A DNA stretch of 40,129 bases from Alphaproteobacteria bacterium (GTDB lineage: Bacteria > Pseudomonadota > Alphaproteobacteria > CAAGCB01 > CAG-977): the NCBI GenBank assembly GCA_017539865.1, contig JAFYCE010000093.1:1-40129 (forward strand). The letters are read 5' to 3'. The translations under genes and the position numbers were made by a program. Shown piece by piece: positions 1 through 40,129 of the stretch. The notes under the pieces were generated by a model. The model was given only the letters and a program-made list of their open reading frames with translations, was not told the DNA's origin and made no database searches. Numbering within the stretch: position 1 is the first letter of the stretch; each line of letters starts with the position of its first letter.

Positions 1-1313
1 AGCAAGGGCAGGTCGTCGGCCAGAGCTTTGGTTAACGTGTCGGTCAGTTCTTCCGGATTCTTCAGGTTTTTTAAACAGTTTTCCATTGCGGGCGGCATGC
101 CCAAATCGGAAAGAAGGGCTTCTTTTAAATCGGGAATTTGCTTTAACGTATCGCGAATGATCGCCAGATCCCGAGGACCCCCGCGTCCCAAAGACAATCG
201 TGCCAAAGCGCGTTCCATATCGGGGCATTCGGAAAGTCTGTCGCGCACGGTCGCGCGAATCAGGGGATTTTTAATGAAAAACTCGATTCTGTCCAGCCGC
301 TGATTGATCGTGTAAATATCGGTCAGAGGCGACGACAGATACTGCGACAGAAGCCTTGCTCCCGCGCCGGTGATCGTCTTGTCGACGCTGGAAAACAGGG
401 TCGGGCCCTTTTCGGCGGAAAGGGAATGGAACAGCTCCAGATTCCGGCGTGTCGCCGCGTCGATCTCCATCAGCCGGCCGGACGTATAGTGCTTTAACGG
501 GTTCAGACGGGGCAGTTGTCCTTTCTGCGTCAGTTCGATATAGTCGACCAAAGCTCCCGCCGCGCCCAGTTCGCTTTTATTGAAATGCCCGAACGCGTCC
601 AACGTCTGCACGTCGAAAAACTTTTCCAGCCGCTTTTCTCCGTTGTCGGCGGAAAACCGGACGGCAGGCAGAGGGGTCAGCAACCGCTTGAATTCGTTGA
701 ACGTTTCAAAAAAGTCGGGCGTCTGCAACAGCTTGTCCGATACGATGATTTCCTTCGGTTCCAGTCGTGAAAGGCCGGCGGCCAGAGCGGCGGGCTTTCT
801 GGAAGCGAGCGTCTGTACGGCAAAATCGCCCGTCGACACGTCCGCCCACGCCATGCCGATGCCGTCGGCCGTATCCGTCAAAGCGGCCAGATAGTTGCAG
901 CTTCTCGGTTCCAGAATGTTGTCTTCGGTCAGCGTCCCCGGTGTAATCAGGCGAATCACTTCGCGTTTGACCAAAGTGCTTGAGCCGCGCGCTTTTCTGG
1001 CTTCGGCCGGATCCTCCATCTGTTCGCAGATCGCGACCTTGAAGCCTTTGCGAATCAGTCTGGACAGGTAGATTTCGTGCGAATGGACGGGAACGCCGCA
1101 CATCGGAATGTCGACGCCCTTTTCCCGTCCGCGTTTGGTCAGCGCGATGTCCAGTGCGGCCGAAGCCGTGATCGCATCATCAAAAAACATCTCGTAAAAA
1201 TCGCCCATGCGGTAAAACAGCAGATAGCCTTCGTGTTGCTTCTTGATGTCGAAGTACTGTTGCATCATCGGCGTTGATTTCAATTCGCTGTTCTGTTCCG
1301 TTGTCTGATTCAT
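1..1313 (-). CDS. mutS: DNA mismatch repair protein MutS (5' part, cut by window edge)
   Basis: The reverse strand is open from an ATG at 1313-1311 to the window edge and gives about 437 N-terminal residues. MutS recognises base mismatches and small loops and recruits MutL. The N-terminus carries the mismatch-binding domain: after TPMMQQYFDIK comes LLFYRMGDFYEMFFDDA, which contains the Phe-x-Glu motif (F in DFYEMF) that wedges against the mispair. IPMCGVPVHSHEIYLSRL and ICEQMEDP follow, typical of domain I. The later part (TLFSSVDKTITGAGARLL, RLDRIEFF) matches the start of the core and lever domains. The ATPase domain lies beyond the window. AAGAAGTG is a plausible ribosome site upstream. The gene diverges from the malic enzyme gene across 78 bp, where a TATATT -10-like element (1350-1355, minus) is the only promoter hint I see. 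Confidence 0.95.
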   Translation of the reverse strand, partial: MNQTTEQNSELKSTPMMQQYFDIKKQHEGYLLFYRMGDFYEMFFDDAITASAALDIALTKRGREKGVDIPMCGVPVHSHEIYLSRLIRKGFKVAICEQMEDPAEARKARGSSTLVKREVIRLITPGTLTEDNILEPRSCNYLAALTDTADGIGMAWADVSTGDFAVQTLASRKPAALAAGLSRLEPKEIIVSDKLLQTPDFFETFNEFKRLLTPLPAVRFSADNGEKRLEKFFDVQTLDAFGHFNKSELGAAGALVDYIELTQKGQLPRLNPLKHYTSGRLMEIDAATRRNLELFHSLSAEKGPTLFSSVDKTITGAGARLLSQYLSSPLTDIYTINQRLDRIEFFIKNPLIRATVRDRLSECPDMERALARLSLGRGGPRDLAIIRDTLKQIPDLKEALLSDLGMPPAMENCLKNLKNPEELTDTLTKALADDLPL

Positions 1314-1391
1314 AGCGTTTCACTTCTTAAACCGTTTGTGTTAGGGTGTAATATATCCGTTTTTAACCGATCAATAAAGAATTGAAATGCG

Positions 1392-2633
1392 ATGATGGAA
1401 AACAAAAATACACTTGAACAGGATTCTTTGGCTCTTCACGCTTCCGGCCGAGCCGGAAAAATCGAGATCGTTCCGACCAAGCCTTTGAATACAAAAAGGG
1501 ATTTGGCTTTGGCGTATTCCCCCGGTGTCGCCGCGCCGTGTCTGGAGATCGAGAAGAATCCCGACGAGGCTTTCCGCTATACGGCAAAAGGCAATCTGGT
1601 CGCTGTCATATCGAACGGCACGGCCGTTTTAGGGTTGGGCAGTATCGGTTCTCTGGCGTCCAAACCCGTGATGGAAGGCAAGTCCGTTTTGTTTAAAAAA
1701 TTCGCCGATGTCGATTCAATCGATATTGAAATCAATTCGCTCGCCCCCGATAAAGTCGTCGAAACGGCGGCGCTGATCGGCGACACGTTCGGCGGCATCA
1801 ATCTGGAAGACATCAAGGCGCCGGAATGTTTCTACATTGAAAGTGAACTGAAAAAGCGCCTGAACATTCCCGTTTTTCATGACGATCAGCACGGCACGGC
1901 CGTGGTTGTCGCGGCGGGGCTGGTTAACGGATTGAAATTGACCGGCAAGAAAATCGAAGATATCAAGCTGGTTGTGAACGGTGCGGGGGCGGCGGCAGTC
2001 GCCTGCGCTTCCCTGTTGCGGGAACTGGGTGTCAAAAACATCATTATGTGCGATTCCAAAGGTGCGATTTACAAAGGTCGCACGGCGGGGATGAATCCGT
2101 TCAAGGAAGCTTTCGCCGTCGAAACGGACGTACGCACTTTGGCCGAAGCCGTCAAAGGGGCTGACGTTTTCTTGGGCTTGTCCGTCAAAGGGGCTTTGAC
2201 GCCGGAAATGGTTAAAACGATGGCAAAACAGCCGCTGATTTACGCTTTGGCCAATCCGAATCCCGAAATCACGCCGGAAGAAGCTTTGGCCGTCGCACCG
2301 GACGCAATTGTTGCAACGGGGCGGTCGGATTATCCCAATCAGGTCAATAATGTGTTGGGATTTCCGTATATCTTTCGCGGCGCATTGGACGTCAGGGCTT
2401 CGCAGATCAATGAAAAGATGAAGTTGGCGGCGGCGTATGCTTTGGCTGAACTGGCGCAGACGGACGGGCTTTCAAAAGATAAAATCATACCGTCCCCGTT
2501 TGACGATCGCCTGATCGAAACCGTCCCCGTTGCGGTCGCCAGAGCCGCTTGCGAAACGGGCGTGGCGCAAAAGCCTGTCAAGGACTGGAACGCTTATTGC
2601 GTGCAATTGAAAAAACGTGTGAAAAAAGGATGA
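1392..2633 (+). CDS. maeB: Malic enzyme, short form without phosphotransacetylase domain
   Basis: This 413-residue protein oxidatively decarboxylates malate to pyruvate with reduction of NAD(P). It shows AYSPGVAAP (41-49, with the catalytic-region Tyr42), [22 protein letters not shown] (76-97, ending in the presumed catalytic Lys97), a metal-site region with FHDDQHGTA (162-170), and a dinucleotide-binding [10 protein letters not shown] (195-204). ALANPNPEI and [13 protein letters not shown] (308-320) complete the NAD-binding domain. Many proteobacterial MaeB proteins are about 750 residues because a phosphotransacetylase-like domain follows; here translation stops directly after the malic-enzyme part. 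Two consecutive ATG codons (1392, 1395) are possible starts, with only a weak AAAGAA ribosome site. The stop is 6 bp before the histidine kinase start, which suggests cotranscription. Cofactor preference cannot be settled by eye. Confidence 0.93.
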
Positions 2634-2639
2634 AATGAA

Positions 2640-4109
2640 ATGGCTGTACGTAATCCCGATAAGGACGACGTTCCGTATCTGTTTGCCGAACGCGTTTTGA
2701 CGGTTTCCTTGCCGACGGCCTTGATGTTGATCGTTTTGGTGCTGGCGGATGAAATTCAGCCGACGACGGCAATCGTCGGGTTTGCGATGGTCGTTTGCTT
2801 GACGATCGTTTTGGCCTTGCCGTTTTTGATGAATCTGAAAAATCTGACCCGATACGTTCATCAGTTGGCGCAGGAGGAAGATGTTTCCGAAGTTCCCGTT
2901 TTCGGTAAAAGGGATGAGGAATCCGTCCGTATTGTTGCGGCGATCAACCAGATGCGCAACGTTTGGGCAACGCGTACGGAACATTTGGAGGCGCAAACGC
3001 TTTCCGATGCGGCGGTGTTGGACAGTCTGCCCGATCCTTTAGTGATGTTGGACGGTGACGGCGTCGTAATCGGGGCAAATTTGGCGGCGCGTCAGTTGTT
3101 CGGTTTCAATGTGCGCGGTCAATCTTTGAAAGTATTGGTCGAATCACAATATCTTCCGTTGGCGACAGATCGGATCTTGCAAGGAAAATCCCGCAAGGAA
3201 AATCTGGAGATTTATTTAAAACAAAAGGTCTTTAACGCCAAGCTGGAACGTTTGCCCGCTGAAGCCAGAGCCGGCGCTGTTGCCGTTTTGACATTGTATG
3301 ATATGACGGACAGAAAGCAATTCGAGCAGATGCAGGCGGACTTTATCGCCAATGCCAGCCATGAATTGCGTACGCCGTTGTCGGTTTTATCCGGATTTAT
3401 TGAAACACTGCAAGGGACGGCCAAAGATGATGAAAAAGCCAGAGAGCGCTTTTTAAACATTATGCAAACGCAGGCTGGGCGAATGTCCGCTTTGATTGAA
3501 AGCCTGCTGTGTCTGTCGCGATTGCAAATGAGAGAAAAAAAAGAACTTTCCGAACAGGTGGATATCCCCGATGTTTTAACAACGGTCAAACAGATGTTGG
3601 ATACCAAAGCGGAAAAGATGGATATGAATATTGTTTTAAAACCGTGTACTCAATCCGGCAGGATTTCAGGCGATGTCGGTGAATTGAATCAAGTATTTCA
3701 AAACTTGATGGATAATGCTTTAAAATATGGTAAGACGGGCGGAAAAGTGACGGTGTCTTGCCATGTTTTGCCTAATGAAAATATGCTTGATAATAAGGCT
3801 CCTCAGATTTACGCCGTTTCCGTGCATAACACGGGCGATCCGATCGCACCGGAAAATCTGCCGCACCTGTTCGAACGGTTCTATCGCGTCGCCGAAACGA
3901 AAAACAAAGCGGTCGGAACGGGATTGGGGTTGTCGATCGTGCAGCAGATCGTCAAACACCATAACGGACAAATCAAGGTAGAAAGTTCGAAAGAAACCGG
4001 TACGGTCTTTACGGTGTATCTGCCAATGTATCCGCTTGATTTTTCTGCGGAAACCGACGATTTAAAAACAGAAGAACAATCAGCCCCGGCAAACTCAGAG
4101 CAGCCGTAA
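2640..4109 (+). CDS. phoR: PhoR-type membrane sensor histidine kinase
   Basis: This 489-residue sensor kinase has two hydrophobic segments (about 19-36 and 43-63), a linker, a PAS domain (about 120-225, ending TLYDMTDRKQFE), a HisKA domain and a C-terminal ATPase domain. The phospho-acceptor is His241 in FIANASHELRTPLSVLSGFI, a sequence typical of PhoR, which senses phosphate status with the Pst system and phosphorylates PhoB. The N box is QNLMDNALKYG (Asn359) and the G2 lid is GTGLGLSIVQQIVKHHNG (426-443). In the G1 box the usual DxG aspartate is Asn (NTGDPI, 397-402). As I recall, active kinases such as CusS also carry Asn there, so I do not call it inactive. No phoB, phoU or pst genes lie nearby, so the partner is unknown. 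The last 101 bp overlap the end of ampG on the other strand. Confidence 0.85.
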   Translation: MAVRNPDKDDVPYLFAERVLTVSLPTALMLIVLVLADEIQPTTAIVGFAMVVCLTIVLALPFLMNLKNLTRYVHQLAQEEDVSEVPVFGKRDEESVRIVAAINQMRNVWATRTEHLEAQTLSDAAVLDSLPDPLVMLDGDGVVIGANLAARQLFGFNVRGQSLKVLVESQYLPLATDRILQGKSRKENLEIYLKQKVFNAKLERLPAEARAGAVAVLTLYDMTDRKQFEQMQADFIANASHELRTPLSVLSGFIETLQGTAKDDEKARERFLNIMQTQAGRMSALIESLLCLSRLQMREKKELSEQVDIPDVLTTVKQMLDTKAEKMDMNIVLKPCTQSGRISGDVGELNQVFQNLMDNALKYGKTGGKVTVSCHVLPNENMLDNKAPQIYAVSVHNTGDPIAPENLPHLFERFYRVAETKNKAVGTGLGLSIVQQIVKHHNGQIKVESSKETGTVFTVYLPMYPLDFSAETDDLKTEEQSAPANSEQP

Positions 4110-5292
4110 TAGCAAAGAAAACCGGCCAGGTCGTATGGTCGGCCAGCCATCCGCTGGTCGACGAAAGCAAGTCGCGCGGCAAAGCCATCAAAGAACTGAG
4201 CAAAGCGTACTGCGTTGCGGTATAGGCGGCGTTACATAGAAACGACATATATGCGACAAACGCCGATGTCGCCATGGCGGACGTCAAGTTGTCGGAAATG
4301 ACGGATATTGTCAGCCATGTCATGCTGTTTCCTTGTGTCGCCAGATAAGCGAAAGGCAGATTGCTCAATCCCTGCAAAATGCCGCAAATCAGCAGGCTGC
4401 GCATAATACCGCATCGTACGACAACCGCTCCGCCGATAAAACCGCCCAGAAGCGTGGCGATAATGCCATACAGTTTCACAACCGTCGCAATCTGCGCATA
4501 GGTGAAGCCCATTTCCATATAAAACGGAGACGTCATCGTCCCGAGCGTTGTTTCGCACAGCTTGTATAGCATGATGAACAGAATGATCAGGTACCACCCC
4601 GGACGGGAAACAAAGTCTTTAATCGGGGCGACAACAGCCGTTTTAAAGAAATTTTCCCGCGTATCGATTTCTTTTTTCGCCAAGGGTTCTTTAACAATCA
4701 GAATTGTCGCCATGCCGATCAGTCCCGACAAGGCCAAAACGGTATAGACGTTTTCCCATGACATCACTTCGGCCATATAAAGCGCACCCGCACCGGCGGC
4801 CAGCATGCCGATTCTGTATCCGAACACGAAACAGCCGGACGCCGCGCCCTGATCTTGCGGAGCGAAGTCCTCGACGCGGAAAGCGTCCAGAACGATGTCC
4901 TGCGAAGCGGAGAAAAAAGCGACGGCAACGGCGCATAATCCGGTCAACGTCGGGTTGACGGCGGGATTTGTCCGGATCAACGCCAACAGGCTGAGCATTA
5001 AACAAATCTGGAACAAAATCGCCCACGACCGCCGTTGCCCCAAAGCGTCGGTCAACACGGGGATTTTGCACCGGTCGACATAGGGAGCCCATAAAAATTT
5101 AAAGCTGTAAGGAAAACGCGTTAAGGAGAACAAAGCGATATCCGTTTTGGAAACGCCTTTGCTTGTCAGCCAATAGGCCAGAGTGGATAAAAGTAAAATC
5201 AGGGGCAGACCGCTGAAAAAGCCTAAAACGGCCATCACAGCCATTTTCGGGTTGCGATAAACGCCGATTGAGGCTTTCCAACTGTTCATCAT
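4009..5292 (-). CDS. ampG: AmpG-family muropeptide MFS permease
   Basis: This is a 427-residue polytopic inner-membrane protein of the major facilitator superfamily. AmpG carries GlcNAc-anhydroMurNAc muropeptides from the periplasm into the cytoplasm for peptidoglycan recycling. The N-terminus has the AmpG pattern: FFSGLPLILLLSTLAYWL, then FKFLWAPYVDR and GQRRSWAILFQ, then ASQDIVLDAFRVE. I count roughly 12 hydrophobic segments; E. coli AmpG is longer (about 490 residues, 14 segments). Its first ATG overlaps the typA stop (ATGA at 5289-5292), so translation is probably coupled to typA. The final membrane helix and tail are encoded opposite the 3' end of the phoR-type gene. The amgK-murU pair at 18.5-20.3 kb gives a downstream use for the imported sugar. 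The exact substrate is inferred from the family. Confidence 0.9.
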   Translation of the reverse strand: MMNSWKASIGVYRNPKMAVMAVLGFFSGLPLILLLSTLAYWLTSKGVSKTDIALFSLTRFPYSFKFLWAPYVDRCKIPVLTDALGQRRSWAILFQICLMLSLLALIRTNPAVNPTLTGLCAVAVAFFSASQDIVLDAFRVEDFAPQDQGAASGCFVFGYRIGMLAAGAGALYMAEVMSWENVYTVLALSGLIGMATILIVKEPLAKKEIDTRENFFKTAVVAPIKDFVSRPGWYLIILFIMLYKLCETTLGTMTSPFYMEMGFTYAQIATVVKLYGIIATLLGGFIGGAVVVRCGIMRSLLICGILQGLSNLPFAYLATQGNSMTWLTISVISDNLTSAMATSAFVAYMSFLCNAAYTATQYALLSSLMALPRDLLSSTSGWLADHTTWPVFFAITAALSLPGLIVLLFLNRRFPQKNQADTLADTP

Positions 5293-7118
5293 TCCTGATC
5301 CATTTGCGCGCGTCTGTTTGCGTCGCGTTTGCGCAGGTTCGTGTCCAGAATCGCTTTGCGCAAACGGAACGTTTTCGGTGTCACTTCAACCAGTTCGTCT
5401 TCCTGAATGTAAGCCAGAGCTTCTTCCAGACTCATCTTGATCGGCGGAATCAACTGGATGTTTTCGTCTTTGGCTGCCGCGCGGATGTTGGTCAGGTGTT
5501 TCGTTTTGATCGGATTGACTTCGATATCGTTCGATTTCGTGTGTTCGCCGACGATCATGCCTTCGTATACGGCATCGCCCGGATCGATGAACATCGGGCC
5601 TCTGTCCTCCAGTTTCCACAAAGCGTAAGCAACGGCGACGCCGTTGTCGGTCGACACCAGAACGCCGGTTCTCCGGCTCGGAATCGCGCCTTTATAGGGT
5701 TGATAGCTGTGGAACAGTTTGTTCATTACGCCCGTGCCGCAGGTATCGGTCAAAAACTGCGAATGATAGCCGATCAGGCTTCTGGACGGGACAAGGAAGG
5801 AAATGCGGGTCTTGTTGCCGCCGGACGGACGCATATCCGTCATTTCGGCGCGGCGTTCGCCCAGCTTTTCGCAAACGGTGCCGACGTATTGGTCGTCAAC
5901 GTCCACAATGACTTCCTCGATCGGTTCCAGCTTTTTACCCGTTACCGGATCGACCTGCATCAAAACGCGCGGACGGCTGATCGACAGTTCGAAGCCTTCG
6001 CGGCGCATCTGTTCGATTAAAATGCCCAGCTGCAGTTCACCGCGGCCGGCGACTTCGAAAGCGTCGGTCGAATCCGTGCGTGAAACGCGCAAAGCGACGT
6101 TGCCTTCGGCTTCTTTCTGCAATCTGTCCCAAATGACACGGGAGGTTACTTTGTCGCCTTCCTTTCCGGCCAGAGGCGATGTGTTGATCGAGAACGTCAT
6201 AGCCAATGTCGGCGGGTCGATCGGCTGCGCGGCGATCGGCGTTGTGACGGATTGATCGCACAAAGTGTCCGCCACGGTCGCTTTTGTCAGACCGGCCAGA
6301 GCGACGATATCGCCGGCGAAAGCCTCGTCCAATCCCGTGCGTTTCAATCCGCGGAACGCCAGAATTTTGCTGACGCGCGCTGTTTCGATCGTTTTGCCGT
6401 CCCGTCCGATCGCTTTGATCGTCGAGTTGACTTTGATCGAACCGGAATGAATCTTGCCGGTCAGGATTCGGCCGACGAACGGATCGTTTTCGATCGCCGT
6501 GACCAACAGGGAGAAAGGCCCGTGCGGGTCGCACTTGGGCGGCGGAACGTAGTCCATGATCAAGTCGAACAAAGGCGCGATGGAATCGCGGGGATCCTTG
6601 TCCAGATCCTTGACCGCCCAGCCTTCGCGGCCGGAAGCGTACAGCACCGGAAAATCCAGCTGTTCATCCGTCGCGTCCAGAGAGGCGAACAAATCGAAGA
6701 CTTCCTCATAGACTTCCTGCGGACGGGCATCCGGACGGTCGACTTTGTTGATGACGACGATCGGCTTCAATCCGACTTTCAAGGCTTTGCTGACGACGAA
6801 TTTCGTCTGCGGCAGAGGACCTTCCGCCGCGTCGACCAGAACGATCGCGGAATCCACCATGTCCAGAATGCGTTCGACTTCGCCGCCGAAATCCGCATGC
6901 CCCGGCGTGTCGACGATGTTGAAGCGCGCGCCTTTCCATTCGACGGACGTGCATTTGGCCAAAATCGTGATGCCGCGTTCGCGTTCCAGATCGTTGGAAT
7001 CCAAAGCGCGTTCGGCGACGACCTGATTGTCGCGGAACGTACCGCTTTGGCGCAGCATGGTGTCGACCAGAGTTGTTTTGCCGTGGTCGACGTGGGCAAT
7101 GATTGCAATATTACGCAT
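5289..7118 (-). CDS. typA: Ribosome-associated GTPase TypA/BipA
   Basis: This 609-residue translational GTPase is of normal family length (about 605-610). BipA binds the ribosome and supports 50S assembly and growth under stress such as cold. The G domain opens at the N-terminus with [16 protein letters not shown] (G1), followed by [11 protein letters not shown] (G2), [16 protein letters not shown] (G3) and [13 protein letters not shown] (G4). The later part contains EF-G-like domains ([20 protein letters not shown]) and the BipA-specific C-terminal region ([31 protein letters not shown]). The start follows an AGAAGA ribosome site. It is the first gene of a typA-ampG unit. A TTGACA promoter lies upstream. 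Confidence 0.97.
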
Positions 7119-7159
7119 AGGAAGTCTTCTTTATTTAAACAGAAAATTTATCTGTATGC

Positions 7160-7188
7160 TTTTTAAGGAGTCTTGTCCTTTTTGTCAA
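7160..7188 (-). promoter_or_regulatory. Putative sigma70-like promoter for typA-ampG
   Basis: On the minus strand TTGACA (7188-7183) is followed after 17 bp by TAAAAA (7165-7160), about 40 bp upstream of the typA start. The -35 is a consensus match. The -10 matches 4 of 6 positions. Confidence 0.45.
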
Positions 7189-7275
7189 TTCCAGACAGTA
7201 TCCGCCCGTTATTTTTTTGATGCTTTCTTTTCCGGCGGGGATATACTGAAAGGGAACAGCAGAAAGGAAAGGACT

Positions 7276-7824
7276 ATGTCACATTTGAAAATTGCCGCGT
7301 TATTATCCGTTTTATCGTTGCCTTGTATGGCGGAAACGGTGACGGAACGGTTTTCCCGCATGGATTTGAACAAGGACGGCTTTCTATCCGAACAGGAATT
7401 CATTCAGGGGATGGCGCCATCGTCTGTACAGACGGGGGTTCCTTATACGGAACAGGCGGTTCCGATGAACGAACTTTCCGCTGCGGAAAAACAGAAAATC
7501 GTTGATGAAGCTGTTTCCGAAGCGAAAAAAATGTTGCCGTTCAAGGTGGATCAGGCGACGACATGGACGGATATTTACGGTGGAAAGGATGAAATCCATT
7601 ACGTTTACCGCATTGACATGGATATCAGCACAATGCCGGCGGAACAGGCAGAAATCATGCGTCCCGTTTTGGAAGCCCAGATTTGTCCGAAAATCAAGCC
7701 GGCGATGTGCGGCGTTGCCAATGACGTTTTATTAAAGAACGGAATTTCACTGAAATCCCGCTATAACGATAAAAGCGGCCGGTTGTTAGCCGAATGCCGT
7801 TTTGCCGGAACGGATTGCCGGTAG
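7276..7824 (+). CDS. Secreted EF-hand protein, function unknown
   Basis: This is a 182-residue protein beginning at the ATG at 7276, which follows a clear AGGAAAGG ribosome site. An in-frame extension upstream into the typA promoter region is rejected. Residues 1-19 form a Sec signal peptide (cleavage probably after the Ala in PCMA). The mature N-terminus holds one canonical EF-hand calcium loop, DLNKDGFLSEQE (30-41), with Asp30, Asn32, Asp34 and Glu41 at the coordinating positions. The rest, including AVSEAKKMLPFKVDQATTW and four cysteines near the C-terminus (QICPKI, AMCGV, ECRFAGTDC), matches no family I know. It is probably a periplasmic calcium-binding protein. It converges on the kinase gene with only 3 bp between the stops and no terminator hairpin. 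A TATACT -10-like element at 7242-7247 may serve it, but the -35 is unclear. Confidence 0.8.
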   Translation: MSHLKIAALLSVLSLPCMAETVTERFSRMDLNKDGFLSEQEFIQGMAPSSVQTGVPYTEQAVPMNELSAAEKQKIVDEAVSEAKKMLPFKVDQATTWTDIYGGKDEIHYVYRIDMDISTMPAEQAEIMRPVLEAQICPKIKPAMCGVANDVLLKNGISLKSRYNDKSGRLLAECRFAGTDCR

Positions 7825-7827
7825 TTT

Positions 7828-8826
7828 CTATCCGACCTTTTTTGAAATCAGGTCGCTGAGAGAGGTTTCCGGCCGCGCGCCGTAATGGGAAATGATTTCT
7901 GCAGCAGCCAAAGCACCCATTTTCAAACAATCGGGAATGGATTTATCGTGTGCCAATCCCGTCAAAAATCCGGCGGCGAACAAATCGCCCGCACCGGTCG
8001 TATCAATAACGCGGCGAATCGGTTCAGCGGGAATTTCGTAACGCTTTTTGCCGCAAACGGCCACGGCGCCTTCGGCTCCGCGTGTGATGACGGCGATGTC
8101 GCATAGGTCTTCGCAGTTTTTAAAAGCGTCTTCCGGATCGTTTACGCTGAACAGCGCTTTGATTTCCTCTTCATTGCAGAACAAAACGTTTACGCCGCTT
8201 TTGATCAGCTGCAGGAAACTGTCGCGGTGACGGTTGACGCAAAACGGATCGGATAAAGACAAAGACACTTTGCGATTATATTTCTTTGCCAGTTCGACGG
8301 CATAGGTCAAAGCGTCCTTCGCTTCCGGCCGATCCCACAAATACCCTTCCATATAGACGATCTTGGCCTGACGAATCAGGGATTCATCAATATCTTTGCG
8401 GGACAATTTGGAACAAGCGCCCAAATAGGTGTTCATCATCCTCTGCGCATCCGGAGAAACGATCACCATACAGCGTGCCGTCGGCTTTTCGTTTTCCAAA
8501 CACGGAGTCGTAAAATGAACGCCGGATTTCGTAATATCTTTTCTGAAGACTTCGCCCAATTTATCGTCCGCCACTTTACCGATGAATGCCGGACTGCCGC
8601 CTAAAGCCGCTATGCCGACCGCCGTATTTGCCGCCGAGCCGCCGGAACATTCAACGCTGTTTTGTGAAATGTGACGGTAAATCGTTTCCGCGGATGTCGC
8701 GTCAATCAGCGTCATCATTCCTTTGGGCATATTGTGCTTTTCTAAAAATTCATCGTCCATATTGGCCAATACGTCAACCATGGCATTGCCGATGGCGACG
8801 ACGTCGAAACGTGTTTGGGCGTTCAT
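7828..8826 (-). CDS. PfkB-family carbohydrate kinase, adenosine kinase-like
   Basis: This is a 332-residue ribokinase-fold enzyme. The N-terminal FDVVAIGNAMVDVLA and CSGGSAANTAVGIAALGG (60-77) are substrate-binding parts of the PfkB fold. DTTGAGDLFAAGFLTGL (275-291) is the PfkB signature 2, with the catalytic base Asp281 and the anion hole GAGD. The combination with KMGALAAAEIISHYGARPE at the end resembles alphaproteobacterial proteins annotated as adenosine kinase (adenosine + ATP to AMP). That would fit purine or SAH salvage, but PfkB substrate specificity cannot be read from motifs alone, so fructose or ribose kinases remain possible. A GGAGGT ribosome site and a recognisable promoter precede the start. 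Confidence 0.85.
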   Translation of the reverse strand: MNAQTRFDVVAIGNAMVDVLANMDDEFLEKHNMPKGMMTLIDATSAETIYRHISQNSVECSGGSAANTAVGIAALGGSPAFIGKVADDKLGEVFRKDITKSGVHFTTPCLENEKPTARCMVIVSPDAQRMMNTYLGACSKLSRKDIDESLIRQAKIVYMEGYLWDRPEAKDALTYAVELAKKYNRKVSLSLSDPFCVNRHRDSFLQLIKSGVNVLFCNEEEIKALFSVNDPEDAFKNCEDLCDIAVITRGAEGAVAVCGKKRYEIPAEPIRRVIDTTGAGDLFAAGFLTGLAHDKSIPDCLKMGALAAAEIISHYGARPETSLSDLISKKVG

Positions 8827-8865
8827 ATCGGGTAGAACCTCCGTATGGGGTTGATATACGACTGC

Positions 8866-8893
8866 AGTATAAAGGAACTTACATTTGAAACAA
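8866..8893 (-). promoter_or_regulatory. Putative sigma70-like promoter for the PfkB-family kinase
   Basis: On the minus strand TTGTTT (8893-8888), a 16 bp spacer and TATACT (8871-8866) lie about 40 bp before the start codon. The -10 matches the consensus at five of six positions. Confidence 0.45.
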
Positions 8894-8936
8894 GACTCTG
8901 TTACAAAAATAGAGAAACTTTTTTAGGAAAAAGGTG

Positions 8937-9623
8937 ATGTTTTCAGAATTAAAAAGTGCGATTAAAGACGTTTTTTCTAATAAAATCAGGTGGTTGATGA
9001 TGGTTTCGGTGCTGTCGGCAATCATCGTTTTCGCCGTGTTGTTTTTCGGATTTTCCTATGCGATGTCTTTTTTTGAACCGGAAAGTATGCCCAAAGTTCA
9101 AAAAGCGGCGGAAGCTCTCGGATATGTTATGTTTTTCATTGTTTCTTTAATGCTTTTTCCGTCGGTGATCACGCTTTTTTCGGGTTTTTTTATCGACTCG
9201 GCGATAGAGCGGTTGTCCAACCAAAACGGCGGTCGGATTCTGCGGAATGTGCCGTTGTCCGAAAGCCTTTTCGTTTCCGGAGTCGTCGCCGTCAAGGGAA
9301 GCGTTTTATCAGTGGTGTTGATTCCCGTCACAATGATTTTAGGGGTGATTCCTTTTGTGAATTTTCTGCCCGTTTTACTTTATTATGTTTTGAACGGGCG
9401 ATTGTTGGGGCGGGAATATTTTTTCGCCGTCGCATTGCGTTATGCGGAAAAACGGAAAGCGGAAGACCTTTTTAACCGTTATCGTCTATATTGGATGAAA
9501 GCGGGGATTGTCATCGCGGTGCTAATGACCGTTCCGGTGATAAATACGATATCTCCGTTGATTGCCGCGGCGTTTATGCAACGGTTGTTGTTGATTAAAA
9601 ATCCGGAATGGAAAACGATATGA
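8937..9623 (+). CDS. EI24-domain inner-membrane protein (CysZ-like fold)
   Basis: This is an integral membrane protein of about 228 residues. Hydrophobic segments are visible near residues 19-44, 60-88, 120-150 and 190-215. The amphipathic start FSELKSAIKDVFSNKIRW and the pattern LFSGFFIDSAIERL resemble the EI24/CysZ family. E. coli CysZ takes up sulfate, but most alphaproteobacterial relatives are uncharacterised and no cys genes are nearby, so no substrate is proposed. I prefer the ATG at 8937; an adjacent GTG at 8934 is also possible. AGGAAA is the ribosome site. The stop overlaps the next start (ATGA at 9620-9623), so the lipoprotein gene is translationally coupled to this one. Confidence 0.75.
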   Translation: MFSELKSAIKDVFSNKIRWLMMVSVLSAIIVFAVLFFGFSYAMSFFEPESMPKVQKAAEALGYVMFFIVSLMLFPSVITLFSGFFIDSAIERLSNQNGGRILRNVPLSESLFVSGVVAVKGSVLSVVLIPVTMILGVIPFVNFLPVLLYYVLNGRLLGREYFFAVALRYAEKRKAEDLFNRYRLYWMKAGIVIAVLMTVPVINTISPLIAAAFMQRLLLIKNPEWKTI

Positions 9624-9997
9624 AAAGAAGTCTGTTTGCGCTTTGTATTTTTTGCCTGACGATGGGCGGGTGTGTTTCGAAAAATGTTTCAACCGGTCAG
9701 GCGGAAAGCGTTGTTGCAGAAACCGAACCGGAAGCTGTTGTCCGTTCGGGACGCAAAGACCCGTTGTTGAAAGCGGGTTATGTATTGGAGGTTTTGGGAA
9801 AGCCGGCTGTCAGACGGTATGAAAAACCGTCCGAAGTTTGGGTGTATCCGCAGGAAAAGTGTGTTTTGTTCGTTTATATGGCGGATCAGGCGGACGGATC
9901 GAAATTGGTGCGGCATATGGAAATCGGTACGCCGACATTTAAAGCCAAAGAAAAAGATTCCGTCCCGTGTTTGAAAGAAGCCGTTAAATTAAGATAA
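9620..9997 (+). CDS. Small lipoprotein coupled to the EI24 protein, function unknown
   Basis: This is a 125-residue protein starting at the ATG at 9620, which overlaps the upstream TGA by 4 bp; an earlier ATG at 9608 would spoil the signal sequence. The N-terminus MKRSLFALCIFCLTMGGC is a lipoprotein signal with Cys18 as the likely lipidated residue. Mature residues include LLGKP-like VLEVLGKPAVRRYEKPSEVW, then VYPQEKCVLFVYM. That arrangement recalls a BamE/SmpA-like fold, in which a small beta unit follows a glycine-proline turn, but the similarity is by eye only. It is probably anchored to a periplasm-facing membrane leaflet. A perfect terminator hairpin follows the stop. Confidence 0.7.
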   Translation: MKRSLFALCIFCLTMGGCVSKNVSTGQAESVVAETEPEAVVRSGRKDPLLKAGYVLEVLGKPAVRRYEKPSEVWVYPQEKCVLFVYMADQADGSKLVRHMEIGTPTFKAKEKDSVPCLKEAVKLR

Positions 9998-10000
9998 TGA

Positions 10001-10025
10001 AAAAGCCTCCGGTAAGGAGGCTTTT
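10001..10025. terminator. Bidirectional intrinsic terminator between lipoprotein gene and trxA
   Basis: A perfect 10 bp stem (AAAAGCCTCC with GGAGGCTTTT) encloses a GGTAA loop. T runs on both strands allow it to end both the convergent lipoprotein and trxA transcripts, whose stops lie within 5 bp of it. Confidence 0.85.
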
Positions 10026-10028
10026 CAA

Positions 10029-10346
10029 TTACATTTGTTCGTTGATCCAAGCGGACAGTTTCGATTTCGTAATGCCGCCGGAATGCGTGGCGACCGGTTC
10101 GCCGCCTTTGAACATCATCAGAGTCGGCAGACCGCGGACACCCAAATTCGTCGGCGTTTCGGGGGATTCTTCGATATTCATTTTGACGACTTTCAGTTTT
10201 GCTTCGCCGATTTCCCTGGAAACTTCCTCCAGAACGGGCGACAGCTGACGGCAGGGCGAACACCATTCGGCGTAAAAGTCAACCAGAACAGGAACGTCGG
10301 AACTTTTGACTTCGGCGGCAAATTCGTTATCTTTGATTATCTTCAT
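10029..10346 (-). CDS. trxA: Thioredoxin
   Basis: This is a 105-residue cytoplasmic dithiol oxidoreductase of standard thioredoxin length. The active site is FYAEWCSPCRQLSPVLEE, with Cys29 and Cys32; the common CGPC is CSPC here. The cis-proline loop is GLPTLMMFKGGE (Pro74), and the buried Asp of VDFYAE is present. It reduces protein disulfides and donates electrons to reductases such as ribonucleotide reductase. In many alphaproteobacteria trxA directly follows addA. Here it has the same orientation as addA but is separated from it by about 1.8 kb with two opposite-strand genes. It has its own strong promoter. Confidence 0.95.
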   Translation of the reverse strand: MKIIKDNEFAAEVKSSDVPVLVDFYAEWCSPCRQLSPVLEEVSREIGEAKLKVVKMNIEESPETPTNLGVRGLPTLMMFKGGEPVATHSGGITKSKLSAWINEQM

Positions 10347-10382
10347 CGGTGCTTTCCTTTCTGTAAAAAAATATCTTGTTTA

Positions 10383-10411
10383 TATATAGGGGCGTTTTTG
10401 AAAACGGTCAA
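10383..10411 (-). promoter_or_regulatory. Strong sigma70-like promoter for trxA
   Basis: On the minus strand TTGACC (10411-10406), a 17 bp spacer and TATATA (10388-10383) lie about 40 bp before the trxA start. Confidence 0.65.
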
Positions 10412-10682
10412 TACTCCGTTGTATTACAAAAGCGCGGAGGGGAAAACGGACGGAGCGGATAAGACGCCGTCTTTGCGGCGAAAATGAAACAGGGCGGAAA
10501 ACACGGATAAAGCCGCTGCGATCATATTTAGGATTTGCGTTTTTTTTGATGCAAAGAAAAGTTGCATTTTTGTGATATTTTTATGACAACGGTGCCGTTT
10601 ATTGACCGTTTTTAGGGAAGAACGGATAAAAAAACGTTGTTTTTCAAGATGTTACACAACCACAACCCCCCCGCGAATTTAA
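10412..10682. other. A+T-rich intergenic region between divergent trxA and Cys-rich genes
   Basis: No reading frame with a ribosome site is visible. It holds a small inverted repeat ATGCAA/TTGCAT (10549-10567) followed by T's, a 5 bp repeat ACGGT/ACCGT (10589-10609), and a second weak promoter-like pair TTGACC (10602-10607) and GATAAA (10625-10630). I see no tRNA cloverleaf. A small RNA or regulatory role is possible but not shown. Confidence 0.4.
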
Positions 10683-10710
10683 TTGACTCGTGCACGTTTT
10701 CGTTTACAAT
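10683..10710 (+). promoter_or_regulatory. Strong sigma70-like promoter for the Cys-rich gene pair
   Basis: TTGACT (10683-10688), a 16 bp spacer and TACAAT (10705-10710) are followed about 20 bp later by a GGGGGAGGGG ribosome site and the ATG at 10744. Confidence 0.65.
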
Positions 10711-10743
10711 TTAACTGTATGCACTGTTTTGGGGGAGGGGACT

Positions 10744-11724
10744 ATGAACCGTTTTTTTATGATTATTCCCGTGCTTTTCGCCGTTGTTTTTTCTGCCGAC
10801 GCAAATGGATTTGAAATTGAAGTTACATATAGTGAACGTTCTCCGTGGCTCTACACTCCTAGAACACACACGGACATTGCTGCGGGCAGCGGCAGCGACA
10901 GTGATTGGGAGACATGGAAAAACAATAAAATGGCTTCGGGATTGTATAAGGAAATCCGGATTAATAAGAGTAATAAAAAAGCGGAAGTATCCATGGGGAA
11001 TGGGTATTATGCAACTACGTCCGGCTGTAGGGGCGGGAAAGATAGAGCATGTGGCTTTTATTCGAGTTGTCTAGAACGAAAAAGCGAAGAGCAATGTGAA
11101 AGTGAATATGCGGATGTGCTGCCATATTGCGGTTATAACGCCTGCTCAATTGTTCCGAGTACCGATCCGTATGATGACGGGGATTTTTTCAAGCCGGAAA
11201 AAGCCTGCGAATATACAATTACTGAAACCGGATTGACTTTTGCGCCCTTAGCGGGGCTATCTTCATCAAGACAGACGGAACTTTTATTGTGTTCATTGAG
11301 GGCAAAGGCAAATGAATGTTTATCTCCAGAGGAAAGAGAAGCCGTCGAGAATAGGTGGAATACATCTTATAAGCCCTATTACAACATGTCTTATCAACAG
11401 TATCAGGACAGTCTGTACAGGAAAGTGTATAAGCCTTGCGATACGGCACGCAATGAAGCTCAAATTACCTCGGAGGGCTCGTGTAACATATCGAATGCGT
11501 TTGTATACGAAGCCGGCTGTAAAGCCGAAGCGGCGAAAAAAGGTCAGTCCCCTGCGGACGTATGCTATCGCGGCAGTCACCCGACCTGTCCGTATGTCTA
11601 TTGTGACGTAGATGAGGGCTATGTTTGGAAAGACGGGAAATGTGTTGTCGGACAGAAAAAAATCAAAGGAAGCTGTCCGTCCCCGCTGAAAAAATCGAAA
11701 GATCGCTGCTGTTGCGTCGAATAG
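10744..11724 (+). CDS. Secreted cysteine-rich protein, unknown family (larger of a pair)
   Basis: This is a 326-residue protein. The ATG at 10744 is chosen because a purine-rich ribosome site precedes it and residues 1-20 form a Sec signal peptide with an Ala-Asp-Ala cleavage site. An upstream in-frame GTG would lie on top of the promoter. The mature protein has 20 cysteines (95, 103, 109, 118, 129, 134, 155, 183, 192, 232, 247, 259, 274, 282, 287, 300, 311 and 322-324), none in the first 94 residues. The C-terminal part, with YCDVDEGYVWKDGKCV and the end DRCCCVE, shares spacing with the next gene. Rare-looking codons (AGA, ATA, AGG) and a lower G+C than the neighbours hint at a different history. 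I recognise no enzyme motif. An extracytoplasmic, disulfide- or metal-rich structural or adhesive role is a guess. Confidence 0.75.
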   Translation: MNRFFMIIPVLFAVVFSADANGFEIEVTYSERSPWLYTPRTHTDIAAGSGSDSDWETWKNNKMASGLYKEIRINKSNKKAEVSMGNGYYATTSGCRGGKDRACGFYSSCLERKSEEQCESEYADVLPYCGYNACSIVPSTDPYDDGDFFKPEKACEYTITETGLTFAPLAGLSSSRQTELLLCSLRAKANECLSPEEREAVENRWNTSYKPYYNMSYQQYQDSLYRKVYKPCDTARNEAQITSEGSCNISNAFVYEAGCKAEAAKKGQSPADVCYRGSHPTCPYVYCDVDEGYVWKDGKCVVGQKKIKGSCPSPLKKSKDRCCCVE

Positions 11725-11739
11725 GAAAGGAGTATTGCC

Positions 11740-12090
11740 ATGAAAAAATTATTCTGCATTTTTGCTTTGTTTGTTTTTCTGCCCTGCTCCGTTCCAGCGG
11801 CGGACGGCGCGACGGATACGGAAAAAACGTTTCAAATCGCCAAAGCTTATAAGCTGTTCAGCTTTGAAAAGCAGGATTTCTATGGCAGAGACCGTCTGCT
11901 GAATAACAGGCCGGACAGAACGGACGACGAAGAAGCGGGCGGCGGCGGTACGTCCGACAACAAATCCGTCCGCACCTGTCCTGCGGGGAAATACAGAAAA
12001 AACGGCGGCGCCTGCGTATCGTTCTGCAGCGGTATCCAATGTACCACCGGCTCTCCCAGCGTCATTGCGGGCGGATGCTGCTGTCAATAA
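11740..12090 (+). CDS. Secreted cysteine-rich protein, unknown family (smaller of a pair)
   Basis: This is a 116-residue protein with an AGGAAAGGAG ribosome site 15 bp after the larger Cys-rich gene, so the two are very probably one transcript. Residues 1-20 form a signal peptide (cleavage near SVPA-A). Then comes a charged stretch with a flexible EEAGGGGTSDN linker (64-74), and a C-terminal module with Cys80, 92, 96, 101 and 113-115. It begins TCPAGKYRKNGGACVSFC and ends GGCCCQ. The spacing C-x11-C-x20-CCC closely matches C-x12-C-x21-CCC in the preceding protein, and both have a Gly/Lys/Tyr-rich stretch before the second Cys. It looks like a shortened paralogue or partner. The function is unknown. 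Confidence 0.75.
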   Translation: MKKLFCIFALFVFLPCSVPAADGATDTEKTFQIAKAYKLFSFEKQDFYGRDRLLNNRPDRTDDEEAGGGGTSDNKSVRTCPAGKYRKNGGACVSFCSGIQCTTGSPSVIAGGCCCQ

Positions 12091-12134
12091 AAAAGGATAA
12101 GAGAACGACCTTCAACGGCCGGTTTCCTTTATCC
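12089..12134 (-). terminator. Probable intrinsic terminator of the addBA operon
   Basis: Read on the minus strand, GGATAA (12134-12129) pairs with TTATCC (12100-12095), with further partial pairing inside, and six T's follow (12094-12089). On the plus strand no T tract follows, so it probably serves addA. Confidence 0.5.
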
Positions 12135-12159
12135 GCACGGACATGACCGCTGTTTTGTT

Positions 12160-15100
12160 TCAAACCGTTGTATTCGTTTCGTCGACGACGGATGTGATCT
12201 CGACCAGTTTCGGGGCTTCCGTCCACAGCAGGAAGCATCTGATTTTTTTGTCAGGGTAGATCTTTTCCATCACCGCTTTATAAGCCGCCATCTGCCGGAT
12301 ATAGGCAACAGGCGTTTTTCCGGTCGAATCGGGAATCGACCGTCCCGTTTTATAGTCGATCAGGCGGACTTCCTTATCCGAAACGGAAATGCGGTCGATC
12401 TGACCGTTGACGACACGGTTGTCGACAACGCCGGACACGGGGACTTCCGCCAGAGAGGGCAAGGCGAACAAGTCCTTTGTTTCGGGGGCGTTCATCAGGG
12501 AAAGGACGGAATCAACGATTTGTTTCCGTCCGGCTTCGTCCGTTTCCGGCATTTGCAGGGAAATGAGCCGTTCCGCCGCTTTCAGTCTGTCTTTTTCATC
12601 ATAGTCCGGCAGGATTTCCAACAAGGCGTGAACGGCCTTTCCGCGTTTCATCGCTTTGATGCGGCCTTGTGTCAAAGGCGAAAGGGCGGCCGGTTCTTCG
12701 ACGTCGGGGCGCGACGGGGCAAGCGGTCGGGGCGGCGTCGGTTCGGCGGGGGCGCTGCGGTCGAGCCAGTCGGGCAGAGGGGCCGTTTCGTGTGCGGTCG
12801 AAGTCTGTTCCTTTTGTGCGGGCGGCACTTCCTGAATGGAAGTCAGGCGCAAAACGGGTTCGTCGAACAGTTCCGATTTAATCTCCTGCGCTTTGGCCGC
12901 CAGACCGCCTTTGATCAGGTCGTACCAGTTGCCTTCGGGGGATTTCTTTTTATCCCATCCCGTGACGTAGAGCCTGTCCGCCGCACGGGTCAGGGCGACG
13001 TAAAGCAGGCGGTTGTATTCGCGTTTGTTTTTTTCTTTCAGGGCGTCGATTTCTTCGCGGATTAAATCGGTGCGCCATCCGGCTTTCGGCGACCAGAAGA
13101 ACAGCTCAAAGTCCGCGTCGTCCTTTTCTTTGATCCAGAACGTTTTCGGCGAAAAGAACGTCATTTGCCGCGTGTCGGGCAAAAATACGACGGGGGCTTG
13201 CAACCCTTTGGCCGCATGAACGGTCATGATACGCACAACGTCGCCGGACTGTTCGGGGTCGCGTTTGATTTCGATTTCGTTTTGCCGCAGACTGTTCAGG
13301 AAATTCTGCAGCGACGGCGGTTCGGAGCGGTCGTGCTGCAACGCCAAAGACAGGAACTCGTCCAAAGCGTCCAGAGCTTGCACGCCCAAACGGGAAACGA
13401 ACGCTTTCTGTTTGCCGAGCGGCCCCAGAATGTAGGAATACAGTTCATACGGGCGCATCTTGTCGACTTTGGAAAGTAAATCTTTGATGAACAGATACGC
13501 TTTGCCGAGCGGTGTTTCCGGCTTGTCTTCATATGTCTTCAGCCGGTCAAACAGCGTCGTTTCGCCGCGTCCGTACGCCAATGTGAACAGATCCTTTTCC
13601 GATACGCCGTCCAGCGGCATTTTCAAAGCGCTCGCTTTCGCCAGATCCTCTTCGGACAGGTCGGCGGCGGAAATGCCGCAGAGGGGCGAACGCAGAACGG
13701 TCGCCAGAGAAAGATCGTCCTGCGGCAGCAACAAAACATCCCCCAAAGCCATCAAATCCTTGACGGCAATGTGCGACGTGATTTTCAGCCGGTCGACACC
13801 CGCGACGGAAACGCCTCTGGTTTTCAATTCGCGGGACAGGTCGGTGATGAATTCGTTGCGCCGGCGCACCAAAATCAGAATGTCGCCCGCCCGTATCGGC
13901 CGGTCTTCGGATTCCAGTTTTTCCTTTGATGAAATCATATCGGCGATTCTTTGCGCGATTTTCGCCGCCAACCGTGCGGAGGACGTTTGCGAAAACACGC
14001 GTTCGACCGGCTTGGTGAACGCTTTTTCCGTATCGTTCTCAAGCGTTTTTTCCGTCGGCCACAACTCGACCAGTCCGGCCTGTTTCTTGCGCCACGAGAT
14101 ATGCGTGACGTTTTCATCGTCTTCCGCGACGCCGTTTCGGGCGGGCGGGGTTTGCAAAACGGAATTGACCGCGTCAATCACGGCGGGAACGGAGCGGAAG
14201 GAAATATACATCGGCACGTCGTTCCACCGCTTTTCCGCCGTTTCGACTTTGGCTTTGAAAAAGCGGCGCATCGTTTCAAATTCTTCCGGAACGGCGCCCT
14301 GAAAGCTGAAAATCGACTGCTTTTTATCGCCGACGGCAAACAATGTCCGGTTTGTGTGCCGCAATCCCGCGCCCGCGAAAAACTCCTCCGCCAGAGCTTT
14401 GATGATTTCCCACTGGTCGGGGCTGGTGTCCTGCGCTTCGTCAACCAGAATGTGGTCGATGCCGCCGTCCAGTTTGAACAATACCCATGCCGCCGCGCCC
14501 GATCCGTTCAGCAGGGCTTTCGTCGCGGCGATCAGGTCGTCGTAGTCCATGACGCCGCGGTTGTCTTTTAATGCGGTGTATTCGTTCAAAATCGCCGATC
14601 CGATCCGGAACAACGCCAAAGATACGCGCAGATTTTCAATGTTTTCCAAACGCTTGATCAGGATTAAAGCTTTATCCGCCTCCGCCTGCAAAGCGGGCAG
14701 GGCGACTTCCGATTCCTTGCACGCCAGTTTTGAACGGACGGTGTTGCTTTTCGTCAGGAAAACATCCAGATAGCCGTCCAGCAGGACAAGCTTTTCCTCT
14801 TCATCGGCCGCCAGAAACGGATAAATTTTGCCGGCGTTTTTCTTGTCTGTAGCCGTGGAGGACGCGCTTAAAACGTCCGCTGCCGATTTAAGACCGTTCC
14901 GCCGGTCGTCGCTTAAACGGCAGAAATCCCTTTTCAAAGATTCCGCCGTGCTTCCCGCCGGCAGATCCAGCCTTTTTTCATAGGCGGCGATCATTTCCCT
15001 TTCAGAGGAAAAACGCGCGTTGATGCGTTTTAAATCCGGCAGATGCGCCGTCATTTCCGTTAAAACATCCAGAAAAACGTCTTCTTTTGTGACAGAGGTA

Positions 15101-15624
15101 ATCGTGTCCAGATCGGATTCATGGGCGGGATCGCTTAAAACCGTACTTTGCGCTTGGGCGAGCAGCTCTTTCGCGCCCGGCTCGTCGAGAATGTCGAACT
15201 GCGGCGAAACGCCCGCTTCCAACGGAAAGCGTTTCAAAAGCGACTGGCAGAACCCGTGCAAAGTCGTGACTTTCAGTCCGCCCGCCGTATCCAGCAATCG
15301 GGCGAACAGGCGGCGCGCCTGAGCGATTCTTTTCGCGTCGGGCGGCGTTCCGGCCAAATCGGTCAATTCCGTTACTAATTTTTCTTCTTCTTCCGACGCC
15401 CATTTTGCCAGACGCTTGGCGATTCTGTTCGCCATTTCAGCCGCAGCCGTGCGCGTAAACGTCAGACACAAAATCTTTTCGGGCGGCGTTCCGGCCAACA
15501 GCAGATTCAAAACGCGGTCGGACAGCACTTTCGTCTTTCCCGAACCGGCGGAGGCCGCCACCCATGCGGAGGCTGCGGGGTCGGCGGCTTTGCGCTGCAA
15601 GTCGTTCGGATCGGTCAAATCCAT
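12160..15624 (-). CDS. addA: Double-strand break repair helicase-nuclease AddA (alphaproteobacterial type)
   Basis: This 1154-residue UvrD-like helicase has a C-terminal nuclease and, with AddB, resects double-strand breaks for RecA loading. Helicase motifs in order: Walker A AASAGSGKTKVLSDRVL (near residue 25), CLTFTRTAAAEMANRI (Ia), VDEAQDTSPDQWEII (II), FAVGDKKQSIFSFQGA (III), RIMTVHAAKGLQAPVVFLPD (V) and NRLLYVALTRAADRLYVTGW (VI). The C-terminal PD-(D/E)XK nuclease shows VNGQIDRISV and LIDYKTGRSIP. The ATG at 15624 overlaps the addB stop by one base (TGATG) and gives the normal family start, MDLTDPNDLQ; a longer 15-residue extension is rejected. In relatives trxA follows directly. Confidence 0.96.
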   Translation of the reverse strand: MDLTDPNDLQRKAADPAASAWVAASAGSGKTKVLSDRVLNLLLAGTPPEKILCLTFTRTAAAEMANRIAKRLAKWASEEEEKLVTELTDLAGTPPDAKRIAQARRLFARLLDTAGGLKVTTLHGFCQSLLKRFPLEAGVSPQFDILDEPGAKELLAQAQSTVLSDPAHESDLDTITSVTKEDVFLDVLTEMTAHLPDLKRINARFSSEREMIAAYEKRLDLPAGSTAESLKRDFCRLSDDRRNGLKSAADVLSASSTATDKKNAGKIYPFLAADEEEKLVLLDGYLDVFLTKSNTVRSKLACKESEVALPALQAEADKALILIKRLENIENLRVSLALFRIGSAILNEYTALKDNRGVMDYDDLIAATKALLNGSGAAAWVLFKLDGGIDHILVDEAQDTSPDQWEIIKALAEEFFAGAGLRHTNRTLFAVGDKKQSIFSFQGAVPEEFETMRRFFKAKVETAEKRWNDVPMYISFRSVPAVIDAVNSVLQTPPARNGVAEDDENVTHISWRKKQAGLVELWPTEKTLENDTEKAFTKPVERVFSQTSSARLAAKIAQRIADMISSKEKLESEDRPIRAGDILILVRRRNEFITDLSRELKTRGVSVAGVDRLKITSHIAVKDLMALGDVLLLPQDDLSLATVLRSPLCGISAADLSEEDLAKASALKMPLDGVSEKDLFTLAYGRGETTLFDRLKTYEDKPETPLGKAYLFIKDLLSKVDKMRPYELYSYILGPLGKQKAFVSRLGVQALDALDEFLSLALQHDRSEPPSLQNFLNSLRQNEIEIKRDPEQSGDVVRIMTVHAAKGLQAPVVFLPDTRQMTFFSPKTFWIKEKDDADFELFFWSPKAGWRTDLIREEIDALKEKNKREYNRLLYVALTRAADRLYVTGWDKKKSPEGNWYDLIKGGLAAKAQEIKSELFDEPVLRLTSIQEVPPAQKEQTSTAHETAPLPDWLDRSAPAEPTPPRPLAPSRPDVEEPAALSPLTQGRIKAMKRGKAVHALLEILPDYDEKDRLKAAERLISLQMPETDEAGRKQIVDSVLSLMNAPETKDLFALPSLAEVPVSGVVDNRVVNGQIDRISVSDKEVRLIDYKTGRSIPDSTGKTPVAYIRQMAAYKAVMEKIYPDKKIRCFLLWTEAPKLVEITSVVDETNTTV

Positions 15625-18548
15625 CACTCGTCCTCCTCGTGTTCTTTGTCGGGATCGGCTGTCGCCCATTCGTCGAACCGTGCCAGATGGTCGTAATCGT
15701 TGTATTTCAGGGAAACGCTGGTGTCCGGCGTTGCCAGATACGGCGTTTTTTCATCGTCGTAGGTGTTGATTAAATCAATCAACCGTTCCAAAGCGTTTCG
15801 AGCCAGAATATCCGGTTGTTCTTTTAAGGCGGATACCTTTCCGCCGTCCTGCGCGCCTTTCAGTTTCCAGTATTCCAAAGCTGAAACATCTTTGTTTTGT
15901 ATTTTTTCAAAGCCGTTATGCTGTAAGATTGCGGCTTCCAGAGGCAACTGCGGCGAATAGCCGGCGACAACGGTTTTTTCCTTGGGGACTTCCCCCGTTT
16001 TATAGTCGATGATGTGTGTCGAACCGTCTTTCATCACGTCGATTCTGTCCGCGCGGCAATACAGTTTGAATTCGCCGGCTTTGGTTTTAAACGTGATCGC
16101 GCCGTTCTGTTCGCAAACAATGTCGGAAATATCGTCAATGCGTTCTTTCTGGCGTTCGATGAACCACTGCAAGGCGGCGGTCAGACGCGGCTTCCAAAAT
16201 GCGGCGGCCGTTTGGGAAAAATTCAGCGTTTTAAACAGTTTTCGTCCGATTGCTTGAATTATGCTTTCGGCGTCGGCGGGCAGAACGGACGGGTATTTTG
16301 TGCAAAACTCTTCGACCGCTTTATGAACGATCGTGCCGTAGTCGGCGATGTCCACCTCCTGTTCCAGTTCATCAAGCTTTTTCAGTCCCAAAATGTGACG
16401 CGCGTAAATCGAATAGGGATCGCGCATCAATGTTTCGACCATCGTGACGGACAGTTGACGCGGGCGCGCGGAAACAGGCGGTGTCGGGGCGGGAGGGCTG
16501 AACGACAGAACGGCGGCGGGCGTGTCGATTTTAGACGCCCAATCCTGCCAACCGCCCGTTTCGAAACTCAATCCGGAAATCGCCAGCAATGTTTCCAGTC
16601 TCATCAGCCATCGGGACGGAACGGTCGGCGTACCGCCCTCTTTCAACGAACGGGTGATGATCAGCTTTTTCGCGCAGAAGCCTTGGGCAAAATCGTGCGC
16701 CGACAAGGCGATTTTTCTTTCCGGCGAAGACAGGCCGCACTGTTCCCTCATCGGGCGGGACAACCACGGATCGGCATCGGGGATTTTAGGCCAGACGCCT
16801 TCGTTCAGGCCGCCAAAAATCAGCACCTCCGGTTGAATCAGACGCGCTTCCATCGTTCCCAGAATGTCCAGTCGGGAATGCATGCCGTATTTCGGGCGAA
16901 CCGTCACGCCTTTGAGCAAAGCAGATAACAGTGACAGATAGCCGGCAGGGGTCAGTTCCCCGATCAGCGGAGCCTGCTCTTTCAATTCCGTCAGAAACGT
17001 CGCTGCCGCTTCGCCTGCGTCCCCGCTCCAAAGTCTTTCCGCTCCCGTCCGGTCGTTGCTTTGTGCCAACCGTTCGGCGGCGGTCAGGTGAGCGTCCAGC
17101 AACGTTTCAAACGGGTAAATGTCCGAAGATATCATCAGATCGGAAAAAGCCCTTAAACGGTTTTCCAAATCCGCTACGAATTCTTTCAGGTCGTCCGTGA
17201 CGGCGGCTTTCAGTCCGTTGAATCCGTCGCCGGGGCGTTTTCCCCGCAACGTCGTCAATTCCAGCTTGCGGACGGCGGTTCTGAACGGGGCGAAAGCTTG
17301 TCCGCCCAGCGCCATCGGGTGTTTCAGACAGGCCAGCAACGCCGCCGGAGTCCAATCGTTCAAAGCCGCTTGACCCAATAACAGTAGAAAAGCTCCCGTT
17401 TCCGTCAGCGTCAAATCCGTTCCGGCGGAATCGTCCATCAAAATGCCCCAGCGGTTCATTTCCGCGGCGACCCGTCTGGCCAAAGCGCGGTTCGGCGTGA
17501 TCAGAGCGGCGGTTTTTTCCGGTGTTTCCAACGTTTCGCGCAAAATCAAAGCGATGACGAGGGCTTCCTCCCTTTCATTGGCGCAGTCGATTTTTTCGAT
17601 GCCTTCAATCGCTTCTGTTGTGAAAGGTTTTATCATTCTCCAGTGATCGGTCGTTTGGGCGGGGCGCATCGCTTCGCTGATCAGGCGCAGACGTTCGGAA
17701 CGTTCAAGCGGCTGATCGCCGAACGGCAGAACGTCGGCGCGGGTGATTCCCATTTTATCCAACAGCTTTTTCAGGTTGTATTGCGGGTGGGACGGTTCGC
17801 ACGCGTTAAAGCTTTCCTCGTCCGCGACCATATCCACCCCAGGCAGAACGACTTTGCCGTTTTCCATCGAGGCAATCGCGTCCAGCAGTTCCGCTGTCGC
17901 GGGCTGGGAACCGGTCGAGCCGGCGGCGATCACGGGAAAGTCCGGCGGCGTTTCGCGCCAGAGGGCGGCTTGCGCTTTGAACAGGCGGACGCGCCGGTCG
18001 GCGGCGTCGATGACGTTTTCCTCTTTTAAAATCATCGGCCAGAACGTCACAATGATGTCCAGAAAATTCAAAATCTCCTGCCAGTGGGCGGCCAGTTCGT
18101 CCGGCACAAGCTCTTTCAGCCGGTCGAGCGGCATTTCCTCGATGTAGGCTTCATCCAGCAAGGAAGCGAGCGCGTCTGCCAGATACAACGCTTTTTCGGC
18201 ATTGTAATCGCTTTTTTTCCGGATCAGCTGCGCCAAGAGCAACCGGCGGCGCAGAGGGGGAATCGCGGCGGGCAGATCAGGGATTTCGTTCAGCAGGCAC
18301 AGTCGCCCCTGCGTTTCTTCGCCTTCGATGGAGGAGAAGGGAATTAAACGCGGCAACATCAACGGCTTTCCGTCGCTTTGTCTTAAGAAGGTTTCCCGTA
18401 CGGTTTTGCAAGCGCGCCGCGTCGGCAGGAAAATCACTGTGCGCGCCAGTTCGTCCGGCGCGTTCCGATGTTGCTTCAACAGCTCCGCCGCCAAAGTGTC
18501 GGCAAAGGAAAATACGGGCGCAATGGTATAAACATGTTTGCCCGTCAT
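15624..18548 (-). CDS. addB: Double-strand break repair protein AddB (alphaproteobacterial type)
   Basis: This 974-residue partner of AddA has an inactivated helicase-like fold plus a C-terminal nuclease. The N-terminus IAPVFSFADTLAAELLKQ lacks a GxGKT Walker A, as expected for this branch. Internal landmarks are VIFLPTRRACKTVRE, ALITPNRALARRVAAEMNRW, EVLIFGGLNEGVWP and RPRQLSVTMVETLMRDPYSI. The nuclease has RADRIDVMKDGSTHIIDYKT followed by SPQLPLEAAILQHNGF. No cysteine follows the nuclease motif, so the Fe-S cluster known from Bacillus AddB appears absent. The gene starts 4 bp after murU ends and runs into addA with one base of overlap. Confidence 0.95.
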   Translation of the reverse strand: MTGKHVYTIAPVFSFADTLAAELLKQHRNAPDELARTVIFLPTRRACKTVRETFLRQSDGKPLMLPRLIPFSSIEGEETQGRLCLLNEIPDLPAAIPPLRRRLLLAQLIRKKSDYNAEKALYLADALASLLDEAYIEEMPLDRLKELVPDELAAHWQEILNFLDIIVTFWPMILKEENVIDAADRRVRLFKAQAALWRETPPDFPVIAAGSTGSQPATAELLDAIASMENGKVVLPGVDMVADEESFNACEPSHPQYNLKKLLDKMGITRADVLPFGDQPLERSERLRLISEAMRPAQTTDHWRMIKPFTTEAIEGIEKIDCANEREEALVIALILRETLETPEKTAALITPNRALARRVAAEMNRWGILMDDSAGTDLTLTETGAFLLLLGQAALNDWTPAALLACLKHPMALGGQAFAPFRTAVRKLELTTLRGKRPGDGFNGLKAAVTDDLKEFVADLENRLRAFSDLMISSDIYPFETLLDAHLTAAERLAQSNDRTGAERLWSGDAGEAAATFLTELKEQAPLIGELTPAGYLSLLSALLKGVTVRPKYGMHSRLDILGTMEARLIQPEVLIFGGLNEGVWPKIPDADPWLSRPMREQCGLSSPERKIALSAHDFAQGFCAKKLIITRSLKEGGTPTVPSRWLMRLETLLAISGLSFETGGWQDWASKIDTPAAVLSFSPPAPTPPVSARPRQLSVTMVETLMRDPYSIYARHILGLKKLDELEQEVDIADYGTIVHKAVEEFCTKYPSVLPADAESIIQAIGRKLFKTLNFSQTAAAFWKPRLTAALQWFIERQKERIDDISDIVCEQNGAITFKTKAGEFKLYCRADRIDVMKDGSTHIIDYKTGEVPKEKTVVAGYSPQLPLEAAILQHNGFEKIQNKDVSALEYWKLKGAQDGGKVSALKEQPDILARNALERLIDLINTYDDEKTPYLATPDTSVSLKYNDYDHLARFDEWATADPDKEHEEDE

Positions 18549-18552
18549 ACCG

Positions 18553-19260
18553 TTATTCCTTTACTCTTTTTTCCGCCAAAGCCAGAGCTTCGGGCGTGCC
18601 GACGTGGTACCAGTCGCCGACCCCGACGACCGCCGCCAGACGACCGGCTTTTTCGGCCTTGTCATATAAAACGTTCAGCGAAAACTTGCCGTCCGGCGCG
18701 TCTTTGAAAATCACGGGATTTAAGATCTGCGCCCCCGCGTAAACATAAGGGGCGGAATCTTCTTCGGGGCGGCGGCGGCGGGGACGGCCGTTTTCCAGAT
18801 AATAATCGCCTTTTCCGTCGTGGCCGAACACCCGTTCTTTCGGCCATAAAAGCAAAAGAATGTCCTCTTTCGTTTCATCAAACGCCCGTGCCATATCGTC
18901 TAAAGACGGACTTTCCTCCGTCCACAAGGGGTCGGAGTTTAAAACGAAAAACGGCTTTTCACCCAACAGCGGCAGGACTTTTTTGACACCGCCGCCCGTT
19001 TCCAGAGCTTCCTCCTCTTCGGAAAAAGTCAGGGCGATATCGGTTCTTTTCGATAAATCGGCTTTGATCATATCGCCCAGATAACAAACGTTGACGACGC
19101 CTTGCGTAATGCCGTAAGCGACGATTTTATCGACGATCCGGTCGATCAGGGGACGGTTTTTGACTTCGATTAAAGGCTTCGGCTTTTCGTCGGTCAGGGA
19201 ACGCATGCGTGTGCCGCGTCCCGCCGCCAGAACCATCGCTTTTTCTATTTGAGCAGGCAT
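18553..19260 (-). CDS. murU: MurNAc-1-phosphate uridylyltransferase MurU (nucleotidyltransferase)
   Basis: This is a 235-residue NTP-transferase-fold enzyme. MurU makes UDP-MurNAc from MurNAc-1-phosphate and UTP in the recycling route that bypasses MurA and MurB. AMVLAAGRGTRMRSLTDEKP (8-27) is the nucleotide-binding signature, with PKPLIEV after it. FVLNSDPLW (105-113) holds the metal-binding Asp, and GDWYHVGTPEAL (215-226) is the family ending. The ATG at 19260 is chosen over an upstream in-frame start because it begins right before the conserved strand. It overlaps the preceding kinase by 16 bp. Its position next to an AmgK-like kinase supports MurU rather than a GDP-mannose or glucose-1-phosphate enzyme. 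Confidence 0.85.
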   Translation of the reverse strand: MPAQIEKAMVLAAGRGTRMRSLTDEKPKPLIEVKNRPLIDRIVDKIVAYGITQGVVNVCYLGDMIKADLSKRTDIALTFSEEEEALETGGGVKKVLPLLGEKPFFVLNSDPLWTEESPSLDDMARAFDETKEDILLLLWPKERVFGHDGKGDYYLENGRPRRRRPEEDSAPYVYAGAQILNPVIFKDAPDGKFSLNVLYDKAEKAGRLAAVVGVGDWYHVGTPEALALAEKRVKE

Positions 19261-20261
19261 GGCGGAATCCTTCTGTAATCGGCGGGAACGTTCTTGTCGA
19301 ACCAGATTTTCAACTTGCCCAGAGCGGGGTGTTCCAAAGCGCGTTCCAGCAATCGCCACAAACGGGGCAGGTGTGTCAGATAACGCGGCTTTTTATCGCG
19401 TACGCACAGGCGGACGAAAATCCCCAAGACCTTGATATGACGCTGAGCCGCCAAGACCGCCCAGGACGCCATAAAATCGTCCGTGTTGCCGATTTTTGCG
19501 CCCAAGCCGTCAATATAGCGGTTGCGCATGTCGTTCAGCAGTTGAGGATTAATGTCGCGGCGCGCGTCTTCCATCAGCGACATGATGTCGTAAGTAATCG
19601 TACCGTCCAAAGCGTCCTGAAAATCCAACAGGCCGCACGCCTTGACACCCGAACGACCGTCCAGACGCATCAAATTGTCAACGTGATAATCTCTTAACAC
19701 CAGCGTTTTCGGAACGTTGTTGGCAATCGGGTAAAGCTTCTCCCACAACAAAAGAAAATCATCGACAACGTCCTTGTCCGTTTCTTTGCCGAATGCGGCG
19801 GGCATAAACCAGTCGGGAAACAGCATGACTTCCTTTTTCAACGCTTCGTCGTCGTAGAGGGGCAGTCCTTCGGGAACAACCTCCGCTTCGTCGCGTTTGT
19901 GCATGTCGATCAGCAAATCGGTCGCCAGTTCGTAAAGCTTTCTTTCATCTTCGCCTTTTTTCAACAGGCGGGTGTAGGTCGAATCGCCCAAATCCTCCAA
20001 CAAAACGAAGCCGTTTTCTTCGTCCTGCGCGTAGACGTGCGGTGCGCTGTAACCCAATTCCTCAAGCTTTTTGGCAATCGTCAGAAACGGACGGACGTCT
20101 TCCATCGGCGGCGGCGCGTCCATCAAAACCATTGTCTCGTTATTGCGGGTCAGGCGGTCGTAGTGTCTGAAAGACGCGTCGGCGGCCAGCAGTTTCCTGT
20201 CCGCGTCGCCCCAATGATTTTGTTTTAAAAACGCGTTTAAAAGCTCTAAACGTTCAGACAT
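19245..20261 (-). CDS. amgK: Anomeric MurNAc/GlcNAc kinase AmgK (APH-fold phosphotransferase)
   Basis: This is a 338-residue aminoglycoside-phosphotransferase-fold kinase. AmgK phosphorylates MurNAc at C1, feeding MurU. The catalytic loop is LVLRDYHVDNLMRLDG (Asp191, Asn196) and the metal-binding Asp is in CGLLDFQDALDGTITYDIMS (Asp213). DASFRHYDRL (28-37) and VLMDAPPPMEDVRPF (45-59) are typical of this subgroup. The ATG at 20261, with GGAGAA upstream, overlaps tsaE by 16 bp; a longer start 30 bp upstream is less likely. Together with ampG in this window the organism probably has the AmgK-MurU cell-wall recycling route. Confidence 0.88.
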   Translation of the reverse strand: MSERLELLNAFLKQNHWGDADRKLLAADASFRHYDRLTRNNETMVLMDAPPPMEDVRPFLTIAKKLEELGYSAPHVYAQDEENGFVLLEDLGDSTYTRLLKKGEDERKLYELATDLLIDMHKRDEAEVVPEGLPLYDDEALKKEVMLFPDWFMPAAFGKETDKDVVDDFLLLWEKLYPIANNVPKTLVLRDYHVDNLMRLDGRSGVKACGLLDFQDALDGTITYDIMSLMEDARRDINPQLLNDMRNRYIDGLGAKIGNTDDFMASWAVLAAQRHIKVLGIFVRLCVRDKKPRYLTHLPRLWRLLERALEHPALGKLKIWFDKNVPADYRRIPPCLLK

Positions 20262-20749
20262 GTTTTTATGTTCTCCATTCGTTGAATCCAATCCGCTCCG
20301 TTCGCGGTAATCGTGATGTCCCTTTTATCGGGTTGACCGGCAGGGGCTTCCAAATGAACGGTCAGCCGGTTGCGGGGCAGCAAAGGGCCGGCTCGCTCCG
20401 GCCATTCGATCAGGGACACGCCGTCGCTTAACGCCTCTTCAAAGCCGGTCTCATAGATTTCGTCGGCCGATTTCAGGCGGTATAAGTCAAAATGCCAGAC
20501 GGTCAGGTCTTCATTGCCGCGTCGGCCGTCGTAAATCTGCACCAAAGTGAATGTCGGGCTCGGGACGTCTTCGTCTTCGTTTGTCAAAGCACGCACGAAC
20601 GCTTTGGCAAAAACGGTTTTCCCCGCCCCCAGATCGCCGGACAAGGCAATCACATCCCCCCTTTGTGCCATACCGGCCAAAACGGCGGCGCAAGCTTGTA
20701 CTTTTTGTAAAGAAAGCGTCCGGATAATAAGAAAATCAGAAGAAGTCAA
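20246..20749 (-). CDS. tsaE: tRNA t6A biosynthesis ATPase TsaE
   Basis: This 167-residue P-loop protein works with TsaB, TsaC and TsaD to make N6-threonylcarbamoyladenosine at A37 of ANN-decoding tRNAs. Walker A is SGDLGAGKTVFAKAFVRAL (near 37-55). PSPTFTLVQIYDG, VWHFDLYRLKSADE and SLIEWPERAGPLLP are characteristic. The likely start is TTG at 20749, preceded by AAGGGA; the next ATG lies just before the P-loop strand and would truncate the fold. It overlaps the upstream SNase-like gene by 14 bp. Confidence 0.93.
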   Translation of the reverse strand: MTSSDFLIIRTLSLQKVQACAAVLAGMAQRGDVIALSGDLGAGKTVFAKAFVRALTNEDEDVPSPTFTLVQIYDGRRGNEDLTVWHFDLYRLKSADEIYETGFEEALSDGVSLIEWPERAGPLLPRNRLTVHLEAPAGQPDKRDITITANGADWIQRMENIKTCLNV

Positions 20750-21677
20750 GCAGACTTTTCCCTTTCTTTTTGACTTTCGGCATACTTGGAATATTCAGTT
20801 TTGCCGGCGGTCTTTCCTGAGCTTGTTTCTGTTGAGCCATCCATTCCCACGGCATTTGAAAACGACCGATCCACAGACCTTTTTTCCCTTCCTGAGCTTT
20901 TTGCTGATAGGGCAGGTATATCTGCGAAACGGCGGGTAAAGCGATTGCCCAGCCAGCCTCAACCATGGCGGCTCCGATATCGAAAGAGCCGACGGAGCAG
21001 GCGGCCATCAATTCATTTTGGGCGTTGAAATTCATTACACGGCACGTAACGTCATCACCGCTGACAAAGTCTTTCAGCATGCGAGCCGCCACATATCCGC
21101 AGTCATAGGTATGCCCCGTTCCGTCCTGACATTTTTGATCGATGACCGGAGTGGCCAGACCATACAACCGAATCGTATTTTGTCCCATCCGGAAAACGTC
21201 GCCGCTGACAATGGATGAGATTTTTCCCGTTACAACAGATGGCGGAGCTGACGGAGCCTGTTGCATCATCATTTCGGGCGGAAGACCGACAGGCGGCTGG
21301 CTTTCTGCAACCGGCTGCGCTTCCGCCGGAATCTGAAATGACTGAGAAACCGTTTGCTGCGGAGCTTCTTTTTCTTCCTCTTTTGTTGAATCAGTTCCTG
21401 AAATTGCGGAAGTGATTCCGGCAGAAATGTTTTTAATAAAGTCCGAACCCGAAACGAAGAAGAATAAAACTCCGACAAGAACAGCCATCAGAATGAACGT
21501 CGACATACACCCCAGAAAACGCCACAGCCCTTTTGCCAGAAAGAAAAAGCACAAAATGCCAATCAGAATCGCGCCGCCGCCAACAGCCATGTCGGCGACT
21601 GATCCGTTTTGAAAACACAGACTGCCTACATAAGAGGCCGCTAATCCTATACCCAGAAGAGTTAAACGTAATAACAC
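20736..21677 (-). CDS. Membrane-anchored SNase-like protein with degenerate active site
   Basis: This is a 313-residue protein starting at GTG (21677) after an AAGGA ribosome site. Three hydrophobic segments (about 4-22, 30-48, 57-77) are followed by a proline/glutamine-rich linker (about 95-147) and a staphylococcal-nuclease-like domain (about 148-280). The domain keeps SGDVF, the active-site-like Arg170 (IRLYG), YDCGYVAARML and the WIGRFQMPWEW ending seen in alphaproteobacterial thermonuclease-family proteins. However, the DxPE motif is ATPV (175-178) and the DRYGR segment is NAQNEL (218-223). Catalytic Asp, Glu and the second Arg therefore appear lost, and it may bind nucleic acid or protein instead of cutting. 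It is the first gene of the tsaE-amgK-murU-addB-addA unit. A TATACT -10-like element lies at 21705-21710 (minus). Confidence 0.75.
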   Translation of the reverse strand: MLLRLTLLGIGLAASYVGSLCFQNGSVADMAVGGGAILIGILCFFFLAKGLWRFLGCMSTFILMAVLVGVLFFFVSGSDFIKNISAGITSAISGTDSTKEEEKEAPQQTVSQSFQIPAEAQPVAESQPPVGLPPEMMMQQAPSAPPSVVTGKISSIVSGDVFRMGQNTIRLYGLATPVIDQKCQDGTGHTYDCGYVAARMLKDFVSGDDVTCRVMNFNAQNELMAACSVGSFDIGAAMVEAGWAIALPAVSQIYLPYQQKAQEGKKGLWIGRFQMPWEWMAQQKQAQERPPAKLNIPSMPKVKKKGKSLLDFF

Positions 21678-21720
21678 GCCATATCCTTTTTATTCTTAAA
21701 TCAAAGTATATCGCTATTAA

Positions 21721-21762
21721 AAATAAAGCGGCGGATAAAGTCAAGAATCCGCCGCTTTATTT
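21721..21762 (-). terminator. Strong intrinsic terminator after the basic orphan gene
   Basis: A perfect 16 bp inverted repeat (21721-21736 with 21747-21762, core GCGGCGGAT) has a 10-base loop and T-rich tails on both strands. It lies just downstream of the minus-strand gene ending at 21774. It sits upstream of the SNase-like gene, so it separates the two transcription units. Confidence 0.85.
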
Positions 21763-21773
21763 TTTAAGAAAAC

Positions 21774-22508
21774 TTATCGGGTGTATTCGTCACGTTTGCG
21801 CAGACGCAAACCGGCTTTGCGCAAATTCTCCTGCTCGCGGCGTTTGGAAAGCTGATATCTTTTCGCAAAATCCGTATCGCGGCGGGTGACAGCCTGCTCT
21901 TTACTCAAACCGCGCAGTTTCCGAAGCTTTTCAATGCTGATTTTTTGGCCGTTGGCATCCGTAATGTAAAGCTCTTTTTTAGCAGTTCTTTCCAGCATTT
22001 TCTTTCTGCTGCGTTCTATTTTTGCGCGGGACAGACGGTCGCGGCGTTCGGAAGGCAATAATTTATGTTTTGAACGTTTTCTGCGTGTTGTTTTACCTTC
22101 CAATCCCTTGACATCTTTTTTCCTGATTCGCAGAGGATCTTTCCGGCCGACCATGGTGTTGGAGTTTTCTGCACGCCGGATGTCCTCGCGTGAAAAAGTC
22201 CCTTCGATTCCCAAATTCTTTTCCTGACGCAGGATATTGTTGCGTACATCCAATTTTTCTTCGACTCGACGGATATCCTGATTACGCTGTTTTTCTGTCA
22301 GAGTTTTTTCGGTCGAATCCCGATTTTGTTCCGCTTTTTGCGCATACAGGCGATCTTCCGCTTCTTTAGCGGCTTTTGCCGTCCGGTACAAGATGCTGTC
22401 GTCCCTGACGATATTGGAATGAACATTCTTTTCGGCATTGCGGCGCTGTTGCCAAACCATGTCGCTGTTGTCAACCAGACGAATGCGCTTTCTTTTGTTT
22501 TCTTCCAT
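21774..22508 (-). CDS. Very basic orphan protein rich in Arg and Lys, unknown function
   Basis: This is a 244-residue protein with a strong AAGGAGG ribosome site before the ATG, so it is translated with good likelihood. About 30 percent of residues are Arg or Lys (42 Arg and 31 Lys by hand count), with many Glu and Gln, almost no aromatic residues and no cysteine. The composition predicts long charged helices or a disordered chain. There is no signal peptide or membrane segment. Local features are RRKRSKHKLLPSERRDRLSR (142-161), EKLRKLRGLSKEQAVTRRD (203-221) and repeated KxR/RRxE patterns. Nucleic-acid or ribosome binding is a reasonable guess from charge alone. It lies between the DivL-like gene (134 bp upstream) and a strong terminator. 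Confidence 0.7.
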   Translation of the reverse strand: MEENKRKRIRLVDNSDMVWQQRRNAEKNVHSNIVRDDSILYRTAKAAKEAEDRLYAQKAEQNRDSTEKTLTEKQRNQDIRRVEEKLDVRNNILRQEKNLGIEGTFSREDIRRAENSNTMVGRKDPLRIRKKDVKGLEGKTTRRKRSKHKLLPSERRDRLSRAKIERSRKKMLERTAKKELYITDANGQKISIEKLRKLRGLSKEQAVTRRDTDFAKRYQLSKRREQENLRKAGLRLRKRDEYTR

Positions 22509-22642
22509 CTCCGTTCCTCCTTGAATCAGAAAAACATGAAGCTGTCTATCATAAATTCAAGTATACAGGAAAGAAAAAAAGAAAAAAGGTTTTTTGAAAA
22601 AAATCGACAAAATTTAACAAATGTTTCAAAATAAGTAAAAAA

Positions 22643-25042
22643 TCATTTGTGAACGGGCAAATAAATTTGCGTTTTCTTTGTCCCGTTTTTGTCTGAAACC
22701 CCCAAAGTGCCGCCATGCATTTCGATAAAATTCCGGATGAGGGCGGAAGCAAAACCGTTTTGTACGGCAAAGTTGACCGTGTCGGTATCATTTTTAACGT
22801 TTAGAGATTGTTCTTCAATCGTGATGGTCAGATTTTTGCGTTCGACCTGAACGGACAGGGAAATGCTGCCGTCTTTAAAGGCGGCGGCAACGGCGTTGTT
22901 CATCAGGTAGAACAAAACCTGTTTTAAACGTTTTTGGTCGGCAATCAGCAAAGGCAAGTCATCCGGACAAGTCAAATTCAAAGTGATGTTTTTGTTTTTC
23001 GCCTGTTCTTTGATGCTTTTCAGAATGCCGGTCAGCAAGGCGTGAATGTCAACGGAATTTAATTCCAAAACGGCAGATCCCGTTTCTATCAAAGCCAAAT
23101 CCGCCATATCTTTGAACAAAGCGGTCAATTCCTCGGAAGCGTCCGCTATCATTTGCAGAAAAGCTTTTTGCTGTTTGTTGGCGGTTTTGTTTTTGCCGGT
23201 CAGTAACTTCTGGCTGGCATCCGTTAGAACGGACAACTGCGGTGCGATTTCCTGCCCCAGTTGTTCTAAAAATGAAGCGCGGAGCTTTTCAGCCTGAACG
23301 GTCGTCTGTTTGAACCGGTTCAAAAGCGTTTCTTTTTCATGGGCCAAAGAAGAATGCTGTTCTTCCTCGGTGACATCCAGAAAAGAAACGAACGTTCCGC
23401 CGTCCGGCAGTCCGACGGCAATAAACTCCAGAACTTTTCCGTCCGGTCGCAAAATTTGAAAATTTTCACCCGTATGCGAATTGATAACGCCCAACAACTG
23501 TTCTTTCAGAGCCTCCCAGTTGTTTTCATTTTCAAAAAACGGTCTTTGGGTTTCCAAGACGTCCATAACGGAAAGGGACGCGTTGTTAAAGTTCGGGTCG
23601 GTCACTTGCCATAAATTCAGGTAAGCCGTATTCGCCAGCTTCAGCCGTCCGTTGCGACCGAACAGCAGGATGGCTTCACGCAAATGATTGACAACGGTGA
23701 ACTGCGTTTCGTTCAAAACGGTCATCGACCGTTCCATCGTCAAATGTCCCGTAACGTCTTCATAAGTAATCAACAGCCCGCCCAGCGGGTGGTGGGTCAG
23801 CATCCGGCGCAGCGTAATGCCCGAAGGCAGATGCAGAACATCTTCCGTCGCCGATACGAGCGAAGTGAAAAATTTGATTTCCCTTGTTTTATAGGCGTTG
23901 AAATCGCGGTTTTCGGGCAGTCTGCGCTTTTCCCGCATCATGTCCAGAACGTGCGAATAGGTCGGCGAACCGTCCAGCTCCTTTTCATCCAAATCCCACA
24001 AGTTCAGAAAGGATGTGTTGTAAAACTGCAGACGCATTTCGGCGTCGAAAACGGCAATGGCGGTTTTCAGATGTTCCAGAACGCCGTTATGGGAAGCGAT
24101 ATGCTGCTGCAAACTGTTTTGAAGTTCCTGTTCTTGCGTGATGTCGCGGACGAAACCGATTGTTTTGTTCTTGGAATACATTTGAGCCGGCAAAGGGATT
24201 TCCGAAGCTTCAATCCAGCGCCGTTTGCCTTCCATGACGACAAATTCTCTGGTTTTCCTTTCTTTTCCGGCGGCTCTGGCTGCGGCGGCCAACACTTTGG
24301 CTTCGCGCGGGGATTTTTCATAAACCAATTCGCTGCCCAGCAATAAGGCCTGCTCCACGGAGGCCGCATGAACGGCTTTGGCATAAGCTTCGTTGCATAA
24401 AGCCAACTGCAGATCTTCATTGCGCAGCCAAATCGGAAAAGGAAGGGAATTGAAGGCTTTTCCGAACAGTTCCGTTTCTTTTTCCAGTTCCTGAACCTTT
24501 TTCGTCAAGGTTGCTATTTTTTGGGTCGTTTCGGTCGTTTCTCTGACCCATAGGATATCGATAAGGTCATGGAACTGGGGGGCTTGCGTTCGAAAACCGG
24601 AAACGACAAACCGGCGCAATCCGGTTTTGTGTTGCAACTCCAACGTGAACGGCTGTTCTTCCGTTCTCAACCGGTTCAAAGCGGCCGTCAGCATGTCCGC
24701 ACTGTCAGGGGAAAAATGTTCCAGCATGGCATCAAAGGAAGATGCCGTACCGTCCCCTAGTTCCATCATCACGGCCAATCGGCGGGAACAATACGTTTCG
24801 CTGATGAAGCCGACCGAATCGTACTGCCACAAATAATAGCCGTCCGGAAAGCTTTCCAACGTTTCGTTCCGTTGATCGAGGTTTTCTTCTGTGTTTGTCA
24901 GTTTTCGATGTGTCCGGAACAATAAAACAAATGCCGTCACACAGGCGAAAATAACGGCAAAACACAAAAAAAACAGCGTTTTCGGGTAAGAAAATGCCGA
25001 AAGAATGATTTTGGCCAAAGCGGTGTCAAACATTTCTGTCAT
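22643..25042 (-). CDS. Multi-PAS DivL-like sensor protein with kinase-dead histidine kinase core
   Basis: This is a 799-residue protein: one N-terminal membrane segment (about 21-43), a PAS-like region (about 60-165), further PAS domains (about 190-305, 318-430 and 445-560, with endings IGFVRDITQEQE, ITYEDVTGHL and FVSFLDVTEEEQ), a coiled linker, a dimerisation domain and a C-terminal ATPase-like domain. The length and layout resemble DivL, the cell-cycle regulator in which the acceptor His is Tyr. Here the H-box equivalent reads FLEQLGQEIAPQL (591-603), with Gln597 where His is expected. The N box survives (FYLMNNAVAAA, 711-721). The DxGxG box and the glycine lid are missing; TITIEEQSLNV and QNGFASALIRNFIEMHGGTL stand there. 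It therefore probably acts as a signal-sensing scaffold. No ribosome site precedes the ATG. Orthology to DivL is inferred. Confidence 0.8.
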   Translation of the reverse strand: MTEMFDTALAKIILSAFSYPKTLFFLCFAVIFACVTAFVLLFRTHRKLTNTEENLDQRNETLESFPDGYYLWQYDSVGFISETYCSRRLAVMMELGDGTASSFDAMLEHFSPDSADMLTAALNRLRTEEQPFTLELQHKTGLRRFVVSGFRTQAPQFHDLIDILWVRETTETTQKIATLTKKVQELEKETELFGKAFNSLPFPIWLRNEDLQLALCNEAYAKAVHAASVEQALLLGSELVYEKSPREAKVLAAAARAAGKERKTREFVVMEGKRRWIEASEIPLPAQMYSKNKTIGFVRDITQEQELQNSLQQHIASHNGVLEHLKTAIAVFDAEMRLQFYNTSFLNLWDLDEKELDGSPTYSHVLDMMREKRRLPENRDFNAYKTREIKFFTSLVSATEDVLHLPSGITLRRMLTHHPLGGLLITYEDVTGHLTMERSMTVLNETQFTVVNHLREAILLFGRNGRLKLANTAYLNLWQVTDPNFNNASLSVMDVLETQRPFFENENNWEALKEQLLGVINSHTGENFQILRPDGKVLEFIAVGLPDGGTFVSFLDVTEEEQHSSLAHEKETLLNRFKQTTVQAEKLRASFLEQLGQEIAPQLSVLTDASQKLLTGKNKTANKQQKAFLQMIADASEELTALFKDMADLALIETGSAVLELNSVDIHALLTGILKSIKEQAKNKNITLNLTCPDDLPLLIADQKRLKQVLFYLMNNAVAAAFKDGSISLSVQVERKNLTITIEEQSLNVKNDTDTVNFAVQNGFASALIRNFIEMHGGTLGVSDKNGTKKTQIYLPVHK

Positions 25043-25048
25043 ATTGTT

Positions 25049-25077
25049 AAAATAGCGCGGCGAAGCTTAAACGGCAA
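25049..25077 (-). promoter_or_regulatory. Putative promoter giving a leaderless mRNA for the DivL-like gene
   Basis: On the minus strand TTGCCG (25077-25072), a 17 bp spacer and TATTTT (25054-25049) end only 6 bp before the ATG at 25042. Transcription would start at or next to the A of ATG, consistent with the lack of a ribosome site. Confidence 0.45.
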
Positions 25078-25200
25078 AATAAAAATGCCGGAGGATATTA
25101 AAAAACGTTTTTCAGGCGGAAACGGCTTTTTTTGATTGATTTTTTTGCCGACAAGAGGAATATTACGAGCAAAAGATTATTGTTTAAAAGGTGGAGCATT

Positions 25201-25689
25201 ATGATAAGAAACAGAAAAATTTCACGTGGAAGAACCGCTGACGGTTCACCGAATCCGATTGATGTTTATGTCGGGGCGCGTGTAAAAATGCGTCGCACTT
25301 TGCTCGGAATGAGTCAGGAAAAACTGGGCGAGGCGATTGGTTTGACGTTTCAGCAGGTTCAGAAATACGAACGCGGCATGAACCGCATCAGCGCCAGCCG
25401 TTTATTTGATATGAGTAAGGTTTTGGAAGTGCCTATCAGCTTCTTTTTTGAAGAAATGGACGAACAAGTGGCGGAACTTTCCCCCCGTAAACTGGCCGGT
25501 GCGTCGGAATTGGCGGAGGAGCCCGTTTTATTCGATTATGATCCGATGACAAAGAAGGAAACGCTGGAATTGGTTCGTTGTTACTATATGATTCCCGATC
25601 GTCGTTTGGCAAAAAAGATTTTTGAACTGATTAAAACGATGGCTTATCCGGTCGGGGAAGAGCCGGAGGACGACGACGAAACCGAATAA
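25201..25689 (+). CDS. XRE-family (Cro/CI) transcriptional regulator
   Basis: This is a 162-residue DNA-binding protein. The ATG at 25201 follows GGTGGAG and gives the usual start. A helix-turn-helix domain spans about 20-80: NPIDVYVGARVKMRRTLLGM, then SQEKLGEAIGLTFQQVQKYE (recognition helix around TFQQVQKYERG) and RISASRLFDMSKVLEVPISF. The form with IGLTFQQVQKYERGMNRISA is a widespread alphaproteobacterial group often found just upstream of metK. The C-terminal part (KKETLELVRCYYMIPDRRLA) is shared by that group, and an acidic tail ends the protein. Target genes are not known from the sequence. A terminator follows, so metK is probably transcribed separately. Confidence 0.92.
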   Translation: MIRNRKISRGRTADGSPNPIDVYVGARVKMRRTLLGMSQEKLGEAIGLTFQQVQKYERGMNRISASRLFDMSKVLEVPISFFFEEMDEQVAELSPRKLAGASELAEEPVLFDYDPMTKKETLELVRCYYMIPDRRLAKKIFELIKTMAYPVGEEPEDDDETE

Positions 25690-25700
25690 TGGACGGATGG

Positions 25701-25732
25701 AATGCGGCTTTGAGCAAAAGCCGCATTTTTTT
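25701..25732 (+). terminator. Intrinsic terminator after the XRE regulator
   Basis: An 11 bp perfect stem (AATGCGGCTTT with AAAGCCGCATT) with loop GAGCA is followed by a run of T's to 25732. Confidence 0.9.
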
Positions 25733-25747
25733 CGCTTTAGATTTTTG

Positions 25748-25776
25748 TTTTCAAAAGAAGTTTTCTTCTTTATACC
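25748..25776 (+). promoter_or_regulatory. Putative metK promoter with palindromic spacer
   Basis: TTTTCA (25748-25753) and TATACC (25771-25776) are 17 bp apart. The spacer is an inverted repeat, AAAGAAG-TTTT-CTTCTTT (25754-25771). Each hexamer matches the sigma70 consensus at four of six positions. The repeat could be an operator or chance A/T symmetry. Confidence 0.35.
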
Positions 25777-25812
25777 TGAGATAGATAAATTTTGGACATG
25801 AGGAGTACATTT

Positions 25813-26982
25813 ATGAGGAAAAGTTACCTTTTTACGAGCGAGTCCGTTTCCGAAGGACATCCGGACAAAGTCTGCGACAGTATTTCGGATACGTTGTTGG
25901 ATTTGTTTTTAACGCATGATCCGCAGGCGCGTTCCGCCGTGGAAACGATGGCGTCAACCGATCGTGTGATTATTTGCGGAGAAGCACGTTTGCCTGAAGC
26001 GGTCAACAGACAGATGATGGAAGATGCCGTTCGCCGCTGTATAAAAGAAATCGGCTACGAACAAAAGGGATTCGACTGGCAGACGGTCGATATTCAAAAC
26101 TTTATTCATAAACAGTCTTCGGATATTGCCCGCGGCGTTGACGAACAGGAAAATAAAGAAGAAGGCGCCGGCGATCAGGGCATCATTTTCGGCTATGCGA
26201 CGAATGAACTGGACGGGACGGAGTATTCTCCGGCGACATTGTATTTTTCCCATGCAATATTAAAGGAATTGGCGCGTTTGCGTCATTCCGGCGAAATCAA
26301 ATGGCTGCGTCCCGATGCAAAAAGTCAGGTGACGCTGCGTTACGAAAACGGCCGTCCGGTCGATGTGGATACGGTCGTCGTATCGACTCAGCATACGGAA
26401 GAAGTTTCATATGAGGAAATCCGCGAAACGGTACGCGACGTTGTCAACGGGCTTTTGCCGGACGGTTGGAAAGTCAATGACAAAAAGTTTTATGTCAATC
26501 CGACGGGACGCTTTGTGATTGGCGGGCCGGACGGCGATACGGGATTGACGGGACGTAAGATCATAGTCGATACTTACGGCGGCGCGATCGCTCATGGCGG
26601 CGGCGCTTTTTCCGGAAAAGATCCGACGAAAGTCGACCGCTCGGCAGCCTATGCAACGCGTTATCTGGCCAAAAACATCGTTGCGGCCGGTTTGGCGGAC
26701 AGAGCCATGATCCAACTGGCGTATGCGATCGGTGTAGCCAAGCCGTTGGCAGTGTATCTGGATACATTCGGTACCTGCAAAGTCGATGAGGACAAGTTGG
26801 AAAGCATTCTGCCGGAAGTTATGGATTTGACGCCGCGCGGCATTCGTACGCATTTGCAGCTGAACCGTCCGATTTATCTGCCGACTTCGCGTTACGGTCA
26901 TTTCGGCCGTACGCCGGGGGTCGACGGCGCTTTCCCGTGGGAAAAAACCGATTTGGCGGATAAACTGAAAGCGGCTTTTTAA
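25813..26982 (+). CDS. metK: S-adenosylmethionine synthetase
   Basis: This 389-residue enzyme makes S-adenosylmethionine from methionine and ATP. The ATG at 25813 with GAGGAG upstream gives the family start [18 protein letters not shown] (His16 in the ATP site); a 7-residue upstream extension is rejected. The hexapeptide [15 protein letters not shown], the TVVVSTQH strand and the phosphate-binding [19 protein letters not shown] are all present. It is the first gene after the XRE regulator's terminator and is followed one base later by trmB, a SAM-using tRNA methyltransferase. I looked for a SAM-binding leader RNA and did not see a convincing one. Confidence 0.97.
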
Positions 26983-26983
26983 A

Positions 26984-27724
26984 ATGGAAGAAAACAGGAA
27001 AGCTGATTACCGTTTCTATGGCCGGCGAAAAGGCAAAAAACTGAAGCCTTCGCGTGAAATATTGTTGGATTCTTTTTTGCCGAAAGTCCGCTTGCCAGAT
27101 GTTGCCGGACAAAATGACCTCGATCCGGCTTCCTGTTTTTCTTTGCCTGTAAAGTCTTTTTGGCTTGAAGTCGGGTTCGGCGGCGGAGAGCATCTGGCCG
27201 AACAGTCCCGCCGTCATCCGGAAAAGGGATTTATCGGCGCGGAAGTCTTTCTGAACGGTGTGACGAGTTTGCTGACGCATTTGACGGGCATGGAACGTCG
27301 GGGCGATGTGGACGAAAATGTCGGTTTGGCCGAAGGTCGCGTTGATAACGTTCGTGTGTATGATGAAGATGTGCGCGATATCCTGCCGCGCTTCAAATCG
27401 GGAAGTTTTGAACGGATTTATGTTCTTTTCCCCGATCCGTGGCCGAAAAGACGGCATGCGGACAGACGTTTCATCGGGCCGAAAAATCTGCCGGTTCTGG
27501 CGCGGCTGTTAAAATCGGGCGGCGAATTGCGCGTGGCCAGCGACGATATGAATTATATCCGGTGGTCTTTGGAGCATTTGATGAAATCCGCCGATTTCGA
27601 ATGGACGGCGCAGACGGCGGACGATTGGCGCAAGCCGCCGGCCGACTGGGTCAACACCCGCTATGAAATGAAGGCTTTGGCCAAAGGGAAAAAGCCTGTC
27701 TATCTGATTTTTAAACGGAAATGA
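26984..27724 (+). CDS. trmB: tRNA (guanine-N7-)-methyltransferase
   Basis: This 246-residue Rossmann-fold methyltransferase forms m7G46 in the tRNA variable loop. The SAM-binding motif is FWLEVGFGGGEHLAEQ (about 62-77), followed by FIGAEVFLNGV and, later, IYVLFPDPWPKRRHADRRF, the TrmB signature with the catalytic Asp. RYEMKALAKGKKPVYLIF ends the protein as in alphaproteobacterial relatives. The start is 1 bp after the metK stop with no clear ribosome site, which suggests coupled translation. Confidence 0.95.
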   Translation: MEENRKADYRFYGRRKGKKLKPSREILLDSFLPKVRLPDVAGQNDLDPASCFSLPVKSFWLEVGFGGGEHLAEQSRRHPEKGFIGAEVFLNGVTSLLTHLTGMERRGDVDENVGLAEGRVDNVRVYDEDVRDILPRFKSGSFERIYVLFPDPWPKRRHADRRFIGPKNLPVLARLLKSGGELRVASDDMNYIRWSLEHLMKSADFEWTAQTADDWRKPPADWVNTRYEMKALAKGKKPVYLIFKRK

Positions 27725-27727
27725 AAA

Positions 27728-28030
27728 ATGCAGGTATCGGTCAAAACAACGCCAGAACAGCGCGAATTTTTTATTAAAGGCGATTTTACGACACAGGATG
27801 AGAACCGCTTTTTCGATGTGTTTGTTCAAATCCGTTCCATGACGGAACAGAAGCTGGCTTTTAATTTGTCGCAATGTACTTTTATTGATTCCGCAGCTAT
27901 GGGGATGCTTGTCGTCGCTTGCGAAGAAGCCGCTAAACGCAATGTTTTCCGCTTCATCCGTCAGGCGTCGCCGGAGTTGAAAAAACTTTTGCTTTCCGCC
28001 GGCTTTGACAAATTTTACGCCTTTCAATGA
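27728..28030 (+). CDS. Stand-alone STAS-domain protein (anti-sigma factor antagonist-like)
   Basis: This is a 100-residue single-domain protein 3 bp after trmB. The fold is seen in FFIKGDFTTQDENRFFDVFV, LAFNLSQCTFIDSAAMGMLV (43-62) and VFRFIRQASPELKKLLLSAG. STAS proteins such as SpoIIAA switch partners through Ser phosphorylation in a DSSGLG loop. Here the loop is DSAAMG (54-59). If aligned to SpoIIAA, the phosphorylated second Ser is Ala56 while Ser55 remains, so control by a SpoIIAB-like kinase is doubtful. No anti-sigma kinase or phosphatase gene is nearby. In the usual order trmB is followed by rimP, so this gene looks like an insertion. Confidence 0.8.
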   Translation: MQVSVKTTPEQREFFIKGDFTTQDENRFFDVFVQIRSMTEQKLAFNLSQCTFIDSAAMGMLVVACEEAAKRNVFRFIRQASPELKKLLLSAGFDKFYAFQ

Positions 28031-28041
28031 TTTTGATAAAA

Positions 28042-28067
28042 AAAGCTTGCCTGAACGGACAAGCTTT
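28042..28067 (+). terminator. Hairpin after the STAS gene, possible weak terminator
   Basis: An 8 bp perfect stem (AAAGCTTG with CAAGCTTT) has a 10-base loop and only a short T run (three T's inside the right arm). It overlaps a candidate promoter for rimP. A second small hairpin GTATAT/ATATAC follows at 28069-28085. Confidence 0.4.
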
Positions 28068-28075
28068 GGTATATA
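28047..28075 (+). promoter_or_regulatory. Putative promoter for the rimP-nusA operon
   Basis: TTGCCT (28047-28052), a 17 bp spacer and TATATA (28070-28075) would start transcription near 28082. That would leave the 28107-28133 hairpin inside a leader of about 70 bases. Confidence 0.4.
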
Positions 28076-28106
28076 CGGAATATACATTCTTATAGTTTCT
28101 ATGAGG

Positions 28107-28133
28107 GTGGGCTTAAAAAGCCCGCTTTTTTTT
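28107..28133 (+). terminator. Terminator-like hairpin in the rimP leader, possible attenuator
   Basis: GTGGGCTT pairs with AAGCCCGC (8 bp with one G-T pair) around an AAA loop, followed by eight T's. It ends 21 bp before the rimP start. It may terminate metK-trmB-STAS transcripts or attenuate the rimP-nusA operon, whose product NusA influences such hairpins. Confidence 0.7.
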
Positions 28134-28154
28134 ATGGTAAGAACCGGAGGAAAG

Positions 28155-28652
28155 ATGGCTTTGTATGAAACATTGAACGCGTTGGTTGAACCTATTTGCA
28201 ATGAAATGGGTTACGAACTGGTTCGTTTGCAGCTGCAGGGCGGCAATACGCGCAAAGTGTTGCAGATCATGGCGGAGCGCAAAGACCGTAAAGCGATGAC
28301 GGTTGAAGACTGCGCCGATTTGAGCCGCGCGATTTCTCCGGTGTTGGATGAAAAAGATCCGATCGAGGACAATTACACTTTGGAAGTCAGTTCTCCGGGG
28401 ATTGACCGTCCTTTGGTGAAGTTGGCCGATTTCGACCGGTTCAAAGGGTTTGAAGCAAAAGTCGAAGCGCTTTCTTTGATTAACGGCAGGAAACGTTTTT
28501 CCGGCCGTTTGCAGGGAATCGACGGAAACGATGTCATTCTTTTGTTCGAAGGATACAACGTCCGCATTCCCTTCAATCAAGTCGCAAAGGCGAAGCTTGT
28601 TTTAACGGACGAGCTTCTGGCGGCTTTTTCTTCGCAGGACGATGAGGAATAA
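28155..28652 (+). CDS. rimP: Ribosome maturation factor RimP
   Basis: This 165-residue protein assists late maturation of the 30S subunit. The ATG at 28155 has a GGAGG ribosome site; upstream in-frame codons would run through the terminator hairpin. The N-terminal alpha/beta domain reads VEPICNEMGYELVRLQLQGG and VEDCADLSRAISPVLDEKDP. The signature YTLEVSSPGIDRPLVKLADF (about 75-94) leads into an SH3-like C-terminal domain (RFSGRLQGIDGNDVILLFEG). It starts the conserved rimP-nusA-ylxR-infB-rbfA order and precedes nusA by 14 bp. Confidence 0.96.
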   Translation: MALYETLNALVEPICNEMGYELVRLQLQGGNTRKVLQIMAERKDRKAMTVEDCADLSRAISPVLDEKDPIEDNYTLEVSSPGIDRPLVKLADFDRFKGFEAKVEALSLINGRKRFSGRLQGIDGNDVILLFEGYNVRIPFNQVAKAKLVLTDELLAAFSSQDDEE

Positions 28653-28666
28653 AAGGAAAAAAACTG

Positions 28667-30202
28667 ATGGAAAATACGGCAGCTTTACCGCGTCCCGAAC
28701 TGTTGCAGGTGGCAGACGCGGTCGCCCGCGACAAGGGCATAGACAGAGATGAAGTTCTGGCGGCTATGGAATTCGCCATTCAAAAGGCGGGACGTTCCAA
28801 GTACGGTCAGGAGCATGATATCCGCGCGACAATCAGCCGCAAAGACGGTGCGATCACGATGGCGCGTTATATCGAAGTCGTTCCCGATGATGCGGAAATT
28901 GAAAACGAAGCCGCACAAATCACGGAAACGAAAGCGCGCAAGAAAGATAAATCTCTGAAAGCCGGCGACTTTATCGTTGATCCTCTGCCGCCGATCGATT
29001 TCGGTCGTATCGCTGCGCAGACGGCAAAACAGGTCATTGTGCAAAAGGTTCGCGACGCTGAACGTATCCGTCAGTATAACGAATATAAGGATAAAATCGG
29101 CGAAATCGTTAACGGCGTTGTCAAGCGCGTTGAATCCGGCAGTATCATTGTCGATATGGGACGTGCCGAGGCTGTGTTGCGTTGGGATGAATTGATTCCC
29201 CGCGAACAGTTTCATAACGGCGACAGAATCCGCGCCTATTTGATGGATGTCCGTCAGGAACAAAGGGGGCCGCAGATTTTCTTGTCCCGCACTCATCCTC
29301 AATTCATGGCTAAGCTGTTTACGCAGGAAGTGCCGGAAATTTATGACGGCGTTATCGAAATCAAAGCGGTGGCGCGCGATCCGGGATCCAGAGCGAAGAT
29401 GGCGGTCGTCGCTTCCGATTCTTCAATCGATCCGGTCGGCGCCTGCGTCGGTATGCGCGGTGTGCGCGTTCAGGCGGTCGTGAACGAACTGCAGGGTGAA
29501 AAAGTCGATATCATCCAGTGGTCGCCCGATCCGGCGACGTTCATCGTGAATGCTCTGGCTCCGGCGGAAGTCGTTAAAGTCGTTCTGGACGAGGAAGCTC
29601 ACAGAATGGAAGTCGTCGTTCCCGACGAACAGCTGTCTTTGGCTATCGGTCGCCGCGGTCAGAACGTACGTTTGGCTTCCCAAGTGACGGGATGGTATAT
29701 CGACATCCTGACCGAAGCGGAAGAATCCGAACGCCGTCAAAGCGAAGTCAAAGTCCGCACGCAGCTGTTTATGGACGCTTTGGATGTGGATGATGTCATT
29801 GCTCATTTGCTGGTGGCGGAAGGCTTTACTTCCGTCGGTGAAGTGGCTTTCGTTCCGTTGGCGGAAATTTCTTCCATCGAAGGCTTTGACGAAGATATCG
29901 CGACGGAATTGCAGAATCGTGCCAAGGCCTATGTCGAAAAACAGAATGCCGAATTCGCCGTTCGCAGCAAGGAATTGGGGGTTGACGCCAGCTTGATCGG
30001 CTTTGAAGGTTTGGATCAGGGCATGATTGTCAAAATGGCTGAAAAAGGTGTCAAAACGTTGGATGATTTTGCTGATTTGGCCAGTGATGAATTGCTGGAC
30101 ATTTTAGGCAAAAACGTGATGACGGCACATGATGCGGACGCTTTGATTATGAAAGCGCGCGAAAAATTGGGTTGGTTTGCTGATGACGGCAAAGAAGCCT
30201 GA
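28667..30202 (+). CDS. nusA: Transcription termination/antitermination factor NusA
   Basis: This 511-residue protein binds RNA polymerase and nascent RNA to control pausing, termination and antitermination. Domains in order: an N-terminal RNAP-binding domain (1-130, with IDRDEVLAAMEFAIQKAGRS), S1 (about 133-200, GEIVNGVVKRVESGSIIVDM), KH1 and KH2 (VGACVGMRGVRVQAVVNELQ and LAIGRRGQNVRLASQVTGW), and two C-terminal acidic helix-hairpin-helix repeats (VAEGFTSVGEVAFVPLAEIS, AEKGVKTLDDFADLASDELL). The length is typical of alphaproteobacteria. The end overlaps the ylxR-type gene by 20 bp. Confidence 0.97.
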   Translation: MENTAALPRPELLQVADAVARDKGIDRDEVLAAMEFAIQKAGRSKYGQEHDIRATISRKDGAITMARYIEVVPDDAEIENEAAQITETKARKKDKSLKAGDFIVDPLPPIDFGRIAAQTAKQVIVQKVRDAERIRQYNEYKDKIGEIVNGVVKRVESGSIIVDMGRAEAVLRWDELIPREQFHNGDRIRAYLMDVRQEQRGPQIFLSRTHPQFMAKLFTQEVPEIYDGVIEIKAVARDPGSRAKMAVVASDSSIDPVGACVGMRGVRVQAVVNELQGEKVDIIQWSPDPATFIVNALAPAEVVKVVLDEEAHRMEVVVPDEQLSLAIGRRGQNVRLASQVTGWYIDILTEAEESERRQSEVKVRTQLFMDALDVDDVIAHLLVAEGFTSVGEVAFVPLAEISSIEGFDEDIATELQNRAKAYVEKQNAEFAVRSKELGVDASLIGFEGLDQGMIVKMAEKGVKTLDDFADLASDELLDILGKNVMTAHDADALIMKAREKLGWFADDGKEA

Positions 30203-30839
30203 AAAACAAAAAAAATGCTGGCGGGGGAGACCTTCCCCCGACGGCTTGTCCCGCAAACATGAAGACACGGTCAGGCTGTGCATCGTAACGCAGGAAACGT
30301 TGCCGGTGGATAAGCTTGTTCGTTTTTGTGTTGCGCCGGACGGCTTGCTGGTTCCCGATCTGGCGCATAAATTGCCCGGACGCGGAATTTGGGTGAGCGC
30401 GGACAAGGATGTGATTGAAACGGCTTGCCGGAAAAACCTGTTTACAAAGGCTGCCCGACGGAAAACGGTTTGTCCCGAAAATATGGATGAATTGATAAAA
30501 AAACTGTTTGTCCGGCGATTGCAAAGTCTGTTGGGTGTGGCTAAGAAGGCCGGTTTGGTGACTGCCGGATTTGAAAAAGTTGCCGAGGCGCTGCGTAAAG
30601 GGCAGGTTTTCTGTCTGATCGAAGCGGTTGACGCAGCCGAAGACGGGCGGGAAAAACTGCGTCGTCTGTGTGCCGGTATTGATATTTCCGTCGTCCGGAT
30701 TTTAACGGCGGATCAGGCCGCGGAAGCTCTGGGAACGGGAGTGTGCGTGCATGCGGCGTTGAAATCCGGCGGCATTAGTGATTTATTTGTTGCGGAAGCA
30801 AGGCGTTTTGCGGCATATTGCAAAACGGAACTGTGTTAA
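30183..30839 (+). CDS. YlxR (DUF448) plus L7Ae-like fused RNA-binding protein
   Basis: This is a 218-residue protein starting at the ATG at 30183 inside the nusA end; a TTG 6 bp upstream is possible. The N-terminal half is a YlxR domain (about 28-105): RLCIVTQETLPVDKLVRFCV, then LPGRGIWVSADKDVIETACR. The C-terminal half is an L7Ae-like fold (about 108-205) with LLGVAKKAGLVTAGFEKVAE and RKGQVFCLIEAVDAAEDGR. This two-domain form between nusA and infB is normal in alphaproteobacteria. The role is poorly defined, probably RNA or ribosome binding. The basic N-terminus fits RNA contact. Confidence 0.9.
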   Translation: MTAKKPEKQKKCWRGRPSPDGLSRKHEDTVRLCIVTQETLPVDKLVRFCVAPDGLLVPDLAHKLPGRGIWVSADKDVIETACRKNLFTKAARRKTVCPENMDELIKKLFVRRLQSLLGVAKKAGLVTAGFEKVAEALRKGQVFCLIEAVDAAEDGREKLRRLCAGIDISVVRILTADQAAEALGTGVCVHAALKSGGISDLFVAEARRFAAYCKTELC

Positions 30840-30862
30840 AGTTTGAAAAGGCTGATTGATTT

Positions 30863-33418
30863 ATGACAGATGCGAACGATAAAAAAACAAAGGCTCCACT
30901 TACTCTTTCCCGCCCTAAGCTGGAATTGAAAAAAACGGTGGATGTGGGACATGTACACCAAAGCATGACCGGCGGACGTTCCAGACCCGTTCAGGTCGAG
31001 GTGCGCAAAAAACGGTCCTTTGTGACGGACGCACAGGGAAACATTCAAGGCGTTAAGGAAAACGACGCCTCCTCTTCCGAATTGCTGGACAGCGAAAAGG
31101 CTCGCCGGCTGAAAGTATTGCAAAACGCCAGAAAAGAAGATGAGGAAAACCGGATCAAGGCGGAGGAGGAAGCAAAAATCCGTGCCGCCGAAGAAGCTAA
31201 ACGCAAAGAAGAGGAAGCCAAACGAAAGGCCGAGGAAGAAGCTGAACGCAAACGCCGCGAATCGGAACAGTCCGCCGAGCGGAAGTCTAAGCCGGTTCCC
31301 GCTCCGGTGAAAAGAGATGAACGGAAAAACGTCGCTGACAAACGGCCTTCTCCCGTCCGTCAGCAACAGCCCGTTTTGTCGCCGGAAGATGCCGAAGCCG
31401 CTGAAAACCACCGCTTGAAAACAAGCTATAAACGTCGTGATTTCCATGATGACGATGTGCGCGGCAGCACGCATTCCAGACGCGGAAACGGCGGGGAAGA
31501 CAAATGGCGCGGCGGTCGCATGAATATGTCCGCTTTGATGCGCGGCGACGATGAGGAGGGACGGGGACGTTCTCTGGCTTCCATCAAGCGCGCCCGCGAA
31601 AAAGAACGCCAGAAAATGGCAGGACCGGCAAAGCCCGCCGAAAAGGTTTACCGTGAAGTCGTCATTCCCGAAACGATTACGGTTCAGGAATTGGCGTCCC
31701 GTATGTCCGAACGCGGCGCCGATGTCGTCAAACAGTTGATGAAAATGGGCGTGATGGCGACGATTACGCAAACCATTGATGCCGATATCGCGCAAATCAT
31801 CGTCGAGGAAATGGGACACAAGGCCAAACGCGTCAATGAAGCCGACGTCGAAGACAATCTGCGCGATGCGCCGGACGCCGACGAAGACAAACTGCCCCGT
31901 CCGCCTGTCGTGACGGTCATGGGACACGTCGACCACGGCAAGACTTCCTTGCTGGACAACCTGCGTTCGACCGATGTCGCGGCGCATGAAGCCGGCGGTA
32001 TCACACAGCATATCGGCGCGTATCAAATTACTCTGGAAAACGGGCAGAAAGTCACTTTCATCGACACGCCGGGGCATGCCGCCTTTACGGAAATGCGCGC
32101 CCGCGGTGCGAAAGTGACGGATATTGTCGTTCTGGTCGTTGCCGCAAACGACGGCATCATGCCGCAGACGATCGAAGCGATCACGCACGCGAAAGCCGCA
32201 GGCGTTCCGATCGTTGTCGCAATCAACAAAATCGACGTTCCGGGGGCGAATCCGGAAAAAGTGCGCACGGATTTGCTGTCGCACGAAGTCGTTGTCGAAA
32301 GTATGGGCGGCGATGTTCTGTCTGTTGAAGTTTCCGCCAAAAAGCGCATCAATCTGGATAAATTGGTTGAAGCGATTTTGTTGCAGGCCGAAATTCTGGA
32401 TTTGAAAGCCAATCCGAACCATATGGCGGAAGGTGCGATTATCGAAGCCAAAATGGAAAAAGGACGCGGTTCCGTCGCAACGGTTTTGGTTCAGCGCGGA
32501 ACGTTGCGTCAGGGCGACATCTTTGTCGCCGGTAAAGATTGGGGACGTGTCCGCGCGATGGTGGACGAACGCGGTCAGCGCGTAACGGAGGCGGGGCCTT
32601 CTTTCCCTGTTGAAGTGTTGGGATTCCAATCGACTCCGTCCGCCGGTGACGATTTCATCGTTGTCAATGACGAAGACCGCGCCCGCGAAGTTGCCGCTTA
32701 CCGTCAGCGCAAGGAACGTGAAGCGCTGCAAGTCCGTTCGACCCGTTCGGCTATGGAACAGATGTTCGACAAGCTGAAATCGGGTGAAGCCAAGGAATTG
32801 TCGGTGGTAATCAAAGCCGACGTTCAAGGTTCCGTCGAAGCGTTGACGGCGACGTTGAACAAGATTTCCACGGATAAAGCCAAAGTCCGCATCCTGCATG
32901 CGGCTGTCGGCGCGATCAACGAATCCGACGTGACTCTGGCAAAAGCGTCCAGCGCATTGATTATCGGCTTTAACGTCCGCGCGAACACGTTGGCGCGCAC
33001 GGCGGCAAAGCGTGACGGCATCGAAATCCGTTACCACTCCATCATTTACAATGTGGCGGATGATATTCACTCGGCGTTGGAAGGCATGTTGGCGCCCGAA
33101 CTGCGCGAAAAGATTCTGGGTTATGCGAAAATCCGTCAGGTTTACAATATTTCCAAGGTGGGCAAGGTTGCCGGCTGCATGGTCAAGGAAGGCCTGATGA
33201 AACGCGGGGCCCATGTCCGTTTGTTGAGGTCGAATGTTGTTTATCATGATGGTATGATGGCGCAGTTGAAACGCTTCAAGGACGACGTCAAGGAAGTCCG
33301 CGAGGGGTATGAATGCGGTATGAGCTTCGAAAATTTCAACGACATTCAGGTCGATGATACGGTCGAATGTTATGAAATCGAGGAAGTCGCCGCCAAGCTT
33401 GAGGAAGTGCAGTTGTAA
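30863..33418 (+). CDS. infB: Translation initiation factor IF-2
   Basis: This 851-residue GTPase brings initiator tRNA to the 30S subunit and promotes subunit joining. The N-terminal third is low-complexity and charged, with a predicted coiled coil of [19 protein letters not shown] type (about 100-140). A conserved IF2_N region ([20 protein letters not shown]) follows. The G domain starts near residue 350 with [17 protein letters not shown] (G1), [13 protein letters not shown] (G2), [17 protein letters not shown] (G3) and [13 protein letters not shown] (G4). The C-terminal domains include [20 protein letters not shown] and [20 protein letters not shown]. It lies 23 bp after the ylxR-type gene. 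Confidence 0.98.
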
Positions 33419-33435
33419 TTTAAGGAGGACGGCTT

Positions 33436-33849
33436 ATGCGTTCTGATCCCAGACCGGTGACACAGCGTCAGTTGCGTGTCGCGGAACAAATACGGCATAT
33501 TTTGGCAGAATGTTTTCAACGCGGCAATGTGCCGAAAGATTTTCTGGACTGCCCGCCCGTTTCCGTGATGGAAGTCAAGGTGTCGCCTGATTTTTCCTAC
33601 TGCAAAGCCTATATTTCCGTTTTGGCAATCGAGCAGAGTTCCGCCGCCGATCTGGCTAAGGCGTTGAACAAGCAGGCCGGTTTCTTCCGCAAGATTTTAG
33701 GAACGAAAATCCGGTTGCGTTTAACGCCGGAAATCCGTTTCTTCGCAGACGGCGCACAGGCGGAAGCGGATAAAATCGACGCTCTGTTGGCATCCGAAAA
33801 GGTTCAGCGGGACTTGATTCCTTCCGGAACTGCTGAAGCCGATGATTAA
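33436..33849 (+). CDS. rbfA: 30S ribosome-binding factor RbfA
   Basis: This 137-residue KH-type protein helps 16S rRNA 5'-end maturation in the 30S subunit. TAAGGAGG gives a strong ribosome site. The family pattern is visible in RQLRVAEQIRHILAECFQRG, SVMEVKVSPDFSYCKAYISV and KIRLRLTPEIRFFADGAQAE. It overlaps the following HAD gene by 8 bp. Confidence 0.95.
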   Translation: MRSDPRPVTQRQLRVAEQIRHILAECFQRGNVPKDFLDCPPVSVMEVKVSPDFSYCKAYISVLAIEQSSAADLAKALNKQAGFFRKILGTKIRLRLTPEIRFFADGAQAEADKIDALLASEKVQRDLIPSGTAEADD

Positions 33850-34618
33850 AGCGGCTTTTTTCGACATAGACGGGACACTGATTGATTTTCTGACGCACAC
33901 AATGCCGGAATCGACGTTGCGTGCGTTGGAACTTTTGCGGCAAAAAAACGTCAGACTTTTTCTGGCGACGGGACGCGCGCCGAAACATATCCGTTTTATG
34001 AAAGACTTTTTCGATTTCGACGGCATTATCGCTTTCAACGGGCAGTATTGCTTTGATTGCGACGGTGTTTTTCTGGATGCGCCGTTGTCCGGTCAAACGG
34101 TGAAACAGGCCTTTCTGTATATGGAAAAAAACGGAATCGCCGCAAATTTTGAAGCGGCGGAAGAGGATCTGTTCAACCGGATTGACGATCGCGTGCGGTC
34201 GTTTCTCAGCCGCGCTAAAGTGGACGGAATTGAACCGCGCGCGGACGAAATTACGGCGTTGAGGCAAAAGATTTATCAGATGTCCGTTTTCGTGTCGCCC
34301 GAAGAGGAAAAAAGCCTGATGGCTCATTTGCCGGAATGCAAAGCATTGCGTTGGACGCCGACGTTTATCAATGTGATTGACCGGACTGGCGGCAAGGCGG
34401 TCGGGTTATCGAAGGCGTGCGAAAAATACGGAATTTCGCGTGATGAAATCATGGCGTTCGGTGACGGCGGCAATGATGTGGATATGCTGGAATACGCGGG
34501 AATCGGCGTCGCGATGGGCAACGGCGGAGCGGACGCCAAAGCCGCCGCGAATCACGTCACGACGGACATTGAAGACGACGGCGTTTACAACGCGCTGAAA
34601 CATTTCGGAGTGATTTAG
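33842..34618 (+). CDS. Cof-type HAD-IIB family phosphatase
   Basis: This 258-residue haloacid-dehalogenase hydrolase probably dephosphorylates a sugar phosphate or similar small substrate. Motif I is FFDIDGTLID (Asp8 nucleophile, Asp10), motif II LFLATGRAP, motif III Lys in GGKAVGLSKACEKYGIS, and motif IV FGDGGNDVDMLEYAG. A C2-type cap lies between II and III, placing it in HAD-IIB. Its ATG lies within the last codons of rbfA, so translation is probably coupled. In the usual alphaproteobacterial order truB follows rbfA, so this enzyme looks added to the operon. The substrate cannot be named. Confidence 0.88.
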   Translation: MIKAAFFDIDGTLIDFLTHTMPESTLRALELLRQKNVRLFLATGRAPKHIRFMKDFFDFDGIIAFNGQYCFDCDGVFLDAPLSGQTVKQAFLYMEKNGIAANFEAAEEDLFNRIDDRVRSFLSRAKVDGIEPRADEITALRQKIYQMSVFVSPEEEKSLMAHLPECKALRWTPTFINVIDRTGGKAVGLSKACEKYGISRDEIMAFGDGGNDVDMLEYAGIGVAMGNGGADAKAAANHVTTDIEDDGVYNALKHFGVI

Positions 34619-34648
34619 AATCCGTTTCATACATTAAAGGAGAAGTTC

Positions 34649-35557
34649 ATGAGCCGGAAACGCAAAGGGGATCCCGTCAACGGATGGGTGATTTTGGACA
34701 AGCCGGCGGGACTCGGATCAACGACGGCGGTTTCAATCGTCCGCCGTGTGTTCAATGCGCAAAAAGCCGGTCATGCCGGCACGCTCGATCCCGCTGCTTC
34801 CGGTGTTCTGCCGATCGCTTTGGGAGAGGCGACAAAAACGATTCCCTATGTCATGGACGGGGAAAAAACGTACGCGTTCACCGTCCGGTTCGGACAGGCG
34901 ACGGATACGGATGACGCCGAGGGGGAGGTCGTTGCCGAAACGGACGTTTTGCCCGATAAAGAGGCTGTTTTAAAAGTCCTGCCGTCTTTCATCGGGGAAA
35001 TAGAGCAGGTGCCGCCGAATTTTTCCGCCATTCACGTCAACGGACAAAGGGCTTATGATTTAGCGCGCGCCAAGCAGACGGTCGACTTGGAACCGCGGCG
35101 GATTCGGATTGACGGTCTGCGTCTGATTGAACCGTTTGATCCGTTGAACGCCCGTTTCGAGGTTGATTGTGGGAAAGGGACGTATGTGCGCTCTCTGGCG
35201 CGGGATATTGCTCAAAAAGCCGGCAGTTTGGGATATGTGACGGCGTTAAGACGGATAAAATGCGCAAAATTTTCGGTGCAAAGTGCTTTTTTACTGGAAT
35301 ATCTTAAATCATTAGAGCATAGTTCTAAATGGACTGAAGTGCTTCTGCCCGTTGAAACCGTGCTAGACGACATCCCTGCACTGGCTGTCACGCGGGCGCA
35401 AGCCGAAAAGCTGTCAAACGGCAACTTTCTGCCGTCGGCCGGTTTTGAAACCGTGCCGGCGACCGGTGTCTTTCAGGCTAAGCTTGAAGGCCGTCTGATC
35501 GCTTTGGTTCGCGTACAGGACGGAATGATCCGCCCCGTGCGCTTGATTAACCAATAA
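34649..35557 (+). CDS. truB: tRNA pseudouridine-55 synthase TruB
   Basis: This 302-residue enzyme makes pseudouridine 55 in the T loop of tRNAs. AAAGGAGAAG precedes the ATG. The N-terminus has VILDKPAGLGSTTAVSIVRR and the catalytic motif GHAGTLDPAASGVLPIALGE (Asp47). AYAFTVRFGQATDTDDAEG-type sequence (near 90-105) and CGKGTYVRSLARDIAQKAG follow, as in the family. A PUA-like tail (PVRLINQ) ends the protein. Confidence 0.96.
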   Translation: MSRKRKGDPVNGWVILDKPAGLGSTTAVSIVRRVFNAQKAGHAGTLDPAASGVLPIALGEATKTIPYVMDGEKTYAFTVRFGQATDTDDAEGEVVAETDVLPDKEAVLKVLPSFIGEIEQVPPNFSAIHVNGQRAYDLARAKQTVDLEPRRIRIDGLRLIEPFDPLNARFEVDCGKGTYVRSLARDIAQKAGSLGYVTALRRIKCAKFSVQSAFLLEYLKSLEHSSKWTEVLLPVETVLDDIPALAVTRAQAEKLSNGNFLPSAGFETVPATGVFQAKLEGRLIALVRVQDGMIRPVRLINQ

Positions 35558-35578
35558 CTCTATTTATGGGAGAATACG

Positions 35579-35848
35579 ATGTCGATTACAGCTGAACGTA
35601 AACAGGAACTGATTAAAGAATATGCGATTAAGGAAGGTGATACGGGGTCTCCCGAAGTTCAGGTCGCCATTTTGTCCGAACGCATTAAGAATCTGACGGA
35701 ACACTTGAAAGATCACGACAAGGACTTTCATTCCCGTCGCGGCTTGCTGATCATGGTCGGTCAGCGCCGGCGTCTGTTGGATTACCTGAAGTCCAAAGAC
35801 GTTTCCCGTTACGAAAAACTGATCGCCCGTTTGGGCTTGCGCCGTTAA
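35579..35848 (+). CDS. rpsO: 30S ribosomal protein S15
   Basis: This 89-residue protein has the full S15 pattern: [60 protein letters not shown] and the end [13 protein letters not shown]15 binds 16S rRNA helices 20-22 and nucleates the 30S platform. It lies 21 bp after truB, with a GGGAGAA ribosome site. A long hairpin separates it from pnp. Confidence 0.98.
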
Positions 35849-35865
35849 GCGCACCGAGATTTCCG

Positions 35866-35899
35866 TGAAGCCCTTCTTTTGTGCAAAAGAGGGGCTTCA
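35866..35899 (+). terminator. Long rpsO-pnp intergenic hairpin (terminator or RNase III site)
   Basis: A 15 bp stem with one G-T pair (35866-35880 with 35885-35899) has a GTGC loop. No T run follows, so processing rather than clean termination is likely. In E. coli the rpsO-pnp junction carries a terminator and an RNase III processing hairpin that controls pnp. Confidence 0.6.
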
Positions 35900-35971
35900 T
35901 TGGAAAATATATTTGTTTGTTGGCTCTTTTCGAATGGGTCGGAAAGAGGTTGGAAAAGAAAGTAAAGTATA

Positions 35972-38131
35972 ATGGCTATGTTACATGAATTCCGTAGGGA
36001 AATTGAGTGGGGCGGTCGCCCGTTGTCTGTCAGAACCGGTAAAATCGGCCGTCAGGCGGACGCGTCTGTGATCGTCACGTATGGTGAAACCGTCGTGCAT
36101 TGCGCCGTATGCGCTGCCAAAACCGTTCCCGAAGGAATGGAAGAAGATTTTTTGCCGCTGACCGTCAACTATCAGGAAAAGGCGTATGCGGCGGGTCGTA
36201 TCCCCGGCGGATTTTTCCGTCGTGAAGGGCGTCCGGCCGAACACGAAATTTTAGCGGCTCGCTTGATCGACCGTCCGATCCGTCCGCTGTTTGCAAAAGG
36301 CTATTGCAACGATACGCAGGTCACCTGCACGGTGCTGAGCCACGATATGGAAAACGATCCCGACATCGTCGCGATGATTTCCGCTTCCGCCGCTTTGGCG
36401 TTGTCCGGTCTGCCGTTCTTAGGGCCTATCGGTGCGGCGCGCATCGGCTATAAAGACGGCGAATACATTTTGAACCCGACGGTTTCCGAACGCGGTTCGT
36501 CCGAATTGGATCTGGTCGTCGCCGGTACGTCGCAGGGCGTTTTGATGGTTGAATCTGAAGCGCACGAACTGCCTGAAGACGTGATGTTGGGTGCGGTCAT
36601 GTTCGGTCACGAACAAATGCAGGCCGTTATCGATATGATTAACGATTTGAAGGCCGAAGCGGGAAAAGAACCGTGGCCGATGCCGGAACAGGCTCCGGAA
36701 TACAAAATCGTTTATGACAAGTTTATGGATGCTTACGGCGCCGAATTGCGTGAAGCTTACAAGATTACGGACAAGCTGGAACGTCAGAACGCAATCGCCG
36801 ACATTCGCGAAGCCGCGAAGATCAGTGTCGCCGAAAACGAAGCCGAAACCGCCGTCGCCGCCCGCGTGTTCCACGAAATGGAATACCATACGGTTCGCGA
36901 CGCGATTTTGGAAACAGGCATCCGCATTGACGGCCGCGATACGAAAACGGTTCGTCCGATCACCGCGGAAGTCGCCGTTCTGCCGCGCGCTCACGGTTCC
37001 GCTTTGTTCACCCGCGGTGAAACGCAGGCTCTGGTCGTCGCCACGTTGGGAACGGATCAGGACGAACAGATCGTCGACGCTCTGACCGGCGAATACCGTC
37101 AGCCGTTCATGCTGCACTACAACTTCCCGCCGTATTCCGTCGGCGAAACGGGACGTATCGGTTCCCCCGGACGCCGCGAAATCGGTCACGGAAAACTGGC
37201 TTGGCGCGCGATTCATCCGATGTTGCCGTCCAAAGAGGAATTTCCGTATTCCATCCGTGTCGTTTCCGAAATCATGGAATCGAACGGTTCGTCTTCCATG
37301 GCGACGGTTTGCGGTTCCTGCTTGGCGTTGATGGACGCCGGTGTTCCGATGAAAGCCCCTGTCGCCGGCATCGCGATGGGCTTGATCAAAGAAGAGGACG
37401 GTCGCTTTGCCGTTCTGACCGACATTCTGGGCGATGAAGACCACTTGGGCGATATGGACTTTAAAGTGGCCGGTACGAAAGACGGCGTGACCTCCTTGCA
37501 GATGGACATCAAAATTACCTCCATCACAAAGGAAATCATGGAAATCGCTTTGAAGCAGGCTAAGGAAGGCCGTTTGCACATCTTGGGCAAGATGGCGGAA
37601 GCTATTGAAATGCCGCGCGACACCGTTTCCGAAAACGCGCCTCGTATCACCACGTTGCAGATTAACAAGGACAAGATCCGCGACGTCATCGGTACGGGCG
37701 GCAAAGTGATTCGTGAAATCACGGAAACCACCGGCTGCAAGATCGACATTGACGAATCCGGTCTGATTAAGATCGCGTCGTTCTCCGAATCTTCGGGACA
37801 GGCGGCGCTGAACTGGATCAAAGGCATCGTGTCCGAGCCGGAAGTCGGCGAAATCTATGACGGTAAAGTCGTCAAAGTCGTCGAATTCGGCGCATTCGTC
37901 AATTTCTTGGGGGCCAAAGACGGTTTGGTACACATTTCCGAACTGGCTCCGAAGCGCGTGGGCAAAGTCACCGATGTTGTTAATGAAGGCGACACCGTCA
38001 AAGTCAAATGCATCGGCATTGACAATCGCGGTAAGGTGAAGTTGTCCATGAAGCGGGTCAATCAGGAAACGGGCGAAGATCTGGACAAGCAGGAACAACC
38101 CGCTGAAGAATCCGAACAGTCTGCGGAATAA
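35972..38131 (+). CDS. pnp: Polyribonucleotide nucleotidyltransferase (PNPase)
   Basis: This 719-residue 3'-5' phosphorolytic exoribonuclease is a degradosome component. Two RNase PH cores are visible: the first with [20 protein letters not shown] and [19 protein letters not shown], the second with [20 protein letters not shown] and [22 protein letters not shown] ([20 protein letters not shown]) and S1 ([20 protein letters not shown]) domains end the protein. Start codons at 35972 and 35978 are both possible; neither has a strong ribosome site, which may fit post-transcriptional control through the upstream hairpin. Confidence 0.97.
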
Positions 38132-38154
38132 TTTTTAAGAAGGAGCGATTTGCC

Positions 38155-39549
38155 GTGAAAGCTTTAAAATCACTGCTTATCTCCGGACGCGAAGTTCTGC
38201 CTCTGATTGAAGGGGGAAAGGGCGTTGCGGTCAGCACCTGCAAAACGGCGGGCGCTTGGGCGGCCGAGAACGCCGTCGGAACGATTTCGGGCGTATTGCC
38301 GGACGTTGTTGATGAAAACGGGGAAGTCATCCCGATGAACATCAAATCCAAAACGCGCCGCGAACGGTTTGAGGAACAAATTCGTCATTCGATTGAAGGG
38401 ATCGTTTCCCAAGCTAAAATCGCGCACGAAATTGCGAGCGGCAAAGGTCGCATTCACATCAATGTTCTTTGGGAACAGGGCGGGGCGCAACAGATTATTA
38501 CCGAAGCCCTTGCCGGAGCCAAAGGATTGATCGACGGCGTGACTTGCGGCGCGGGGATGCCGTACAAGCTGGCGGAAATCGCTTCTTCCTTTAAAACATT
38601 CTACTATCCGATCGTTTCGTCCGGTCGGGCGTTCAAGGCGTTGTGGGCGCGCGCTTACAAGTCTTACGCCGATTTTCTGGGCGGCGTCGTTTTCGAAGAT
38701 CCGTGGAAAGCGGGCGGTCATATCGGTTTGTCGAACAGCGACGATCCGAACGTACCGCAAAACCCGTATGAGCGCATTGTCGAACTGCGTCGTTCCATGG
38801 CGTCGGTCGGGTTGGAAAACACGCCGATTATCATTGCCGGCGGCGTTTGGTATCTGCGCGAATTTCAGGACTTTATCGACAATCCGGAAATCGGGCCGAC
38901 GGCGTTCCAGTTCGGGACTCGTCCGTTGCTGACGCGGGAAAGCCCCGTGGCCAAGACGTGGCAGAAAGCGTTGCTCGCTTTGAAAAAAAGTGAAATCGCT
39001 TTGCAGCGGTTTTCTCCGACGGGTTTTATGTCTTCGGCAATCAAAAACCGTTTTCTGACGGATTTATTCGACCGTTCCGCAACGGCGATGCCGTATAAGG
39101 ACGAACCGGAGGGGAATTTCCAAATTCCGCTGACGGTCGGCGCGAACAAAGTCTATATCACGGCGGCGGATCAGGAACGCGCGAACGGCTACATTGGGGC
39201 GGGGCGGACGGTTCCGCAGCGCACGAACGACGGTCAGATCGTTTTCATCACGCCGAAAGATCAGGAAACGATTCAAAAGAATCGCGCCAACTGCTTGGGA
39301 TGCATTTCCCATTGTCTGTTTTCGGGATTCTGCCAGACGGCGGAGAATCTGTCGACGGGCAAGACTCCCGATCCGCGCTATTTCTGCATTTCGGACACGT
39401 TGTGCAAAGCTGCACACGGCGCGCCGGCGGAAGACGAATTGATTTTCGTGGGCGACAATGCAACGCGGTTTTCGACTGATCCTTTGTTTAAAGACGGTTA
39501 TCTGCCGACGGTGAAGGAATTCATCGCGCGGTTGCTGACCGGAGATTGA
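38155..39549 (+). CDS. Nitronate monooxygenase-family flavoprotein with C-terminal Cys cluster
   Basis: This is a 464-residue TIM-barrel FMN enzyme of the 2-nitropropane dioxygenase/FabK-like group. It starts at GTG (38155) after AAGGAG. GKGVAVSTCKTAGAWAAENA, GLIDGVTCGAGMPYK, KAGGHIGLS (His189, the usual catalytic His) and IIIAGGVWYLREFQDF with FQFGTRPLLTRES (252-264, phosphate site) mark the barrel. The C-terminal 90 residues are an extension with NCLGCISHCLFSGFCQ (Cys380, 383, 387, 393) plus Cys411 and Cys417, which could bind a metal or Fe-S cluster. The substrate is unknown. It is 23 bp after pnp and may be the last gene of that transcript. Confidence 0.85.
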   Translation: MKALKSLLISGREVLPLIEGGKGVAVSTCKTAGAWAAENAVGTISGVLPDVVDENGEVIPMNIKSKTRRERFEEQIRHSIEGIVSQAKIAHEIASGKGRIHINVLWEQGGAQQIITEALAGAKGLIDGVTCGAGMPYKLAEIASSFKTFYYPIVSSGRAFKALWARAYKSYADFLGGVVFEDPWKAGGHIGLSNSDDPNVPQNPYERIVELRRSMASVGLENTPIIIAGGVWYLREFQDFIDNPEIGPTAFQFGTRPLLTRESPVAKTWQKALLALKKSEIALQRFSPTGFMSSAIKNRFLTDLFDRSATAMPYKDEPEGNFQIPLTVGANKVYITAADQERANGYIGAGRTVPQRTNDGQIVFITPKDQETIQKNRANCLGCISHCLFSGFCQTAENLSTGKTPDPRYFCISDTLCKAAHGAPAEDELIFVGDNATRFSTDPLFKDGYLPTVKEFIARLLTGD

Positions 39550-39567
39550 GAACGGATAATCCGATAA

Positions 39568-39600
39568 AAAAAAAGGGGGGCTTGAACGCTCCCTTTTTTT
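39568..39600 (+). terminator. Intrinsic terminator closing the rimP-pnp operon
   Basis: Seven A's and GGG pair with CCC and seven T's, with a few further pairs inside around a TTGAAC-containing loop. It lies 18 bp after the flavoprotein stop. No gene is seen from here to 39760. Confidence 0.8.
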
Positions 39601-39687
39601 ATACTCCGGAAATGATGCCGAAAGTTTGACAAAAAATATGGGATTTATCTGGTTTTTTCTATGAGTATTGATTTTTTTGAAAAATTA

Positions 39688-39716
39688 TTGACAAAATAAT
39701 AGCCGATATTTATTCT
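39688..39716 (+). promoter_or_regulatory. Strong sigma70-like promoter for the window-end gene
   Basis: Consensus TTGACA (39688-39693), a 17 bp spacer and TATTCT (39711-39716) lie in A+T-rich DNA, with a GGGGAGG ribosome site about 35 bp downstream. Confidence 0.65.
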
Positions 39717-39760
39717 ATTTTTCATAAGGAAGTTTTTCTTGCTTCACAGGGGAGGATACC

Positions 39761-40129
39761 ATGAAAATAATGATGGAAAGCAATACGGAAAAGAAAGAAA
39801 ACAAAATAACGGAAGATTTTCTGAATACCTATTTGAAAGATGCTGTCGCCGTATCCGCCGGTGAAACGAAAGCCTATGCGAATAAACTGATCAGAGAGTG
39901 TTATGAACGGGCGAACAAAGAGGGGGTATGTGACGACTCTCTTTTGAAAGCAGCCGGAGAAAAGGAAAAAGCATTGAAAAAACAGGCGTCGAAATTCGGC
40001 CTGAAAACAAGAATGAATTATATGACCGATGCGGATCATTACAAATCCAGAAAGAAGATGAAAATAGACCCGGAAACGACGGCGATGAGCAGCATGGCGG
40101 GTGTTTGCATAACCGGAACGTTGGCTATG
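39761..40129 (+). CDS. Unrecognised Lys-rich protein, N-terminal part (cut by window edge)
   Basis: An ATG at 39761 with a strong GGGGAGG ribosome site and its own promoter opens a frame that runs to the window end (123 residues seen). The visible part is charged and helical, for example EDFLNTYLKDAVAVSAGETK and AGEKEKALKKQASKFGLKTR, without a signal peptide. A less charged stretch (MSSMAGVCITGTLAM) begins at the edge and may lead into a membrane segment. Two cysteines are in ECYERANKEGVCDD. I recognise no family. Confidence 0.65.
   Translation, partial: MKIMMESNTEKKENKITEDFLNTYLKDAVAVSAGETKAYANKLIRECYERANKEGVCDDSLLKAAGEKEKALKKQASKFGLKTRMNYMTDADHYKSRKKMKIDPETTAMSSMAGVCITGTLAM

Follow-up and report, generated by a model that had tools for sequence, protein, structure and literature searches.

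Paired cysteine-rich proteins that look exported: an unnamed family restricted to a lineage of Alphaproteobacteria

Introduction

Two adjacent genes of an alphaproteobacterial genome encode exported-looking, cysteine-rich proteins of different size, both of which have three consecutive cysteines close to the C terminus. The question raised by this locus is whether the two tails form one homologous module, as the original prediction had proposed, or whether other elements define the pair. The larger protein is termed A and the smaller B; the window is the whole stretch of DNA that was analysed, 40,129 nucleotides in length. Judged by sequence, the pair is real and belongs to a lineage-restricted family without a name, new to Pfam and NCBIfam, of cysteine-rich proteins that look exported and are encoded in pairs. 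The family is defined by a C-terminal tag of A and an N-terminal tag of B, rather than by the CCC.

Results

Gene pair in the window

Gene A (positions 10744 to 11724, plus strand) was identified from its open reading frame, its translation and its paralogues in the same genome, and encodes an exported-looking, cysteine-rich protein of 326 amino acids, the putative variable partner of the pair. Gene B (11740 to 12090, plus strand) follows after an intergenic gap of 15 bp and encodes an exported-looking protein of 116 amino acids, supported by translation and by seven own-genome paralogues. A carries 20 cysteines and B nine, seven of which lie beyond the signal peptide. The translations bear out the reading frames, their coordinates and the 20 cysteines originally given for A, and the CCC was correctly placed at residues 322–324 of A (11707 to 11715) and 113–115 of B (12076 to 12084). 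Signal-peptide-like N termini, which had also been claimed, are present in A (10744 to 10806, plus strand, end approximate) and in B (residues 1–21; 11740 to 11802, plus strand). They were called by visual reading and a simple script rule, and their ends are presumed ones. The spacing of the genes and a ribosome-site-like sequence suggest a common two-gene transcript; a scan of the window cassette for promoters and terminators gave no excess compared to shuffled sequences.

Directly behind its signal peptide, B carries the N-terminal tag (residues 22–41, DGATDTEKTFQIAKAYKLFS; 11803 to 11862, plus strand), which was recognised by alignment A9 and a class-wide search. Its C-terminal cysteine module (residues 80–116; 11977 to 12087, plus strand), delimited by alignment A3 and an AlphaFold model, ends in GGCCCQ. 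The C-terminal tag of A (residues 311–326; 11674 to 11721, plus strand), described by profile A6, reads CPSPLKKSKDRCCCVE and ends in CCCVE. At E ≤ 10, Pfam and NCBIfam contain nothing that matches A or B, and a terminal CCC of this type is absent from both databases, in line with the original remark that no family with one was known to its author.

Cysteine patterns of the two tails

The original prediction had described a spacing of C-x(11,12)-C-x(20,21)-CCC as common to both tails. This spacing skips Cys311 of A as well as Cys96 and Cys101 of B. With the intervening cysteines counted, the tail of A reads C287-x12-C300-x10-C311-x10-CCC and that of B C80-x11-C92-x3-C96-x4-C101-x11-CCC, so that the two do not follow one pattern; what they have in common is the loose pattern C-x2-G-x(n)-CCC. 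Applied to 33 A tails, a profile of the B module scored a mean of 5.4 bits, compared to 2.0 bits for cysteine-preserving shuffles. The fraction of shuffles scoring as well as the A tail had a median of 0.12 and reached 0.87 when the A tail of the window was tested. Support at the residue level is weak. We do not claim that the A and B tails are homologous, and the proposal of a single homologous CCC module is not supported.

The CCC varies and is not confined to the C terminus. Among the eight own-genome pairs it is kept in three A and four B proteins, the remaining ones having CC, CYC or only one Cys at the end. In paralogues it is replaced by CYC, NCC, RCC or SCC or is lost, and long B proteins have it at an internal position. 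As a check for chance occurrence, the own genome was searched for TGY-TGY-TGY-N(0-6)-TAR, which gave 22 sites, 20 of which were read. Six open reading frames of at least 60 amino acids among these end in CCC-x(0-2); five belong to the A–B cassette family, and the sixth (84 amino acids, without a signal peptide) looks spurious. Interchain disulfides between A and B were considered as well. In 22 A–B pairs the number of cysteines is odd in 14 B and in six A proteins and of the same parity in 12 pairs, which gives no signal for such bonds.

Pairing and tags across related genomes

The paired, exported-looking, cysteine-rich unit of the original prediction is supported and recurs in related genomes. 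A single-sequence search with A (P0001) found the tails of two more own-genome proteins (E-values of 6.8e-5 and 0.002). The corresponding search with B (P0002) yielded own-genome paralogues at C41 (2.6e-43), C71 (2.1e-25), C56 (1.9e-24), C117 (6.8e-13) and C57 (3.6e-4), and a profile search added B genes at C104 and C86. A weak B match at C27 overlaps a longer open reading frame of another kind and was rejected as chance. Each of the eight own-genome B genes is preceded, at a distance of 12–17 bp, by an A gene on the same strand; the A genes at C41 and C56, cut by contig edges, are counted within the eight pairs.

The A tag, CP-x9-CCC-x1-3 at the C terminus, is constant across the A proteins of the genus, which range from 97 to 543 amino acids. 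In 12 genomes of the bacterial family, profile A6 detected 39 A-tag open reading frames at E ≤ 1.6e-5, 18 of them being rows of the profile itself; they occur only in the genus, in all seven of its genomes. C-terminal CCC proteins thus recur in the profile search of related genomes that had been suggested as a check, and 35 of the 39 matches have an exact CCC, although the search itself is biased toward it. After two A-tag frames cut by contig ends were left out, a B gene with a K-L-G-type tag was found 5–34 bp downstream in 30 of 37 cases. Outside the 18 profile rows the count is 12/19, or 10/17 without two loci that had been fetched through B. Seven A-tag frames have no B; six of these belong to G002 and the seventh to G004.

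A proteins often contain Ephrin_rec_like or TNFR-like repeats, as in L068 (11 stretches, E-value of 4.3e-44). PF07699 exceeded the cut-off in the A or B proteins of relatives at L068, L072, L071 and L091; the window's own A and B had no match to this family (Ephrin_rec_like) in the Pfam search. One own-genome A protein gave a weak VSP match (E-value of 0.027). Of 32 A cores, 24 fall into one similarity cluster, indicating that the passengers of A are not all unrelated. At L067 (approximately 3165–3981), A is seemingly split over two frames, one of 158 amino acids with a signal peptide and one of 88 amino acids with the CCC tag, followed by an intact B; a frameshift or phase variation is possible.

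The constant part of B lies directly after the signal peptide and has the consensus SFxIAKAxKLGR, the window version being TFQIAKAYKLFS. Most B tags fit [S/T]F-x-[I/V]-A-K-A-x-K-L-G-R; some B proteins carry a shortened form, KVVKLGR, in which the aromatic residue is absent. In most B proteins with the long tag, the Phe is located 9–12 residues past the presumed cleavage site, and Phe31 of the window's B lies about 10 residues past it. Most B proteins have no cysteine at the lipobox position. Among 385 Alphaproteobacteria genomes searched, the full-length tag was observed only in the family of the source organism (f1). In the about 380 genomes of the class outside this family, matches did not extend beyond position 31 of 48, a part that is essentially the signal peptide. 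B is thus found in the genus and the family and is more widespread than the A tag, which is restricted to the genus. A first contig scan with profile A1 gave no match; in a second scan, the metagenome-assembled genomes carrying the B family were several BRZ bins and RGIG5000, which comes from the rumen of roe deer. No cassette proteins were found in the viral contigs, plasmids and phages searched, and the literature searches brought up no paper describing the family.

B proteins range from 101 to more than 600 amino acids and occur with and without A, often alone. In small B proteins the cysteine module CxGVxCxxGxxPx(5-8)CCC stands at the C terminus; in long ones it lies internally and is sometimes repeated. 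Different passengers are attached to the B tag, some with weak beta-solenoid-like matches. At L064, L075, L079, L080, L093 and L102, the passengers look like beta-helices or solenoids instead of EGF-like cysteine repeats.

Insertion between addA and trxA

The cassettes are present in many scattered copies, and the window's pair occupies a site that is uninterrupted in relatives. In all ten family genomes with an addA match, the own genome left out, trxA comes shortly after addA without interruption; trxA was tagged by a script in nine of them, and the tenth has the same start sequence. At this place the window has an additional segment of 1.7 kb (10426 to 12164), which carries A and B on the strand opposite to addA, separates addA from trxA and breaks the 3′ end of addA. 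The segment is bordered by a 10-bp direct repeat, CCGTTGTATT, with its left copy at 10416 to 10425 and its right copy at 12165 to 12174; none of these three features is assigned a strand. The left copy keeps the relatives-like addA 3′ end, which stays on the trxA side, and the right copy lies within the present, differing addA 3′ end. The repeat looks like a target-site duplication, but this reading is tentative, since the sequence beside the right copy departs from that of relatives. Terminal inverted repeats are not claimed, as only a loose resemblance was seen by eye.

G006 and G004 likewise lack a second cassette, that of C104, at the corresponding site, and their flanks are separated there by about 50–60 bp; no clear direct repeat was found at the C104 insertion. 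At C57 the cassette has a pilus operon on one side and a peptidase gene on the other, and G004 has no cassette there. When the C86 cassette region was used as a DNA query, its flanks matched different contigs of relatives, and this case is therefore uninformative on an uninterrupted site. Two-gene cassettes thus occur at places where relatives show no interruption, and they contain no transposase.

Structure models

Structure prediction for each protein, also suggested originally, was useful for B only. The AlphaFold model of B has a mean pLDDT of 59, with 74–82 per ten-residue block in the C-terminal module, and the model of A (mean pLDDT 42.7) was set aside. The B tag was modelled as disordered, which is weak evidence given the shallow alignment. 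Foldseek comparison of the B model with the PDB found nothing at E ≤ 0.001; three LDL-receptor-like matches had E-values of 5–8. A B profile had one match among PDB sequences, which was judged to be chance. Profile A6 matched residues 3–19 of the insect paralytic peptide 1irr (E-value of 0.0011), a likeness that suggests an EGF-type hairpin in the A tag.

Pilus and DsbA genes

At C57 of the own genome, a pilus operon (L169, 802–10962) encodes, by Pfam matches, TcpQ, Secretin, PAP_PilO, an unmatched protein, T2SSE and T2SSF. Secretin was found in 11 of the 12 family genomes and DsbA in all 12, and PilS pilins exceeded the cut-off in 12/12 family genomes vs 0/14 control genomes. The type IVb-pilus-like operon at C57 contains no pilin genes; PilS pilins are scattered elsewhere, with several copies in some genomes (e.g. 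L203 and L204). One of the eight own-genome pairs lies beside the pilus operon; the window pair is instead located at addA–trxA. No CofB/TcpB-like large minor pilin was recognised among the PF08805 matches inspected, of which the two with the longest frames are DUF805-like membrane proteins. Long proteins at L223 (2757–4106) and L224 (1682–2854) consist of a membrane part, which we take to be DUF805-like, followed by a PilS-like segment.

Discussion

We tentatively favour a two-gene cassette in which B is an exported adaptor that docks on a pilus, A is its variable partner and the CCC hairpins are disulfide caps, a reading that is possible but taken as a whole still doubtful. A and B would be exported by the Sec pathway as a pair of disulfide-rich surface or secreted proteins. 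The flexible N-terminal tag of B might then dock on a machine shared across the bacterial family, the best candidate being the type IVb pilus apparatus; TcpF and CofJ dock in this manner, with their N termini binding the minor pilin at the pilus tip. A would be the variable partner, often composed of EGF/ephrin-receptor-like cysteine repeats, and its CCC tag the constant end that probably keeps A travelling or staying with B. In the periplasm, with DsbA present, the CCC hairpins may be oxidised to disulfide caps. B is favoured as the exported adaptor and A as the partner because of the pilus and DsbA genes, the analogy to TcpF and CofJ, the position of the Phe and the modelled disorder of the tag. 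Counted against this reading are the short tags without an aromatic residue, the cassettes that are not tied to pilus genes, the lack of a recognised CofB-like tip pilin, the seven A proteins without B, the cysteine parity, which does not favour A–B disulfides, and the single similarity cluster that holds 24 of 32 A cores.

Other readings have to be weighed against this one. By means of its genus-specific C-terminal CCC tag, A could ride with B, which would bear a family-specific N-terminal address tag, the gene pair spreading as small mobile cassettes that diversify the surface of gut and rumen Alphaproteobacteria, but we consider such carrier–passenger display improbable. Just as questionable is an envelope armour, in which A and B would stay in the periplasm or outer membrane as a disulfide-cross-linked network with the CCC ends as cross-link points. 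The adjacency of a large and a small cysteine-rich, exported-looking protein, the clustering of cysteines at the protein ends and the DsbA genes fit an armour, whereas multicopy, variable cassettes with presence/absence differences are unlike a structural coat, A and B have no Pfam match, and odd A proteins are not found in excess with odd B proteins. It seems unlikely that A alone binds host, protozoa or fibre as a repertoire of surface antigens or adhesins, with B as a co-transcribed passenger and the tags as structural ends of EGF-like repeats. The Ephrin_rec_like/TNFR-like repeats in relatives' A proteins and the weak VSP match agree with this; on the other hand, B has the wider spread, in the family compared to the genus, and is often alone, which argues that it is not a mere passenger.

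A metal-binding or redox module, with the CCC thiol cluster binding a metal or Fe-S centre, is very improbable. Three adjacent cysteines with more close by would suit such a centre, but the triplet is replaced or lost in paralogues, the tail alignments show no conserved His/Asp ligand set, and A and B seem to be exported to an oxidising, DsbA-containing compartment. We give least credence to a pair that serves antagonism, such as toxin–immunity or bacteriocin: it would be compatible with the exported look of the two genes and with cassettes that are multicopy and appear mobile, yet both products look exported, neither resembles an immunity protein or matches Pfam or NCBIfam, and B is found without A as well as A without B.

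If the favoured adaptor–partner reading is right, a family of uncultured gut and rumen Alphaproteobacteria spends up to about 18 loci per genome (G003) on tagged, cysteine-rich exported proteins, many of them paired. The tags would then offer a sequence handle on the display or secretion of disulfide-rich proteins, perhaps by a type IVb pilus, and A–B would be a testable candidate for attachment to host, protozoa or fibre.

Comparison with known systems

PEP-CTERM, MYXO-CTERM and LPXTG are C-terminal sorting tags. Like these, the A tag is a short, conserved C-terminal element on variable proteins; unlike PEP-CTERM and LPXTG, it has no hydrophobic segment or basic tail. The insect paralytic peptide forms a C-x2-G-x(n)-ADG-x-C hairpin, and the match of the A tag to the 23-residue 1irr probably reflects a shared EGF-type hairpin pattern, not homology. 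Repeats resembling Ephrin_rec_like, TNFR-like or Giardia VSP-like sequences are present in the A and B proteins of relatives; those of the window do not match them. In Chlamydia, OmcA, a lipoprotein, and OmcB are neighbouring cysteine-rich proteins that are cross-linked by disulfides in the envelope. A–B resembles them as an adjacent small and large exported-looking cysteine-rich protein. A and B lack a Pfam match to them at E ≤ 10, form multicopy variable cassettes and in most B proteins have no cysteine at the lipobox position.

A parallel for our favoured reading is given by TcpF of Vibrio cholerae and CofJ of ETEC, type IVb-pilus-secreted proteins whose flexible mature N terminus docks on the tip minor pilin via Tyr5 (TcpF) or Phe10 (CofJ) (PMC9565799). 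Their tags are not KLGR-like, unlike the B tags, and the TcpF gene lies in the pilus operon, which is not the arrangement of the A–B cassettes. The cassettes differ further in their many scattered copies, cysteine-rich passengers, A partner and lack of an identified tip minor pilin. TcpF and CofJ have a Sec signal peptide and then a flexible stretch whose key aromatic residue comes within about 10 positions. B may resemble them in this, with its signal-peptide-like N terminus, its tag modelled as disordered and, in most long-tag proteins, the Phe 9–12 residues past the presumed cleavage site. A type IVb pilus machine is likewise encoded in the same genome as the cassettes (secretin in 11/12 and PilS in 12/12 family genomes).
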